Shown here piece after piece: positions 1-64,000 of a stretch of 64,000 nt of DNA. The number at the start of each line of letters is the position of its first letter. The stretch's first letter is position 1. Under the pieces are notes generated by a model that saw only the letters and a program-made list of their open reading frames with translations, ran no database searches and was not told the origin of the DNA. The DNA is from Actinomycetes bacterium (lineage in GTDB: Bacteria; Actinomycetota; Thermoleophilia; Gaiellales; F1-60-MAGs149), in the NCBI GenBank assembly GCA_025360225.1, contig JANYCN010000018.1:1-64000 (forward strand), written 5' to 3'. The position numbers were made by a program, and so were the translations under genes.

Positions 1-2033
1 GTCTGCCGCCGGGCGCTCCGCGTCCTGACGGTCTCGGTCCGCGTGCTCCGCGCCCCGATGCCCCGCGTCCCGCACCTGGCACGCCCGGAGCCGGCGCGCC
101 GGCGGCACCCGCAGCCGGCGCGGCGGCGAACCGCGCACGCCCGCAGCGGGGCGTCCCGCAGGGCAAGCGTCGGCGCGTCGTCATCGACTCGCAGGCCGCC
201 CGCGCGCCGCGCGAGAAGAACGTCCGCGGGCGCGGCGACGCCCGCGGTGAGCGCACCGAGCGCGCGCCGATCGTTCGCCCGACCGGTCCCGTCACCGTTC
301 CGACGGGCGTCACCGCGAAGGAGCTCGCGGAGAAGCTCGGCATCTCCGCCGCCGAGATCATCAAGCTGATGTTCACGCTCGGCGAGATGATCACGATCAC
401 GCAGTCGCTCTCCGACGACGCGATCGAGCTGATTGGCGCCGAGCTCGAGCGCGAGATCACGGTCCAGAAGGCTGAGGACGAGACCGATATCGTCTTCGAG
501 GACGCCGACGAGGACCTGCTTCCACGCGCTCCCGTCGTCACGATCATGGGCCATGTCGACCATGGCAAGACGACGCTGCTGGATGCCATCCGCAAGACGT
601 CCGTCGCCGATGGCGAGGCGGGTGGCATCACCCAGCACATCGGCGCGTATCAGGTTGCCCTCGGCGAACGGAAGGTCACCTTCCTCGACACCCCCGGCCA
701 CGAGGCGTTCACGGCTCTCCGTGCGCGTGGCGCGAAGGTGACCGACGTGGCAGTGCTCGTGGTAGCTGCCGATGACGGCGTCATGCCCCAGACCGTCGAG
801 GCGATGGATCACGCGAAGGCCGCCGGGGTGCCGATCGTCGTCGCCGTGAACAAGATCGACAAGCCGGGCGCGAACGTCGAACGCGTGCGTCACGAGCTCG
901 TCACTCACGGGCTCCAGCCCGAGGAGTGGGGTGGGCAGACGGTGTTCGTCGACGTCTCGGCGAAACAGCGGCTCGGGCTCGACAACCTCCTCGAGATGCT
1001 GTTGCTGCAGGCTGACGTGCTCGAGCTCCGTGCGAACCCGAACACCACGGCGTCCGGGCCGATCATCGAGTCGCGGCTCGACATCGGCCGCGGGCCGATC
1101 GCAACGATGCTGGTTCAGCGCGGCACCCTGCGCGCCGGTGATGCCGTGGTTGCCGGCGACGCGTGGGGCAAGGTACGCGTCATGCTCAACGAGCATGGTG
1201 AAAAGGTGGCCGAGACCGGTCCGGCGACTCCCGTCGAGATCATCGGGTTCGACAAGCCGCCGCCAGCTGGTGAGCTGTGCCGCGTCGTCGAGTCGGAGCG
1301 AGTCGCCCGTCAGGTCGCTGCCAAGCGCGCGGCGCGCCTTCGCGCGGAGTCGCTTGCGCGGCGTTCGAAGACGGTCTCGCTCGAGGACCTCTTCCAGCGG
1401 CTGCAAGACGGAGCCGTGCGCGAGCTCAACCTGATCATCAAGGGCGACGTGCAGGGCTCCGTCGAGGCCGCCGTCTCCGAGCTGGAGAAGATCAAGCACG
1501 ACGAGGTCGCCGTGCGGGTCATTCACACCGGCGTCGGCTCGATCACCGAGTCCGACGTCATGCTCGCCGCCGCGTCGAAGGCGATCGTCATCGGCTTCAA
1601 CGTGCGGCCGAACACCGAGGCGAAGCAGCTCAGCGAGCGCGAGGGCGTCGATCTGCGTACCTACCGCGTGATCTACCAGCTGACCGAGGACGTCCAGGCA
1701 GCGCTCGTCGGCCTGTTGAAGCCGATGGAGGTCGAGGACATCCTCGGCGAGGTCGAGGTCCGCGCGCTGTTCAAGGTCTCGCGCCTCGGCACGATCGCTG
1801 GCTGCATGGTCACGAGCGGCGTGATCCAGCGCGGTGCCCGGGTTCGCCTTCTGCGCGACGGCGCTGTGGTCTACGACGGCGGCATCGCCACGCTGCGCCA
1901 TCTCAAGGACGAGGTTCGCGAGGTCAAGCAGGGCTTCGAGTGCGGCATCCTGTTGCACAACTACAACGACATTCACGAGGGTGACACGATGGAGTGCTAC
2001 GCCTCCCGCCTCGTGGAGCGCACGGAGCTCTAG
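1..2033 (+). CDS. infB: translation initiation factor IF-2 (5' end outside window)
   Basis: IF-2 is the GTPase that brings initiator tRNA to the 30S subunit and promotes 50S joining. The reading frame is open from the left edge (first full codon at base 3), so the start lies outside the window. The visible N-terminal part is the Pro/Ala/Arg-rich linker, followed by the IF2_N helical module ([13 protein letters not shown], near 313-350). The G domain has G1 GHVDHGKTT at 549-575, then DTPGHEAF and NKID. Domains II, III and the C-terminal fMet-tRNA-binding domain follow without interruption, ending ...VERTEL. A TAG stop lies exactly on the left border of the fold-back element. Upstream neighbours (nusA and others) are not visible. 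Confidence 0.97.
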
Positions 2034-2259
2034 TGGTCTGATTGTCAAATGGCATCGTCATTGGGTGTCTTGGAGCGAGCGGGAGCGTTGCGCGTCGGGC
2101 AGGGCTTGCTGATCGCGGGCGTGCTGGATAGCACGCCCGCTCGCACGCGTGTCAAGGCGAAGGCCTTGACACGCTAAGTGCAAGCGGCGCGCGGCGTTCC
2201 CGCGAAGCCCACGATCCAGGCAGTCGGATGACCACGCCATTTCACAATCACACCACTAG
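2030..2259. repeat. 230-bp fold-back (MITE-like) element between convergent genes
   Basis: The outer arms 2030-2061 and 2228-2259 are inverted copies with four mismatches in 32, beginning CTAGTGGT and ending ACCACTAG. Further in, the two sides remain partly complementary, with many differences that would be G-U pairs in RNA. Two perfect 11-bp hairpins sit near the centre: GCGGGCGTGCT with its complement at 2115-2140 (loop GGAT), and CGTGTCAAGGC with its complement at 2148-2173 (loop GAAG). The terminal CTAG at each end supplies the TAG stop of infB (plus) and of the HDAC gene (minus). No transposase-like product is evident. It could be a MITE, a structured RNA or a bidirectional terminator. 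The sequence alone does not decide. Confidence 0.8.
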
Positions 2260-3359
2260 CGGCTCGGGACGCGCGCCACGTTCACGGCAGCAGCTGTGAC
2301 CGCCGCGCGCTCGTGCTCGTGCACGGCGATTGACGCCGGGTCGCCGTCCATGATCGTCGCGTACGGGATGCCGCTGGAAAACCCGGTCAGCTGCTCGAGG
2401 ATCGCGAGGCCGCAGTAGGGAACGTAGAGCGACGAGTAGCCGCCCTCGTGACAGAGGACCAGGCGCCCGTCGCAGAGACGCTCCGCGGCGTCGACGAGCA
2501 TTGCCGTCAGCCGCGCATAGCACGCGGGCGTGAGGTTCATCCGCGCGCCGGGATCCATCGCGTTCGCGTCAAGGCCTGAGGCGACGAGGATCAGATCAGG
2601 CCGGAAGCGCTCCAGGGCTGGGATGACGACCTCGTCAAAGGCGAGAGCGTAGGCGTTTCCGCCGGCACCAGCAGGGAGGGGGACGTTGACGTTCGCGCCG
2701 ACGCCCTGCCCGACACCGTTGTCGGACACGAGCCCGCGGCCGACCGGGTAGTGGTTCTCCTGGTGGAGCGAGATCGTCAGGACGGTCGCGTCAGTCTCGA
2801 ACGCCGACTCCGAGCCGTTGCCGTGATGAACGTCCCAGTCGACGATCGCGACACGCTCGAGGCCTCGGGCGTGGCGGGCGTGCAGGGCGGCGATCGCGGT
2901 GTTGCCGAAGATGCAGTAGCCGCGGCCGCGGTCGGCCTCGGCGTGGTGTCCGGGAGGGCGGACGAGCGCGTACGCCGTTCGGACGTTGCCGTCGAGCACC
3001 GCGTCGACGGCAACGATGCAGCCACCTGCGGCGAGCAGCGCGATCTCGTAGCTCCCACGCCCGAACGGCGTGCCATCACCGGCCTCGCCGCCCGCGCCGG
3101 TCGAAAGCTCGCGGATGCGTGCGACGTAGCCGGGCGTGTGCAAGCGCTCGATCTCAGCGACGGTCGCCGGGCGCGCGTCGAGCCACGTCAGGCGCGGTGC
3201 GATCCCGCTCACGTCGACGAGGTTCTTGAAGCGTCGCTTCGTGGCGACGCTCTCGAGCGACGGCTCGGGCTCAAGCAGCAGGTCGGGTGCCGCGAAGTCC
3301 GTCCACGTCCGCGAGTCGTGCCACATGTACCGCTCGTCCCAGAGAAAGCCTGTCGCCAT
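2256..3359 (-). CDS. class II histone deacetylase / acetylpolyamine amidohydrolase family protein
   Basis: Predicted Zn-dependent deacetylase of the arginase-deacetylase fold (367 aa), acting on acetylated amines or lysines in the cytoplasm. Hallmarks are RPPGHHAE (tandem His 138-139), [11 protein letters not shown] (metal ligands D176 and H178), a third ligand in GLDANAMDP (D264) and the catalytic Tyr in HEGGYSS (Y308). The start at ATG 3359 ([15 protein letters not shown]) is chosen because TACGCT lies 7 nt upstream, fitting the leaderless pattern. A longer frame to 3455 looks non-coding. It converges with infB across the fold-back element and diverges from ilvD. The substrate cannot be read from sequence. 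The family includes acetylpolyamine amidohydrolases and bacterial HDAC-like enzymes. Confidence 0.9.
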
Positions 3360-3366
3360 GGGCGAG

Positions 3367-3372
3367 AGCGTA
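3367..3372 (-). promoter_or_regulatory. -10 box of the HDAC-family gene (leaderless)
   Basis: TACGCT on the minus strand, 7 nt before the ATG at 3359. No Shine-Dalgarno sequence fits in that space. The transcription start would fall at or next to the A of the start codon. Confidence 0.55.
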
Positions 3373-3445
3373 CAGGACGATGCGCGGGACGAGAAGGCGA
3401 TCGCGGGAAGCGTCGCCGACCGCACCGACCGCGTCCGCCACCTCG

Positions 3446-3451
3446 TAGACT
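3446..3451 (+). promoter_or_regulatory. putative -10 box of ilvD
   Basis: TAGACT lies 10 nt before the ilvD ATG and no ribosome-binding site is present between them. This agrees with a leaderless or nearly leaderless transcript. No convincing -35 is visible. Confidence 0.4.
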
Positions 3452-3461
3452 GCACGCCACG

Positions 3462-5159
3462 ATGACGAACCCATACGATCGGCCCTCTGATCCCGCGAAA
3501 CGGTACTCGGCCGCGATCACGGACGGTCCTGACCGCGCCCCTGCTCGGTCGATGCTGAAGGCGATCGGGTTCACCGATGAGGACCTCGCCCGACCGATCG
3601 TTGGCGTCGCGACGACGTGGACGGAGACGATGCCGTGCAACTTCAACCAGCGCGAGCTCGCGGCGCGCGTGAAGGACGGCATCCGCAAGGCGGGCGGCAC
3701 GCCGATGGAGTTCAACACGATCTCCGTGTCGGACGGCGTGACGATGGGATCATCCGGCATGCGAGGCTCGCTCGTCAGCCGCGAGGTGATCGCTGACTCG
3801 ATCGAGCTCATGTGCCGCTCACACCTGTTCGACGGGCTCGTCTGCATCGTCGGCTGTGACAAGACGCTGCCCGGCGCGACGATGGCGATCGCCCGGTTAG
3901 ACATCCCGGCCCTCGCGTTCTACAACGGCTCGATCGCCCCGGGCACCTTCCGTGGGAAGAACATGACGGTGCAGGACGTCTTCGAGGCTGTCGGTGCGTA
4001 CGCCGCTAAGAAGATCGACGCGGACGAGCTGTATGCCATTGAGTCCGCCGCCTGCCCGGGTGCGGGCGCGTGCGGTGGGCAGTTCACGGCGAACACGATG
4101 TCAACAGCGCTCGAGTTCCTCGGCATCTCCCCGGCAGGGTTGAACGGCATCCCCGCGGTCAATCGCGGCAAGGGCGACGCTGCCGAGCGCGCCGGCGAGA
4201 TCGTCATGCGTCTCGTGCGCGACGACGTGCGCCCGTCGTCGATCATCACGCGACAGGCGATCGAGAACGCAGCAATGTCCGTCTCCGCTTCCGGCGGCTC
4301 GACGAACGGCGTCCTGCATCTCGTCGCGATCGCTCGAGAGCTCGGCGTACCGTTCACGATCGATGACTTCGACGCGATCTGCACGCGCACGCCGACGATC
4401 GTCGACATGAAGCCAGGCGGACGTTTCGTCGCCACCGACATGTACGACGCCGGCGGCGTCGCGCTGATCGGCCGCGAGCTGAAGCGCGCCGGCCTCCTGC
4501 ACGCCGACTGTCTGACGGTCGACGGACGAACGATCGGCGAGATCGCCGACGCGGTCGTCGAGACCCCGGGACAGCCCGTGGTGCTGCCGATCGAGACGCC
4601 GTTGCGCGACCGCGGCGGTCTCGCCATCTTACGCGGCAACCTCGCACCGACCGGCTGCGTGGTCAAGCTCTCGGGTCATGATCGCTACTACCATCGAGGC
4701 CCGGCGCGGGTGTTCGACTCGGAGGAGGAGACCTTCGCCGCGGTCAAGGCGGGGCAGGTCGAGAAGGGCGACGTCGTCGTCATCCGCTACGAAGGCCCTG
4801 TCGGTGGGCCGGGGATGCGGGAGATGCTCCACGTCACCGCGGCGATCGTTGGCAAGGGACTGTCCGAGCACGTCGCGCTTCTCACTGACGGGCGGTTCTC
4901 CGGCGCAACGTACGGCTTCATGGCAGGGCACGTGACGCCTGAGGCCCAGCTCGGCGGGCCGATCGCCGCACTTCGCGACGGCGACGTCGTCGTGTTCGAT
5001 ATCGCGCAGCGCGAGCTCAACGTCGAGCTGAGCGCCGAGGAGATCGCCGACCGCCTGCGTGACTTCACGCCGCGTCCGGAGCTCTACTCCTCAGGCGTCT
5101 TCCACAAGTACGCGCGTCTGGTTCAGTCGGCGTCGGAGGGTGCGATCACCCGGGCATGA
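3462..5159 (+). CDS. ilvD: dihydroxy-acid dehydratase
   Basis: IlvD dehydrates 2,3-dihydroxy-isovalerate and 2,3-dihydroxy-3-methylvalerate to the 2-oxo acids of valine and isoleucine synthesis. The protein has 565 aa, normal for the IlvD/Edd family. Cys in MPCN (C59), CDKT (C132) and ACGG (C204) match the three-cysteine set expected for a [2Fe-2S] enzyme. [10 protein letters not shown] and [11 protein letters not shown] are family signatures, and TDGRFSGAT lies in the C-terminal domain. The ATG at 3462 ([10 protein letters not shown]) gives the usual N terminus. A longer open frame upstream runs antisense through the HDAC gene and is rejected. The 3' end overlaps the 3' end of kbl by 14 bp (convergent). 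No other branched-chain genes are nearby. Confidence 0.96.
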
Positions 5160-6333
5160 CGGAGGCGCGCGCGGCGACGAACGCCGCGACAGCACGGTCG
5201 ATATCGGCTGGCGTATGGGCAGCTGACATCTGCGTGCGGATCCGCGCTTGACCGAGCGGCACGACGGGATAGGAGAAGGCGACGACGTAAACGCCGCGTG
5301 CGACCACCGCGGCGGCGAGACGCGCTGCCTCGCCGGCATCGCCAACCATCACCGGCACGATCGGGTGCGAGCCGGGGAGCAGCGAGAACCCCTCCGTGGT
5401 CATCTTCTGGCGGAAACGTTCCGCGTTCGCCGCTAGCTGGTCGCGAAGGTCGTCTCCGGCTGCGATAAGGTCGAGCGCGCGGAGCGTTGCACCGACGATC
5501 ACCGGCGCGACGCTGTTCGAGAAGAGGTAGGGACGCGAACGCTGGCGGAGGAGCGCGACGACCTCGCTCGAGGCCGCGACGTAGCCGCCAGCCGCGCCAC
5601 CCATCGCCTTTCCGAGCGTGCCGGTGATGATGTCGACCCGTCCGTCGACGCCGCAGGCGGCGGGCGTCCCCGCGCCGCCCGGCCCGGTGAAGCCGACGGC
5701 GTGCGAGTCGTCGACCATGACGATCGCGTCGTGGCGTTCCGCAACGTCGCAGATCGCCGCGAGCGGCGCCACGTACCCGTCCATCGAGAAGACGCCGTCG
5801 GTCACCACGAGGCGGTGACGCGCATCGGCGGACTCGATCAGACGCTGCTCAAGCTCGCCAACGTCGCGGTTTGCGTATCGGAGGCGGCGAGCCTTACAGA
5901 GACGGATGCCGTCGATGATCGACGCGTGGTTGAGGGCGTCGGAGATCACCGCGTCACGCTCGTCGAACAGCGCCTCGAACACGCCGCCATTCGCGTCGAA
6001 GCACGATGGGAAGAGGATCGCGTCCTCGGCGTGCACCAGGTCCGCGAGCCGCCGCTCGAGCTCCAGGTGTTGCTCCTGTGTGCCGCAGATGAAGCGGACG
6101 GAGGCCATCCCGAACCCCCAACGATCGAGCGCATCGTGCGCCGCGGCGACGATCACCGGGTGGTTCGCAAGTCCGAGGTAGTTGTTTGCACAGAGGTTGA
6201 CGACCTCGGTCTCCGGCCCGAGCTGCACGTGGACCGCCTGTGCGCCTGCGAGCGGACGTTCGCGCTTCTCCAGACCAGCCGCACGGAGCTCGGCGAGACG
6301 CCCGGCAACGTCGCGACGCAACGCAGCGTCCAT
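5146..6333 (-). CDS. kbl: glycine C-acetyltransferase (2-amino-3-ketobutyrate CoA ligase)
   Basis: PLP enzyme of the alpha-oxoamine synthase family. It cleaves 2-amino-3-ketobutyrate with CoA into glycine and acetyl-CoA, the second step of threonine breakdown. The protein has 395 aa, close to the usual 398. Visible motifs are [32 protein letters not shown] and GTLGKAMGG, in which K242 is the expected PLP lysine. Its ATG overlaps the tdh stop (ATGA), which is translational coupling, and tdh encodes the preceding enzyme. It is the last gene of the recQ > MoaD-BNR > tdh > kbl unit. Related enzymes such as KBL-like serine palmitoyltransferase are made unlikely by the tdh neighbour. Confidence 0.95.
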
Positions 6334-7364
6334 CAGGCGTCGCTCCAGTCGAGGACGACCTTCCCCGACGACCCTGAGTGTGCTGTCGCGAAGGCCTCAC
6401 GGTACGCCGACGCGGGGTAGCGGTGGGTGATCACTGAGGCGATGTCCAGTCCAGCCTCAACGAGCACGCTCATCTGGTACCAGGTCTCGTACATCTCGCG
6501 ACCGTAGATGCCGCGGATCGTGAGCATGTTGAACACGACCTGGTTCCAGTCGATCGCGATGTCGACGGTCGGGATGCCGAGCATTGCGATCTTGCCGCCG
6601 TGCGCCATGCCTGCCAGCATGGCGTGGAGCGCCGGCGCAGCGCCGGACATCTCGAGCCCAACGTCGAACCCTTCGAACATCCCGAGCTCGCGTTGGAGGT
6701 CATCGAGCGCTCTCGCCGCTGGGTCGATCGTCGCGGTCGCACCGAGCGTGATCGCGAGCTCGCGGCGGTACCGGTTCGGGTCAGAGACGACGATGTGGCG
6801 GGCGCCAGCGTGTCGGACGACCGCCGCCGCCATGCAGCCGATCGGTCCGGCGCCGGTGATCAGCACGTCCTCGCCGAGGACGGGGAACGCCAGGGCGGTG
6901 TGCACGGCGTTGCCAAAGGGGTCGAAGATCGCTGCGACGTCGAGATCGATGCCATCGCGGTGATGCCAGATGTTCGTCTGTGGCAGCGCGATCAGCTCGG
7001 CGAACGCGCCGGGACGGTTGACGCCGATGCCAGAGGTGTGGGCGCAGAGCTGCCGGCGGCCCGCCATGCAGTTGCGGCAGCGGCCGCAGACGACGTGCCC
7101 CTCGCCGCTGACGATGTCGCCGACCCGGAAGTCAGCGACGTTCGCGCCGGTCGCGACGATCTCGCCGACGAACTCGTGACCAACGACCATCGGTACCGGG
7201 ATCGTCCGCTCCGCCCAGGCATCCCACCGGTCGATGTGCAGGTCGGTGCCGCAGATGCCGGTGCGGCGTACGCCGATCAGGACATCGTTGATGCCGATCG
7301 TCGGTTCCGGGACGTCCTGAAGCTCGAGCCCAGGTCCGCGCACTGCTTTGACGAGCGCCTTCAC
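6333..7364 (-). CDS. tdh: L-threonine 3-dehydrogenase
   Basis: Zn-dependent medium-chain dehydrogenase (343 aa). It oxidises L-threonine with NAD+ to 2-amino-3-ketobutyrate, which the coupled downstream Kbl uses. Catalytic Zn ligands are seen in GICGTDLH (C38) and VGHE (H63, E64). The structural Zn cysteines are C93, C96, C99 and C107 (CGRCRNC...C), and the Rossmann motif is GAGPIGC. The GTG at 7364 gives [15 protein letters not shown], the normal Tdh N terminus. It overlaps the stop of the MoaD-BNR gene as GTGA. A longer frame to 7469 lies inside that upstream gene and is rejected. Confidence 0.95.
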
Positions 7365-8683
7365 GCCACGCGTACGCTCAGCACGGGCGGGAGGCTTGCT
7401 GCCGCGACACGCCACGTGACGCCCTCGTCGATCGAGCCGAAGACCTCCCCCGAGGTGGCGCCGAACCACAGGCCGAGGGGCTCGCCGCGATCGTGGCAGA
7501 ACGCTTGGCGCAGGACGACCTGGTAAGCGTCCTGCTGCGGCAGTCCGTCGCCGTGTCCGTGCCAGGTCACGCCGGCGTCAGGCGTCTGGTACACGCGAAG
7601 CCGTCCCTCAGGAGGAACACGATCCACGTCGGCAATGAGCGGGATCACCCAGGCGCGGTCGCGATCACGGGGATCAGCGACGAGCACGAAGCCGAAGTCG
7701 GCCGGTAGGTCAGCCATGATCGCGATCCACGAACGTCCCGCGTCGTCTGACCGGTAGACGCCGCCGTGGAACTGCATGAACAGGCGTGTTGGATCAACCG
7801 GAGACCGCTCGACGTGGTGGATGCAGAACTCGGTAACCGGCGACATGTCGGGAGGCAGGTAGCGCGCGACGAGGCCGCCGTTCCCCATCGTCCAGGTTGC
7901 GCCGCCATCGGCGGTGCGCCAGATCCCGGCCGAGGAGATGCCAACGAGAAGCTCGTCTGGCGTGTCGGCGACCGGGCAGATGGTGTGCACCATCAGCCCG
8001 CCGGCGCCGGGGTTCCAGCTCGGTCGCGTCGGCTGGTTCCATAGCGCCCGTACGAGCTCCCACGTCTCGCCGTCGTCCGTGCTGTGGAACAGTGCCGCTG
8101 GTGCCACGCCGGCCCATAGCTCACCGTCGCGGACGCCAGGTTCGATCACCCAGACCCGCTCGACGCTCGCGCCGGCGTTCTCGGGAAACGTCGGGCCGCT
8201 CGTCGGGCGCCACTCGCCCGTCGGGTCGTCGGCGACCCAGATCCGTGGGCCGTGGTGCACGTCGTTGCACGCCGCGAGGTAGCGGCCGCTGCGCGGGTCG
8301 CGGATCGCGTAGTCGACGACCAGCCCAGGAAACGCTCGCGCCGCGATCGTGAGGGTGCCGCCGCGTCGTCCGCGCAGGACGATCAGGCCCTTCTTCGTGC
8401 CGACGAGCAGCTCGATCGTCTCCTCCCCGCCACTGATCGCAGGGAGCACCACCAGACGATCTTCAGTGTCCACCAGTGCCTCCAGGCTCGTCGGCTCGCC
8501 GTTCAGGAACAGTGCCAGATGCTGGCGAAGCCTGCCTTGCTCGTCGCGGATGAAGCCGCGGACGTTCGGATGGAGCACCTCGAGCGCCGTGATCGCCGAG
8601 CGCACGTCCACGGCGACGACGCGGTGCTCCGCCGCGCCGCCGGCGAGGGCGCGCAGGCGTGCACGGAGGACGACGACGGTCAC
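7361..8683 (-). CDS. MoaD/ThiS-like ubiquitin-fold domain fused to a BNR/sialidase-like propeller
   Basis: The protein has 440 aa. Residues 1-86 look like a MoaD/ThiS sulfur-carrier domain. They contain [18 protein letters not shown] and FLNGEP, and end [10 protein letters not shown], where GG (85-86) is the usual carrier C terminus. Here the chain continues directly into [10 protein letters not shown] and a repeat-rich region. That region has Asp-box-like motifs ([33 protein letters not shown]), as in BNR/sialidase-like beta-propellers. These two modules often occur as separate neighbouring genes in actinobacteria (recalled, not checked), so this looks like a gene fusion. No signal peptide is seen. 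The ATG overlaps the recQ stop. A sulfur-carrier role would need cleavage after GG, so function is unknown. Confidence 0.8.
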
Positions 8684-10725
8684 GTCTGCGCTGGTCGGTG
8701 CTCGGCGACCAGCGCTAGCACGATGCCGCCGTAGCGCTCGACGAAGGTCGCGCCGACGCCGGTGCAGGCGAGCAGCGAACCAGACGTCGCCGGCAACCGT
8801 GCGGCGATGTCGCCGAGCGCGCGGTCGTTGGCGACGACGAACGCCGGTACGCCGCGGGCCTGCGACTCGCCGCGTCGCCAGGTTCGCAGCGCGCCGATCA
8901 GGTGATCGTCGACCGTCGCGTCGGCGGACGGCGGCGTCGCGCGCCTCGTCCGACCGGGCGCGGGCGCCGGGGTGCCGCCCCGTCGTGGCGCGAGGCCGGG
9001 CGGCAGCAGAAGCGGGTAGCGTCCCTCGGTCGAGCGCAGCAGGTCACCCGCGACGGCGGCGCCGATCGCCGCACGCACCTGAGGCGGGCGATGCCGCGAC
9101 GCTGCACCGAAACGCGGGTGCTCGCCGTAGCGATCACGGTAGGCGTCGAGACCGCGCGCGATGCCGTCGAGCCCGGCACGGCCGACCGATGGCTCGGCCG
9201 TCGTCGCGATGCCGACGACGAGCTCGACGAGGCCGTCGTCGTCGAGGGGCGTCGTCGCCGAGACGCCGTCGTGGACGTCACAGCAGCGAACCGTCGGGCT
9301 GGGCTCGCGATGGTCGCCGAAGTAGGCAAGCAGGGTCGCACGCCGGCAGGTCGTGGACTCGGCGTAGCGCTGCATCGCGTCCAGCTGGTCCCAGCGGACA
9401 CGCTCGATCGCCCGTGCGCGCGTCTCGACGCCTTGCCGGCGGCCGCTTCCGAGACGGCGGAGGAGGAGCCGGCCCTGCCAGACCGAGCCGGAGCCGGGGA
9501 ACAGCTCGACGGCGCCGACGACCTCGGCCGCGGCGAGCCACGCTCGCGTGTCCGAGTCGTCGCCGATGCCAGCCGCAGCAAGGTCGCCTGGCGACGTGCG
9601 GAACACGCCGGTGTCTGGATCGGCGATGCCGGCGAGAGCGGCGAGCAGCGTGTCGACCTGGTCGGCGCCGAATCGCGCCTCACGGATGAACCGACCGATG
9701 ATGCCGCGGTCGCTCGGTGAGTAGAGCAGGACGCAGCGGCCCGGTGCGCCGTCGCGGCCGGCACGTCCTGCCTCCTGGTAGTAGGCCTCGAGCGCGTTGG
9801 GGAGGTTCCAGTGCCAGACGGTGCGCACGTTCGCCTTGTCCACGCCCATGCCGAAGGCGTTCGTGCAGGCGATCACGGCGTCGTCAGAGGCCATGAACTG
9901 CTCCTGCGTGCGCCGGCGCGCCTCCACTCCCATCCCGGCGTGGTAGGCGAGACAGCCGAGGTCTTCGGCGATCTGCTCCACCGCCCGACGCGAGCGCGCG
10001 TAGATGATCGCAGGCCGGTTCGCCGGGTCGGCCAGCCCGGCTGCGAGCAGCGCGGCGCGGCCACGATCACCCGATGCGTGGGCGACGTCGAAGGTCAGGT
10101 TGGGTCGGTCGAACCCGGTGCGTACCTCCACGGGGTCGACGAGACCGAGCCGGCGAACGATGTCAGCCGCCACCCTCGGCGTCGCCGTCGCGGTGAGCGC
10201 CATCGTTGGCGGGCGGCCTAGCTCCTCGCGCACCGCCGCCAGCCGACCATAGTCTGGACGGAAGTCGTGACCCCACTCGGAGAGGCAGTGCGCCTCGTCG
10301 ACGACGAGCAGGTCGACGGTGATCTCGGCGAGCGCTGCCGCAAAGCGGGCGTTCGCGAAGCGCTCCGGCGCCACGTAGACGAGGCGCAGCGTGCCGGTGC
10401 GGATCGCCTCGAGCGTCGCTCGTGCATCGTCGGCGCCGGTCGCTGACGAGAGCGCGGCGACGTCCGTGCGACCGCGACGGACGAGCGCGTCGACCTGGTC
10501 CTGCATGAGGGCGACGAGCGGTGAGACGACGATGGTGAAACCAGCGGCGCCGAGCGCGGGTAGCTGGTAGCAGAGCGACTTGCCCGACCCGGTGGGCATC
10601 ACGACGAGCACGTCCAGGCCGGCAAGAGCAGCCTGCACCGCCGCCTCCTGGCCTGGCCGAAACGCCTCGTGGCCAAAGATCTCCCGCAGGAGGAGGGAGG
10701 GGTCGGTCGTCGCCCGGAGCGTCAC
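8680..10725 (-). CDS. recQ: ATP-dependent DNA helicase RecQ
   Basis: SF2 3'-to-5' helicase of recombination and repair (681 aa from GTG 10725). Motif I is MPTGSGKS (43-50), motif II DEAHCLSEWGHDFRPDY (143 on), motif III LTATATP, and motif VI is in YYQEAGRAGRDG. The RecQ-C region has CRRATLLAYFGD followed by RCCDVH. The usual fourth Zn cysteine is missing, with a His nearby, so the Zn site is atypical. A C-terminal HRDC domain is present (near 600-680). TTG 10731 is possible, but TAGCCT at 10737-10732 lies exactly 6 nt before the GTG at 10725, which fits the leaderless genes here. It heads a unit with the MoaD-BNR gene, tdh and kbl. Confidence 0.93.
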   Translation of the reverse strand: MTLRATTDPSLLLREIFGHEAFRPGQEAAVQAALAGLDVLVVMPTGSGKSLCYQLPALGAAGFTIVVSPLVALMQDQVDALVRRGRTDVAALSSATGADDARATLEAIRTGTLRLVYVAPERFANARFAAALAEITVDLLVVDEAHCLSEWGHDFRPDYGRLAAVREELGRPPTMALTATATPRVAADIVRRLGLVDPVEVRTGFDRPNLTFDVAHASGDRGRAALLAAGLADPANRPAIIYARSRRAVEQIAEDLGCLAYHAGMGVEARRRTQEQFMASDDAVIACTNAFGMGVDKANVRTVWHWNLPNALEAYYQEAGRAGRDGAPGRCVLLYSPSDRGIIGRFIREARFGADQVDTLLAALAGIADPDTGVFRTSPGDLAAAGIGDDSDTRAWLAAAEVVGAVELFPGSGSVWQGRLLLRRLGSGRRQGVETRARAIERVRWDQLDAMQRYAESTTCRRATLLAYFGDHREPSPTVRCCDVHDGVSATTPLDDDGLVELVVGIATTAEPSVGRAGLDGIARGLDAYRDRYGEHPRFGAASRHRPPQVRAAIGAAVAGDLLRSTEGRYPLLLPPGLAPRRGGTPAPAPGRTRRATPPSADATVDDHLIGALRTWRRGESQARGVPAFVVANDRALGDIAARLPATSGSLLACTGVGATFVERYGGIVLALVAEHRPAQT

Positions 10726-10731
10726 GAGCAA

Positions 10732-10737
10732 AGGCTA
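10732..10737 (-). promoter_or_regulatory. -10 box of recQ (decides start)
   Basis: TAGCCT on the minus strand. The next base begins a possible TTG codon, but a transcript starting 6-7 nt downstream would begin at the in-frame GTG 10725. No Shine-Dalgarno sequence is visible. Confidence 0.5.
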
Positions 10738-10817
10738 TCGACAAGCCCGGACGCTGCGTTCAGCCGCCCTCACCTGGGCGTACCAATCACGCCGATTCAG
10801 GCATCGTCGCCCGTGCG

Positions 10818-11336
10818 CTACGAGACGAACAGCACCGGCGCCACCGCTTCATGGAGCACGGCGTGACCGACCGAGCCGGCGACCGGCGTCGCGAGGTCAC
10901 CCCGCCGGCGGGATCCGACGACGATCAGCGACGCCCCCTCTGACTCGGCGAGGATCGCGCTGGTCGCATCGCTCCTCACGGTGACGCCCGTGACGTCGAG
11001 CGGTCCGGCCGCTGCGCGGGCGGTGTCTAACGCCTGGCGAAGGGTGGCGCTGGCGGCGTCGCGCATCGGCGTCGGGTCGAGCGCGATCGCGCCCGCCATC
11101 GATCCCGTCGCCGCGCCGACGGGCACGCGCCACGCGTGCACGACGCGGAGCGATCGTCCGCGCCTGATCACCTCCTTCGCGGCATAGGCGACGGCGTTCG
11201 TGCCGTGCTTACCGCCGTCCGGACCAACGACGATCGGTTAGTCGCTCGTGCCTTCGGCGTGGACGACGAGCACCGGGCAGCGCGCGTGGTGGAGGCACCC
11301 GTGGCTGACCGACCCGAGGAGCACCGACGCAGCCGC
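10818..11336 (-). pseudogene. remnant of a tandem-domain universal stress protein gene
   Basis: Read on the minus strand, 11336-11241 encodes the C-terminal end of a Usp domain (SVLLGSVSHGCLHH, then CPVLVVHAEGTSD). A TAA (11240-11238) follows in the same frame. Directly after it comes a second, nearly complete Usp domain from PIVVGPDGG to VAPVLFVS at 10818. The second domain has the Usp ATP-binding signature VVGSRRRGDL. There is no start codon between the TAA and PIVVG; the first in-frame one is GTG 11171, inside helix 1. The first domain lacks about 110 residues and its remnant abuts the murE promoter. The simplest reading is a two-domain Usp gene cut at its 5' end and broken by a nonsense codon. 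A short product from GTG 11171 cannot be excluded. Confidence 0.75.
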
Positions 11337-11337
11337 C

Positions 11338-11343
11338 TACACT
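11338..11343 (+). promoter_or_regulatory. -10 box of the murE operon (leaderless)
   Basis: TACACT lies 7 nt before the murE GTG with no ribosome-binding site. The box sits where the Usp remnant ends, so the cell-wall cluster has its own promoter at this breakpoint. Confidence 0.55.
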
Positions 11344-11350
11344 CCGCACC

Positions 11351-12763
11351 GTGCGGCTTCTCGACCTGATCGACCGGCTCGACGCCCGGTCAGTGGTTCA
11401 CCTGCGCGAGGGCGTCCTGGTGACCGACGCGACCCACGACTCGCGAGCCGTGCGCGTCGGATCGGCGTTCGTCTGCGTCCCGGGAGCGGTGACTGACGGC
11501 CACGACCACGCTGCGTCGGCGCTCGCCGACGGTGCTGCCGTGCTCGTCTGCGAGCGCGAGCTCGCGCTCGACGTCCCGCAGGTGATCGTCACCGATGCCC
11601 GCGCGGCGATGGGCCGGCTGGCCGATGCCGTGCACGGCGAGCCGACGCGCGAGCTCCGTGTCGTCGGGATCACCGGCACGAACGGCAAGACGACGACGAG
11701 CTATCTCGTCCATGCGATCCTCGAGGCCGCCGGACTGCAGAGCGGCTTGCTCGGCACCGTCGAGCAGCGGGTGAGCGGGACGGTTGAGGCGGTCGAGCGC
11801 ACGACGCCGGAGGCGACCGACCTGCACCGCACGTTCCGGCGCATGCTCTCCGGTGGCGACCGAGCGTGCGTGATGGAGGTCTCCTCGCATGCCCTCGCCC
11901 TCCACCGCGTCGGTGCTGTTCGCTTCGCGGCGGCGGCGTTCACGAACCTCACCCAGGACCACCTTGACTTCCATCCGACGCTCGAGGACTACTTCCTCGC
12001 AAAGGCCCTCCTGTTCGACGGGCGATGTCCTTCCGCGACGAACCGGGACGATCCGTACGGGCGCCGGCTGTCGGCGACGATCGGCTACTCCACGGCCATC
12101 GGCGCGGACGTCACCGCCGCAAACGTGGAGCTCCGACCTGACGGCACCCGGCTCCAGCTGACGACGCCGCAGGGGAGGCGTCCGGTAACGCTCGCTTTGC
12201 CCGGTGCCTTCAACGTTGCGAACGCGCTTGCAGCGGCCAGCGCCGCACACCTGCTCGGCGTGGAGCTCGACGCGATCGTCTGCGGGCTCGAGGCGGTGGC
12301 AGGCGTGCCGGGACGGATGGAGACGGTCGACGCCGGCCAGCCGTTCACCGTGGTCGTTGACTACGCGCACACGCCCGACGCGCTCGAGCGCGTGCTCGTC
12401 ACCTGCCGAGGCTTCTGTCACGGCTCGCTCCGCGTGGTGTTCGGCTGTGGCGGCGACCGTGACGCCGCGAAACGCCCGTTGATGGGTGCGATCGCCGCTC
12501 GCCTCGCCGACGACGTGCTCGTGACGTCCGACAATCCGCGCAGCGAGGACCCGGAGGCGATCATCGCCGCGGTGCTCGCCGGCATGCCGCCCGGACAGAC
12601 TGCTGAGCCCGACCGGCGCGCGGCGATCCGGCAGGTGCTCGCTCGTGCGCGGGTCGGTGACGTCGTCGTGATCGCCGGGAAGGGACACGAGCAGGGCCAG
12701 GAGCTGCTCGGAGTACGCGCGCCGTTCGACGACCGGTCGGTCGTCCGGGAGCTGCTCGGATGA
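11351..12763 (+). CDS. murE: UDP-MurNAc-tripeptide synthetase (meso-DAP type)
   Basis: MurE adds the third residue of the peptidoglycan stem peptide (470 aa). The Mur ligase ATP site GTNGKTT is at 109-115. MEVSSHAL and NLTQDHLDFH are middle-domain signatures. The DNPR motif (394-397) is the one that recognises meso-diaminopimelate rather than lysine, which agrees with lysA in this window. The GTG start is supported by TACACT 7 nt upstream. This is the first gene of the cluster. The usual mraZ-rsmH-ftsL-ftsI block is absent, and instead a broken Usp gene lies just upstream. It overlaps murF by 4 nt (ATGA). Confidence 0.96.
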   Translation: MRLLDLIDRLDARSVVHLREGVLVTDATHDSRAVRVGSAFVCVPGAVTDGHDHAASALADGAAVLVCERELALDVPQVIVTDARAAMGRLADAVHGEPTRELRVVGITGTNGKTTTSYLVHAILEAAGLQSGLLGTVEQRVSGTVEAVERTTPEATDLHRTFRRMLSGGDRACVMEVSSHALALHRVGAVRFAAAAFTNLTQDHLDFHPTLEDYFLAKALLFDGRCPSATNRDDPYGRRLSATIGYSTAIGADVTAANVELRPDGTRLQLTTPQGRRPVTLALPGAFNVANALAAASAAHLLGVELDAIVCGLEAVAGVPGRMETVDAGQPFTVVVDYAHTPDALERVLVTCRGFCHGSLRVVFGCGGDRDAAKRPLMGAIAARLADDVLVTSDNPRSEDPEAIIAAVLAGMPPGQTAEPDRRAAIRQVLARARVGDVVVIAGKGHEQGQELLGVRAPFDDRSVVRELLG

Positions 12764-14106
12764 TCCCGTGCTCCGCGGGGTCGCTCCCGGGCTGTCGTGT
12801 CGTTGCCGGCGATCCCACGGTGATCATCGAGAGCGTCTCGATCGACTCGCGGCTCGTCGGCCGCGGGAGCCTCTTCGTCGCTGTTCGGGGTGGCCACGAC
12901 CACGTCGCCGAGGCCGTTGCCGCGGGTGCGAGCGCGGTGCTCGTCGCCGACGGGCAGCGGCCGGGTGGCGTGGTGCTCGAGGCGGCGGACACGATCGGTG
13001 CGCTCCAGTCGATCGGCGCCGCGAACCGCGCCGCCGCGCTCAGCTGCACCGTCGTCGGCGTCACGGGCTCGTCCGGGAAGACCTCGACGAAGGACGTCCT
13101 CGCCGCGATCTGTGCGTCGCAGCGGACGACGGTCGCCGCCCTCGATGGTCACAACAACGAGATTGGCGTCCCGTTCACCCTCACCCGGATCGACGGTGTG
13201 ACCGAGGTTGCAATCTGCGAGCTGGCGATGCGCGGTCCGGGCCAGATCGCCGAACTCGTGGCGCTTTCACGCCCGAGCGTCGGGCTGATCACGAACGTCG
13301 GCGAGGCCCACATCGAGCTGCTCGGCAGCCGTTCGGCGATCGCGGCGGCGAAGGCCGAGCTTCTCGAAGACCTCGCGATCGCGATCCTGCCGGACGACGA
13401 GGATCTGCTCGTGCCCTTCCACCACCTGCCGGGACGGGTCGTGACGTTCGGGGAGTCGGAGGCCGCCGACGTGCGCGTCGTCAACCGGGTCGTGCGTGAG
13501 GGTGAGATGGCGGTCACGCTGGCCGTCGGTGGTTCGTCGCTCGAGCTTTCGACGGCGCTCATTGGCGCGCACCACGCGCGGAACATCGCTGCGGCGTTTG
13601 CCGCGGCCCACGCGCTCGGGCTCGACCTTCAGCGATGCGCGGCTGCTGTCCGTTCGGTCAGGCTTCAGCGCTGGCGCTCGGCGCCGCACCCGCTCCCGGG
13701 CGGCGGCGTCGTGATCAACGATGCCTACAACGCAAACCCGTCCGCCACTCGCGCCGCTCTCGCGGCGCTCGCCGAACGTGGCTCCGGCCGCCTCGTCGCC
13801 GTTCTCGGGCAGATGGCGGAGCTCGGGCCGGATGCCGATGTCTACCATCGTGCCGTCGGCCGGGCGGCAGTCGACCTGGGCTACGCGGTGCTCGTCGCCG
13901 TCGGTGATGGCACCAACGGATACCTCGAAGGCGCTGGCCGGAGCGTGCGATGTCACCACCTCCCGGTCGGCGTCGATCTCGCGCAACGCCTCGCCGGGAT
14001 CGTCGCCGCGGGCGATCGCGTGCTGGTGAAGGCCTCGCGCTCGGTCGGGCTAGAGGGGGTCGCGCAGGATCTCGCGACGGCCCTGGCGAACGTGTCGAAG
14101 ACGTGA
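12760..14106 (+). CDS. murF: UDP-MurNAc-tripeptide:D-Ala-D-Ala ligase
   Basis: MurF attaches D-Ala-D-Ala to UDP-MurNAc-tripeptide, the last cytoplasmic stem-peptide step (448 aa). The ATP-binding loop is GVTGSSGKTSTKD. NNEIGVPFTL, ELAMRGPGQI and INDAYNANPSATRAAL are family signatures. Its ATG overlaps the murE stop, and its stop overlaps the mraY GTG, so the three genes are translationally coupled. Confidence 0.96.
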   Translation: MIPCSAGSLPGCRVVAGDPTVIIESVSIDSRLVGRGSLFVAVRGGHDHVAEAVAAGASAVLVADGQRPGGVVLEAADTIGALQSIGAANRAAALSCTVVGVTGSSGKTSTKDVLAAICASQRTTVAALDGHNNEIGVPFTLTRIDGVTEVAICELAMRGPGQIAELVALSRPSVGLITNVGEAHIELLGSRSAIAAAKAELLEDLAIAILPDDEDLLVPFHHLPGRVVTFGESEAADVRVVNRVVREGEMAVTLAVGGSSLELSTALIGAHHARNIAAAFAAAHALGLDLQRCAAAVRSVRLQRWRSAPHPLPGGGVVINDAYNANPSATRAALAALAERGSGRLVAVLGQMAELGPDADVYHRAVGRAAVDLGYAVLVAVGDGTNGYLEGAGRSVRCHHLPVGVDLAQRLAGIVAAGDRVLVKASRSVGLEGVAQDLATALANVSKT

Positions 14107-15164
14107 CCCACGCCCTCGCCGCAGCCGTTCTCGCTGCCGTCCTCTCGATCGTCGTCGGGCCGCGGTTCATCGTGCTCCTGCAACGGCTCCGCGCCGGCCA
14201 GACGATCCGCGAGGATGGTCCTGCGCACCACAAGGCGAAGCAGGGGACGCCGACGATGGGCGGGCTGCTGATCATCGCTTCCGCGACCCTGGCCTTCCTC
14301 GCGCTCACGAGCCGGACGGGAACGCGGAGCTGGGCGGTGCTCGCGACGGTCGTCGGCTGCGGCGCGATCGGCTTCGCGGATGACTGGTTGAAGGTGGTGC
14401 GGAAGCGCTCGCTCGGCCTGCGCGGCCGGTGGAAGCTGATCGGCCAGGCGCTGATCGCCGCCGGGATCTCCTACGTCGCGCACCGACAGCACATCTCGAC
14501 GTCCGTCTACGTCCCGGTGCTCGATCGGCACCTCGCGCTTGGCGTTGTCTGGTACGGCCTCGTGTTTCTCATGGTGCTAGGAGCGACGAACGCCGTGAAC
14601 CTGACGGACGGTCTTGACGGGCTCGCCGCCGGCGTGTCGACGCTGATGCTGCTCGTCTACACCGGGATGGGGGTCGTCGCCTACCAGTACTTCCAACGCA
14701 GCTTCCACCGTTGTCATCCGATCACCGCGGTGCAGTGCATCCCGGCGTTGATCGAGCGCGACGAGTCGCTCGACCTGACGATCCTCGCGGCGGCTCTGCT
14801 TGGGGCCTGTATCGGGTTCCTCTGGTACAACAGCTACCCGGCGGACGTCTTCATGGGCGATACGGGATCGCTCGCCCTCGGTGGTGCCGTCGCGGGCTTC
14901 GCCGTGTTCACGAAGACCGAACTGCTCCTGCCGATCGTCGCTGGCGTGTGTGTCGTCGAGGCGCTCTCCGTGATCGTGCAGGTGATCTCCTTCAAACGGT
15001 TCGGGCGTCGCGTGTTCCTGATGGCGCCGATCCATCATCACTTTGAGATGAAGGCGTGGAGCGAGACACGGATCATGGTGCGGTTCTGGATCGTCAGCGC
15101 GCTCTGCGTCGGTGCGGCTTTCGTGCTCTTCTACGTGCGCTTCAAGGAGTACGGTGACCCTTGA
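14103..15164 (+). CDS. mraY: phospho-MurNAc-pentapeptide transferase
   Basis: Integral membrane enzyme (353 aa) that transfers phospho-MurNAc-pentapeptide to undecaprenyl phosphate, forming lipid I. Family signatures are HHKAKQGTPTMGG near the N terminus, the catalytic Asp pair in FADDWLKV, NLTDGLDGLAAG, FMGDTGSLALGG, and MAPIHHHFE before the last helix. About ten hydrophobic segments are present. The GTG at 14103 overlaps the murF stop and gives a normal N terminus. An upstream extension in the same frame lies inside murF and is rejected. A ribosome-binding site for murD (AAGGAG) lies in its last codons. Confidence 0.95.
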   Translation: MTHALAAAVLAAVLSIVVGPRFIVLLQRLRAGQTIREDGPAHHKAKQGTPTMGGLLIIASATLAFLALTSRTGTRSWAVLATVVGCGAIGFADDWLKVVRKRSLGLRGRWKLIGQALIAAGISYVAHRQHISTSVYVPVLDRHLALGVVWYGLVFLMVLGATNAVNLTDGLDGLAAGVSTLMLLVYTGMGVVAYQYFQRSFHRCHPITAVQCIPALIERDESLDLTILAAALLGACIGFLWYNSYPADVFMGDTGSLALGGAVAGFAVFTKTELLLPIVAGVCVVEALSVIVQVISFKRFGRRVFLMAPIHHHFEMKAWSETRIMVRFWIVSALCVGAAFVLFYVRFKEYGDP

Positions 15165-16443
15165 TCTGCGTTCCGCGCTGGTCGTCGGCGCGGTGCGCTC
15201 GGGCGTCGCCGCAGCGCGATCCCTCGTCGCGCGAGGGGTGACGGTCCGTCTCCATGACGCTCGACCTGACGTCGAGCCTGACGTGCCCGGTGCGGTCGAG
15301 CTCGCGCTTGGAGCGGTTGACACGGCGGCGCTGCTCGCCGGCGTTGAGGTCGTCGTCCGCTCACCGGGCGTCCACGGCTCGGCTGCTGTGCTCGTCGCGG
15401 CGCGAGCAGCACGCATCCCTGTGTGGAGCGAGATCGAGCTTGGATTCCGGCTTCTGCCGCCGGGCTGTCGCCTCGTGGGCGTCACGGGCACGAACGGCAA
15501 GACGACCGTCACCGAGCTCGTCGGCGCGATCGTCGGCGCGTCGGGCATGATCGCCGCCGTCGCCGGGAACGTTGGCGTGGCGCTGTCGGGCGTTGCGCCG
15601 TCGATCGAGCCGGGCACGACGGTCGTCTGCGAGCTCTCGTCGTTCCAGCTCGAGGACGTCCACGAGCTTCGACTGGACGCCGCCGCGCTCCTCAACCTGA
15701 CTCCTGACCACCTTGACCGGCACGGGACGCTCGCCGAGTACGGCCGCTGCAAGCTGCGGATCTTCGAGCGCCAGCGCGCCGCTGACGTGGCCGTCCTGAA
15801 CGGTGACGACCCCTGGGTCGCCGCCCTCGCGACGCTGCCCGGCGATGGGCGCAGGATCGTCGCGCACGCCGAGGAGGCCGATGCGGTCGGCTTCGCCACC
15901 TCGCGGCTCGTTGGCGACCATAACCGGGAGAACGTTGCCGTCGCAGCCGCGCTCGCGCGGGCCGTCGGCGTGGGCGAGGAGGCGATCAGGTCTGCGCTCG
16001 CAGCGTTCGTGCCGGTGGCGCATCGGCTCGAGCTCGTCGCCGAGGTGAACGGCGTGACGTACTGGAACGACTCGAAGGCGACCAACGTCGACGCGACGCT
16101 GAAGGCCTTGACGGCCTTCGCCGCTGGTCGCGTGCGGCTGATCCTCGGCGGCTCGGACAAGGGGGCGGACTTCGCGCCGCTCGCCTCGGGTGTCGTGCGC
16201 TCTGCGGCATCCGTGTACCTCACCGGGCCCGCAGGCGAACGCATCCAGCCGCTGCTCGGCGAGGTCATTCCCGTTGCATGGTGCGGGACGCTTGCCGCCG
16301 CGGTCAGGGCCGCCTCGGCAGCCGCCGGCCCGGGCGATGCAGTGCTCCTCTCCCCGGCGTGTGCCTCGTTCGATGAGTTCACGAGCTACGAGGACCGCGG
16401 CGAGCGGTTTCGTGCGATCGTCTCGGCGCTGACGAGCCGGTAG
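15154..16443 (+). CDS. murD: UDP-MurNAc-L-Ala:D-Glu ligase
   Basis: MurD adds D-glutamate to UDP-MurNAc-L-Ala (429 aa). The ATP loop GVTGTNGKTTVTE, LSSFQLEDV, LNLTPDHLDRHG, YWNDSKATN and ILGGSDKGADF are MurD signatures in the right order. The start is GTG 15154 (VTLDLRSALVVG), preceded by AAGGAG at 15144-15149, and it overlaps the end of mraY by 11 nt. An earlier in-frame ATG at 15112 lies deeper in mraY and lacks a ribosome-binding site. Confidence 0.95.
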   Translation: MTLDLRSALVVGAVRSGVAAARSLVARGVTVRLHDARPDVEPDVPGAVELALGAVDTAALLAGVEVVVRSPGVHGSAAVLVAARAARIPVWSEIELGFRLLPPGCRLVGVTGTNGKTTVTELVGAIVGASGMIAAVAGNVGVALSGVAPSIEPGTTVVCELSSFQLEDVHELRLDAAALLNLTPDHLDRHGTLAEYGRCKLRIFERQRAADVAVLNGDDPWVAALATLPGDGRRIVAHAEEADAVGFATSRLVGDHNRENVAVAAALARAVGVGEEAIRSALAAFVPVAHRLELVAEVNGVTYWNDSKATNVDATLKALTAFAAGRVRLILGGSDKGADFAPLASGVVRSAASVYLTGPAGERIQPLLGEVIPVAWCGTLAAAVRAASAAAGPGDAVLLSPACASFDEFTSYEDRGERFRAIVSALTSR

Positions 16444-16468
16444 CGACGCGCCGAGAGGGGACGCGAGG

Positions 16469-17752
16469 GTGGTGGCGAACGACGCCATCGTGGCGCGCGC
16501 TGAAACGGTCAGGGAGCTCCACGAGGACGTAACCGAGGCGCGCGTCCACCAGCTCCTGCGTGGGACGCGCCGAGACCTACCGGTCGAAGGTCAGATCCTC
16601 CTTCTCGTCACCCTCGGACTGACGGCCTTCGGCCAGGTGATGGTGTTCTCCGCCTCTGGCCCGCTCGCGCTCACCTCGGCGCAGTACCACCACGACCCGC
16701 TCTACTTCGTCAAGCACGGCGTGTTCTTCACGCTGATCGGCGTCGTGGTCATGCTTCTCGCGATGCGCGCCCAGCCGCGGTGGCTGAAGGTAGGCGGGCC
16801 GGGGATGCTGCTGGTGTCGCTCGTGCTGCTGGTCGCTGTCCTCATCCCGGGAATCGGTCAGTATATCAACGGCGCACGTCGTTGGATCGCCGCCGGCCCA
16901 ATCTCCGTGCAGCCGTCGGAGCTGGTGAAGATCGGCCTCCTCGGCACCGGCGCCGCGATCCTCGCCGCGCGCAAGACACCTCCATCGACGCTGCGTGAGA
17001 TCGCTCGTCCGATCGGGATCGTCACCGTGCTCGCCTGCGGCTTGATCCTCAAGGAGCCCGACCTCGGCTCTTCGATTGCCGTCGCCGTGATGGTGTTCGG
17101 GATGCTGTTCGTTGCGGGCACGCCGATGCGCTTGCTGGCGCTGCTCGGCGGCGCCGGGCTCGGCGGCGGTCTGCTGGCGATCATGACGACCGCGTATCGG
17201 CGCGAGCGCTTCCTCGCCTTCCTCGACCCCGCAGCGCATCGGTCGGGGTCGTGGCAGACGACGCAAGGGCTTCTGCACTACGCCGCTGGCGGCATCAACG
17301 GCGCCGGCATCGGCGCCGGCACCGGGAAGAACCAGTTCGTCCCGGAGGCACACACCGACATGATCTTCTCCGTGATCGGCGAGGAGCTTGGTCTCGTTGG
17401 GTCGGTGCTCGTGATCCTCGCCTACGCGCTCTTTGCGTGGGCGGGCTTCACGATCGCGATGCGAGCACGCGATCGGTTCTCGCAGATCGTCGCGGGTGGC
17501 GCAACCGCGTTGATCGCCGGCCAGGCGGCGATCAACGTCGGCGCGGTTGTCGGCATCATCCCGCTGACGGGCGTGCCGCTCCCTCTCATCTCCTACGGAT
17601 CTTCCGGCAAGATCGTGATGCTCCTGATCGTCGGCGTCCTGCTCGCGATCTGCCGCGAGCAGGGGTTGACGCCGACCCCGAGACGGTCTACGACCCGCGG
17701 GCGATCGCAACCGCGATCAGGACCCGCTCGCTTCCGACGCGCCGCCCGATGA
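16469..17752 (+). CDS. ftsW: lipid II polymerase FtsW (SEDS family)
   Basis: SEDS-family peptidoglycan glycosyltransferase of the divisome (427 aa, about ten membrane segments). Visible motifs are GARRWIAAGPISVQPSELVK, EPDLGSS and the C-terminal PLPLISYGSSG. The position between murD and murG favours FtsW over RodA. Tandem GTG codons at 16469 and 16472 follow a good Shine-Dalgarno sequence, GAGAGGGG (16453-16460). The cytoplasmic tail is Arg/Ser/Pro-rich. Its partner transpeptidase FtsI is not in this cluster. Confidence 0.94.
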   Translation: MVANDAIVARAETVRELHEDVTEARVHQLLRGTRRDLPVEGQILLLVTLGLTAFGQVMVFSASGPLALTSAQYHHDPLYFVKHGVFFTLIGVVVMLLAMRAQPRWLKVGGPGMLLVSLVLLVAVLIPGIGQYINGARRWIAAGPISVQPSELVKIGLLGTGAAILAARKTPPSTLREIARPIGIVTVLACGLILKEPDLGSSIAVAVMVFGMLFVAGTPMRLLALLGGAGLGGGLLAIMTTAYRRERFLAFLDPAAHRSGSWQTTQGLLHYAAGGINGAGIGAGTGKNQFVPEAHTDMIFSVIGEELGLVGSVLVILAYALFAWAGFTIAMRARDRFSQIVAGGATALIAGQAAINVGAVVGIIPLTGVPLPLISYGSSGKIVMLLIVGVLLAICREQGLTPTPRRSTTRGRSQPRSGPARFRRAAR

Positions 17753-17864
17753 TGATCCGCACCCGCCGTGTGCGCTTGACGCGCAAACGGTAGGCCTTCT
17801 CGGCGTCGGCGAGGCGTTCGTTGTGGCGCGCGAGCGCTGCCTGAACGTGCAACTCGTTGAGCAT
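17688..17864 (-). CDS. small basic helical protein (hypothetical)
   Basis: A 58-aa frame starting MLNELHVQAALARHNERLADAEK and continuing into an Arg/Lys-rich segment. GGGAG lies 8 nt before the ATG. The N-terminal half looks like an amphipathic helix, as in short actinobacterial proteins of unknown role. It is antisense to the last 65 bp of ftsW, and the Arg-rich ending could be a by-product of the ftsW frame. I do not recognise a family. It may be real, with limited confidence. Confidence 0.4.
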   Translation of the reverse strand: MLNELHVQAALARHNERLADAEKAYRLRVKRTRRVRIIIGRRVGSERVLIAVAIARGS

Positions 17865-18184
17865 CGTGTGACTCCCGTGACGTTGTGTGGACGGGCCACG
17901 GGACGCGCACGGTCGTACGCGTCCCTCACCGGTGGCCCGCAAGGGGCTCGGCGGTCGCGATTGGCTCGACGCGTGACGCTACGCGGCGAGCCGACCCGAC
18001 CCGAGCCAGCGGCAACCGGACGCCATGTACGGCGTCGTTGCCAGCGGGGTGTGCTCGAGTCGGTTCGTCATCGCTACCGCCCTCCGGTGAGGAGTGCCAA
18101 CCTACCGTAGCAGACGGACGCGTGGCTGTCTATGGCGGTTTACCGGATTCGTCCAACCCGAGGTCGGCGTAGTACCGTCCGAGC
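17865..18184. other. 320-bp gap between ftsW and murG with one strong hairpin
   Basis: No convincing gene is seen. GGCAAC plus GACGCC (18011-18024) pairs with GGCGTC plus GTTGCC (18031-18042), making a 12-bp stem with a 2-nt bulge and a 6-nt loop. It is not followed by a T-run, so it is not a classical terminator. The right end holds the murG promoter. Confidence 0.5.
18173..18178 (+). promoter_or_regulatory. -10 box of murG (leaderless)
   Basis: TACCGT lies 6 nt before the murG GTG with no Shine-Dalgarno sequence. It suggests that the murG-murC-murB-ftsQ block has its own start of transcription, separate from the murE operon. Confidence 0.5.
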
Positions 18185-19255
18185 GTGGCCCCGCGGATCC
18201 TGATCGCTGCTGGCGGCACGGCCGGCCATGTCGCGCCGGCGCTCGCGGTCGCCGACGAGCTCCGCGCGCGGGGCGCCGAGGTGGTGTTCGCCGGGACACC
18301 CGACAGGATGGAGGCACAGCTCGTGCCAGCGGCCGGTTACCCGTTCGAGCCGTTTCGCGTGTCCGGGTTCGACCGTCGCCTGTCGCTGCGGCTGGCGCGC
18401 GCCATCGGCCAGGCCGCCGTCGCACCGTTCGCGTGTGCGGCGATCCTCCGCCGCGTTCGTCCGGACGTCGTGCTCGGCGGTGGCGGCTACGTCGCCGGGC
18501 CGATGGTTGCGGCCGCCGCGGCGTTCCGGATCCCGGCGGCCCTCACCGAGGCAGACTCGCACCTCGGGCTCGCGAACCGCCTCGCGGCCCCGCTTGCTCG
18601 GCGGGTGTTGCTCTCCTACCCGATCGCGGGGCGCGAACCGCCGCGGTACGGCGTCGTCGGACGTCCCGTCTCCCGCTCGTTCGTCAACACGACCCGCGAG
18701 GAGGGGCGCGCGGCGTTCGCGCTCGACGCTGCCGCGGCGGTCGTCGTGGTCTTCGGCGGGTCGCTCGGAGCCGGCTCGCTGAACGCTGCTGTCGCCAGCG
18801 CCTACGGCACGGCACGACCGGACGGGCCGACGATCATGCACGTTGCCGGGCGGGGGAAGGCGAGCGGGCTCGTGCCGTTTGATCGCTACCGCGTCCTCGA
18901 GTACTGCGACCGGATGGCCGAGCTGGTCGCAGCCGCCGACGTCGTCGTCTGCCGTGCCGGCGGCTCCATCTGGGAGGTCGCCGCGGCCGGGCGGGCGGCG
19001 GTGCTCGTTCCCTGGGCGGGGGCGGCGGGAGACCATCAGACGGGCAACGCGCGACACTTCCTCGCGGCGGGCGGGGCGCTCCTTCTTGACGATCGCACGC
19101 TCACCGCGACGGCGTTGCGGGCAGCGGTCGACGACCTGCTCGCTGACCGGGGGCGCAGGGCGGCGATGGAACAGGCGATGCTCGTTGCCTCGCGCCCGGA
19201 CGCCGCGGCCGCGGTCGCTGGCGAGCTGCTCCGTCTTGCGGGAGGCGCTCGGTGA
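18185..19255 (+). CDS. murG: lipid II synthase MurG (GlcNAc transferase)
   Basis: Membrane-associated GT28 transferase (356 aa) that adds GlcNAc to lipid I. The N-terminal glycine-rich loop GGTAGHVAPALAVADEL, GGGGYVAGP and FGGSLGAGSLN are present. The C-terminal UDP-GlcNAc-binding region contains CRAGGSIWEVAAAG and PWAGAAGDHQTGNA. The GTG start fits a leaderless transcript. Its TGA overlaps the murC GTG (GTGA). Confidence 0.95.
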   Translation: MAPRILIAAGGTAGHVAPALAVADELRARGAEVVFAGTPDRMEAQLVPAAGYPFEPFRVSGFDRRLSLRLARAIGQAAVAPFACAAILRRVRPDVVLGGGGYVAGPMVAAAAAFRIPAALTEADSHLGLANRLAAPLARRVLLSYPIAGREPPRYGVVGRPVSRSFVNTTREEGRAAFALDAAAAVVVVFGGSLGAGSLNAAVASAYGTARPDGPTIMHVAGRGKASGLVPFDRYRVLEYCDRMAELVAAADVVVCRAGGSIWEVAAAGRAAVLVPWAGAAGDHQTGNARHFLAAGGALLLDDRTLTATALRAAVDDLLADRGRRAAMEQAMLVASRPDAAAAVAGELLRLAGGAR

Positions 19256-20568
19256 TCCACCTCGTGGGCATCGGCGGCGTCGGCATGAGCGCGATCGCGC
19301 GCGTGCTGCACGGTCGTGGAATCGCAGTCTCGGGCTGTGACCGGATCGATGGTCCGGTGCTTGCGGAGCTGCGAGCGCTCGGGATCCCGTGCGACGCTCC
19401 GCACGACCCGGCCCACCTCAGCGGCGCCACCCAGATCGTCGTGTCGACGGCAATCGACCCGTCAGAACCAGAGCTGGTCGCCGCGCGGAGCGCCGGGATC
19501 GACGTCCGCCACCGCTCGCACGCGCTCGCGACGATCCTCGCCGATCACGATGCCCGCGTCGTCGTCACGGGCGCGCATGGGAAGACGACGACGAGCGCCA
19601 TGCTCGCGTCCGCGCTGGTCGACCTCGACCTCGATCCAACGTTCATGGTTGGTGGTGTCGTGCGACAGCTCGGCACGAACGCGCGGTCGGGAGGTGGGCG
19701 GATCTGCATCGCCGAAGGCGACGAGTCCGACCGTTCTGTCGCTCGGCTACCGGCGACGATCGCCGTCGTTCTGAACGTTGACCACGACCATCTCGACCAC
19801 TACTCGAGCGTTGCGGAGGTCGTCGAGCTCCTGGCGAGCTGGACGGCGACGCTTCCCGGTGCCGGCACCCTCATTCTCGGTGACGGTGTCGACCTCCCGA
19901 GCGCGGCGATCGTCGCCCGGTTTGGCGTCGGGCCCGGGGTGGGGCTCCGTGCTCTCGACGTCGTCGAGACGGCAGATGGCGTTCAGTTCCGGCCGTCGCG
20001 AGGTCCGGCGCTCGTGCAGCTCGCCGTCGGTGGCGTGCACAACGCCGGCAACGCCTGCGCGGCCGCCCTCGCGCTCGAGGCGCTCGGCGTGCCGCTCGCT
20101 AGGGCGTTCGATGCGCTCTCGCGCTTCATCGGGGCGGGGCGGCGGTTCGAGGTGATCGGCGAGCGCGACGGCGTGCGCGTCATCGATGACTATGCCCACC
20201 ACCCGGTCGAGCTTGCCGCGACGGTGCGCACCGCGCGTGCAGCGGCCGCCGGACGGGTGGTCGTCTACTTCCAGCCACACATGCCGTGGCGCACGCGCGC
20301 CTTCGCCGGCGAGTTCGCGGTGGCGTTGGCCGGCGCCGACGTCTCGGTGCTGGCGGAGACCTACGTCGCACGGGGGCAACCGGAGCCCGACGCGTCTGCC
20401 GAGCAGATCGTCACGATGCTCCGCGAGGAGGGGTGCGACGCGCGGTGGGCGCCGACGTACGAGGCGGGCGTCGCCGTGCTCCTCGAGCTGCTCCGACCAG
20501 GCGATCTCCTGGTCTGCGCTGGCGCCGGGCCGGTCGACCAGGTGGCGCGGGCGGTCGTCGGTGGCTGA
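19252..20568 (+). CDS. murC: UDP-MurNAc:L-alanine ligase
   Basis: MurC starts the stem peptide by adding L-Ala to UDP-MurNAc (438 aa). The N-terminal Rossmann-like GIGGVGMSAIARVL, the ATP loop TGAHGKTTTSAM, EGDESDRS, NVDHDHLDHY and DDYAHHPVELAAT are diagnostic. It overlaps murG by 4 nt and murB by 8 nt. The order murG-murC-murB is the common one for division clusters. Confidence 0.96.
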   Translation: MIHLVGIGGVGMSAIARVLHGRGIAVSGCDRIDGPVLAELRALGIPCDAPHDPAHLSGATQIVVSTAIDPSEPELVAARSAGIDVRHRSHALATILADHDARVVVTGAHGKTTTSAMLASALVDLDLDPTFMVGGVVRQLGTNARSGGGRICIAEGDESDRSVARLPATIAVVLNVDHDHLDHYSSVAEVVELLASWTATLPGAGTLILGDGVDLPSAAIVARFGVGPGVGLRALDVVETADGVQFRPSRGPALVQLAVGGVHNAGNACAAALALEALGVPLARAFDALSRFIGAGRRFEVIGERDGVRVIDDYAHHPVELAATVRTARAAAAGRVVVYFQPHMPWRTRAFAGEFAVALAGADVSVLAETYVARGQPEPDASAEQIVTMLREEGCDARWAPTYEAGVAVLLELLRPGDLLVCAGAGPVDQVARAVVGG

Positions 20569-21457
20569 TCGGCCGTCGGCCGTCCTGGAGCGCTACCCGC
20601 TCTCGCGCCTGACGACCGTCGGGACAGGCGGGCCAGCGCGCTACTTCGCCCGTGCCACCTCGCTTGACGATCTTGCGGCCTGCCTCGCGTGGGCAGCGAG
20701 TAGCGGCATCGTCGTGCGCACCGTCGGGCTTGGCTCGAACCTCCTCCCCGCCGACGAAGGGTTCGACGGGCTCGTGCTCCGCCTCGAGAAGGGCCTGGCT
20801 GGCACGGTCGTCGAGGGTGACGTCGTCACCTGCGGTGGTGGTGCTAGCCTCGCGGCCGTCGTTCGCAAGGCGACCGACGCGGGTCTTGCGGGCGTCGAGT
20901 TCGGGTGTGCGATCCCGGGCACGATCGGTGGCGCCGTACGCATGAACGCTGGTGCGTACGGACAGGAGCTCCGCGGGATCCTTCTCGACGCGACGGTGAT
21001 CTCGGCCGTTGGCTCTCGCACCGCCGACGCGAGCGGGCTAGACCTCCGCTACCGGCGCTCAAACGTGACCGATAGCGAGGTCGTTGCCGGCGCTCGCCTG
21101 CGTCTTGTAGCGTCCGATACGACGACGGTGCGAGCAGCGATCCGGCTCCTGCACGGTCGCCGATCTGCGGCGCAGCCGCGTAAGGTGAGGACCTTCGGGT
21201 CGGTGTTCAAGAACCCGCCTGGTGAACGCACCAGCGGCCAGCTCCTCGAGGCGTGCGGGTTGAAGGGCTATGCCGTCGGTGGTGCGCGGATCTCACCCGT
21301 CCACGCGAACTTCATCGAGAACGTCGCCGCCGCGACGTCGGCGGACGTCATCGCGCTCATGCGGGAGGCGCGTCGGCGGGTGCGCGACGAGCACGGCATC
21401 GACCTTGAGCACGAGGTCGAGCTCCTTGGAGCGATCGCGCTGGACGACGCGACGTAG
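20561..21457 (+). CDS. murB: UDP-N-acetylenolpyruvoylglucosamine reductase
   Basis: FAD-dependent reductase (298 aa) that turns UDP-GlcNAc-enolpyruvate into UDP-MurNAc. Family signatures are TTVGTGGPARYF, GLGSNLLPADEG, GAVRMNAGAYGQE, and GSVFKNPPG, which carries the catalytic Ser. SGQLLEACGLKGYAVGGARISPVHANFI follows near the C terminus. The GTG at 20561 overlaps the end of murC by 8 nt. A longer frame reaching back to 20186 lies within murC and is rejected. Confidence 0.94.
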   Translation: MADRPSAVLERYPLSRLTTVGTGGPARYFARATSLDDLAACLAWAASSGIVVRTVGLGSNLLPADEGFDGLVLRLEKGLAGTVVEGDVVTCGGGASLAAVVRKATDAGLAGVEFGCAIPGTIGGAVRMNAGAYGQELRGILLDATVISAVGSRTADASGLDLRYRRSNVTDSEVVAGARLRLVASDTTTVRAAIRLLHGRRSAAQPRKVRTFGSVFKNPPGERTSGQLLEACGLKGYAVGGARISPVHANFIENVAAATSADVIALMREARRRVRDEHGIDLEHEVELLGAIALDDAT

Positions 21458-21489
21458 GACAGGACCGGTCCGCGGCGAACGGTTGCTGC

Positions 21490-22404
21490 GTGTCCCGCCG
21501 CACGAGCCCACGTGGTACCCGGTCGCGCCCCCACGTCGCCCCCCGCCCGGTGAGCCGTGCCACCTTGCGGGGGCGCGTGCTAGCGCGGCAACTGGCGCTC
21601 GTTGGTGTCGCCGCGGCCTCCGCCGCGGGCGGCTATGTCGCGCTCCGCGCGACGTCGGCGTTCTCCGTCGATCGCATCACGGTCTCCGGTGCCGGTGATC
21701 CGGCAGTTGCCGATGACGTTCGCGCCGCTACGGCGGCGGCGATCGCCGGCCGTGGGCTCCTCGCGGTCGACCCGGCGACCGTCGCCCGCTCGCTGGCGCT
21801 GCTTCCAGCGGTCACGGCCGTTCGCGTCGATCGGGCGTTTCCGCACGAGCTTCGCATCGCGGTCGTTCCTGAGGTTCCCGCCGCGACGGTGACGACGGCC
21901 GCTGGCCGGGTCGTGATTGCCGTATCCGGTCGGGTGATCGGGCCGGCCACGTCGATGACGCGGCTGCCGGCGTTGGATGCGGTCGGTGCCACCCTCCCGG
22001 GAGCGGGGGGTGACGTGGGCGCGATGCTCGGAGACCAACTCGTGCTCGCGGCGGCACTCCTCCGCTATCCACGGCTTCACGCGACCGGCGTAGGGGAGAC
22101 GGAGGACGGTCTCGTCGCCCGCCTCGGCGGCGGGACGGAGGTTCGTCTCGGCGACGCAGCCTCGCTCGTCGCGAAGCTCGGCCTCGCCGTCGAGATCCTC
22201 CAGGGCAGACCGACGCGCGTCGACGGCACGCCAGAACCGACCCGATACGTCGACGTTTCCGTGCCGGAGCACCCCGTCGTGCGCCTGCTCGTTGGCGATG
22301 CAGCAACCGGCGGCGGCGTGCAGCGGCCGAACGGCAAGATCAGCGGACAACCACCCGTCGGCTCAAGCCTCGTTGTCGACCTCTTCGTTCCGGGCGTACG
22401 GTAA
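21490..22404 (+). CDS. ftsQ: cell division protein FtsQ/DivIB
   Basis: Bitopic divisome protein (304 aa). It has a basic cytoplasmic N terminus, one membrane segment (about residues 33-50), then a POTRA-type domain starting FSVDRITVSGAGDP and a beta domain ending in ...VVDLFVPGVR. It links early and late division proteins and is expected between murB and ftsZ. No ftsA is found before ftsZ, as is usual in actinobacteria. The GTG start is the earliest reasonable one; a start some codons downstream cannot be excluded. Confidence 0.88.
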   Translation: MSRRTSPRGTRSRPHVAPRPVSRATLRGRVLARQLALVGVAAASAAGGYVALRATSAFSVDRITVSGAGDPAVADDVRAATAAAIAGRGLLAVDPATVARSLALLPAVTAVRVDRAFPHELRIAVVPEVPAATVTTAAGRVVIAVSGRVIGPATSMTRLPALDAVGATLPGAGGDVGAMLGDQLVLAAALLRYPRLHATGVGETEDGLVARLGGGTEVRLGDAASLVAKLGLAVEILQGRPTRVDGTPEPTRYVDVSVPEHPVVRLLVGDAATGGGVQRPNGKISGQPPVGSSLVVDLFVPGVR

Positions 22405-22458
22405 ACATGAGATTGATGGTTTCATCTGTGATCGTGCAGTTGAAGGTGAGATCGACCC

Positions 22459-22488
22459 TTGACAGGTCGGACGGCGATCTGCTATCCT
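22459..22488 (+). promoter_or_regulatory. ftsZ promoter (-35 TTGACA, -10 TATCCT)
   Basis: TTGACA (22459-22464), an 18-bp spacer and TATCCT (22483-22488) form the best sigma-70-type promoter in the window. Initiation is expected near 22495, giving a leader of about 95 nt before ftsZ. Unlike most genes here, ftsZ therefore has a leader and a Shine-Dalgarno sequence (GAGAGGA at 22577-22583). Confidence 0.75.
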
Positions 22489-22493
22489 TCCAG

Positions 22494-22523
22494 AAGGCCC
22501 CCGTCTCTGACGGTGGGCCCTTT
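22494..22523 (+). terminator. terminator-like hairpin at the 5' end of the ftsZ transcript
   Basis: GGCCC-CCGTC (22496-22505) pairs with GACGG-T-GGGCC (22509-22519), a 10-bp GC-rich stem with one bulged T and loop TCT, followed by CTTTGTCGTTT. It begins at or within a few bases of the predicted transcription start. It may act as a 5' stabilising stem-loop, as an attenuator, or as the terminator of the ftsQ operon. Confidence 0.5.
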
Positions 22524-22590
22524 GTCGTTTGGGAGTAGAAGGCTCACGTAGAGGGTTAGCGTTCAAGTTCCACGGTGAGAGGACAGGGAG

Positions 22591-23664
22591 ATGCGCGACG
22601 CAGGCGGCTCGTACGTTGCAGTGATCAAGGTGGTCGGGTGTGGAGGCGGCGGCTCGAACGCCGTCAACCGGATGGTTGACGCAGGTGTTCGCGGCGTCGA
22701 GTTCATCGCCGTGAACACCGACGCCCAGGCGCTCCAGATGACCGACGCCGACGTGCGGCTGCACATCGGCGCGAAGGTGACACGCGGCCTCGGTGCCGGC
22801 GCGAACCCCGACGTCGGTCGGGAGGCCGCGATCGAGAGCCGCGACGAGCTGAAGGAGGCGCTGAAGGGTGCCGACATGGTGTTCGTCACCGCAGGTGAAG
22901 GCGGGGGAACCGGCACCGGTGCCGCGCCCGTCGTCGCCGAGCTGGCGCGAGAGCTCGGCGCGCTCACGGTCGGCATCGTCACGCGCCCGTTCGAGTTCGA
23001 GGGGCGCCGCCGCACCGAGCAGGCAGAGCGTGGCATCCAGGAGCTCGCCTCGAAGGTCGACACGCTCGTCGTGATCCCGAACCAGCGTCTGCTCTCGCTC
23101 GTCGAGAAGCGCACGACGATCGTCGACGCGTTCCGTCTCGCCGACGACGTGCTGCGCCAGGGCGTGCAGGGCATCACGGACCTGATCACCGTCCCTGGCG
23201 TGATCAACCTCGACTTCGCCGACGTGCGGACGATCATGCGGGAGTCTGGCAGCGCGCTGATGGGGATCGGGCTCGCCGCTGGCGAGAACCGTGCCGCCGA
23301 GGCGGCACGCGCCGCCATCTCGAGCCCGCTGCTCGAGGCGAGCGTTGAGGGAGCGACCGGCATCCTGCTGAACATCTCCGGTGGATCGGACCTCGGGCTG
23401 TTCGAGGTGAACGACGCGGCGGAGATCGTCGCGAGCGCCGCCGACCAGAACGCCAACATCATCTTCGGCGCCGTCGTCGACGAGTCGCTCGGCGACCACA
23501 TCCGCGTCACGGTGATCGCCACCGGGTTCGATGGCAGCAAGCGCTCCGTCATGCCGACGACCGACCGCTTGCCGGAGCCGACGGCTCACCAGTCGCCGAC
23601 CACGGGTGCGTTCGAGCTGCCGCGCGACGTGCTCGACGTGCCAAGCTTCCTGCGCGACCTGTAG
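22591..23664 (+). CDS. ftsZ: cell division GTPase FtsZ
   Basis: Tubulin-like GTPase that forms the Z-ring (357 aa). The nucleotide-binding N-terminal region is [17 protein letters not shown], the tubulin signature is GGGTGTG (104-110), and the T7 synergy loop is NLDFADV. The C-terminal peptide [11 protein letters not shown], which binds partner proteins, follows a short linker. It has its own promoter and leader. The stop codon lies inside the first partial copy of the downstream 23-bp repeat. Confidence 0.97.
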
Positions 23665-23768
23665 GCTGGTCGCTGCACGACCGGTAGGTCGGTCGCTACA
23701 CGACCGGTAGGTCGGTCGGTAGGCGACCGGTAGGCTGGTCGCTGCACGACCGGTAGGTCGGTCGCTAC
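23655..23768 (+). repeat. 23-bp tandem repeat array after ftsZ
   Basis: Four full 23-bp units (23666-23688, 23689-23711, 23712-23734, 23735-23757) are followed by 11 bp of a fifth. All units end in GACCGGTAGG, and each contains GGTCG, most with a matching CGACC, able to form a small hairpin. The last 11 bp of ftsZ plus the next base (CGACCTGTAGG, 23655-23665) match the unit end at 10 of 11, so the array seems to have grown from the ftsZ 3' end. The array ends in the -10 box of the pullulanase gene. Confidence 0.9.
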
Positions 23769-23793
23769 TATCTCCTCGTTCACAGCGGGGAGG
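23766..23793 (+). promoter_or_regulatory. pullulanase promoter -10 and ribosome-binding site
   Basis: TACTAT (23766-23771) is formed at the end of the repeat array. GGGGAGG (23787-23793) is a strong Shine-Dalgarno sequence. It is 3 nt from ATG 23797 and 6 nt from ATG 23800, so the second ATG may be the one used. Confidence 0.5.
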
Positions 23794-23796
23794 ACG

Positions 23797-26700
23797 ATGA
23801 TGGTGCAACGGCGACGCAACCGGCGGTTCATCGCGGCGATCGTAGGGCTTCTTGGGCTCGTGGTTCCGGCGACGGCGTCCGCTGCTGGGGTTCTCGTCGT
23901 GCACGTTGCGGGAACGGCGCGCTCCGCGCCGTCGGGCGCCGTCGTACATCTCCTGGCCGGGCCCGATGACGTCTCCACCGCCGTGTCCGGCTCAGACGAG
24001 TACGGCTGGTTCGCGACCGCCCTCGTTCCGACGGGTGCCATCGCGATGACGATCACAGCAACCGGCGCGCCTGCGTCCGTTGCGACCTGGGCGCTCTCCG
24101 ATGGTGGCGAGGTCTGGCTCGATAGCACCGGGGTGCCGCGCGGGAGCCGAGTGGAGGCGCAGGGATACCTCCTCGCGCACGTGCGTGGGACGGACATGTC
24201 GGGCGTCGGGCTGACGGCGTCTGACGCCTCCGGCGCGCTCGTCGTCACGCCTGGTGATGCCGCCGCTGGTGAGATCAGCTTCCGCGTTGGCGTAGGCGCG
24301 ACGCCCGGGGTCGTGAGCCTTCAGGAGACGCGCAACGGGACGCCGGTCGGCGTTGCCGCGTCGGTCGACAGCCACCTGTTCGGCGAGGTCTGGGTGTCAG
24401 ATGTGTGGACATCGGCTCGACCGTCGCGGGCCTGGGCTGACGGCAGCGTGGTGATCCACTATCGCCGCGCCGACGCGACGTACGACGGCTGGGGGCTCCA
24501 CGTGTGGACGGGTGCCGCGGACGCGACGACGTGGGGCGCGCCGCTGCAGAGGTCGGGCACCGACGCGTGGGGCGTCGTCTACACGATCCCGCTCGCGGCG
24601 GGAGCGTCGAAGCTCTCGTACATCATCCACAAGGGCGATACGAAGGACGTTCCCGCAGACCAGTCGCTTGACCTTGCCGCCTCGGGTGGCGAGGTCTGGT
24701 ACACGCAGGGAACCGCCGACGGCGATGGTCATGCGGTGTACAGCGTGCCGGTGATCCGAACGGTCGATGCGGACGTCTCCGTCGCGAAGGCGATCTGGCT
24801 CACGAAGGGATGGATCGCCTGGCACTATGACGGAGGCGCCGGAACCGTCTACACGCTGCGCGCCGCTGACCCGACAGGCGCGTTGATCTCGGTGAGCCGC
24901 GGGAAGGTGTCTGGTGGCGAGTCGTTCCCGCTGACGGCCGCGTCCCTGCCGCTCTCAATCTCGAAAGGGGCGGCGTACCTCGACGGGTACGTCGGGCTTC
25001 AGGTGCCGCAGGCGGCGATCGACCGGGTGGGCGAGCTGCTTCGCGACCAGCTCGTCGTGGTGCAGACCGACCTGGACGGCACGACGCTCGCCCGGGCATC
25101 GGCGGTTCAGCTCGGTCCGGTTCTCGACGACACCTACCAACCGGCGGATCAGATGGGGGTGAGCTGGAACGGCGACGTTCCGACGATCCGCGTCTGGGCG
25201 CCGACGGCGCGATCTGTCTCGCTCGTACGGTTCCCGGACGCGGTGGCAGCGGCCACGGAGACGCTGCCGATGAGCCGTGATGACACATCAGGTTCGTGGT
25301 CGATCACCGGACCTGCATCGTGGCTTCGCACCTACTACGAGTTCTCTGTCGACGTGTTCGTCACGGCCGATCAGAAGCTCGACACAAACGTCGTCACGGA
25401 CCCCTGGTCGCTGGCTCTCGCGCTCAACAGCACGCGGAGCGAGGTGACCGACCTCTCTCGGCCTGACCTGATGCCCGCGGGCTGGCAGACGCTCGCCAAG
25501 CCACAGCTCAAACGCCTTGTCGACGCGTCGATCTACGAGCTTCACGTACGGGATTTCAGCGCCTCGGACACGTCTGTGCCAGCCAACGAGCGGGGCACGT
25601 TCGAGGCGTTCAGCCATCCGGCCAGCGCCGGCATGATGCACCTCCGCCAGCTCGCCCAGGCCGGACTCACGCACGTGCACCTTCTCCCAGCGTTCGACTT
25701 CGCGACGGTGAATGAGGTTCGCAGCGCCTGGCACACGTTCGACAACCTCGCATCGTTCGGGTCAGCCGCGCCCGACCAGCAGACCGCGATCACCGCGTTC
25801 GCGAACGCCGACGGGTTCAACTGGGGCTACGACCCGTGGCACTACACCGTTCCTGAAGGGTCGTACGCCGTGCGTGGTGAAGGCGACGCGCGGTCGCTCG
25901 AGTTCCGCGACATGGTTGCCGGCATCAACGGTGCGGGCCTCCGCGTCGTCATGGACGTCGTCTACAACCACACGTCCGCCGCCGGACAGGATCCGCACAG
26001 CGTTCTTGACCGGATCGTGCCGGGTTACTACCAACGGCTGATGGCGGACGGTACGATCGCAACGAGCACCTGCTGCCCGAACACCGCCAGCGAGCGAGGG
26101 ATGATGGGCCGGCTCGTCCGCGACTCGATCCTCACGTGGGCGAAGGCGTACAAGGTCGACGGGTTCCGGTTCGACCTGATGGGGCACATGCCGAAGGCGT
26201 TGCTGCTGCGGATCAGGGCCGACCTGAACGGGTTGACGATCGCGCATGACGGGGTCGACGGAAGGTCGATCATCCTCTACGGCGAGGGCTGGAACTTCGG
26301 CGACGACGTCGCCAACGACCGGCGGTTCGTCCAGGCAACACAGGTGAACATGGCCGGCACGGGGATCGCCACCTTCGACGATCGCCTCCGTGACGCCGTT
26401 CGCGGCGGCGGGCCGTTCGACGCGAACCCGCGCCGCCAGGGCTTCGGTTCTGGGCTCGTGACGGCTCCGAACGGCGACGGTGTGAACGGACCGGCGAACG
26501 TGCAGCAAAGCACGCTCCTCGACCTCACGGATAACGTCAAGCTCGGCTTGGCGGGCGAGATGGCCGACTTCTCCTTCGTCGATCGCGGGGGGTTGGTGAC
26601 GAGCGGATTCCAGGTGAACTACAACAACCACCCAGGCGCCGGGTACACCGCCTCGCCTGCCGATCAGATCGCCTACGTCGACGCCCACGACAACGAGACG

Positions 26701-27399
26701 CTGTACGACGCCCTCGCCTTCAAGCTGCGCCGGTCAACGACGATGGCGGATCGCGTGCGCGCTCAGGTCCTCGATCAGGCGATCCCGGAGCTTGGCCAGG
26801 GGATCCCGTTCTTTCTTGCGGGATCCGACGTGCTTCGCTCCAAGTCGACCGACAAGAACTCCTACAACTCTGGCGACTGGTTCAACGTGATGGACTGGAC
26901 GCTCCAGACGAACGGTTTCGGTCGCGGTCTCCCACCTCAGGGTGATAACGGGTCGCGTCTTTCCTGGGCGACGACGATCCTCCAGAACGTCTCGCTGCGA
27001 CCGTCCCGGACGAGCATGATCGCGAGCTCCGCTCGGTTCCGCGAGTTCCTCAGGATCCGGTACTCCTCGCCGCTGTTCCGGCTTGGGAGCGGTCGCGAGG
27101 TGTCGCGGCGCGTGACCTTCCTCGCCCCAAAGAAGGCCGCGCCGGGCGTCATCGTCATGCGTATCCAAGACGTCGGCAAGGGCTTCGCCAACCTCGACCC
27201 GAAGGTGCGGTCGATCGTCATCGTGTTCAACGCGTCCGCCAGTGCTCAATCGCTGACGGTGAAGGCGCTCGCGAAGGTCGCCCTCGTCCTCCACCCGGTT
27301 CTGGCGCGCAGCGCCGACCCCGTCGCTCGCCGCTCGACCGCGAAGGCCGGCCTGCTGAAGGTGCCGGCCCTCACCGTCGCGGTGTTCCTACAGCGCTGA
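23797..27399 (+). CDS. pulA: secreted type I pullulanase (GH13)
   Basis: Hydrolyses alpha-1,6 branches of pullulan, amylopectin or glycogen (1200 aa). A signal peptide is clear (RRRNRRF, hydrophobic core, PATASAAG near 27-30). Bacterial-Ig-like and pullulanase-associated (PUD) modules follow, for example VVIHYRRADATYDGWGLHVW and IAWHYDGG. After an N-terminal CBM48-like region (VRVWAPTA-type) comes the catalytic barrel. It contains FNWGYDPWHY and VVYNHTS, the nucleophile in GFRFDLMGH (D793), the acid/base in GEGWNFGD (E830), and VDAHDNETLYD (D965). No sorting signal is visible, so it is probably released. It is convergent with the LacI gene (10-bp gap), which may regulate this locus. Confidence 0.93.
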   Translation: MMVQRRRNRRFIAAIVGLLGLVVPATASAAGVLVVHVAGTARSAPSGAVVHLLAGPDDVSTAVSGSDEYGWFATALVPTGAIAMTITATGAPASVATWALSDGGEVWLDSTGVPRGSRVEAQGYLLAHVRGTDMSGVGLTASDASGALVVTPGDAAAGEISFRVGVGATPGVVSLQETRNGTPVGVAASVDSHLFGEVWVSDVWTSARPSRAWADGSVVIHYRRADATYDGWGLHVWTGAADATTWGAPLQRSGTDAWGVVYTIPLAAGASKLSYIIHKGDTKDVPADQSLDLAASGGEVWYTQGTADGDGHAVYSVPVIRTVDADVSVAKAIWLTKGWIAWHYDGGAGTVYTLRAADPTGALISVSRGKVSGGESFPLTAASLPLSISKGAAYLDGYVGLQVPQAAIDRVGELLRDQLVVVQTDLDGTTLARASAVQLGPVLDDTYQPADQMGVSWNGDVPTIRVWAPTARSVSLVRFPDAVAAATETLPMSRDDTSGSWSITGPASWLRTYYEFSVDVFVTADQKLDTNVVTDPWSLALALNSTRSEVTDLSRPDLMPAGWQTLAKPQLKRLVDASIYELHVRDFSASDTSVPANERGTFEAFSHPASAGMMHLRQLAQAGLTHVHLLPAFDFATVNEVRSAWHTFDNLASFGSAAPDQQTAITAFANADGFNWGYDPWHYTVPEGSYAVRGEGDARSLEFRDMVAGINGAGLRVVMDVVYNHTSAAGQDPHSVLDRIVPGYYQRLMADGTIATSTCCPNTASERGMMGRLVRDSILTWAKAYKVDGFRFDLMGHMPKALLLRIRADLNGLTIAHDGVDGRSIILYGEGWNFGDDVANDRRFVQATQVNMAGTGIATFDDRLRDAVRGGGPFDANPRRQGFGSGLVTAPNGDGVNGPANVQQSTLLDLTDNVKLGLAGEMADFSFVDRGGLVTSGFQVNYNNHPGAGYTASPADQIAYVDAHDNETLYDALAFKLRRSTTMADRVRAQVLDQAIPELGQGIPFFLAGSDVLRSKSTDKNSYNSGDWFNVMDWTLQTNGFGRGLPPQGDNGSRLSWATTILQNVSLRPSRTSMIASSARFREFLRIRYSSPLFRLGSGREVSRRVTFLAPKKAAPGVIVMRIQDVGKGFANLDPKVRSIVIVFNASASAQSLTVKALAKVALVLHPVLARSADPVARRSTAKAGLLKVPALTVAVFLQR

Positions 27400-27409
27400 T
27401 CCTTAGCGT

Positions 27410-28414
27410 CTACGCGGCTGGTGGTGTCGTCGAGTCGCGCGCCACCAGCCGTGGTCGGAAGACGGCGTGGGGGTGCTCGGCCGCGGGCTCTGCGATCAGC
27501 CGTCCGAGGAGCTCGACGGCGGCACGGGCGATCGCCGCGGTCGGTTGGACGACGGTCGTCAGAGACGGCGTCGTAAACTCGGCGATCGCAACACCATCGA
27601 ACCCGACGACCGACAGGTCGACGGGAAGGCGAAGCCCACGCCGTCGCGCCGCATCGAGCGCGCCGATCGCCATCACGTCGCTCGAGGCGATCACAGCGGT
27701 GGGCCTGACCGATCCGGCGAGCAGCGTGTCCATCGCGGCCGCACCGTCGGCGAACGTCCAGCCGTCGGCGATCGCGACGAGGCGCGTGTCAGGCTCAACT
27801 CCTCGATGCGCGAGCGCCCGCCGTAGGCCGGCGAGCTTGTCACGGGTCGCCCGGTAGGTCGCGGGACCGGCGACGAAGCCGATCCGCGTGTGTCCGAGGT
27901 CCACCAGGTGCTCGGCGGCGAGCTCGCCGGCAGCGACCTCGTCGACGCCGACGGTCGGAACGTCGCTGCGATCAGCCGGGCCGTTAACGAACACGATCCG
28001 CGCCCCCTCAGCGACGAGCCGGTCATAGTGGCTGTGGTCGGCGGCGCTGTTCGCGAGCTCGGGCGAGATGAAGATCATCCCGTCAACGCCATGAGCGAGG
28101 AGCGTGTGCACGTAGGCGCTCTCCGCGCGCGGCGAGCAGGCGGTGTTGCAGAGGATCGTGGCGAAGCCAGCGTCGGCCGAGCAGGTCTCGATCGCCTGCG
28201 CCAGCGCAGGGAAGATCGGGTTCTGCAGGTCGGGTACGAGCAGCCCGATGACGGCCGTCCGTGTTCGACCCGGTGGGACGTAGAGCAGGTCGCGCATCGC
28301 CGTCTCGACCCGGCGTCGCGTCGCTGGTCGGACGTTCGGCAGCCCGTTCAGCACACGAGACACCGTTGCGACGCTCACGCCCGCGCGCGCCGCAACGTCC
28401 CGGACGCCGGTCAA
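27410..28414 (-). CDS. LacI-family transcriptional regulator
   Basis: A 334-aa repressor. The N-terminal LacI helix-turn-helix (VRDVAARAGVSVATVSRVLNG) is followed by a periplasmic-binding-type effector domain (VIGLLVPDLQNPIFPALAQAIE; GHTRIGFVAG; VVGFDGVAIAEFTTPSLTTV). The start is TTG 28414 and no better start fits. It lies between the pullulanase gene and glgP-malQ, and is divergent from glgP. A role in maltodextrin or glucan control is therefore likely, but the effector is unknown. A weak operator-like AAACGCTGTT is present near 28510 in the divergent gap. Confidence 0.9.
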   Translation of the reverse strand: MTGVRDVAARAGVSVATVSRVLNGLPNVRPATRRRVETAMRDLLYVPPGRTRTAVIGLLVPDLQNPIFPALAQAIETCSADAGFATILCNTACSPRAESAYVHTLLAHGVDGMIFISPELANSAADHSHYDRLVAEGARIVFVNGPADRSDVPTVGVDEVAAGELAAEHLVDLGHTRIGFVAGPATYRATRDKLAGLRRALAHRGVEPDTRLVAIADGWTFADGAAAMDTLLAGSVRPTAVIASSDVMAIGALDAARRRGLRLPVDLSVVGFDGVAIAEFTTPSLTTVVQPTAAIARAAVELLGRLIAEPAAEHPHAVFRPRLVARDSTTPPAA

Positions 28415-28557
28415 CGCGGGCGAGCGATCGTTGCGTGGCAGGCGACGGTCGGCACTGCCGCAGATCGTAGCGGCTTAGAGCTCCGTGAATGGCTGGCTGC
28501 ACCAGGCAGAAACGCTGTTACAGATTCGGCGTTGACGAACAAGGTAGGAGCTCGCCG

Positions 28558-30387
28558 ATGACTTCCCATCCCGCCGCAGGTGGTGGCTCCGCGCCCGCAC
28601 TCGGCCCGATCGCGTACTTCTCGCCGGAGTTCGCAATCGACCAGGCTCTCCCGATCTATTCCGGCGGCCTCGGCGTGCTGGCCGGTGACCACCTGAAGAC
28701 CGCGGCGGACATGGACATTCCGCTCGTTGGCGTCGGGCTGCTCTACCGCGGCGGAGCGTTCCGCCAGGAGCTCGACGCTGTTGGAAGGCAGCGTGAGCAC
28801 GCTGCCGACTTTCATCCGAGCCGTGCCGGACTCACCCGCACCGCCGCGCGGATCGAGATCCCGCTGCCGAACGGCGTTCTGTTGCACGCACAGGTATGGT
28901 GCGCAGCCGTTGGCGCCGTCCCGCTCTACCTGCTCGACAGCGACGTGCCCGAGAACGCGCAGGCCGAACGCGACATCACCGACCGTCTGTACGGCGGCGA
29001 TAACGAGCACCGGCTCCGGCAGGAGCTGCTCCTCGGGATCGGTGGCGTGAAGGCGCTTGCCGCGCTCGGCATCGCCCCGGCGGTGTTCCACTCGAACGAG
29101 GGCCACGCTGGCTTCATGGGGATCGAACGGATGCGTGGCCTCATCGAAGGTGGGGTGGACGCGGCGACGGCGCTCGCAGCGGTGCGGGCGTCGACGGTGT
29201 TCACGACCCACACCCCCGTGCCTGCCGGAATCGACCGCTTCGCCCTCGCGCTCGTTCGGAGCTACTTCGAGGACGGGGTCGAGACAGGGCTGTCGGTTGA
29301 CGCAGTCGTCGCCCTCGGCGCCGATCCGGACGATCCAGACACGTTTGACATGGCCGCGCTCGGGATCCGCCTCGCAGGGCGTGTGAACGGCGTCAGCCGG
29401 CTCCATGGTGACGTGTCCCGCGCGCTGTTCGCCCGCTACTTCGACGGGCTCGAGCCGGCGGACGTGCCGATCGGTCACATCACCAACGGCGTGCATCCGC
29501 AGACGTGGGTCGGCGCGCCGATGCAGGCGCTCCTCGCCGGGGCGATCGGCGAGGCGTGGGCGACCGCTCCCGGCGCGTGGTCGGCCGCGCGTTCGATCGC
29601 GCCGTTGGCGCTCTGGCAGGCACGCTCCGCCCAGCGCCGCTCGATGTTGGCAGCGATCGCAGGCCGTGGCGCCGGCGGACGGCCGGTGAACCTCGACCCG
29701 GACGCCCTGACGATCGGCTTCGCGCGTCGCGTGCCGACCTACAAGCGGCTCACGATGATGCTGCACGAACGCGAGCGGCTCGTCGCGCTGGTGAACGACG
29801 CTGACCGTCCGGTGCAGATCGTCGTCGCCGGCAAGGCGCACCCCCGCGACCTGGACGGCAAGCGCCTGCTCGCGACGTTCGGGGCGTTCGCGGCGAGCCC
29901 GGAGGTGGCTGGTCGGATCGTCCTGCTGAGCGACTACGACATGCACCTCGGAGCGGCGCTGACGCAGGGCGCAGACGTGTGGTTGAACACCCCGCTTCGC
30001 CCGCACGAGGCGTGCGGCACCAGCGGCATGAAGGCGGCGCTGAACGGTGGGCTGAACCTGTCGATCCTCGATGGCTGGTGGGACGAGCTCTACGACGGCG
30101 AGAACGGCTGGGCGATCCCATCCGCCGACGGGTCGTTGACGGCGGACGAGCGCGACGCGTGGGAGGCCGACGCGCTGCTCACGCTGCTCGAGGATGCCGT
30201 CGTGCCGCTCTTCTACGAGCGCGCCGCGGGCGTCCCTTCAGCGTGGCTCGAGAAGGTGACGACGGCGCTCGTGACGATCGGTCCAGCCGTGCTCGGCGCC
30301 CGGATGCTCCGCGACTACACGAACGACCTGTACCTTCCCGCCGCCGCAGACGGCCGCCGACAGCTGGACGGGGTGCCGGTCGTATGA
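28558..30387 (+). CDS. glgP: alpha-glucan (glycogen/maltodextrin) phosphorylase, short form
   Basis: PLP-dependent GT35 phosphorylase that releases glucose-1-phosphate from alpha-1,4 glucans (609 aa). It starts directly with IAYFSPEFAIDQALPIYSGGLGVLAGDHLKTA. The N-terminal DUF3417 region present in the common actinobacterial/Thermotoga-type proteins is missing. SNEGHAGFMGIERM, THTPVPAGIDRF, FARRVPTYKR and GTSGMKAALNG (PLP lysine K492) are conserved. The start is ATG 28558, with AGGAG 8 nt upstream; an earlier in-frame start at 28489 lacks support. Its stop overlaps the malQ ATG. Confidence 0.92.
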   Translation: MTSHPAAGGGSAPALGPIAYFSPEFAIDQALPIYSGGLGVLAGDHLKTAADMDIPLVGVGLLYRGGAFRQELDAVGRQREHAADFHPSRAGLTRTAARIEIPLPNGVLLHAQVWCAAVGAVPLYLLDSDVPENAQAERDITDRLYGGDNEHRLRQELLLGIGGVKALAALGIAPAVFHSNEGHAGFMGIERMRGLIEGGVDAATALAAVRASTVFTTHTPVPAGIDRFALALVRSYFEDGVETGLSVDAVVALGADPDDPDTFDMAALGIRLAGRVNGVSRLHGDVSRALFARYFDGLEPADVPIGHITNGVHPQTWVGAPMQALLAGAIGEAWATAPGAWSAARSIAPLALWQARSAQRRSMLAAIAGRGAGGRPVNLDPDALTIGFARRVPTYKRLTMMLHERERLVALVNDADRPVQIVVAGKAHPRDLDGKRLLATFGAFAASPEVAGRIVLLSDYDMHLGAALTQGADVWLNTPLRPHEACGTSGMKAALNGGLNLSILDGWWDELYDGENGWAIPSADGSLTADERDAWEADALLTLLEDAVVPLFYERAAGVPSAWLEKVTTALVTIGPAVLGARMLRDYTNDLYLPAAADGRRQLDGVPVV

Positions 30388-32327
30388 ACGATCGCGCGCT
30401 CCGACGGCTCGCCGAGGCGAACGGCGTCCAGCTAGCCTACAACGCGAGCCGCGGCCCGGTCGTCGCGACCCCGGAGGGTCTCCGCGCGGTGCTCGCTGCG
30501 ATCGGCGTGAACGCTGACGAACCCGTCGGGCGACGAGGTGCGGAGCGATGGCCCCCGGTGCTCGTCGTTTCCTCGGCCAGGCCGAGATCGTTCGTTCGTC
30601 GCGGAGCACGTGTTCAGCTGGAGTCTGGCGAGGAGGTTGCCCTGCCGTCGATGCTCCCCGGCGACCTCCCGTTCGGCTACCACCGGATCGTCGGCGCGGA
30701 CGGCGAGAGCGTCCTGACCGTCGCGCCTGACGCGTGCTACCTGCCGGAACATCTCGGAGGCGGGGAACGGGACTGGGGCTACTCGATCCAGCTCTACGCG
30801 ATGCGCTCCGCGCGCTCGTGGGGGATCGGCGACCTCGGCGACCTGCGACTGTTCGGCGAGCGTGCCGCCCGCCCGGACTTCGTGCTCCTGAACCCGCTCC
30901 ACGCCGCTCGGCCGACGACCCATCAGGAGAACAGCCCGTACTCGCCCTCCTCTCGACGCTACCGCAACCCGCTCTACATCGCGGTCGAGGAGGTGCCGGA
31001 GTTCGGCTCCCTGACCGGCGACGACCGAACGGCGGCCGACGATGCCGCTCTCGCAGGTCGCGCGTTGACGGCGAACGCTCGGATCGATCGCGACGCATCG
31101 TTCAAGCTCAAGGACGAGATCCTGCGTCGCGCGTTCCGCGCGGTCGGCGCGATCCCTGGGCGCGCGGAAGCCCTCGCCGCGTTCCGGGCGGCAGACCCTG
31201 TCCTCGATCGGTTCGCGACGTTCTGCGTGATCGCAGCCCGCCACCAGGGCGGCTGGCAGGAGTGGCCGGAGAGCCTTCGCCGCGGCGACGGGGCGGCGCT
31301 CGACGCGTTCGCGACCGAAAACCAGGATGAGGTCGGCTATCACGCCTGGTTGCAGATGGTGGTCGACGAGCAGCTCGCGCAGGCCGGTTCCGGGCGGCTC
31401 GGCGTGATCACCGACCTTGCTGTCGGCGTCGACGGTGGTGGCTTTGACGCCTGGTCGTTGCAGGGCGTCCTCGCCGAGGGCCTCTCCGTCGGCGCGCCGC
31501 CAGACTTCCTTGACATCCGCGGACAGAATTGGGGGCTGCCGCCGCTCGTGCCATCCCAGATCCGGGAGCGCGCGTACGACGAGGTCGCAGCGGTCCTTCG
31601 CGCCAACATGCGCCATGCGGGCGGGCTCAGAATCGACCACGCGATGGCGTTCTTCCGCCTCTTCGTGATCCCCGCTGGCGGCACCCCCGCCGACGGGCTC
31701 TACCTCCGCTACCCGGCCGAGGACCTGCTCGGCGTGCTGGCGCTGGAGAGCATGCGTGCTCGCTGCCTCGTTGTCGGCGAGGCGCTCGGCACCCTCGAGC
31801 CCGGGATGCTCGAGACCTTGGCGGCCCGCAACGTGATCGCCTACAACCTCGTTCTCTCGGGTCCTCGACGAGCTCGAAACCTGCCGCGACGCTCGATGGG
31901 CGCTGTCACGACCCACGACATGCCGACCCTTGCCGGACTGATCGGCGACACGAACCTGCCATACCTCCGTTCCATCGGCGTCGTGCCGGAAGGCGCGTAT
32001 GACACCCTCGTCGGAGGCGAGGCGGAGACGCGCCGTGCGATCCGCGACCGCCTTCGCGCCGAGCGGCTTCCGCCGCTCTCGAAGATCGACCCGGTCGGCG
32101 ACGCGATCCGCGGCATGTACACGTTCCTCGCACGGACGCCAAGCATGCTGACCTGTGTTGCGCTTGACGACGCGCTTGCTGCTGTCGAGCGACCAAACGT
32201 TCCCGGTACCGTCGACGAGCATCCGAACTGGCGCGTCCCGCTCCCCGTCCCGGTCGAAGGGATGGCGGCCCACCCGCTGTTTGACGACGTCAGGTCGATC
32301 ATGGAGCGGCCGGTCGAGCCCGTATGA
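30384..32327 (+). CDS. malQ: 4-alpha-glucanotransferase (amylomaltase)
   Basis: GH77 enzyme that disproportionates maltodextrins (647 aa), working with GlgP in glucan turnover. The N-terminal region is atypical and short. The barrel shows GYSIQLYAMRSARSWGIGDLGDL, NPLHAARPTTHQENSPYSPSSRRYRNPLYI, the nucleophile in GLRIDHAMAF (D418), the acid/base in VVGEALG (E466) and THDMPTLAG (D512). The ATG overlaps the glgP stop (ATGA), so the two are coupled. A longer in-frame extension back to 29979 lies inside glgP and is rejected. Confidence 0.94.
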   Translation: MNDRALRRLAEANGVQLAYNASRGPVVATPEGLRAVLAAIGVNADEPVGRRGAERWPPVLVVSSARPRSFVRRGARVQLESGEEVALPSMLPGDLPFGYHRIVGADGESVLTVAPDACYLPEHLGGGERDWGYSIQLYAMRSARSWGIGDLGDLRLFGERAARPDFVLLNPLHAARPTTHQENSPYSPSSRRYRNPLYIAVEEVPEFGSLTGDDRTAADDAALAGRALTANARIDRDASFKLKDEILRRAFRAVGAIPGRAEALAAFRAADPVLDRFATFCVIAARHQGGWQEWPESLRRGDGAALDAFATENQDEVGYHAWLQMVVDEQLAQAGSGRLGVITDLAVGVDGGGFDAWSLQGVLAEGLSVGAPPDFLDIRGQNWGLPPLVPSQIRERAYDEVAAVLRANMRHAGGLRIDHAMAFFRLFVIPAGGTPADGLYLRYPAEDLLGVLALESMRARCLVVGEALGTLEPGMLETLAARNVIAYNLVLSGPRRARNLPRRSMGAVTTHDMPTLAGLIGDTNLPYLRSIGVVPEGAYDTLVGGEAETRRAIRDRLRAERLPPLSKIDPVGDAIRGMYTFLARTPSMLTCVALDDALAAVERPNVPGTVDEHPNWRVPLPVPVEGMAAHPLFDDVRSIMERPVEPV

Positions 32328-32334
32328 TCGGGCC

Positions 32335-34799
<2,465 letters not shown>

Positions 34800-34807
<8 letters not shown>

Positions 34808-36095
34808 CGGCGCTTCCCCGCTGTGGGGGGGCCGGCTCGCCGGCGGGCTTGACCCGCGTGTCCTGGTGTTCTCCGAGTCGCTCTCGGTCGACGCGCGACT
34901 GCTCGCCCACGACGTCCGCGCCTCGATCGCGCACGTGCGGATGCTGGGCCGACAGGGGATCATCCCACCGGGCGACGCCGACGCCATCATCGGTGCGCTG
35001 GGTGACGTCGTCCTCGACGCCGGTGCGACGGACGAGGACGTCCACTCGCTGATCGAGCGTCAGCTTGTCGCCCGTCTCGGCGAGGTTGGCAAACGCGTCC
35101 ACGCCGGTCGGTCGCGCAACGACCAGGTCGCGACCGCCTTCCGCCTCTGGTGCCGTGATGCGTGCGACGACGTCGCTGCCGCGATCACCGGCCTCGAGAC
35201 GACCCTCGTTGCCCGCGCCAGGGCCGACGGCGACGCGCTTCTGCCCGGGTACACCCACGTCCAGCGAGCACAGCCGATCACGCTTGGTCACCACCTCGCC
35301 GCCCACTGCTGGGCGCTGGAGCGCGACGTCACACGGGTTGCTGCCGCCAGGGTCGCCGCGGACATCTCACCGCTCGGCGCGGGCGCGCTCGCCGGGTCGA
35401 GCCTGCCCCTCGATCCGATCTCGGTCGCCGCCGAGCTTGGCTTTGCAGCGACTTTCGTGAACAGCGTCGACGCAGTAGCCGACCGGGACTTTGCTATTGA
35501 TCTCTCGTATGCGGCGACGCTCTCGATGGTGCATCTCTCGCGCATGGCAGAGGAGCTCGTCCTGTGGACGAGCCAGGAGTTCGGGTTTGCCGAGCTGCCG
35601 GACAGCGTCGCTCAGGGGTCGAGCATGATGCCGCAGAAGAAGAACCCGCAGATCGCCGAGCACGTCCGCGGACGGTCGGCCGTCTCGATCGGGCGTTTGA
35701 CTGCGCTGCTTGGCGTCGTTAAGGGTCTTCCCCTGGCATATAACAGTGACATGCAGGAGGACAAGGAGATCGTCTTCGCGCTCGTTGACACGGTCGTTGG
35801 CTGCTCGACGATCCTCGCGATCGCCTACTCCGGTCTGCGGTTCGACACCGACCGGATGTCTGCCGCCGCCGGCGACGGCCTCGTCGTCGCGACCGACGTG
35901 GCGGAGGCACTCGTGCGCGCCGGGATGCCGTTCCGAGAGGCGCACGAGCAGGTTGCGCGCCGGATCGCCGCTGGGGAGCGATTTCTCTCGCCGACCGCCG
36001 CGGAGGCGGTCGCCGCGCGGGTCGGCGCCGGCAGCCCAGCCCGCTTCCGTGAACAGCTCGCAGCCCTCGACGAGCGGATCCTCAGCCGCCGATGA
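34800..36095 (+). CDS. argH: argininosuccinate lyase
   Basis: Cleaves argininosuccinate to arginine and fumarate, the step after ArgG (431 aa). It is a fumarase/aspartase-superfamily enzyme with the signature GSSMMPQKKNP. HAGRSRNDQVATAFRLW and YTHVQRAQPITLGHH are also conserved. The ATG at 34800 overlaps the end of argR. The stop overlaps the lysA start as ATGA. Confidence 0.96.
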
Positions 36096-37363
36096 TCGAC
36101 ACGCTCTACCCCTTGACGGCGTCGATTGAGGCCGGCAGGCTCCACCTCGGCGGCATTGACTGCGAGACGCTCGCGGAGCGGTTCGGCACGCCGCTATACG
36201 TCTACGACGCCGCAACGTTGGCAGCACAGGCTGAGGCGTACCGCGGGCCGCTCGCCGCCGTCGGCGGCCGGGCCATCTTCGCCGCGAAGGCGAACTCGTC
36301 GGTGGGCGTGCTCCGCGCCGCGCGCGCGGCAGGGCTTGGGATCGACGTCGCCTCCGCAGGAGAGATCGCCGCCGCGGTCGCTGCGGGCTTCGCGGGCTCG
36401 GAGATGGTCGTACACGGAAACGCGAAGGGTGACGACGACCTTACCGCTGCGCTCGACGTGGGCGCCGGCCTCGTCGTCCTCGATGCGCGGGAGGAGGCCG
36501 AGCGTCTAGGCGCCCTCGCCCGCGCCCGGTCGGTCGAGGTGGCGGTCCTCATCCGCGTCACGCCGGACATCGGCGTTGACACCCATGAGAAGGTGCAGAC
36601 AGGTCACGCGGGCTCGAAGTTCGGGCTCGAGCCCGACGCTGTCGCCGCGTTGATCTCCGAGCTACCGGCTGGCCTCAAGCTGCGCGGGCTGCACGTCCAT
36701 CTTGGCTCCCAGGTCGTCGATTCCGTGCCGTTGCGGTCGGCGGCCGGGTGGTGCGCCGCGTTCTGTCAGCGGATCGGCTACAGGCCATCCGTGCTTGACC
36801 TCGGCGGGGGGCTCGGCGTTGCCTACGTTCCCGGAGATGACGCACCTGACCCTTGCCGGTACGCGACTGCACTCGTCGAGGCGGTCCTCGCCGCCTTCGC
36901 CTCCCACGGTCTCGCCGCGCCGCAGCTCCTCGTCGAGCCCGGCAGGTCCGTCGTTGCTCGGGCGGGCGTCACCCTGTACCGCGTGCGCACGGTGAAGGAG
37001 ACGTCGGCCGGCACGACGTGGGTGACCGTCGACGGTGGCCTAGCGGATAACCCGCGCGTCGCCCTCTACGGCGCGCGGTACGCCCCCGCGATCGCAACGC
37101 GTCTCCTCGCGCCGCCGACCGGGACGTTCGCCGTCGCCGGGCGTCACTGCGAGTCTGGCGACGTGCTTGCGACGAGCGTCGCCCTTCCTGATCCCCGTTC
37201 CGGCGACCTCGTCGTCGTCCCCGTGACGGGGGCATATCACCAGTCGATGGCCTCGACGTACAACCTGTTCGGTCGACCAGCTGCAGTGCTCGTCGAGAAC
37301 GGCGAGGCGCGGGAGATCACCCGTCGCGAGTCGGTTGAGGACCTTCTGTCCCGCGACCTGTGA
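36092..37363 (+). CDS. lysA: diaminopimelate decarboxylase
   Basis: PLP enzyme (alanine-racemase fold) that converts meso-DAP to L-lysine (423 aa). The PLP lysine is in AIFAAKANSS. HGNAKGDDDL, GLHVHLGSQV, DLGGGLGVAY, VEPGRSVVA, GRHCESGDVLA and GAYHQSMASTYNLFGRPA are all present in the expected order. Coupling to argH is less common than the lysA-thrA/hom context and may reflect joint control of basic amino acids by ArgR. Confidence 0.94.
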   Translation: MIDTLYPLTASIEAGRLHLGGIDCETLAERFGTPLYVYDAATLAAQAEAYRGPLAAVGGRAIFAAKANSSVGVLRAARAAGLGIDVASAGEIAAAVAAGFAGSEMVVHGNAKGDDDLTAALDVGAGLVVLDAREEAERLGALARARSVEVAVLIRVTPDIGVDTHEKVQTGHAGSKFGLEPDAVAALISELPAGLKLRGLHVHLGSQVVDSVPLRSAAGWCAAFCQRIGYRPSVLDLGGGLGVAYVPGDDAPDPCRYATALVEAVLAAFASHGLAAPQLLVEPGRSVVARAGVTLYRVRTVKETSAGTTWVTVDGGLADNPRVALYGARYAPAIATRLLAPPTGTFAVAGRHCESGDVLATSVALPDPRSGDLVVVPVTGAYHQSMASTYNLFGRPAAVLVENGEAREITRRESVEDLLSRDL

Positions 37364-37366
37364 GCG

Positions 37367-38092
37367 TTAGCGCTCGTCGCGGTGGTGCATGCCGCGTTGC
37401 TGCTGCTGGTGCTCGGGAGGAGCGACGGGCTTCTCGCCGGGCGCGCGCGTGCGCTGGGCGGAACGCTGCTCCTGGGCGGCCTCGACGAGCTGTTCGAACA
37501 TCGCCTTGCCAGTTGCCTCCTCGAGGAACCTGCCGCCGTAGCGGTTGCGCACCGTCGGGTCAGCGCGGGTGACCTCGAAGTCGGCGCCAGCCTCCGGCTG
37601 CTTCGGCCCCTCGAGGAAGAGCACGTCGCCGGTGGCGAGCTTTGCGCCCGTCTCGACGCAGACGCCGCCGGCGGACGCGTCGACGACCTCGACGGAGACT
37701 GCCGCGCCAGCGGCGAGCGCCCCGCCCTTCTTCACCTGTCCCGTGAGCTGGATGCCGATCTTCTCGCGCCGATGCGCCCGCTCTGATGCGGGTTTCGGCT
37801 CGTGCAGCATGCGGATCGTCACCCGCTCGCGCATCCCGGGGAGCGAGGTTGACGTCAGCGCGAGGAACGACGCCCGGTGCCACCCGGCGTTGCTCATGTA
37901 GCGGGCGCTGAAGTACTGCCCCGGCTGGATGGTGCCGCGCGGCGCGTCGACGTCGACGGTGTCGAGCGTGCGCGGCGGTGCAAGGAAGGCGACGCCCGTC
38001 ACCGACGGGATCGTCTGAAACGAGTCGACGCCTCCCAGCACGAGCGGGCTCGCGCAGGCGTTCATCCGGAATCCGCGCGTGTCCTCGGTCAT
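37367..38092 (-). CDS. PilZ-domain protein (probable c-di-GMP receptor)
   Basis: A 241-aa protein. Residues 1-95 resemble the YcgR-type N-terminal beta domain. Residues about 100-215 form a PilZ-like domain with the two c-di-GMP contacts, RAHRR (105-109, RxxxR) and DASAGG (138-143, D/NxSxxG). The tail is rich in Gln, Pro and His. Of three clustered ATGs, the one at 38092 has GGAG 8 nt upstream and is preferred to 38098 and 38110. No flagellar or pilus genes are nearby, so the output is unknown. TACGGT at 38157-38152 is a possible -10. The 120 bp upstream are unusually AT-rich for this window. Confidence 0.75.
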   Translation of the reverse strand: MTEDTRGFRMNACASPLVLGGVDSFQTIPSVTGVAFLAPPRTLDTVDVDAPRGTIQPGQYFSARYMSNAGWHRASFLALTSTSLPGMRERVTIRMLHEPKPASERAHRREKIGIQLTGQVKKGGALAAGAAVSVEVVDASAGGVCVETGAKLATGDVLFLEGPKQPEAGADFEVTRADPTVRNRYGGRFLEEATGKAMFEQLVEAAQEQRSAQRTRAPGEKPVAPPEHQQQQRGMHHRDER

Positions 38093-38280
38093 CGTCATCG
38101 CTCCGTACATCCCCCTCGTCAGGTGGCGACTTCCGCGACGCCACGCACCTCACCGTACTGAAAACGACAGAAAATGCAGGCCGGAACGCGAAGATATTGC
38201 CTATCGGATGGATGTAACCGGTATCCAGCACCCGACGACCCGGTTCGGGACGTCGACGACCAGCCGTGGCGGAACCAGCG

Positions 38281-39201
38281 TCAGTCCTCTCCGTCCCAGT
38301 AGTCGAGGCGTTCGACCCTACCGATGACGCCAACGCCCCGCCAGTAGATCTTGTTCGACCGCGGGTAGTAGCAGATGTCGTTCGGGTCGCGCTGCCCGTA
38401 GGCGAGCAGGCTCAGAGGCTCGGCGCCGGCCTGAAACGCGTGGGCGATGCGGGTCGCGGCAGGTCTGCTGATGACCGACCCTGCCGTCACTGCGTGCGTG
38501 GCGTCGCCGAGCAGCACGGTGCCGCTGCCGGCGAGCACGACGAACAGCTCCTCATCGGCCGAGTGACAGTGCTCGGGCCAGTTCAGCCTGCCTGGAGCGA
38601 TCACGACGTGGTTGAGGCCGGTCGTCTGCGCACCGGCGTGACGGCCAAGCGGTCGGGTTGCGGCGGCGCAACGCGGTCGGTCGGTCGTCATGGCGGTGAC
38701 GGCGTCTCGATGCGCCACGTTCAGCCCTCGTTCGCCCGGCTCGGGAAAGGGTGGTTCCGGGAGCGAGGCCTCGCGATCCCATGGCGAGGAGCCGCCGCCC
38801 GCCTCGACCCAGTGATCGCCGAGCCACGCCCAGCCGGTTCGGGGCAACGGGCAGAGCTCGGCCGTGCGGCGCTCGCCGAACGCCAGCAGGTCGAGCCCGT
38901 CCGGGCCGGCGCGCAGCGTGTGCGCCACCGGTCCGGCGACGTGGACGATGCAGTCGCCCTCGCCGACGGCGGTCGTGCGTCCATCTTCCCAGAGAAGGCC
39001 GTTTCCGCCGAGGACGTAGAAGATCTCCTCCTCCGCGGCGTGCGCGTGACACGGCGTCGAGCGCTGGCCCGGCTGCACGCGAATCCGTCGTAACCCGACG
39101 CGAACGCTTCCTGCAGCCTGGCCGAGGTTCTGCCAGGTGGCCTGGAGGCCGGCCTGTGGGACGTGCCGCGGACCGACATCTGCCATCTGAACGATGCTCA
39201 T
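38281..39201 (-). CDS. bicupin-domain protein
   Basis: A 306-aa protein with two cupin barrels. The first has CHAHAAEEEIFYVLGGNG (metal ligands H52, H54, E58) and PVAHTLRAG. The second has PEHCHSADEELFVVLAGSG and TRIAHAFQAG. Both keep the HxH...E metal site, so a dioxygenase, isomerase or decarboxylase role is possible, but the substrate cannot be read. The ATG is preceded 6 nt upstream by CACACT, one base from the leaderless -10 pattern. Confidence 0.85.
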   Translation of the reverse strand: MSIVQMADVGPRHVPQAGLQATWQNLGQAAGSVRVGLRRIRVQPGQRSTPCHAHAAEEEIFYVLGGNGLLWEDGRTTAVGEGDCIVHVAGPVAHTLRAGPDGLDLLAFGERRTAELCPLPRTGWAWLGDHWVEAGGGSSPWDREASLPEPPFPEPGERGLNVAHRDAVTAMTTDRPRCAAATRPLGRHAGAQTTGLNHVVIAPGRLNWPEHCHSADEELFVVLAGSGTVLLGDATHAVTAGSVISRPAATRIAHAFQAGAEPLSLLAYGQRDPNDICYYPRSNKIYWRGVGVIGRVERLDYWDGED

Positions 39202-39226
39202 GTGAGCAGTGTGGCAGCGCTGCCGG

Positions 39227-39778
39227 TCAGCTTGGCGGCGGCGCGTCCTCGCCCATCGCGATCGTCTCGGCGATCAGGTTGAGCGCACGGGCGAGCTCGT
39301 CGTTGTCGAACGCGCCCCCCTTCGTCGCGAACTCGCGTTGCGCCTGGCAGAGCCGGCGGATGAGGCGTGAGAGGCCTTCGCCGGACGTCCGGATCGCCGC
39401 TACCTCCCCGTCCCAGCGGCCGACCTGCACGAGCATCGAGCGATGGTCGTTGCGCTCCGTGTAGGACCACTGCAGCTGCCGCCACTCGGCGCCGTCCGTG
39501 TCGACCTCAGCGGACCACGCGCGGTAACAGTCTTCCGCGATCAACGCGAGCTCGCCGATCAGGGCGAACTCCTCACGGTCGAGCCGCTCGGCGAATGCCA
39601 GCGAGTTCAACAGCTCGCGCGACAGGTCGGCGCCGACGAGAGGGCTCCAGGCGGCGATGATGTCGCCCTCGGTAAAGATGGTCACGGGGGCGCGCAGGAC
39701 CCGGTCGGCGCGTTCCCGCAACATCGAGGCCTGCCGAGGGTCGCTCAGGAGTCCACGGAGCTCGTCACTGATCGCCAT
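39227..39778 (-). CDS. uncharacterised 183-aa protein
   Basis: I do not recognise a family. The product is acidic and probably helical, with several Trp (AAWSPLVG, CYRAWSAEVD, EWRQLQWSY). It has no signal peptide or membrane segment. The gene is judged real because TACCCT sits exactly 6 nt before the ATG, as in its neighbours, and codon use matches the surroundings. It lies between the bicupin gene and a BIME-like palindrome. Confidence 0.7.
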   Translation of the reverse strand: MAISDELRGLLSDPRQASMLRERADRVLRAPVTIFTEGDIIAAWSPLVGADLSRELLNSLAFAERLDREEFALIGELALIAEDCYRAWSAEVDTDGAEWRQLQWSYTERNDHRSMLVQVGRWDGEVAAIRTSGEGLSRLIRRLCQAQREFATKGGAFDNDELARALNLIAETIAMGEDAPPPS

Positions 39779-39784
39779 GGTTGA

Positions 39785-39790
39785 AGGGTA
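39785..39790 (-). promoter_or_regulatory. -10 box of the 183-aa gene (leaderless)
   Basis: TACCCT on the minus strand, 6 nt before the ATG at 39778. No Shine-Dalgarno sequence is present. Confidence 0.45.
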
Positions 39791-39807
39791 GAGCAGCTGG
39801 GTCAGAA

Positions 39808-39893
39808 GCTACACCATGGTGCCAGGCACGAGCTGTAGCGTTTGGCTCAAACGCAGGGGACGCGACAGCTCGTACCTGGCACCAGGGTGTAGC
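39808..39893. repeat. REP/BIME-like 86-bp palindrome
   Basis: The 32-bp arms 39808-39839 and 39862-39893 are inverted copies matching at 29 of 32. They contain TGGTGCCAGG and ACGAGCTGT. An inner hairpin, GCGTTTG-GCT-CAAACGC (39838-39854), lies at the centre. GGTGCC(A/T)GGCACC-type palindromes are widespread extragenic repeats in bacteria. No other copy was noticed in this window. It lies 3' of the 297-aa gene and just upstream of the next promoter. Confidence 0.85.
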
Positions 39894-39909
39894 GTCAATG
39901 GCAGGTAAT

Positions 39910-40803
39910 TTACTTGAAATAGGCGAGCTGTGGACCGATCTCATCCGCGATGTCAATGCCGTTTGCGAGGAGGGCGTCGAGGTCGTCCGGGTCGCCGATG
40001 TGGCCGTTGATCGGCACGACAAGGGCTCCACCCTCGACCTCCATGTGCGTTGGACCGTGGTCGAGAAACCAGACGATCGTCGCCGGCGAGAAGACCCGTC
40101 GGAGCGCCACGTCATCGGTCGCGTCCTGCACGGTGAGGCGGTAGCGCTTGGCGAACTCGACCGACTCGAGCTCGACCGTTCGCCCGTCTGTCACCGCCGA
40201 GGTGACCTTGTCGAACACCCGGAGCGAGAGCCCGCCGCGCTCCTCGAGGACGAGCCGGGGGATCGCCGGGTGGGGGAGGTCGACACGACAGACGGTGAAG
40301 TCGTGGTCGACGTCGACCTCGTACGTGCGGGTCGTCGTGTGTCCGTTGGCGTCTGTCGAGGTGGACGTTCGCGTCTCGCGCGTGACGTAGGTGAATGCGA
40401 ACAGCGACACGGCGTGACCTTGGACGATCCCGGAGTATGCGACGCCGTACTCGCGACGGTAGCCGCTGCGGAGGAACGGCGTGTCCGTGAACGGTGGTGC
40501 CTGGGCGCTGAACGTCAGCGCGCGCGCGCTCGTCCACGCGGCGGTGGCGTCGGCGCGGGCGCGTCCGCGTGCCGCTCGAGCGAGCAGCAGCGCCCAGGTG
40601 GCGAGTCCGAGCAGAGCGCCGACTGCGCCGCCAGCGAGCCCAGCCGGTCCTGCCGCGGCGGCACCGAGGAGAGCACCAGCTACCAGGCCGCCGCCGACCG
40701 CCGCGATGCGACCCTGGCGCCAGCCCGTGGACGCGCGCAGACCGGCGCTGTACGTCGTCTGCAGAGCGTCCTCGTCGGGTAGCGTGATCGGCTCGAGCGC
40801 CAC
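39910..40803 (-). CDS. membrane-anchored uncharacterised protein (297 aa)
   Basis: A short cytoplasmic N terminus is followed by a long Ala/Gly-rich hydrophobic stretch (about residues 34-75, probably two helices). The rest is a soluble domain with no recognised catalytic motif (TPFLRSGYRREYGVAYSGIV; VDVDHDFTVCRVDLPHPAIPRLVLEERGG). The layout recalls DUF3137-type proteins, but I cannot confirm it. The GTG start is set by TAGCCT 6 nt upstream, located inside the last codons of hisIE. Confidence 0.7.
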   Translation of the reverse strand: MALEPITLPDEDALQTTYSAGLRASTGWRQGRIAAVGGGLVAGALLGAAAAGPAGLAGGAVGALLGLATWALLLARAARGRARADATAAWTSARALTFSAQAPPFTDTPFLRSGYRREYGVAYSGIVQGHAVSLFAFTYVTRETRTSTSTDANGHTTTRTYEVDVDHDFTVCRVDLPHPAIPRLVLEERGGLSLRVFDKVTSAVTDGRTVELESVEFAKRYRLTVQDATDDVALRRVFSPATIVWFLDHGPTHMEVEGGALVVPINGHIGDPDDLDALLANGIDIADEIGPQLAYFK

Positions 40804-40809
40804 GTCAAC

Positions 40810-40815
40810 AGGCTA
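40810..40815 (-). promoter_or_regulatory. -10 box of the 297-aa gene, inside the hisIE end
   Basis: TAGCCT on the minus strand, 6 nt before the GTG at 40803. It overlaps the hisIE stop codon region, so this gene can be transcribed apart from the his operon. Confidence 0.45.
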
Positions 40816-41424
40816 GCGGGCGTGGCGGGCGCGGAGCACCTCGAGCGCCGCGAGCGGATCGAGCCCGTCGCGAGCGAGGAGCACCATCGAGTGAAACCAC
40901 AGGTCGGCGACCTCGCCGACGAGCGCTGCCGAGCCGGGCTCCTCCGTCAGCACCTCGGCCGCCTCCTCACCGACCTTCCGGGCGACGTGCGCGCGTGGCG
41001 CGCCAAGCAGGCGGGCGGTGTAGCTCTCGGCCGCGTCGGCCCCGACGCGTTCGACGATCGTGGCCCTCAGCTTGGCGAGCACGCCGCCACCGTCCTCACC
41101 GAAGCACGACCGCGACCCGGTGTGGCACGAAGCGCCTTCCGGTGTCACCTCGTAGAGCACGGTGTCCGCGTCGCAGTCCACGCGGATCGCCTCGATCATC
41201 AGCCGGTTTCCGCTCGTCGCGCCCTTCTCCCACAGCTCACCGCGGGAGCGGCTCCAGAACGTCGCGGTGCCTCCCTCGACGGTGCGTCGCAGAGCGTCGG
41301 CGTTCGCCCACGCCACCATCAGCACCTCTCCGGTCGCGGCGTGCTGGCAGACGCATGGCACGAGACCGTCAGCGTCACAACGGACGGTGGCGATCAGCGC
41401 ATCGGCAGTCCACGCCTGCGACAT
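40813..41424 (-). CDS. hisIE: bifunctional phosphoribosyl-AMP cyclohydrolase / phosphoribosyl-ATP pyrophosphatase
   Basis: Catalyses histidine steps 2 and 3 (203 aa). The N-terminal HisI domain has PCVCQHAATGEVLMVAW and the Zn/catalytic region GASCHTGSRSCF. The C-terminal HisE domain has RKVGEEAAEVLTE and VADLWFHSMVLLA. ATG 41424 (MSQAWTADAL) has GGAGG 10 nt upstream and overlaps the end of hisF by 31 nt. A frame extending to 41775 is a shadow of hisF. It is the last gene of the his operon. Confidence 0.95.
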   Translation of the reverse strand: MSQAWTADALIATVRCDADGLVPCVCQHAATGEVLMVAWANADALRRTVEGGTATFWSRSRGELWEKGATSGNRLMIEAIRVDCDADTVLYEVTPEGASCHTGSRSCFGEDGGGVLAKLRATIVERVGADAAESYTARLLGAPRAHVARKVGEEAAEVLTEEPGSAALVGEVADLWFHSMVLLARDGLDPLAALEVLRARHAR

Positions 41425-42143
41425 TCGGCCTTCACCTCCGCAACGGTGAACGTACCGTCGTGGAAGATCGTCGCGGCGAGCGCGGCGCTCGTGCCCCGCG
41501 CGAGGGCCTCGGCGATGTGTGCTGGGCCGCTCGCTCCACCGGAGGCGATCACGGGGACGGCGACGCGGTCGACGATCGCACCGAGCAGCTCGAGGTCGTA
41601 GCCGGCGCCGGTCCCGTCCGCGTCCATGGACGTCACGAGCAGCTCGCCCGCGCCTAGGCGGGCGGCCTCCTCGGCCCAGTCGATCGCGTCGCGTTCCGTG
41701 GCCACACGCCCGCCGGCAGCATGGGCGCGGTAGCCGGCGGCGGATCGGCACGCGTCGATCGCGACGACGATGCATTGTGAGCCGTGCGCCTCAGCGCACT
41801 CCTGCACGAGAGCCGGGCTGCGGAGTGCGGCGGAGTTGATCGAGACCTTGTCGGCGCCCGCACCGAGAAGCTCGCGGACGTGGCGTTCCTCGCTCACGCC
41901 GCCGCCAACGGTGACCGGCACGTCCACCTCGCGGGCGGCCTGCTCGACCTGGCGGAGAAGGGCGCTCCAGCTCTCCTTGTCGGCGGTGATGTTCAGCCAG
42001 CAGATCTCGTCGGCCCCCTGGGCGGCGTACCGCACGGCGGCAGCGACGGGGTCGCCGCAGTCGCGGAGGTTGACGAAGTTCACGCCCTTCACGACACGGC
42101 CGGCGGACACGTCGAGGCACGGAATGATGCGTCTACGCAGCAT
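41394..42143 (-). CDS. hisF: imidazole glycerol phosphate synthase subunit HisF
   Basis: The (beta/alpha)8 synthase half of IGP synthase (249 aa). It uses ammonia from HisH to make IGP and AICAR. The two catalytic Asp are in IIPCLDVSAGRVVKG and TSMDADGTGAGYD. VTVGGGVS, DKVSINSAA and VIASGGASG are phosphate-binding motifs. It overlaps hisH by 11 nt, as expected for obligate partners. Confidence 0.96.
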   Translation of the reverse strand: MLRRRIIPCLDVSAGRVVKGVNFVNLRDCGDPVAAAVRYAAQGADEICWLNITADKESWSALLRQVEQAAREVDVPVTVGGGVSEERHVRELLGAGADKVSINSAALRSPALVQECAEAHGSQCIVVAIDACRSAAGYRAHAAGGRVATERDAIDWAEEAARLGAGELLVTSMDADGTGAGYDLELLGAIVDRVAVPVIASGGASGPAHIAEALARGTSAALAATIFHDGTFTVAEVKAECRRRGLPMR

Positions 42144-42744
42144 TCGACCAGCTCAGGAAGCCGCGGAGCATCGCTTGGCCCGCCGCGGCTGATCGTTCCG
42201 GGTGAAACTGCACGCCGGCGACGCGACCGGCAGCAACGACGCTCGCGAACGTCACGCCGTCGACCTCCGTCGTTGCGACCGTGCAGGGACCGGGATCGAC
42301 GATCGCGTAGGAGTGTGCGAAGTAGGCGCATGCCGGCAGGTCGGCTGCCAGCGGGTGGGGTGGGCCGACCGGCACGACGTCGTTCCAGCCCATGTGCGGC
42401 AGCAGGGCGACGCCGGTGAGATGTGTGACGCGACCAGGAAGCAGGCCGAGACCGGTAGTTTCCTGCTCCTCGCTCGACTCGAACAGCAGCTGGAGGCCGA
42501 CGCAGACGCCGAGCAGGTAGGCGCCGCTCGTCAGCGCGGAGCGGATCGCACGTTCGAGACCGGTACGCCGAAGCGTCTCCATCGCCGGGCCGGCGGCACC
42601 CTGGCCGGGCACCATCAGCCGTGGGGCGAGGGCCACGATCATCGGGTCGCCCGAGACGACCACCTCTGCTCCGACCCGCTCCAACGCGGCCCGGAGCGAG
42701 CGGACGTTGCCAGATCCGTAGTCGACGATGACGACCTCGCTCAC
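42133..42744 (-). CDS. hisH: imidazole glycerol phosphate synthase, glutaminase subunit HisH
   Basis: Class I glutamine amidotransferase (203 aa) that feeds ammonia to HisF. The nucleophile Cys is in LLGVCVGLQLLFESSEE, the catalytic His and Glu are in VQFHPERSA, and the oxyanion region is VPGQGAAG. The N terminus VVIVDYGSGNVRSL is typical. It starts 4 nt inside the end of hisCB. Confidence 0.95.
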   Translation of the reverse strand: MSEVVIVDYGSGNVRSLRAALERVGAEVVVSGDPMIVALAPRLMVPGQGAAGPAMETLRRTGLERAIRSALTSGAYLLGVCVGLQLLFESSEEQETTGLGLLPGRVTHLTGVALLPHMGWNDVVPVGPPHPLAADLPACAYFAHSYAIVDPGPCTVATTEVDGVTFASVVAAGRVAGVQFHPERSAAAGQAMLRGFLSWSNAA

Positions 42745-44438
42745 AGCACCCCCTTCGTGGAGGGAGCCGCGCCGGCCCGTCGCGGGTCGGCGGCGCAGGC
42801 GATCCGCAGAGCGCGGGCGAGCGCCTTGAACGCCGCCTCGACGATGTGGTGGTCATCGTCGCCGGTCGCGCTGAGGTGGAGGTTGACGCGAGCGGCACGC
42901 GCGAGCGAGTCGAGCATGTGCGGCCACAGGCTGGCCGCGATCCCGCCGACGGGCTGCCCCGAGAGCGCGAGCTTGATCACCGAGACGCCGCGTCCACCGA
43001 GGTCGATGACGCACGTTGCGAGCGCCTCGTCGAGCGGTGCGGAGGCGTCGGCGAAGCGGGCGATTCCCTGCCGCGCGCCGAGGGCTCGGTCGAGGGCCTG
43101 ACCGAGCGCGATGCCGACGTCCTCGGTCGTGTGGTGCTCGTCGACGTGGAGGTCGCCGGTGACCTGCAGGTCGAGATCGATGCAACCGTGAAAGGCAAGG
43201 GCGTGGAGCATGTGGTCGAGGAAGCCAAGGCCCGTGTCGATCGTGCACGTCCCGCTGCCGTCGATCACGAGCCTCGTTGCGATCGTCGTCTCCCGTGTCG
43301 CGCGTCGCACCGTTCCGCGGCGTCCCCAGAGGCGGTCGTGCTCGACGGGCACGGGCTCGGGGGCCGGCGGTGTTCCGCCGGTGAGGGCGGCGATCGCGGC
43401 CACCAGATCGTCGTTCTCCGGCGGCGTCTGCACCGTGACGCGGATCACATTGGCAAGGAGCGGCTCGTGCCCGAAGGTGCGCACCACGAGTCCCTCGTCT
43501 GCGAGCGTCTGCCAGGCATCGTCAGACGAGGCAACGGTGCGAACGGTGACGAATGGCCCGGCCTCTGCGAGCACCTCAGCCCCCGCGGCAGCCAGCGCCC
43601 GCCGAAGACGACCGCGTTCGGCAACGTACGCGACGCAGTCGGCGCGCATCTCCTCGACCTCGCTAAGGGCGAGCTCGACGGCGGTCGCGGCCTGAAGCGA
43701 GAGCGACCCTGGCGGTCGGAGCGCGTCGAGCGCACCGGCGATCGCCGGGTTGGCAAGCGCGTAGCCGACGCGTAGCGACGCGAGCGCCCAGCCTTTGGAG
43801 AACGTCCGGCAGACGATCAGGTTGTCGTGCTCGGCGATCAGCGGAGCGTGGTCGATGCCGCCGAACTCGAGATAGGCCTGGTCGACGACGACGAGCCCTG
43901 GGCACGCAGCACAGAGCTCCGCGACGGTCGCCGCTGGCACATCCTCGCCGGTAGGGTTGTTCGGCGAGCACAGCCAGATCATTCGGGCGCCCGGGGCTCG
44001 CTCGAGGAGCCCTTCAAGATCGAGCGCGAGACCGTCTCTTGGCGGCAGCGCAACGAGCGTGCCGCCGGCCATGGCCGTCGCGACGGAGTACATCTGGTAG
44101 GTCGGCTTGCAAACAAGGGCAGTGTCGCCGCGGCCCATCGCGAGCGTCCCGGCGAGCAACAGGACCTCGTCGCAGCCGGCCCCTGGCACGATCTGCGTCC
44201 AAGGCAGCCCGACGTACCGCCCGATCGCCTCGCGCAGCGGCCGATACGTCGCCTCCGGGTACGCGCACGCCTCGAGCCTCGCGACCTCGGCGGCGATGCG
44301 CGGCCAGGCGGCGGGGGAGAGCGGCAGCGTGTTCATGTCGAACCTGCTGACAGGGCCAGCCGGCACGTTGTCCTGCCAGCGGTACGGGGCCGGGCGGGCC
44401 AGCTCGGGCCGGACATGGGTGAGAAGCTGTTCGGTCAC
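42741..44438 (-). CDS. HisC-HisB fusion: histidinol-phosphate aminotransferase / IGP dehydratase
   Basis: One uninterrupted 565-aa frame. Residues 1-353 are a complete fold-type I aminotransferase, with SPNNPTGED, VVVDQAYLEF, the PLP lysine K215 in RTFSKGWALASLRVGYA, and IRVTVQTPPEND. A Pro-rich linker (about 355-373) leads to a complete IGP dehydratase (374-565) with FLDHMLHALAFHG, DEHHTTEDVGIALGQAL and GDDDHHIVEAAFKALARAL, which supply the Mn-binding His clusters. HisB and HisC catalyse consecutive steps (IGP to imidazole acetol-P to histidinol-P). The GTG at 44438 overlaps the hisG stop. The E. coli HisB fusion is different, with a phosphatase. Confidence 0.93.
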   Translation of the reverse strand: MTEQLLTHVRPELARPAPYRWQDNVPAGPVSRFDMNTLPLSPAAWPRIAAEVARLEACAYPEATYRPLREAIGRYVGLPWTQIVPGAGCDEVLLLAGTLAMGRGDTALVCKPTYQMYSVATAMAGGTLVALPPRDGLALDLEGLLERAPGARMIWLCSPNNPTGEDVPAATVAELCAACPGLVVVDQAYLEFGGIDHAPLIAEHDNLIVCRTFSKGWALASLRVGYALANPAIAGALDALRPPGSLSLQAATAVELALSEVEEMRADCVAYVAERGRLRRALAAAGAEVLAEAGPFVTVRTVASSDDAWQTLADEGLVVRTFGHEPLLANVIRVTVQTPPENDDLVAAIAALTGGTPPAPEPVPVEHDRLWGRRGTVRRATRETTIATRLVIDGSGTCTIDTGLGFLDHMLHALAFHGCIDLDLQVTGDLHVDEHHTTEDVGIALGQALDRALGARQGIARFADASAPLDEALATCVIDLGGRGVSVIKLALSGQPVGGIAASLWPHMLDSLARAARVNLHLSATGDDDHHIVEAAFKALARALRIACAADPRRAGAAPSTKGVL

Positions 44439-45298
44439 GGGATCAGGTGCTCGATCGGGAGGACGAGGATGCCGGTGGCTCCGGCCTGCTTGAGCGGTGC
44501 GAGGAGCCGGACGATATCGCTCGCGTCGACGACCGCGTGCACGGCGTGCATGCCGGGCCGTGCGAGCTCGAGCACGGTCGGCGCATCGATACCGGGCAGC
44601 AACGCGAGGGTTCCGGGCAACTGGTCGTCGTGGACGTTGAGCATCAGGTACCGCTTGGGGCGAGCTGCGAGCACCGAGGCGAGGACGAGCTCGAGCTCCG
44701 CGACCCGTTCCTCGGTCGCGCTGTCGAGCGCGACGGGGGAGAGGAGGACGGCCTCCGAGACGAGGACCGTCTCGACCTCGACGAGGCCGTTCTGACGCAG
44801 CGTGTCGCCGCTCGAGACGAGGTCTGCGATCGCCTCGGCGGCGTCGAGGGCCGGTGCGAGCTCGACCGAGCCGCTGATCGGGATGCACGTCGCCGCGACG
44901 CCGTAGCCCGCGAGGTGGGCGGTGACCGTGCGCGGGTAGGAGGTTGCGACGCGGAGGCCCGCCAGATCACGCGCCTCGCGGATCGCGCTCTCGGCCGGCG
45001 CCGCAAGCGCCAACCGGCAGCGCCCGAACCCGAGAGCAAGGCGCGTCTGGACGACAACGCCAGCTTCGATCACCTGGTTTGCACCGGCGATGCCGCAGTC
45101 GACCGCGCGGTCCTCGACCCAGACGGGGATGTCGTCGGCGCGGGCGAAGAGGATCTCGAGATCGTGCTCGGGGAGCGGCAGACGCAGCCGTCGACCGTCC
45201 GGCTCGAAGGCGATGCCAGCCTCGCGGAACAGGCGGTATGCCGGCTCTGCCATGCGCCCCTTGGACGGCAGGGCGATCCGCAGCGGTCGCGAGCTCAC
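44435..45298 (-). CDS. hisG: ATP phosphoribosyltransferase (long form)
   Basis: First enzyme of histidine synthesis (287 aa). It starts LRIALPSKGRMAEPAYRLF, and ADDIPVWVEDRAVDCGIAG and the PRPP-binding ISGSVELAPALDAAEAIADLVSSGDTL are present. The extra C-terminal domain (MLNVHDDQLPGTLALLPGIDAPTV) marks the long, histidine-inhibited form that does not need HisZ. It overlaps yerC by 4 nt. Confidence 0.95.
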   Translation of the reverse strand: MSSRPLRIALPSKGRMAEPAYRLFREAGIAFEPDGRRLRLPLPEHDLEILFARADDIPVWVEDRAVDCGIAGANQVIEAGVVVQTRLALGFGRCRLALAAPAESAIREARDLAGLRVATSYPRTVTAHLAGYGVAATCIPISGSVELAPALDAAEAIADLVSSGDTLRQNGLVEVETVLVSEAVLLSPVALDSATEERVAELELVLASVLAARPKRYLMLNVHDDQLPGTLALLPGIDAPTVLELARPGMHAVHAVVDASDIVRLLAPLKQAGATGILVLPIEHLIP

Positions 45299-45585
45299 GA
45301 CGCGTCCGCCACGCGATCGAGAACGAGCCGGTACCCGCCTTCGCCGTGGTTGAGCCAGTGCGCGACGCGGGTCACCGTCGTCGTCGACGTGCCGACCTCG
45401 CTGGCGATCTCGGCGTACGTCTGTCCGCCAATCGCAAGCGCGCGAGCCGCCGAGAGCCGATGGGTGAGGGCCGCGAGCTCACCGATCGTGCAGAGGTCGC
45501 GGAGGAAGGCCCGCACCTCGGCAACCGTCTCGAGCGCGAGGATGCCGGTGCAGAGGCGCGTCAGGTCATCGTCCAACGATTCCAT
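45295..45585 (-). CDS. TrpR-related regulator YerC/YecD family
   Basis: A 96-aa helical DNA-binding protein (LTRLCTGILAL; LRDLCTIGELAALTHRLSAARAL; QTYAEIASEVGTSTTTVTRVAHWLN), with the helix-turn-helix at about 55-76. Family members often lie at the head of, or near, his genes. Here it is the first gene of yerC-hisG-hisCB-hisH-hisF-hisIE, all overlapping, and its own promoter carries repeated CATG motifs. A role as his repressor is inferred, not shown. ATG 45585 has TAACAT 6 nt upstream. Confidence 0.88.
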   Translation of the reverse strand: MESLDDDLTRLCTGILALETVAEVRAFLRDLCTIGELAALTHRLSAARALAIGGQTYAEIASEVGTSTTTVTRVAHWLNHGEGGYRLVLDRVADAS

Positions 45586-45605
45586 GATGCCATGTTAGCA
45601 TGATG
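45583..45605 (-). promoter_or_regulatory. his operon promoter with CATG-repeat operator candidate
   Basis: The minus strand reads CATCATG (45605-45599) and again CATCATG (45589-45583), 16 bp apart, with CATG-CTAA-CATG (45602-45591) in between. The -10 box TAACAT (45597-45592) lies inside this and the second copy contains the start codon. The arrangement suits a small dimeric TrpR-like repressor. Confidence 0.5.
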
Positions 45606-45637
45606 GACTGAGCTCGCGTGCTGCCCCCGAGCCACGC

Positions 45638-46111
45638 TCAGAGCGGAGCGAGCAGCACGAGCGCGATCTCGCGACCTGCTCGCAGCCGGTAGACACGGTA
45701 CCCCGGATAGAGCGCGTCGAGCAGCGGCCAGAGCCGATCGCGCTCGGTGGTGCTCGCGGCACGGGCGACGACGCCACGGGTGACGCCGCGGCGCATGACG
45801 GACGCCTCCGGGTTGGCGATGAGGTTCAGGCTCCAGGCAGGCACCCGGCCGCTGCCCCAGTTCGAGGCAACGACGACGAGCTCATCTCCCTCGGGCAGTG
45901 CAAGGAGCGGAACCGTCCGTTCCAGCCCGGTGCGGGCGCCGAGGGTCGTGAGCCACACGACCTCAACGCCGCCGACGAGCTCGGAGAAGCTCCGTCGCCC
46001 GCCGGTCGCGCGGGCGAACGCGGCATCGAGCGCCGGGAGGGCGCGGGAGAACAGCGCCGCGCCGGCGCGAGACGACGCGACGCGCGCGGAGAGCGTGTGG
46101 AGGAAGGCCAT
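45638..46111 (-). CDS. nitroreductase-family deazaflavin (F420)-dependent oxidoreductase
   Basis: A 157-aa protein of the Ddn/split-barrel family that uses F420H2. Characteristic features are VWLTTLGARTGLERTVPLLAL, VVASNWGSGRVPAWSLNLIANPEA, and the C-terminal YPGYRVYRLRAGREIALVLLAPL. The start is ATG 46111, with TACGCT 8 nt upstream, shared with the hisA promoter. A longer frame to 47176 is antisense to hisA. It lies just upstream of yerC but has its own promoter and a 52-bp gap. Use of F420 supports an actinobacterial source. Confidence 0.85.
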   Translation of the reverse strand: MAFLHTLSARVASSRAGAALFSRALPALDAAFARATGGRRSFSELVGGVEVVWLTTLGARTGLERTVPLLALPEGDELVVVASNWGSGRVPAWSLNLIANPEASVMRRGVTRGVVARAASTTERDRLWPLLDALYPGYRVYRLRAGREIALVLLAPL

Positions 46112-46119
46112 CCCGACGC

Positions 46120-46129
46120 AGCGTACGAT
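46120..46129. promoter_or_regulatory. symmetric bidirectional -10 (AGCGTACGAT)
   Basis: The plus strand reads TACGAT (46124-46129), 6 nt before the hisA GTG. The minus strand reads TACGCT (46125-46120), 8 nt before the ATG of the F420-type gene. The two -10 boxes share the central TA, giving the form AnnnTAnnnT. Both genes would be leaderless. Confidence 0.65.
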
Positions 46130-46135
46130 GCCTGC

Positions 46136-46867
46136 GTGGCGTTCGAGGTGATCCCGGCAATCGACCTCGTCAACGGCCGCGTCGTACGCCTCGTCCAGGG
46201 ACGGTTCGACGCCGTGACCGACTTCGGCGACGACCCGCTCTCGATCGCCCGTGGCTTCTGGCGTGAGGGTGCTCGCTCGCTGCACGTCATCGACCTTGAT
46301 GCGGCTCGCACGGGCGTGCGCCCCGACGCGCATCGTGCCCTGATCGAGCGGCTCGCGCGGGAACGACCGACCGGCGGCGTCCTCCAGGTTGGCGGCGGTT
46401 TCCGCACCGTGGAGGCGATCGACGACGCGGTCGCCCTGGGTGTCGACCGCGTGCTCGTCGGGACGATGGCGTTTCGCGAGCCGACGTTGTTGGACGAGGC
46501 GGTGCGACGCCACGGCTCGCGTATCTGCGTCACTGCTGACAATTTGGCCGGCTCGGTCCGCGTTGCCGGGTGGGAGGAGGACTCGGGCGTTGCCGTCGTC
46601 GACGCGGTGATCGACCTCTCGGCGCGTGGCGTTGGCTGCTTCCTCGTGACGGCGATCGAGCGTGACGGGACGCTCGCCGGCCATGACGTGCGCCAGCTCA
46701 CCGCGGTCAGGGCAGCCACCTCCGGCGTGCTGCTCGCAAGCGGCGGGATTGGCACCGTCGAGCACGTCCTCGCCACCCGCGATGCCGGGGCTGATGGTGT
46801 GGTCGTCGGTCGGGCGCTGCTCTCGGGCGCGATCCGGCTCGCCGACGTCCGCTACGCGATGCGGTAG
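46136..46867 (+). CDS. hisA: ProFAR isomerase HisA
   Basis: Fourth histidine step, isomerising ProFAR to PRFAR for HisF/HisH (243 aa). FEVIPAIDLVNGRVVRLVQG carries the first catalytic Asp. LHVIDLDAARTG, LQVGGGFRT, TAIERDGTLAGHD (second catalytic region) and LASGGIGTVEH follow. In actinobacteria the same fold can also be PriA (HisA/TrpF), and sequence reading cannot separate them. The GTG start is leaderless. It is on the strand opposite the his operon. Its 3' end overlaps the enolase-superfamily gene by 16 bp. Confidence 0.92.
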   Translation: MAFEVIPAIDLVNGRVVRLVQGRFDAVTDFGDDPLSIARGFWREGARSLHVIDLDAARTGVRPDAHRALIERLARERPTGGVLQVGGGFRTVEAIDDAVALGVDRVLVGTMAFREPTLLDEAVRRHGSRICVTADNLAGSVRVAGWEEDSGVAVVDAVIDLSARGVGCFLVTAIERDGTLAGHDVRQLTAVRAATSGVLLASGGIGTVEHVLATRDAGADGVVVGRALLSGAIRLADVRYAMR

Positions 46868-47967
46868 GGCTCGAGCGCGGCCAGGTCGGGCTCGACGCCG
46901 AGCCCGGGGCCGGGCGGGGGTGCGATCGTTCCGTCCGCCGCGATCTCCACCGTCGCCGGTAGCAGGAAGTCGCGGCGCGCCGTTGACCACGTTGGCGGGT
47001 CGTACGGCACCTCGAAGTACGGGTGGCCGGAGAAGGCACACGCCGCGTGGAGGTTGGCGACGAACCCGACGCCGCCGCTCGACCAGCTGTGTGGCGACCA
47101 CGCCCGGCCGTGCAGCTCGGCCAGGGCGCTGACCCGGCGACAGCCAGAGATGCCTCCCGAGAGCACGACGTCGCACTGGACGACGTCGATCTTGCCGCGC
47201 TCGATCAGATCACGGGCGTTCGCCTCGCTGCGCACCATCTCGCCCGCGGCGATCCGGATCGGCGTGAGCGCGCGGAGCGCGGCATAGCCGTCGAGGTCGT
47301 CGGTCGCGAGCGGCTCCTCCAGCCACCAGACACCGAGCTCGTGCAGCGCGGCAGCGCAGCGTGCGGCGGTCGGCACGTCCCAACGCGGCGTGAGGTCGCC
47401 CGGCATGCGCCACCCTTGGTTCGCGTCGACCATCAGCTCGAGCCGGTCGCCGACGGACGCTCGGACCCGCGCGACGACCGCCACATCATCGCGCCAGTCC
47501 GCGTGGTGGAAGCGGATCTTCAGCGCCCGAACACCCGCATCAGCGAGCTCAACCGCCCGCTCGGCTCGGGTCTCCGGCGCGACCAGCGCGCCGGACGAGG
47601 CGTAGGCCGTGATGCGCTCTCGTCGTCCGCCGAGCAGCTGCCACAGCGGCAGTCCCGCCGCCTTCCCTGCGATGTCCCAGCAGGCAACGTCGACCGCCCA
47701 GCATCTCCCACCATGGAAGTCGATCGTTGCGCAGACGCCGTTCACAACGTCGCTCGCGCGCGGATCGACACCGACGAGGAAGCGCTCCAGCAGCTCGCGG
47801 TCTGGGAGGCCGTCGCCACCAGAGGCGTATCCCGTGATGCCAACATCGGTGTGGACGATGACGAGGGTGCACAGCACCTGTCGACGCGGGATCGGGTCCC
47901 AGGCCGCGGGGAAGGGCGGGTCGAGCACCTGGCGATAGGTGCGCGTCTCGATCGCGGTGATCAGCAC
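46852..47967 (-). CDS. enolase-superfamily (mandelate racemase group) enzyme
   Basis: A 371-aa acid-sugar dehydratase/racemase-type protein. The N-terminal capping domain contains VDVACWDIAGKAAGLPLWQLLGG. The barrel has the KxK position as K150-I-R152, metal ligands D181 (MVDANQGW), E218 (WLEEPL) and E243 (AAGEM), and H293 in SPHSWSSGG, typical of the His-Asp dyad of the mandelate racemase group. The substrate is unknown. It starts with GTG 3 bp after the Fae-like gene, so the two form an operon. Confidence 0.88.
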   Translation of the reverse strand: MLITAIETRTYRQVLDPPFPAAWDPIPRRQVLCTLVIVHTDVGITGYASGGDGLPDRELLERFLVGVDPRASDVVNGVCATIDFHGGRCWAVDVACWDIAGKAAGLPLWQLLGGRRERITAYASSGALVAPETRAERAVELADAGVRALKIRFHHADWRDDVAVVARVRASVGDRLELMVDANQGWRMPGDLTPRWDVPTAARCAAALHELGVWWLEEPLATDDLDGYAALRALTPIRIAAGEMVRSEANARDLIERGKIDVVQCDVVLSGGISGCRRVSALAELHGRAWSPHSWSSGGVGFVANLHAACAFSGHPYFEVPYDPPTWSTARRDFLLPATVEIAADGTIAPPPGPGLGVEPDLAALEPYRIA

Positions 47968-47970
47968 GCG

Positions 47971-48489
47971 TCACTCCCCGTCGTAGAACGCGTTCGTGAC
48001 CGTTCCGCGGGCGGCGAGGAGCGCGTCAACCTCGCCGGTCAGCGGGCCGCTGATCGCGCGGGCGATCGCGTCGCGCATCGCGATGCGGTTCGCCGCGCGT
48101 AGCGCCGTGTGGTCAGCGGCACTCGGGTCGACCCAGACGGCGACGAGCAGCACCGTCTCCGCGTCGGCGGCGACGAGTCCCTCCTCGACGGCGTCCATCA
48201 CGCCCTCGCCGATGCCGAGCTGAGCAGCACCCCAGGTGAGGCGTTGGTGCAGCTCAGCCGTCGCCGTCGCCTTGTTCATCATGATCGTTGCTGGCCAGAC
48301 TGGCGAGCCGCCGCCGAGGCAGACGAGGACCGGTGTGTGGCCGGGCGTCGGTGAGGCGAACGCGGAGGTCGCGACCGCTGCGGTGGCCGATCCTCGACGC
48401 GCGAGGACGACGTTGATGTGCGAGCCGTTTGGAACGGTTCCCGACCAGGCCTCGCCGATCAGGCCGTCGATGTCAGCGGGTTCGATCAT
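47971..48489 (-). CDS. formaldehyde-activating enzyme (Fae) family protein
   Basis: A 172-aa protein matching the Fae fold along its length. IGEAWSGTVPNGSHINVVLA has H24 at the position of the catalytic His. SPTPGHTPVLV, GVMDAVEEGLV, and VWVDPSAADHTALRAANRIAMRDAIARA follow. Fae speeds condensation of formaldehyde with tetrahydromethanopterin, and distant homologues may use other aldehydes or cofactors. It lies between a Mo-oxidoreductase and an enolase-superfamily enzyme on one strand. ATG 48489 has TACGCT 8 nt upstream. Confidence 0.82.
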   Translation of the reverse strand: MIEPADIDGLIGEAWSGTVPNGSHINVVLARRGSATAAVATSAFASPTPGHTPVLVCLGGGSPVWPATIMMNKATATAELHQRLTWGAAQLGIGEGVMDAVEEGLVAADAETVLLVAVWVDPSAADHTALRAANRIAMRDAIARAISGPLTGEVDALLAARGTVTNAFYDGE

Positions 48490-48496
48490 GACGATG

Positions 48497-48511
48497 GAGC
48501 GTACTACGCTC
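48497..48511 (-). promoter_or_regulatory. 15-bp perfect palindrome over the fae -10
   Basis: GAGCGTA-C-TACGCTC. The minus-strand TACGCT (48503-48498) is the fae -10 box, and the mirror copy could drive plus-strand transcription. It may be an operator or a symmetric promoter. It lies in the 31-bp gap after the Mo-oxidoreductase gene. Confidence 0.6.
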
Positions 48512-48520
48512 TACCGCGGG

Positions 48521-50704
<2,184 letters not shown>

Positions 50705-50716
50705 GCGCGCTCCCTT

Positions 50717-50743
50717 GTGTATCGATTCACTGAAACGATACAC
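50717..50743. promoter_or_regulatory. 27-bp near-perfect palindromic operator
   Basis: GTGTATCG (50717-50724) and CGATACAC (50736-50743) are perfect inverted arms. The inner TTCA and TGAA also pair around a central C (50730), with only one mismatched pair (50725/50735). It lies between the Mo-oxidoreductase and the divergent PLP-enzyme gene. The size and shape suit a TetR/GntR-type dimer; no such regulator gene is adjacent. Confidence 0.75.
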
Positions 50744-50776
50744 GACATTTCCCACGAGCGCGGCGCAGCGCCGCGG

Positions 50777-50782
50777 TACGGT
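50777..50782 (+). promoter_or_regulatory. -10 box of the PLP-enzyme gene (leaderless)
   Basis: TACGGT lies 6 nt before the ATG at 50789. A 15-bp GC palindrome (GCGGCGC-A-GCGCCGC, 50760-50774) lies directly upstream. Confidence 0.5.
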
Positions 50783-50788
50783 GCCGAC

Positions 50789-51967
50789 ATGGATTGGGAA
50801 CAGGGACCGTCAACGCGCGCGATTCACGCCGGCTCACAGGCTGGCGACGACGCCGTCGGATCGCTGCGGCGGTCGGTGATCGGGCGGTTCGACAGCTCCC
50901 GGCGGTTTGCCGCCGTGATGGCGGGCGAGGAGGAGGGCTACCTCTACGGGCGGCTCGGCAACCCGACGGTGCTCGAGACCGCGTCGGCGATCGCCGAGCT
51001 TGAGGGCGCCGGTGCCTGCGAGCTCACGGCGTCCGGGATGGCCGCGATCCACGCCACGCTGGTGGCGTTGCTGCCGAACGGCGGGCACCTCGTGCAGGCG
51101 ATCCAGGCGTACGGCAACGCCGCGTCGCTGATCCGCGACACGATCGCTCCGCGCTTTGGCGTGCGGGTGACGGTCGTTGACATCACCGACCTCGCGGCGG
51201 TCGAGGCGGCCTGCGGTGGCGGCGTGAACGTCGTCTACTGCGAGACGATCGCCAACCCCGGCGGTGTCGTCGCCGACCTCGCCGCCCTCGCGGCGATCGC
51301 GCACGGCGCCGGCGGCCGCCTCGTCGTCGACTCGACGCTCGCGACGCCGCTTCTCTGCCGCCCGCTCGCGCACGGCGCTGACGTCGTCGTGCACTCGGCG
51401 ACGAAGTTCCTCAACGGGCATCACGACGTGACCGCCGGCGCGGTCTGTGCGGACCGCGCGACGATCGACAGTGTTCACCGGATCATCGTCGACACGGGAG
51501 GGATCGCCGACCCGGACTCGGCGTGGCTCCTTCGCCGGGGCATGCGAACGCTGTCCCTGCGCGTCGATCGACAGTGCGCGACCGCGCTCACGCTAGCCCG
51601 CTGGCTCGTTGGCCGTCCGGAGATCGTTGCGGTCCCCTACACCGGCCTGCCGGAGCATCGCCAGCACGGGCTCGCGGCACGTCTTCTCGACGGCCGCTTC
51701 GGCGCGGTGCTTCCTGTCGAGGTGCGTGGCGGCCGGGCCGGCGGTGAGGCGTTGATGGACGCCACGAGGCTGATCGAACGGGTCACGTCGATCGGTGGCG
51801 TCTCCTCCGGGATCAGCCACCCGGCCTCCACGAGCCATCGACAGCTGTCGGAGGATGACCTGCTGCTTGCTGGGATTCCACCTGGCCTCGTGCGCATCGC
51901 CGTCGGCTGCGAGGACGCCGACGACCTGATCGCTGATCTCGCGCAGGCGCTCGCCCAGCTTGGCTGA
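50789..51967 (+). CDS. Cys/Met metabolism PLP-dependent enzyme (cystathionine synthase/lyase type)
   Basis: A 392-aa fold-type I enzyme with the usual STRAIHAG-like opening ([12 protein letters not shown]). [33 protein letters not shown] and [35 protein letters not shown] (PLP lysine K206) follow. The position of the catalytic Cys of methionine gamma-lyase (after QAYG) is Asn-Ala, so a canonical methionine gamma-lyase is unlikely. Cystathionine gamma-synthase/lyase or O-acetylhomoserine sulfhydrylase are better guesses. The start is ATG 50789, 6 nt after TACGGT. Confidence 0.88.
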
Positions 51968-52039
51968 GCGCCTGCCCGGGTGGATGGTGTGACCCAGACG
52001 GGGCTCAAGCGCCGCGCGATCGCGGACGATACGACCCGC

Positions 52040-53065
52040 ATGGCCCGCCGTCACATCCGGAGGACTCTTCTCGCGCTGGGCGTCGCGATCGCCGCGCCCG
52101 CCGTGGCGGTCTCGTCGGCATCCGCCTCGACCTGGGCGTCGGCCTCGGTGCAGGCGGTGGTGGCGGCCCAGCTTCTGCCGGACACGACCGTCGACACGTT
52201 CGGGCCCGACCGTCCGCTCGACCACGCCACCCTTGCCTTGCTCGTCTGGGGCTCCGTTCCTGGGTCGATCGCAACGACCGACCTGCCGCTAGACGGCGAG
52301 CCGGCGACGATCGGCGAGCTCGATGCCGCGTTCGTCCAGGCATACGGCCTCTCCTCGGCCGCGCAGGCGGCGCATGATGGCCTCGTCGCGGCTGGCTACC
52401 TCCCGCGGGACGATGCGGGAACGGAGATCGTCGCGCGGTTGCTCAGCCTGCGCTACAACCATCCGGCTGCCGACGATGCCCTCGAGCTCGCAGACTTCGA
52501 GATCGCGACGCGGGCCGAGGCCGCCTACACGACCGCGGTCGCGCTCGGCGGCGTCGATCGTACGAGCGTCGCGCGGGTCGTCGCGCGGATCGCCTCGCTA
52601 CCGCAGACGACGGGTGAGCGCCATCGCGTTATCGATCGCGCCGTCGGCCTGATCGGTCGTCCCTACGTCTGGGGTGGCACCTGGGACGACACGACGGGTG
52701 GCCCTGCCGGGTTCCAGCTGCATGGGGGCTATGACTGCTCAGGTCTCGTGTGGCGGACGATGGCGTACGCACCGGGAGCCTCGCGCGCTGCCGGTCGTCG
52801 GCTCGGCGGGCGAACGACCTACGACATGGCCTCCACGACGGCGAAGGCGCGCAAGCTGCCGCCGTCGCGCGTTCGGCCTGGCGACGTGTTGCTCTTCTCG
52901 CCGCGCGGGCGGAAGGCTCGTTGGCAGGAGGTCGACCACTCAGCGATCGCGATCGGCAACGGTCTGATGATCCAGTCATCGAACGAGGGCGTCACCCTGA
53001 CGGTGTGGGCCTACGGGCACTACGCGCACACGTTCGCGTTCGGCAAGTCTGTCCTTTCGGGGTAG
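52040..53065 (+). CDS. secreted NlpC/P60 peptidoglycan hydrolase
   Basis: A 341-aa exported protein. The signal peptide is RRHIRRTLLALGVAIAAPAVAVSSASAS. The N-terminal half (about 35-195) is helical and resembles SLH/S-layer-like modules only vaguely. The C-terminal NlpC/P60 domain has RPYVWGGT, the catalytic Cys C233 in YDCSGLVWR, and His H300 in VDHSAIAIG. These cleave stem peptides of peptidoglycan. ATG 52040 starts the signal peptide; a GTG 60 bp upstream is less likely. Confidence 0.9.
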   Translation: MARRHIRRTLLALGVAIAAPAVAVSSASASTWASASVQAVVAAQLLPDTTVDTFGPDRPLDHATLALLVWGSVPGSIATTDLPLDGEPATIGELDAAFVQAYGLSSAAQAAHDGLVAAGYLPRDDAGTEIVARLLSLRYNHPAADDALELADFEIATRAEAAYTTAVALGGVDRTSVARVVARIASLPQTTGERHRVIDRAVGLIGRPYVWGGTWDDTTGGPAGFQLHGGYDCSGLVWRTMAYAPGASRAAGRRLGGRTTYDMASTTAKARKLPPSRVRPGDVLLFSPRGRKARWQEVDHSAIAIGNGLMIQSSNEGVTLTVWAYGHYAHTFAFGKSVLSG

Positions 53066-53070
53066 GGGGT

Positions 53071-55647
53071 CTACGGCACGACGACGCGCAGCGCCCGGCT
53101 CGGCGTGCCCGCGCCAAGGGTGCCCAGCGCGACGACGCGGATCGTCCATGTTCCCGGGACGAGTCGGAGCGTGACGATCCCGCGTGTCGTCCGCCGGACG
53201 ACACGGCGTCGCCCGGCGCTGGCGATGATGCGGTAGGCCGTCGTCCGTGCCGCGGCGATGTTGGCGGGCGCGGCGAACGTGACCGAGACGACGACGCCGC
53301 GCCGGCTGGCGCGGAGGCGTTGGGGAGCGGAGGCGCGCGCGAGCGTGATCGCGGTGCCTGCGTCGAGCGGCGTCGACAGCCCGGCCGCGTTGCGCGCGAC
53401 CACCTGGACGGCGTAGCCCGTGCCGGCGCGGAGTCCGTCGACGATCGCCGTCGTCCGACCAACGACGTGAACGGTGCGGCCGGGCCGGACGGTGACGTCG
53501 TACCCGGTGACGGGTGAGCCGTTGTCGGAGAAGGGCCGGCCCCACGAGACGACGAGCGCGTGCTCGCGGACGCCGATCGCCGGCGCGGTTGGGGGCGTCG
53601 GGACGTCGATCGGGGTCGCCGAGCCGGCGTCGAGCCACGGGGACGTCCCGGCGTCATCGACGGCGCGCACCCGGACGGCGTAGGTCTGGCCGTTCGTGAG
53701 GCCCGGGAAGGTGACGGAGGTGGTCGTCGTCGTCCGGGTGACGTCGCCTGGCTCGATGGCCACCTCGTAGGTGGGACGCGAGCCGTCCGCCGGTGAGCGC
53801 AGCACCTGCACGTGCATCGCGGTCGGGCCGATCGAGAGGGTCGCGCCGGACGGGGCCGCTGGTACCCCGTAGGGCGTCACGGCGGGGAGGGCGACGGGCG
53901 CGGTCTGTCCCCACGCGCTCGTCGCGACGATCGTGGGGGTGTACGCGACGCCTGGGGTGAGCCCGGTGAAGGTCGTCGAGACGCCCTCGGCGTAGAACAG
54001 GTAGTCGAGGTGCTGCGTCGCGCCGCCCGGCGTGATCGTCACGTCGAGGCCGTAGGGTGCGCCGGCGAGCGTGCCGGGGATGCGGGCGACGATGTTCAGC
54101 CCGAACCCGATCGGGGCCACGGTAGCCGTTGGCCCGGGCGGGACGCCGTAGGGCGCGGCAGGCGGGCTGCTCACGAGGCTTGGGCGGGACGAGCCGACAC
54201 CGTTCCGGGCAACGATCGTGAACGTGTAGGCAACGCCGTTGCGGAGCCCGTCAACGGTCACCGGGCTCGTGGAGCCGGTCACGGACCGTCCGCCCGGCAT
54301 GGCGATGACGTCGTAGCCGAGAATCGGCGACCCGCCGTCGTCGGGTGTCGCGAAGCCGACGGTGACGCCGTCGAGGGACGGCGTCACCGACGGCACGCCC
54401 GGGATCGGGGCCGGGACGCCGCCGACCACGACGTTCGCGACGGCCGGGGGCGAGGTGCCGAGCGGGTCCTCCGTCGTGACCGCGATCCGGTAGGTCGTGC
54501 CGTCCGTGAGCCCGGTAAGCACGACCGGACTGCGGCCGGTGAGGACGTCGGGTTGGCCATCGACGTGCACGCGGTAGATGGTCGCCATGCCGCTCTCCGG
54601 CTGCGGCATGAACGTCACGACCGCGCCGCCGCCCTCGGGCGCGACGCCGAGGGCGGTCGGTGGGTCGGGTGGGCGGGTGTGGAGGATGCAGCCGTTACCG
54701 CGGTTCGACCACTCGCTCTGAAGCAGGTAGCGGCCGGCACCGATACGCTGGTTGTAGGCGGTCGCCGGCGTCCCGTCTCGCGTGCCGAGCAAGCTTCCGA
54801 ACTTCCACGCGCAGAGGTCGCCGACCTCCATGTTGTAGAGGTTGGTCGTCCACCACCCGTCAAGGTAGGGGTCGGTCTCGGCCTCGATCAGCTCGTGGCT
54901 GATCACCCCGATCGCCGCGTCCTCGTTCGATACCGTCGGTAGCGTCGGTGTCGAGGAAGCGCGGCACCTCGCGCCCGGAAACCCGATCACGGCGTAGACC
55001 GTCCGGTTGCTCGTGAAGTAGTGGTATCCACAGAAGCCGTTGTTCGTGCAGAGGCTCGGCCCGTCGGTGACCTCGCAGGCCTCGAAACCGGGTGGCAGGA
55101 GGAGGACGACGAGCGTGGACCCGGCGACGGGCCAGCGCCGGGCAGCGACGAGGTTGGTCACGTGCGTGATGCCGTCGCCGACGTAGAAGCAGAGCTGCGG
55201 CGAGGGGACGGCATCACAGCCGACCGGGACCGGTGTGTGGTCGACGATCGAGCCGGCGAACCGCGTCGTCTGACCGGCGACGTCCCCGGCCAGGTCGGTG
55301 TACTCGCGCGCCACGGCGAACACGTTCTCGGCGTCGTCGGTCGCGCTCGCGACGTCCGATAGGAAGCCGTCGATCGCAGAGCGGTACGTCGATGGGAAGG
55401 CGGCGCTGCCGGGTGGCGACCAGTAGACGACGTGGACGGAGATCGTCGCCATCACCGCGCCGCCGTGGTACCGGACTGGGCCACCACCGGTGGTGGCTGC
55501 GGCGTGGATGCGGTTTGCAGAGCTTCGCGCACCCTGGATGATCGGGAGCACGTGCGGGTGAGGCTGCGTCGTCGAGGCGCTCGCCTCGCCTGCTCCCGCG
55601 AGGACGGCTGCCAGGAAACCCGCCGCTGCCAGCATCCGTCGCTTCAC
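53071..55647 (-). CDS. secreted EXORDIUM-like protein with fibronectin type III repeats
   Basis: An 858-aa protein. The signal peptide is KRRMLAAAGFLAAVLAGAGEASAS. Residues about 60-325 resemble the plant/bacterial PHI-1/EXORDIUM group, with VHVVYWSPPG, CFYVGDGITHVTN, CGYHYF, and GVISHELIEAETDPYLDGWW (H251, E252, E255), a possible metal site. Residues 335-858 hold about five fibronectin III-like modules, with recurring LT.G..Y...V.A....G and Pro-rich links. A cell-surface or released adhesin/hydrolase is likely; activity is unproven. The GTG start has TACGAT 6 nt upstream. Confidence 0.82.
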   Translation of the reverse strand: MKRRMLAAAGFLAAVLAGAGEASASTTQPHPHVLPIIQGARSSANRIHAAATTGGGPVRYHGGAVMATISVHVVYWSPPGSAAFPSTYRSAIDGFLSDVASATDDAENVFAVAREYTDLAGDVAGQTTRFAGSIVDHTPVPVGCDAVPSPQLCFYVGDGITHVTNLVAARRWPVAGSTLVVLLLPPGFEACEVTDGPSLCTNNGFCGYHYFTSNRTVYAVIGFPGARCRASSTPTLPTVSNEDAAIGVISHELIEAETDPYLDGWWTTNLYNMEVGDLCAWKFGSLLGTRDGTPATAYNQRIGAGRYLLQSEWSNRGNGCILHTRPPDPPTALGVAPEGGGAVVTFMPQPESGMATIYRVHVDGQPDVLTGRSPVVLTGLTDGTTYRIAVTTEDPLGTSPPAVANVVVGGVPAPIPGVPSVTPSLDGVTVGFATPDDGGSPILGYDVIAMPGGRSVTGSTSPVTVDGLRNGVAYTFTIVARNGVGSSRPSLVSSPPAAPYGVPPGPTATVAPIGFGLNIVARIPGTLAGAPYGLDVTITPGGATQHLDYLFYAEGVSTTFTGLTPGVAYTPTIVATSAWGQTAPVALPAVTPYGVPAAPSGATLSIGPTAMHVQVLRSPADGSRPTYEVAIEPGDVTRTTTTTSVTFPGLTNGQTYAVRVRAVDDAGTSPWLDAGSATPIDVPTPPTAPAIGVREHALVVSWGRPFSDNGSPVTGYDVTVRPGRTVHVVGRTTAIVDGLRAGTGYAVQVVARNAAGLSTPLDAGTAITLARASAPQRLRASRRGVVVSVTFAAPANIAAARTTAYRIIASAGRRRVVRRTTRGIVTLRLVPGTWTIRVVALGTLGAGTPSRALRVVVP

Positions 55648-55653
55648 GTAGCG

Positions 55654-55659
55654 ATCGTA
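55654..55659 (-). promoter_or_regulatory. -10 box of the EXORDIUM/FN3 gene (leaderless)
   Basis: TACGAT on the minus strand, 6 nt before the GTG at 55647. No Shine-Dalgarno sequence is present. Confidence 0.5.
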
Positions 55660-55666
55660 CCAGCGT

Positions 55667-55718
55667 GCCGGCCATGATCAATTCCGACAATTGATGACAA
55701 TCACTAGACATGGCCGGC
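55667..55718. promoter_or_regulatory. nested AT-rich palindrome between divergent secreted-protein genes
   Basis: The outer arms GCCGGCCATG (55667-55676) and CATGGCCGGC (55709-55718) are perfectly complementary. Just inside, ATCAATT-CCGAC-AATTGAT (55677-55695) is a second perfect inverted repeat. This is one of the most AT-rich spots in the window and lies over the expected upstream region of both genes. It may be an operator. Confidence 0.65.
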
Positions 55719-55775
55719 CAGACATCGTACGGTGACCGACGTTCGGCAGCGACGACACGAGGGGTGGGGTTTTCG

Positions 55776-58641
55776 ATGGGCGTTCGAGGAGCAGCGGGTG
55801 TTCTGGTGCTCTCGGCTGTGGTCACGGCGACCGCCGCGTCTCTCACGGGCATGGGGGGGGGGATCGGGGCGGGCGGTGGCAGCGACGGCGCCCCCGCCGG
55901 TGGCGATGAGCGCTCCGACGGAGCAGCTCGCGGCGGCGCTGGCGCGCTCGCAGGGGACGCCGGTTGAGGTGTCGTCGAGGACGACCCCGACCGAGCAGAC
56001 CCTTGCGAACCCGGATGGCTCGTTCACGCTGAGCATCTCGTCGGCGCCGGTCCGCGCGATGCGCGCAGGCGCGTGGGTTGCGGTTGACCCCACGCTCTCC
56101 GTCTCGGCCGACGGGCGGGTGCGGCCCTACGCCTCGGCGATCGATGTCTCGTTCTCGAACGGCGGCAGGGGACCGGCCGTGATCGTGACCGCGGAAGGCG
56201 CGACCGTCGCCTGGTCGTGGCCGACGGCGCTCCCGGTACCGACCATCAGCAGCGACCGCGTGACCTACGCGAGCGTGTACCCCGGCGTCGACCTCGTGCT
56301 CCGCGCGACGTCGTCGTCGTTCGCGGACGTCCTCGTCGTCCACTCGGCGCAGGCGGCAACGAGCGTGGCCGGGAAGCCGATCACGCTTGCGATGGCGATT
56401 ACGGGTGGCACCGTCTCCGCCGACGGTGGTGGCGGCTTCAAGGTCGTGAACGCCCTCGGCGGCGTGGCGCTCCGTGGCGACGCGCCGGCGGAGTGGGACT
56501 CGCGTGGCGCAACGGGCACGTCTGGCCCGGCCGCGCAGGCCTCCGTGGCGGGGCCGTCGGCGACGGTCACGGAACCCGGCGGAGGGCCGGTTGACCGCGT
56601 CGTCGCGCCGCTCGGCTCCGATCGCTTCGTGGGGCTCTCGGCATCCGTGACGGGCTCGTCGCTGGTGGTCACCGCTGCCTCCTCGCTGTTCAGCGATCCG
56701 GCTACCGTCTACCCGGTGTACGTCGACCCCTCGACCAGCCTCAAGACCGGTAGCTGGGCGATGGCCGACCAGTACTTCCCGACCGCGAAATACTGGAACT
56801 GGTCCGATGCGGGGACGCCGGGCGGCCAGGGCGTCGGGCACTACGCCGACACGACGCAGTACCCGACGGTCGAGAGCAGGCGACTGTACTTCAGCTTCCC
56901 GACCTCGACGCTGTCGAAGAAGGTGATCACGTCTGCCTCGTTCACGGCGACCGAGGTGTGGGCGTGGTCGTGCACGGCGGCCGCGGTGAACCTGTACGAG
57001 TCGCCGGCCGTCACCTCCGCGTTGACGTGGAACACGAGGCCGGCCTGGGGGAAGCTCGTCTCGACCAAGACCGTTGCGCACGGGTATCCCGGCTGCACGA
57101 CGTCGTCGACGGTCTCGTCGTCCCCAACTCTCGTCTCGTTCGACGCGAAGGCGGTCGCAGTCGACGCGGCCGCGAAGGGGTGGGGCACGACCTGGGTCGG
57201 CCTCGGTGCCTCCGAGACGACGAACTCCTGGAAGCGATTCAAGCACGACGCGACGCTCGTCGTCGTCTACCGCTCCGTCCCGAACGTGCCGACGATCACG
57301 AACCCGACATGCGGAGCTTCGCCGGGGCCCACGCACGCGCCGAGCGTGATCTTCAAAGCCAAGAATGTGGTGAGCCCGGATAAGGTCGCCGTGAAGGTGA
57401 CGTTCGATGTAGCCCGAGCCGGGGGGACCGCGATTGCAAACCTTTCGACCCAACCCGTGACCGTGACCCCGACCACGGAACAACAGGTTGGGCCGATCAC
57501 GCTGGTGGGCGGAACCTACACGATGGACGCCTACACCACTGACATGTCGGTGAAGCTCCTTCCATTGAGTAGTGCAAAGACACCAGTCTGCTACTTCCAG
57601 GTCGATGCGTCCACACCACCGTCCCCGCAGGTGTACCTCCCGGCAACCGGGCCATCTGGAGCGCCGGTTCCGGCCACGGTGGTGCTACCGGCCGGCACGA
57701 CCAGGTATGCCTGGACGATCAACCGAGCGGGTGCGGCACCGGGAACTGGATCCTTCGTCACTGGTGCCGGAACGCTCTCCTTGCCCGTCACGTTCCCGAC
57801 ATCGGGGAACGAGACGCTGTACGTGTGGAGCATGAACGGGGTCGGAACCGTCTCCACCGATCCGGGGTCCGCGGGGATCACGATCAGCGGCACACCGGCC
57901 CTGGCGCGGTGGGGCCTCGACGATTCGTTGCCGGGAGGCGCGGGGCCCGCGGACGAGGCCTCGGCGTGCCCGGCGAACGTCCCGCTTCGATCGGGCCTTC
58001 TGTCGGGCGGGGTGTCGTCGGTCGGCGGGCGCTGGATCGCGTCTGACCCGTCTGACCTGGCGTTGCAGTTCGCGGGCACGGCGGCCGACACGCTGGTGTC
58101 GGGGGCGATCGCGATGCCCGGCCCCGATGATGTCTCCGCCACGGCCTGGGTAGCCCCGAACGGGTTGGCCGGGACGGCGTTCGCGCTCGGCGCCCCGGCT
58201 GGCGGGACGCCGCTCGTCTCGGTATCGCTGACACCCGACCCGGCTGACGCGACCGTCTCGCGATGGACGGCGACGCTCGGCGGGGTCTCCGTGCAGGTGC
58301 CGACGATCGACGTCGTCGCGGGCGACTGGTACCACGTCACGGCCGGGTACTCGAGGAGCGATGGGCTGTTGACGCTCTCCGTCCTCCAGGTCGACGGGCT
58401 GCTGATCTTCCCCGACTCGGTGTCCGCCGTGATCGTGGCACCCGTCGTGGTACCAGCCCAGCTCGAGGCGACCGTGGGCGGCGTGCACGTGGCCACCGGT
58501 TTCGATCAGGGCTTCGTAGGGACGGTGGACGAGCTGCTCGTGTATGGCGGCTCGCTCAACGCCCAGCAGGTGACCTATCTGGATACAGCAGCAAGACCGT
58601 ACGGCACCAATGATCCCTGCTCGCAGGCACCGCAGGGATGA
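55776..58641 (+). CDS. secreted DNRLRE/LamG-type protein, signal peptide out of frame at a G10 tract
   Basis: ATG 55776 follows a purine-rich ribosome-binding site and encodes a signal peptide (MGVRGAAGVLVLSAVVTATAAS). A run of ten G (55853-55862) puts it out of frame. With nine G it would join the long frame RAVAATAPPPVAMSAPTEQL... to 58641, giving 954 aa. As read, that frame is open from GTG 55732 but without a signal peptide. The mature part has a DNRLRE-like region (DQYFPTAKYWN; RRLYFSFPTSTL; TWNTRPAWG), fibronectin-like segments and a LamG-like domain near the C terminus. The stop overlaps the Rhs start (ATGA). This is either phase variation or a base-calling error. Confidence 0.75.
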
Positions 58642-61600
58642 AGAGGCCAGCCCTCATGCGGGTCGGCGTCGCGATGGTTCTCCCGGTCGTCCTCGCGACG
58701 GCCGCCGCGGCGACGCCGTCGGCCGCCGCGCATACGCCAACCGTCGCGCGGCCGGCGGTCGCCGCTACCGCGGCGTCATCGTTGCCTCCGGTCGTGCGGG
58801 CGGTGCGTCCGACGACCCACCCGTTCCACCTCGTGCCGCGGGCACCGCGCTACCGGGTGGCTGCGGCTGCAGCTGTGACTCGGTCGCCGATCTCGGTCAA
58901 GGTCGTGTCGGCCGGGCATGCGCGAGCATCCTCGGTCCGCGTGCGGGTCTCGGTGTCCGGAGCGGCTGTCGCCCGGGCTCGCGGAGCGGGGATCGTCTGG
59001 TCGCTACGTCCCACCGTCCGGGCGAGCATCCGCGTTACCCTCGACCTCGCGACGATCGCTCCACGGTTCGGTGGAGGTTGGGGCCCGCGCGCGCGACTCG
59101 TCGCGCTCGTGCCGTGCGCCGGGGCGGCGTTGCGGCGTGATCCCGGGTGTCGCCTCGAGGTGCCGGTCGCGACCAGGAACGTTCGCGGACGCGTGCTCGT
59201 CGCCACGGTCGCTGCCGGGCCATCATCGGCGGTCACGCTGGCGGCGGTCTCCTCCGCGACGGGAAGCGCGGGGTCGTACGCGGCGACGGCGATGGTGCCG
59301 TCCTCGTCCTGGCAGGCCGGTGGTCAGAGCGGCGACTTCCGCTGGTCGTATCCGATTCAGGCTCCGCCGGTGGCGGGCGGTCTCGGCCCGACGCTCGCGA
59401 TCGACTACGCCTCGGGCAGCGTCGACGGCCGCGTCGCGTCCACGAACGTGCAGCCGTCCTGGCTCGGACAGGGGTTCGGGCTCGAGCCCGGCTACATCGA
59501 GCGGCGCTACGTGTCCTGCGCCGACGACCTCGCGTCGGGGAACAACGCCACCCACGCGACGCCCGACCTCTGCTGGAGGTCGATGAACGCGTCGATCTCG
59601 CTCGGCACGCACTCCGGCATCCTCGTCCCGACGACGACCGCGAACGTGTACCGGCTACAGGAGGACGACGGCTCGCGGATCACGCACGTCGGAACCGGCC
59701 CGACCGGTGGTGCCGCGGAGTCCTGGAAGCTCGAGACGACCGACGGCACCGTGTACACGTTCGGGCTCGGGAAGGATGCGCTGGGGAACGCGACCGGTAG
59801 CGCCTGGTCGGTGCCGGTGTTCGGGAACCAGGCGGGTGAGCCATGCTACAAGGCCGCGAACTTCGCCGGCTCGTCCTGCTCGCTAGGGTGGCGCTGGAAC
59901 CTCGACTCGGTCGTCGATCGCCACGGGAACGCGATCGGGTACGCCTACGCGCCGGAGACGAACGAGTACGGCGCGAACCTGAACACGTCGATCGTGTCCT
60001 ACACCCGGGGCGGCGTCCTGACGCAGATCAGCTACGGCCAGCGTGTCGGCGCGCCTGCGCTGGGCGCCTCGGCGCGGGTGGTATTCACGACCGCGCAGCG
60101 CTGCATCCCGTCTGGCACGATCACGTGCGCTGCGACGCAGCTGACGGCGACGACGGCGAGCTCGTGGCCGGACGTGCCGTTTGACCAGATCTGCACGGCG
60201 GCGCTCGGCGCGGTGCCGGCCGGCAAGGGGTGTCCGAACGTGCAGGCGCCGGCGTTCTTCACGCGCCTCATGCTCACCGGGATTGCCACGCAGGTGGCGC
60301 TCACCGCGAACGTGTTCACGGCAGTCGACTCGTGGGCGTTCGCGCACACGTGGCTGAACCCGGGGGATACGACGAGCGCGGTGCTGTGGCTCGACTCGAT
60401 CACGCGCACCGGCCTCGACGGCGGGTCGGTTGCCGTGCCGCCCGTGAAGCTGATCGCGTCGACGCAGATGCCAAACCGCGTCGACTCGGTGACGGACAAC
60501 GCGCCGCCGATGAACAACTTCCGGCTGATAGGGATCCAGAACAACGTCGGTGGGGCGACGTCGATCGTGTACTCGTCCCCGGTTGAGGCCGGGGCGTGCA
60601 CGCCGGCGTCGAAGCCGGTGCCGGCGACGAACACCCGGCTCTGCTTCCCGGTGTACTGGTCGGCGTTCGGCAACGTCGCGCCATCGTTGAACTGGTTCTA
60701 CAAGTACGTCGTGCGGCAGGTGACGGAGGACACCGGCACGATCGGCAGCACCCAGAAGGTCACCCGCTACGCGTACGTCGGAGGTGGAGCCTGGCGGTTC
60801 GACCGGGACGATCTGGTGCCGGCGAGGTACCGCACGTGGGGCCAGTGGCGCGGGTTCGCGACGGTCGATGCTGTCGTCGGCACTCCGAGGGTCGGCCCGT
60901 TCTCGGCGTCGCGGCAGCTGTTCATGCGTGGCATGAACGGAGACTGCGTCGACGCGACCTGCGTCGCGAAGAAGAGCGTGGTCGTCACGGACTCGCGCGG
61001 CGGGTCGGTCGTCGACCAGGACCGGATGAACGGCTTCCTGCGCGAGCAGATCATGTTCGGGGCCTGGAGCGACGCGACGATGGCCGGCTCGGCCGCAACG
61101 AGCGAGGAGCTCCAGACGCCGATCCTGGGCGCCGTCACGGCAACGGACGGGACGCATAGCGCCCAGCTGCTCGAGACCGCGAGCTCGAGCAAGCGGACGT
61201 ACCGCACGACGTCTGGCGGGTACCTCGAGTCGGACCTCGCCTACACGTACGACGCGTACGGGCAGCCGCTGACGATCGACGACAACGCCGGCGAGTGCAC
61301 GACCTTCACCTACGACACGAACCTCGCGGTCTGGCTGGTCGACCTCGTGACGAGCAAGGCGATCGTCGCGCGCCCCTGTGCCACGGCGCCCTCGGCGACG
61401 GTTGCCGACACGCTGAGCGCGACCCGCACGGTGTACGACTCCGCTCCCTCGTGGGCGGCGGCTCCCGGATCGGCGGTCGGCGATCCGACGCGAACGCTCG
61501 TGCTCGACGGCCCCGCCGCCGGCCCAGGCGCGTGGGTGACGAACGCGACGACGACGTTCGACGGTCTCGGCCGGCCGCTCGTGGTGACGGACGGGCTCGG

Positions 61601-64000
61601 GCGTGCGACGACGACGACGTACACGCCGGCCGTGAGCGGCCCGGCGACGCAGGTCGTCGTCGCGAACGCGCTCGGCCAGGCCACGACGACCACCCTCGAC
61701 CCGCTGCGGGGCCTGACGCTCGCGACGGTCGACCCGAACGGACGGCGCATCGACGAGGCCTACGACGGCCTCGGGCGGCTCACGTCCGTGTGGCTCGCGA
61801 ACAGGGCGAAGGCAACGCAGACCCCGAACGTCCGCTACGCGTACACGCTGTCGGCAACCGCCGGCAGCGTCGTCGAGTCGGACGAGCTGCGCAACAACGG
61901 CACCTACACGGCGACGTTCACCTACTACGACGGCCTGATGCGCGAGACCGAGACGCAGTCGCCGCTGCTTGACGGCACCGCCGGGCGCGTCGTCTACCAG
62001 ACGCTGTATGACGGTCGCGGGCTGAAGGCGACCGTCACCGGCCCGGTCGGCCTGACCGGCGCGCCCGCCGCGACCGGCACGGTGATCGCGGCCGACAACC
62101 AGGTGATGGACCGCGTCGACACGAGCTACGACGTCTCCGGGCGCGTGACGTCCGTCACGGAGCGCCCCGGGACGCCCGGCGGCTGGCGGTACCTGACGAC
62201 CTCCACGACCTACGACGGCGACACCGTGACGGTCACGCCGCCGACCGGTGGCACGATCACACGAACGACGGTCGATGCGCGGGGCAACACGATCTCGTCG
62301 GCCCAGTACGACGGCACGGCGTTCCTGACGAGCACGTACGCGTACCGGCCGGACGGGCTGATGACGTCGATGACGGATCCCGCCGGCAAGTCCTGGACGC
62401 GCTCCTACGACCTTCGTGGCCGGCTCGTCTCGACGGCCGATCCGGACGCCGGGACGACCCGGTTCACCTACGACGTGGCGGGCCAGCAGCTCACGCGGAC
62501 GGATGCCCGTGGCGTGCAGATCACGACGAGCTACGACGGTCTTGGCCGCCGCACCGGCGAGCAGCGCACCGACGGCCCCACGCCGGTGCCGCTGACGCAG
62601 TTCACCTACGACGCCGCCACGGGCGGCATCGGGCAGCTCGCGACTGAGACGCGCACGGTGAACGGGAACGACTACACGCAGGCGATCACGGCCTACGACC
62701 CGCGCTACAACGTGCTGACCTCACAGACCACGATCCCGGCGTCCGAGGGCCTGCTCGCCGGGACGTTCCCGGGGAAGTCGGCCTACAACGTCGACGGACA
62801 ACTCCAGTCGTACATCCCGCCGAACGTCCCCGGCCTCGCCGCCGTCGGCTACTCGTACGGCTACGACACGCTCGGGCAGCTTAAGTCCATGGCCACTGGC
62901 GTGGGCGCAATTGTGCCCGGTGTGCTGCACGACTACCTCGGCGACGTGTACCAGATGACGACGGGTGCGAGTCTCGGGCAGGGCGTGACGTATAACTGGA
63001 ACTACGAGACCGGCACGAACCGGCTCGTCGGCCGCATCATCCAACGCCAGTCGCAGCCTGGCTACACGATGAACCTGAGCTACACGTACGACGACGCCGG
63101 CAACGTCACGAGCAGCAACGACGCTCCGAGCGGCGTCACGGACGGGCCGACCGGTGAGACGCAGTGCTACACGTACGACGGGCTGCGTCGCCTGACGGCG
63201 GCGTGGACGCCGGCCGCGGCGAGCTGTGCGGCGGCGCCGGCGAGCGCTGCCGCCCTCGGTGGCCCTGCCCCCTACTGGCGCACGTATGGCTACAACAATG
63301 AGGGGTCGCGGACCAGCGAGACGGATAACGCCGGCGTCACGCCGACCACGACGTCGTACCAGTACGCGGCCGGCGCCCCCCACGAGCTCGCCTCCACGAC
63401 GACGGGCGGCCGCACGACCGGCTACGGGTTCGACGCTGCCGGCAACCGGACGACGGTCACGCCGCCTGTTGGCCAGGCGACGACGACGACGTTCGACGAG
63501 TTCGGGAAGGTGTCGTCCGTCACGAGCGCCGCCGGCACCGTCACCTACATCCACGACGCCGAGGGGCGCCTTCTGCTGACGAAGGTCGGCACGGACGAGA
63601 CGCTGTCATTGCCGGACGGTACCGAGGATCGCGTCACGAACGCCGTGGCGTCATCGACGCGGTCGATCTCGTTCCTCGGCAACGCGGTGACGGTTCAAAC
63701 CCCCGGCGGGTTCGTGAACATCGTTCCCGACCCGCACAACACGGGCGAGCTGGCGATCGACGACCACACCGACGCGATCTCGATCCGGCGCAGCCTGCCG
63801 TTCGGCGGGCTGCGCACGACGCCAACCTCGTGGCCCGACCAGCACGGCTTCGTGGGTGGGCTAGCCGACCCGGTCGCCGTGACCGGAACCGTCCACGTCG
63901 GCGCGCGCGACTACGACTCGGGCACGGGCCAGTTCATCAGCCCCGACCCGGTGCTCGACGCCGGGAACCCGTCCGGCTGGAACCCGTACGCATACGGCGG
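58638..64000 (+). CDS. secreted Rhs/YD-repeat protein (3' end outside window)
   Basis: Open from ATG 58638 to the window end (at least 1787 aa). A signal peptide (MRVGVAMVLPVVLATAAAATPSAAA) is followed by about 180 Ala/Arg-rich residues. Then comes the actinobacterial Rhs N-terminal module (FRWSYPIQAPPVAGGLGPTLAIDYASGSVDGR; GFGLEPGYIERRY). Many YD repeats follow (YDAYGQPL, FDGLGRPL, YDGLGRLTSV, YDVSGRVTS, YDLRGRL, YTYDDAGNV). At 63903-63952 lies the Rhs core end, ARDYDSGTGQFISPDPVLD, then NPYAYGG. In this family the variable, often toxic, C-terminal domain starts just after this point, so it is outside the window, as would be an immunity gene. It is translationally coupled to the preceding gene. 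Confidence 0.92.
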   Translation, partial: MKRPALMRVGVAMVLPVVLATAAAATPSAAAHTPTVARPAVAATAASSLPPVVRAVRPTTHPFHLVPRAPRYRVAAAAAVTRSPISVKVVSAGHARASSVRVRVSVSGAAVARARGAGIVWSLRPTVRASIRVTLDLATIAPRFGGGWGPRARLVALVPCAGAALRRDPGCRLEVPVATRNVRGRVLVATVAAGPSSAVTLAAVSSATGSAGSYAATAMVPSSSWQAGGQSGDFRWSYPIQAPPVAGGLGPTLAIDYASGSVDGRVASTNVQPSWLGQGFGLEPGYIERRYVSCADDLASGNNATHATPDLCWRSMNASISLGTHSGILVPTTTANVYRLQEDDGSRITHVGTGPTGGAAESWKLETTDGTVYTFGLGKDALGNATGSAWSVPVFGNQAGEPCYKAANFAGSSCSLGWRWNLDSVVDRHGNAIGYAYAPETNEYGANLNTSIVSYTRGGVLTQISYGQRVGAPALGASARVVFTTAQRCIPSGTITCAATQLTATTASSWPDVPFDQICTAALGAVPAGKGCPNVQAPAFFTRLMLTGIATQVALTANVFTAVDSWAFAHTWLNPGDTTSAVLWLDSITRTGLDGGSVAVPPVKLIASTQMPNRVDSVTDNAPPMNNFRLIGIQNNVGGATSIVYSSPVEAGACTPASKPVPATNTRLCFPVYWSAFGNVAPSLNWFYKYVVRQVTEDTGTIGSTQKVTRYAYVGGGAWRFDRDDLVPARYRTWGQWRGFATVDAVVGTPRVGPFSASRQLFMRGMNGDCVDATCVAKKSVVVTDSRGGSVVDQDRMNGFLREQIMFGAWSDATMAGSAATSEELQTPILGAVTATDGTHSAQLLETASSSKRTYRTTSGGYLESDLAYTYDAYGQPLTIDDNAGECTTFTYDTNLAVWLVDLVTSKAIVARPCATAPSATVADTLSATRTVYDSAPSWAAAPGSAVGDPTRTLVLDGPAAGPGAWVTNATTTFDGLGRPLVVTDGLGRATTTTYTPAVSGPATQVVVANALGQATTTTLDPLRGLTLATVDPNGRRIDEAYDGLGRLTSVWLANRAKATQTPNVRYAYTLSATAGSVVESDELRNNGTYTATFTYYDGLMRETETQSPLLDGTAGRVVYQTLYDGRGLKATVTGPVGLTGAPAATGTVIAADNQVMDRVDTSYDVSGRVTSVTERPGTPGGWRYLTTSTTYDGDTVTVTPPTGGTITRTTVDARGNTISSAQYDGTAFLTSTYAYRPDGLMTSMTDPAGKSWTRSYDLRGRLVSTADPDAGTTRFTYDVAGQQLTRTDARGVQITTSYDGLGRRTGEQRTDGPTPVPLTQFTYDAATGGIGQLATETRTVNGNDYTQAITAYDPRYNVLTSQTTIPASEGLLAGTFPGKSAYNVDGQLQSYIPPNVPGLAAVGYSYGYDTLGQLKSMATGVGAIVPGVLHDYLGDVYQMTTGASLGQGVTYNWNYETGTNRLVGRIIQRQSQPGYTMNLSYTYDDAGNVTSSNDAPSGVTDGPTGETQCYTYDGLRRLTAAWTPAAASCAAAPASAAALGGPAPYWRTYGYNNEGSRTSETDNAGVTPTTTSYQYAAGAPHELASTTTGGRTTGYGFDAAGNRTTVTPPVGQATTTTFDEFGKVSSVTSAAGTVTYIHDAEGRLLLTKVGTDETLSLPDGTEDRVTNAVASSTRSISFLGNAVTVQTPGGFVNIVPDPHNTGELAIDDHTDAISIRRSLPFGGLRTTPTSWPDQHGFVGGLADPVAVTGTVHVGARDYDSGTGQFISPDPVLDAGNPSGWNPYAYG

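What the first reader, a model, noticed from the sequence alone, without database searches (positions are those of the whole stretch)
55853..55862. Ten-G tract that switches off a signal peptide
With ten G the signal peptide and the 950-aa domain protein are in different frames; with nine they join exactly. Homopolymer slippage in exported-protein genes is a classic phase-variation mechanism. Because the Rhs gene is coupled by ATGA, both could be switched together.
Basis: partly seen in the sequence, partly recalled or inferred. Interest (0 to 1): 0.65.

Follow-up and report, generated by a model that had tools for sequence, protein, structure and literature searches.

The report
Repeat-switched signal peptides of Rhs proteins
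A run of ten G's breaks the reading frame between a gene's export signal and its main part, and the same uncultured bacterium carries unstable CT repeats at the start of five related genes for large exported toxin-like proteins, so it probably switches these proteins on and off at random by DNA slippage.

Summary
G10 (55853-55862) separates a signal-peptide frame (ATG 55776) from an intact 925-codon frame that is coupled by ATGA to an Rhs gene. Taken alone the tract is unremarkable: such runs are near chance at this composition, and long G runs in this assembly cluster at contig ends, so the exact length is unreliable.

The new evidence lies elsewhere in the genome. Only five (CT)n tracts of 12 bp or more exist in 3.24 Mb. 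All five (19-26 bp) sit at the start of large secreted DNRLRE/Rhs-type genes, four of them homologues of the window gene. Two are out of frame with the upstream ATG although the long frame is intact. Relative G003 (same family) has the same arrangement; 32 loci of more distant relatives do not.

Best explanation: a repeat-driven, phase-variable set of Rhs polymorphic-toxin/surface proteins in an uncultured actinobacterium-like lineage. It works like Neisseria opa (CTCTT repeats in leader codons) but in unrelated proteins; the window gene is the mononucleotide member, assembled OFF. MutS1 was not detected and NucS, which does not repair indels, is present. Switching itself is not shown: no reads or sister strains were available.

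The parts
55776..55852 (+). Start codon and signal-peptide codons upstream of the tract; in the assembled phase this frame stops at 55965-55967
   Evidence: signal peptide judged by eye from the sequence and by analogy with the paralogues
55853..55862 (+). G10 homopolymer, the presumed slippage tract (its first G is also the third base of an in-frame ATG)
55864..58641 (+). Long open frame (925 codons + stop): N-terminal domain shared with the paralogues from about 55906, C-terminal Laminin_G_3 domain
55798..55800 (+). Alternative in-frame GTG start with GAGGAG upstream; would give a product without signal peptide
58638..64000 (+). Rhs gene coupled by ATGA; runs past the window to contig position 65255 (L067:1255) with RHS repeats, Rhs core, PT-HINT and a short C-terminal tip; own signal-peptide-like N-terminus

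Best explanation
The window gene is one member of a set of large secreted DNRLRE/Rhs-type genes whose 5' ends carry slippage-prone simple repeats: five (CT)n tracts elsewhere in the genome and G10 here. Strand slippage during replication adds or removes repeat units. Because two of three lengths put the start codon out of frame with the body of the protein, each gene switches randomly and reversibly between made-and-exported (ON) and truncated (OFF), and each cell shows its own combination of Rhs/surface proteins. In the window the OFF state would also lower the coupled downstream Rhs gene by loss of translational coupling and polarity. Shown: tracts, positions, frames, homology, and absence of such tracts in more distant homologues. 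Inferred: slippage, reversibility, expression, coupling and biological role.
For: Only five (CT)6+ tracts in the genome, all at the start of Rhs/DNRLRE-type genes; four of these genes had been found by protein homology before the tracts were searched. Nominal probability about 4e-18 and under one tract expected by chance. By upstream ATG, C33, C45 and C88 are in frame, C56 and C82 out of frame, with long frames intact. Promoter-like sites upstream with the start codon between promoter and tract in C33, C45, C56, C82 and G003 C56. TCT is 5% of serine codons, so Ser-Leu coding does not explain pure CT repeats. G003, same family, has the same arrangement. 32 loci of more distant relatives lack such repeats. 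Only MutS2 found, NucS present; NucS repair does not correct indels (PMC8228993).
Against: No length variation was observed: no reads and no same-genus genome. The window tract is G10, not CT, and its length is doubtful. C56, C82 and G003 C56 have possible main-frame starts after the tract, and a promoter-like site overlaps the assumed start of C88. C82 does not share the N-terminal domain; it joins the set through its Rhs repeats. One further Rhs gene (C72) has no repeat at its start.
Confidence: 0.7

Rival explanations
1. The ten-G count is a sequencing or assembly error; the real tract is in frame, and this gene is simply ON and not specially variable.
For: Four of nine G9+ runs in the assembly lie within 20 bp of contig ends, nominal P about 2e-10, so the assembly handles long G runs badly. 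The gene is otherwise intact over 925 codons.
Against: Does not account for the CT tracts at the same place in five other genes, two of them out of frame, none at a contig end. A wrong count would not make the tract stable.
Confidence: 0.3
2. The repeats are protein-level features (Ser-Leu-rich signal peptides) kept for export, not switches.
For: In C33 and C88 the repeat lies within the hydrophobic region, in frame.
Against: TCT is a rare serine codon here (5%), yet the repeats are perfect CT. C56, C82 and G003 C56 are out of frame with the upstream ATG. Distant homologues have export signals without such repeats.
Confidence: 0.1
3. The window gene starts at GTG 55798 in the main frame and is made without a signal peptide; ATG 55776 is not used.
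For: GTG 55798 has a GAGGAG motif at good spacing and is in frame.
Against: The N-terminus so read (MFWCSRLWSRRPPRLSRAW...) resembles no relative; paralogues and the named homologues mostly show a hydrophobic export signal at this place, and the domains are of extracellular type.
Confidence: 0.08
4. The window gene is a decaying pseudogene: a one-off frameshift, no switching back.
For: As assembled, the signal peptide is cut off from the body.
Against: No other stop in 925 codons and an intact coupled Rhs gene; the break falls exactly in a homopolymer, at the place where the paralogues carry CT repeats.
Confidence: 0.12

Closest known systems
Neisseria opa genes (CTCTT coding repeats in the leader-peptide codons; PMC3960869)
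   Same: Pyrimidine repeat in or next to signal-peptide codons, in several paralogues of one genome, mixed in-frame and out-of-frame states.
   Different: Unit is CT (or G) instead of CTCTT; the proteins are DNRLRE/Rhs-type, not outer-membrane Opa; the lineage is unrelated; switching is not demonstrated here.
WapA/Rhs polymorphic toxins of Gram-positive bacteria (e.g. Streptococcus suis WapA with DNRLRE, DUF6531, Rhs; PMC12704120)
   Same: Signal peptide, DNRLRE-type N-terminal region, Rhs repeats and core, variable C-terminal tip.
   Different: Simple repeats at the start; in the window the N-terminal part and the Rhs part are two coupled genes. No repeat switching of WapA/Rhs was found in the papers searched.
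Homopolymer frameshifting in Mycobacterium tuberculosis (glpK and others; PMC11868660)
   Same: G/C homopolymer indels in an actinobacterium; the G10 here is of this type.
   Different: There tracts lie in scattered genes, with rates below classical phase variation and unproven reversibility; here long dinucleotide tracts are confined to one class of secreted proteins.

Membership tests
SSR-mediated phase-variable gene (contingency locus) | Simple repeat whose unit is not a multiple of three, placed so that its length sets the reading frame of an otherwise intact gene | tested here: met
   G10 in the window; CT tracts in C33, C45, C56, C88, C82 and G003 C56; for C56, C82 and G003 C56 a start after the tract is also possible
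SSR-mediated phase-variable gene (contingency locus) | Repeats concentrated in surface or secreted protein genes beyond chance | tested here: met
   5 of 5 (CT)6+ tracts of the genome
SSR-mediated phase-variable gene (contingency locus) | High-frequency reversible length change with change of expression | not testable with these tools
   No reads, sister strains or expression data; no same-genus genome among the relatives
Neisseria opa family | CTCTT repeats ahead of an Opa outer-membrane protein | tested here: not met
   Different proteins and repeat unit; the likeness is of mechanism only
Rhs/WapA polymorphic toxin | RHS/YD repeats and Rhs-associated core | tested here: met
   Window Rhs gene and C88
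Rhs/WapA polymorphic toxin | Pretoxin/HINT or toxin tip at the C-terminus | tested here: met
   PT-HINT in the window's Rhs gene, phospholipase A2-like tip in C88; the window's own tip has no family match
Rhs/WapA polymorphic toxin | Cognate immunity gene directly downstream | tested here: inconclusive
   A small ORF overlaps and follows the Rhs stop (L067:1207-1692); not matched to any immunity family
DNRLRE-domain protein | Match to NF033679 over its cut-off | tested here: not met
   C88, C33 and G003 C56 match; the window protein does not, although it is homologous to them

The most novel reading that the evidence does not exclude
An uncultured actinobacterium-like lineage has independently evolved an opa-like multi-gene phase-variation system (CT or G repeats in or just before signal-peptide codons) that randomly arms and disarms a repertoire of Rhs/WapA-type polymorphic toxins and surface proteins, so that genetically near-identical neighbours differ in contact weaponry; its mismatch repair, which does not correct indels, permits this.
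Probability: 0.55. Interest if true: 0.78.

Novelty: new variant of a known kind. Interest (0 to 1): 0.66.

Why it matters
Repeat-driven phase variation is known mostly from small-genome, host-adapted pathogens (PMC11475388). Dedicated dinucleotide switches at the start of Rhs-type toxin/surface genes in an uncultured actinobacterium-like lineage were not found in the literature searched. If true, it makes a question testable: why switch an antibacterial weapon at random, and what happens to immunity when it is off? It also warns that gene callers will mis-start such genes, and that metagenome assemblies hide their state.

Tried and rejected
Rarity of the G10 tract as evidence: rejected, shuffles and a Markov model do not make it exceptional. 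Genome-wide excess of G tracts: rejected (about 49 G9 words expected, 25 seen), and 4 of 9 runs abut contig ends. CT-tract switching as a general feature of the order or class: rejected; the tracts read in G041, G055, G060, G078, G097 and in the class relatives look intergenic, adapter-linked (G220), part of a dispersed element (G327) or uninformative. Repeats as a general feature of the protein family: rejected; Amycolatopsis, Brachybacterium, Cellulomonas and class relatives show no dinucleotide repeat over 8 bp and no G run over 8. Other dinucleotides: (GT)6 absent. Alignment A1 was too divergent for the genome scan, so a three-row alignment was used.

Full report
Observation. Ten G lie at 55853-55862 and are the only G8+ run in the window. 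ATG 55776 opens a typical export-signal sequence that enters the tract and, in the assembled phase, stops after 63 codons. The 925 codons that follow in another phase (55864-58641) have no stop and end in a TGA that overlaps the ATG of an Rhs gene. No ATG in the main frame precedes the tract; GTG 55798 has an SD-like GAGGAG but would give a protein without a signal peptide. As a number the tract is not remarkable.

What the genes are. The main frame carries a Laminin_G_3 domain near its C-terminal end and an N-terminal domain shared with four other genes of the same genome (BLASTP E 2e-26 to the C88 copy, starting about 45 bases after the tract). Two of these paralogues, C33 and C88, and the homologue in relative G003 match the DNRLRE model; the window gene itself does not. 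C88 continues into Rhs repeats, Rhs core and a phospholipase A2-like tip. The window's Rhs gene has RHS repeats, Rhs core, a PT-HINT domain and a short tip, and a signal-peptide-like N-terminus of its own. The set resembles Gram-positive WapA/Rhs polymorphic toxins with an N-terminal DNRLRE-containing wall-binding region (PMC12704120).

The decisive context. Translating the 5' ends of the paralogues showed CT repeats in the signal-peptide region. A genome-wide search for (CT)6 on both strands found exactly five tracts: C33 20 bp, C45 22 bp, C56 24 bp, C88 19 bp, that is, the four paralogues found before by protein search, and C82 26 bp, which begins a 2466-codon Rhs frame. In a first-order model fewer than one such run is expected in the genome, and the chance that five fall in the 5' 150 bp of seven such genes is nominally about 4e-18 (nominal because the gene set was chosen after seeing part of the pattern). 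No (GT)6 exists. One more Rhs gene, C72 (4225 codons), has no repeat at its start.

ON and OFF. In C33, C45 and C88 an upstream ATG is in frame with the long frame; in C56, C82 and the window gene it is not, yet the long frames are intact. Near-consensus TTGAC-17/18 promoter-like sites lie 65-111 bp upstream of the tract, with the start codon between, in C33, C45, C56, C82 and G003 C56. TCT is used for 5% of serines, so the perfect CT repeats are not explained by Ser-Leu coding. Caveats: C56, C82 and G003 C56 have possible main-frame starts after the tract (best in C82, ATG with GAGGAG), and a promoter-like site overlaps the assumed C88 start.

Relatives. In G003 (same family, another genus) both (CT)8+ tracts lie at gene starts: an Rhs/DNRLRE homologue assembled OFF, and a secreted protein with only a sub-threshold protease-family match, with the tract inside its signal peptide, ON. 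Named members from Amycolatopsis, Brachybacterium, Cellulomonas, Oerskovia and Hamadaea, G022 and the other class relatives (some of these matches do not reach the N-terminus, so their start region was placed by extrapolation) show no such repeat. CT tracts in other order and class genomes look intergenic or uninformative. So the trait is confined, so far, to this family-level group.

Mechanism. The arrangement matches classical slipped-strand phase variation at leader codons, best known from opa of Neisseria (CTCTT repeats; PMC3960869). The genome's only MutS-type match is MutS2, and it has NucS, whose repair pathway cannot correct indels (PMC8228993): a permissive setting for repeats. Known actinobacterial cases are homopolymers in M. 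tuberculosis, with lower rates and unproven reversibility (PMC11868660). Searches for repeat-switched Rhs/WapA toxins found none, within a library limited to open-licence papers.

The window member. G10 is the mononucleotide counterpart at the same place, but its length is the least trustworthy: four of nine G9+ runs in this assembly abut contig ends. I put the CT family as switches at about 0.8, the window G10 as a working switch at about 0.6, and a wrong assembled length at about 0.3 (these overlap). Coupled switching of the Rhs gene is plausible from the ATGA overlap and about 2.7 kb of untranslated message in the OFF state, but is inference.

Limits. No reads, same-genus genome or expression data were available, so variation and reversibility are untested. 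The host's name is not known; the named homologues are Actinobacteria, so 'actinobacterium-like' is an inference. Signal peptides were judged by eye. The link to toxin function rests on domain matches.

Noticed in passing
L069:7614-7622 (G000:C53:15613-15621): On the minus strand a C9 tract sits between an SD-like AAGGAG and the ATG of a 2502-codon secreted protein with DUF7743/Ig-like matches: a possible translation-spacing switch for another surface protein.
   Followed up: partly
L081:1501-1517 (G003:C30:96436): 17-bp CT tract inside the signal peptide of a secreted protein with a weak, sub-threshold match to a serine-protease family; not an Rhs homologue.
   Followed up: partly
L173, L177, L182, L188, L193, L198 (G327): A dispersed non-coding element: hairpin ATGCGTCAGCATCACTGACGCAT followed by (TC)11-13 and a GGCCAGCTTCTAGG-like tail, in about 20 places of one genome.
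   Followed up: partly
G000 contigs C30, C40, C43, C76: Four of the nine G9+ runs of the assembly lie within 20 bp of contig ends, one of them 17 G long at the very end: assembly trouble at G runs.
   Followed up: yes
L005:1501-1509 (G000:C35:12907): G9 inside a frame that looks like dnaX (N-terminus MSALYRKYRPQDLDDVVGQ; name from memory, not tested), a gene known for slippage in other bacteria.
   Followed up: no
L147:54-73 (G220:C5): Sequence next to a CT tract at this contig start resembles an Illumina adapter: likely contamination.
   Followed up: no
window 53071-55647: Divergent 858-codon secreted-type gene with fn3 domains and a Phi_1 (phosphate-induced protein 1) match, next to the switch gene.
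   Followed up: no
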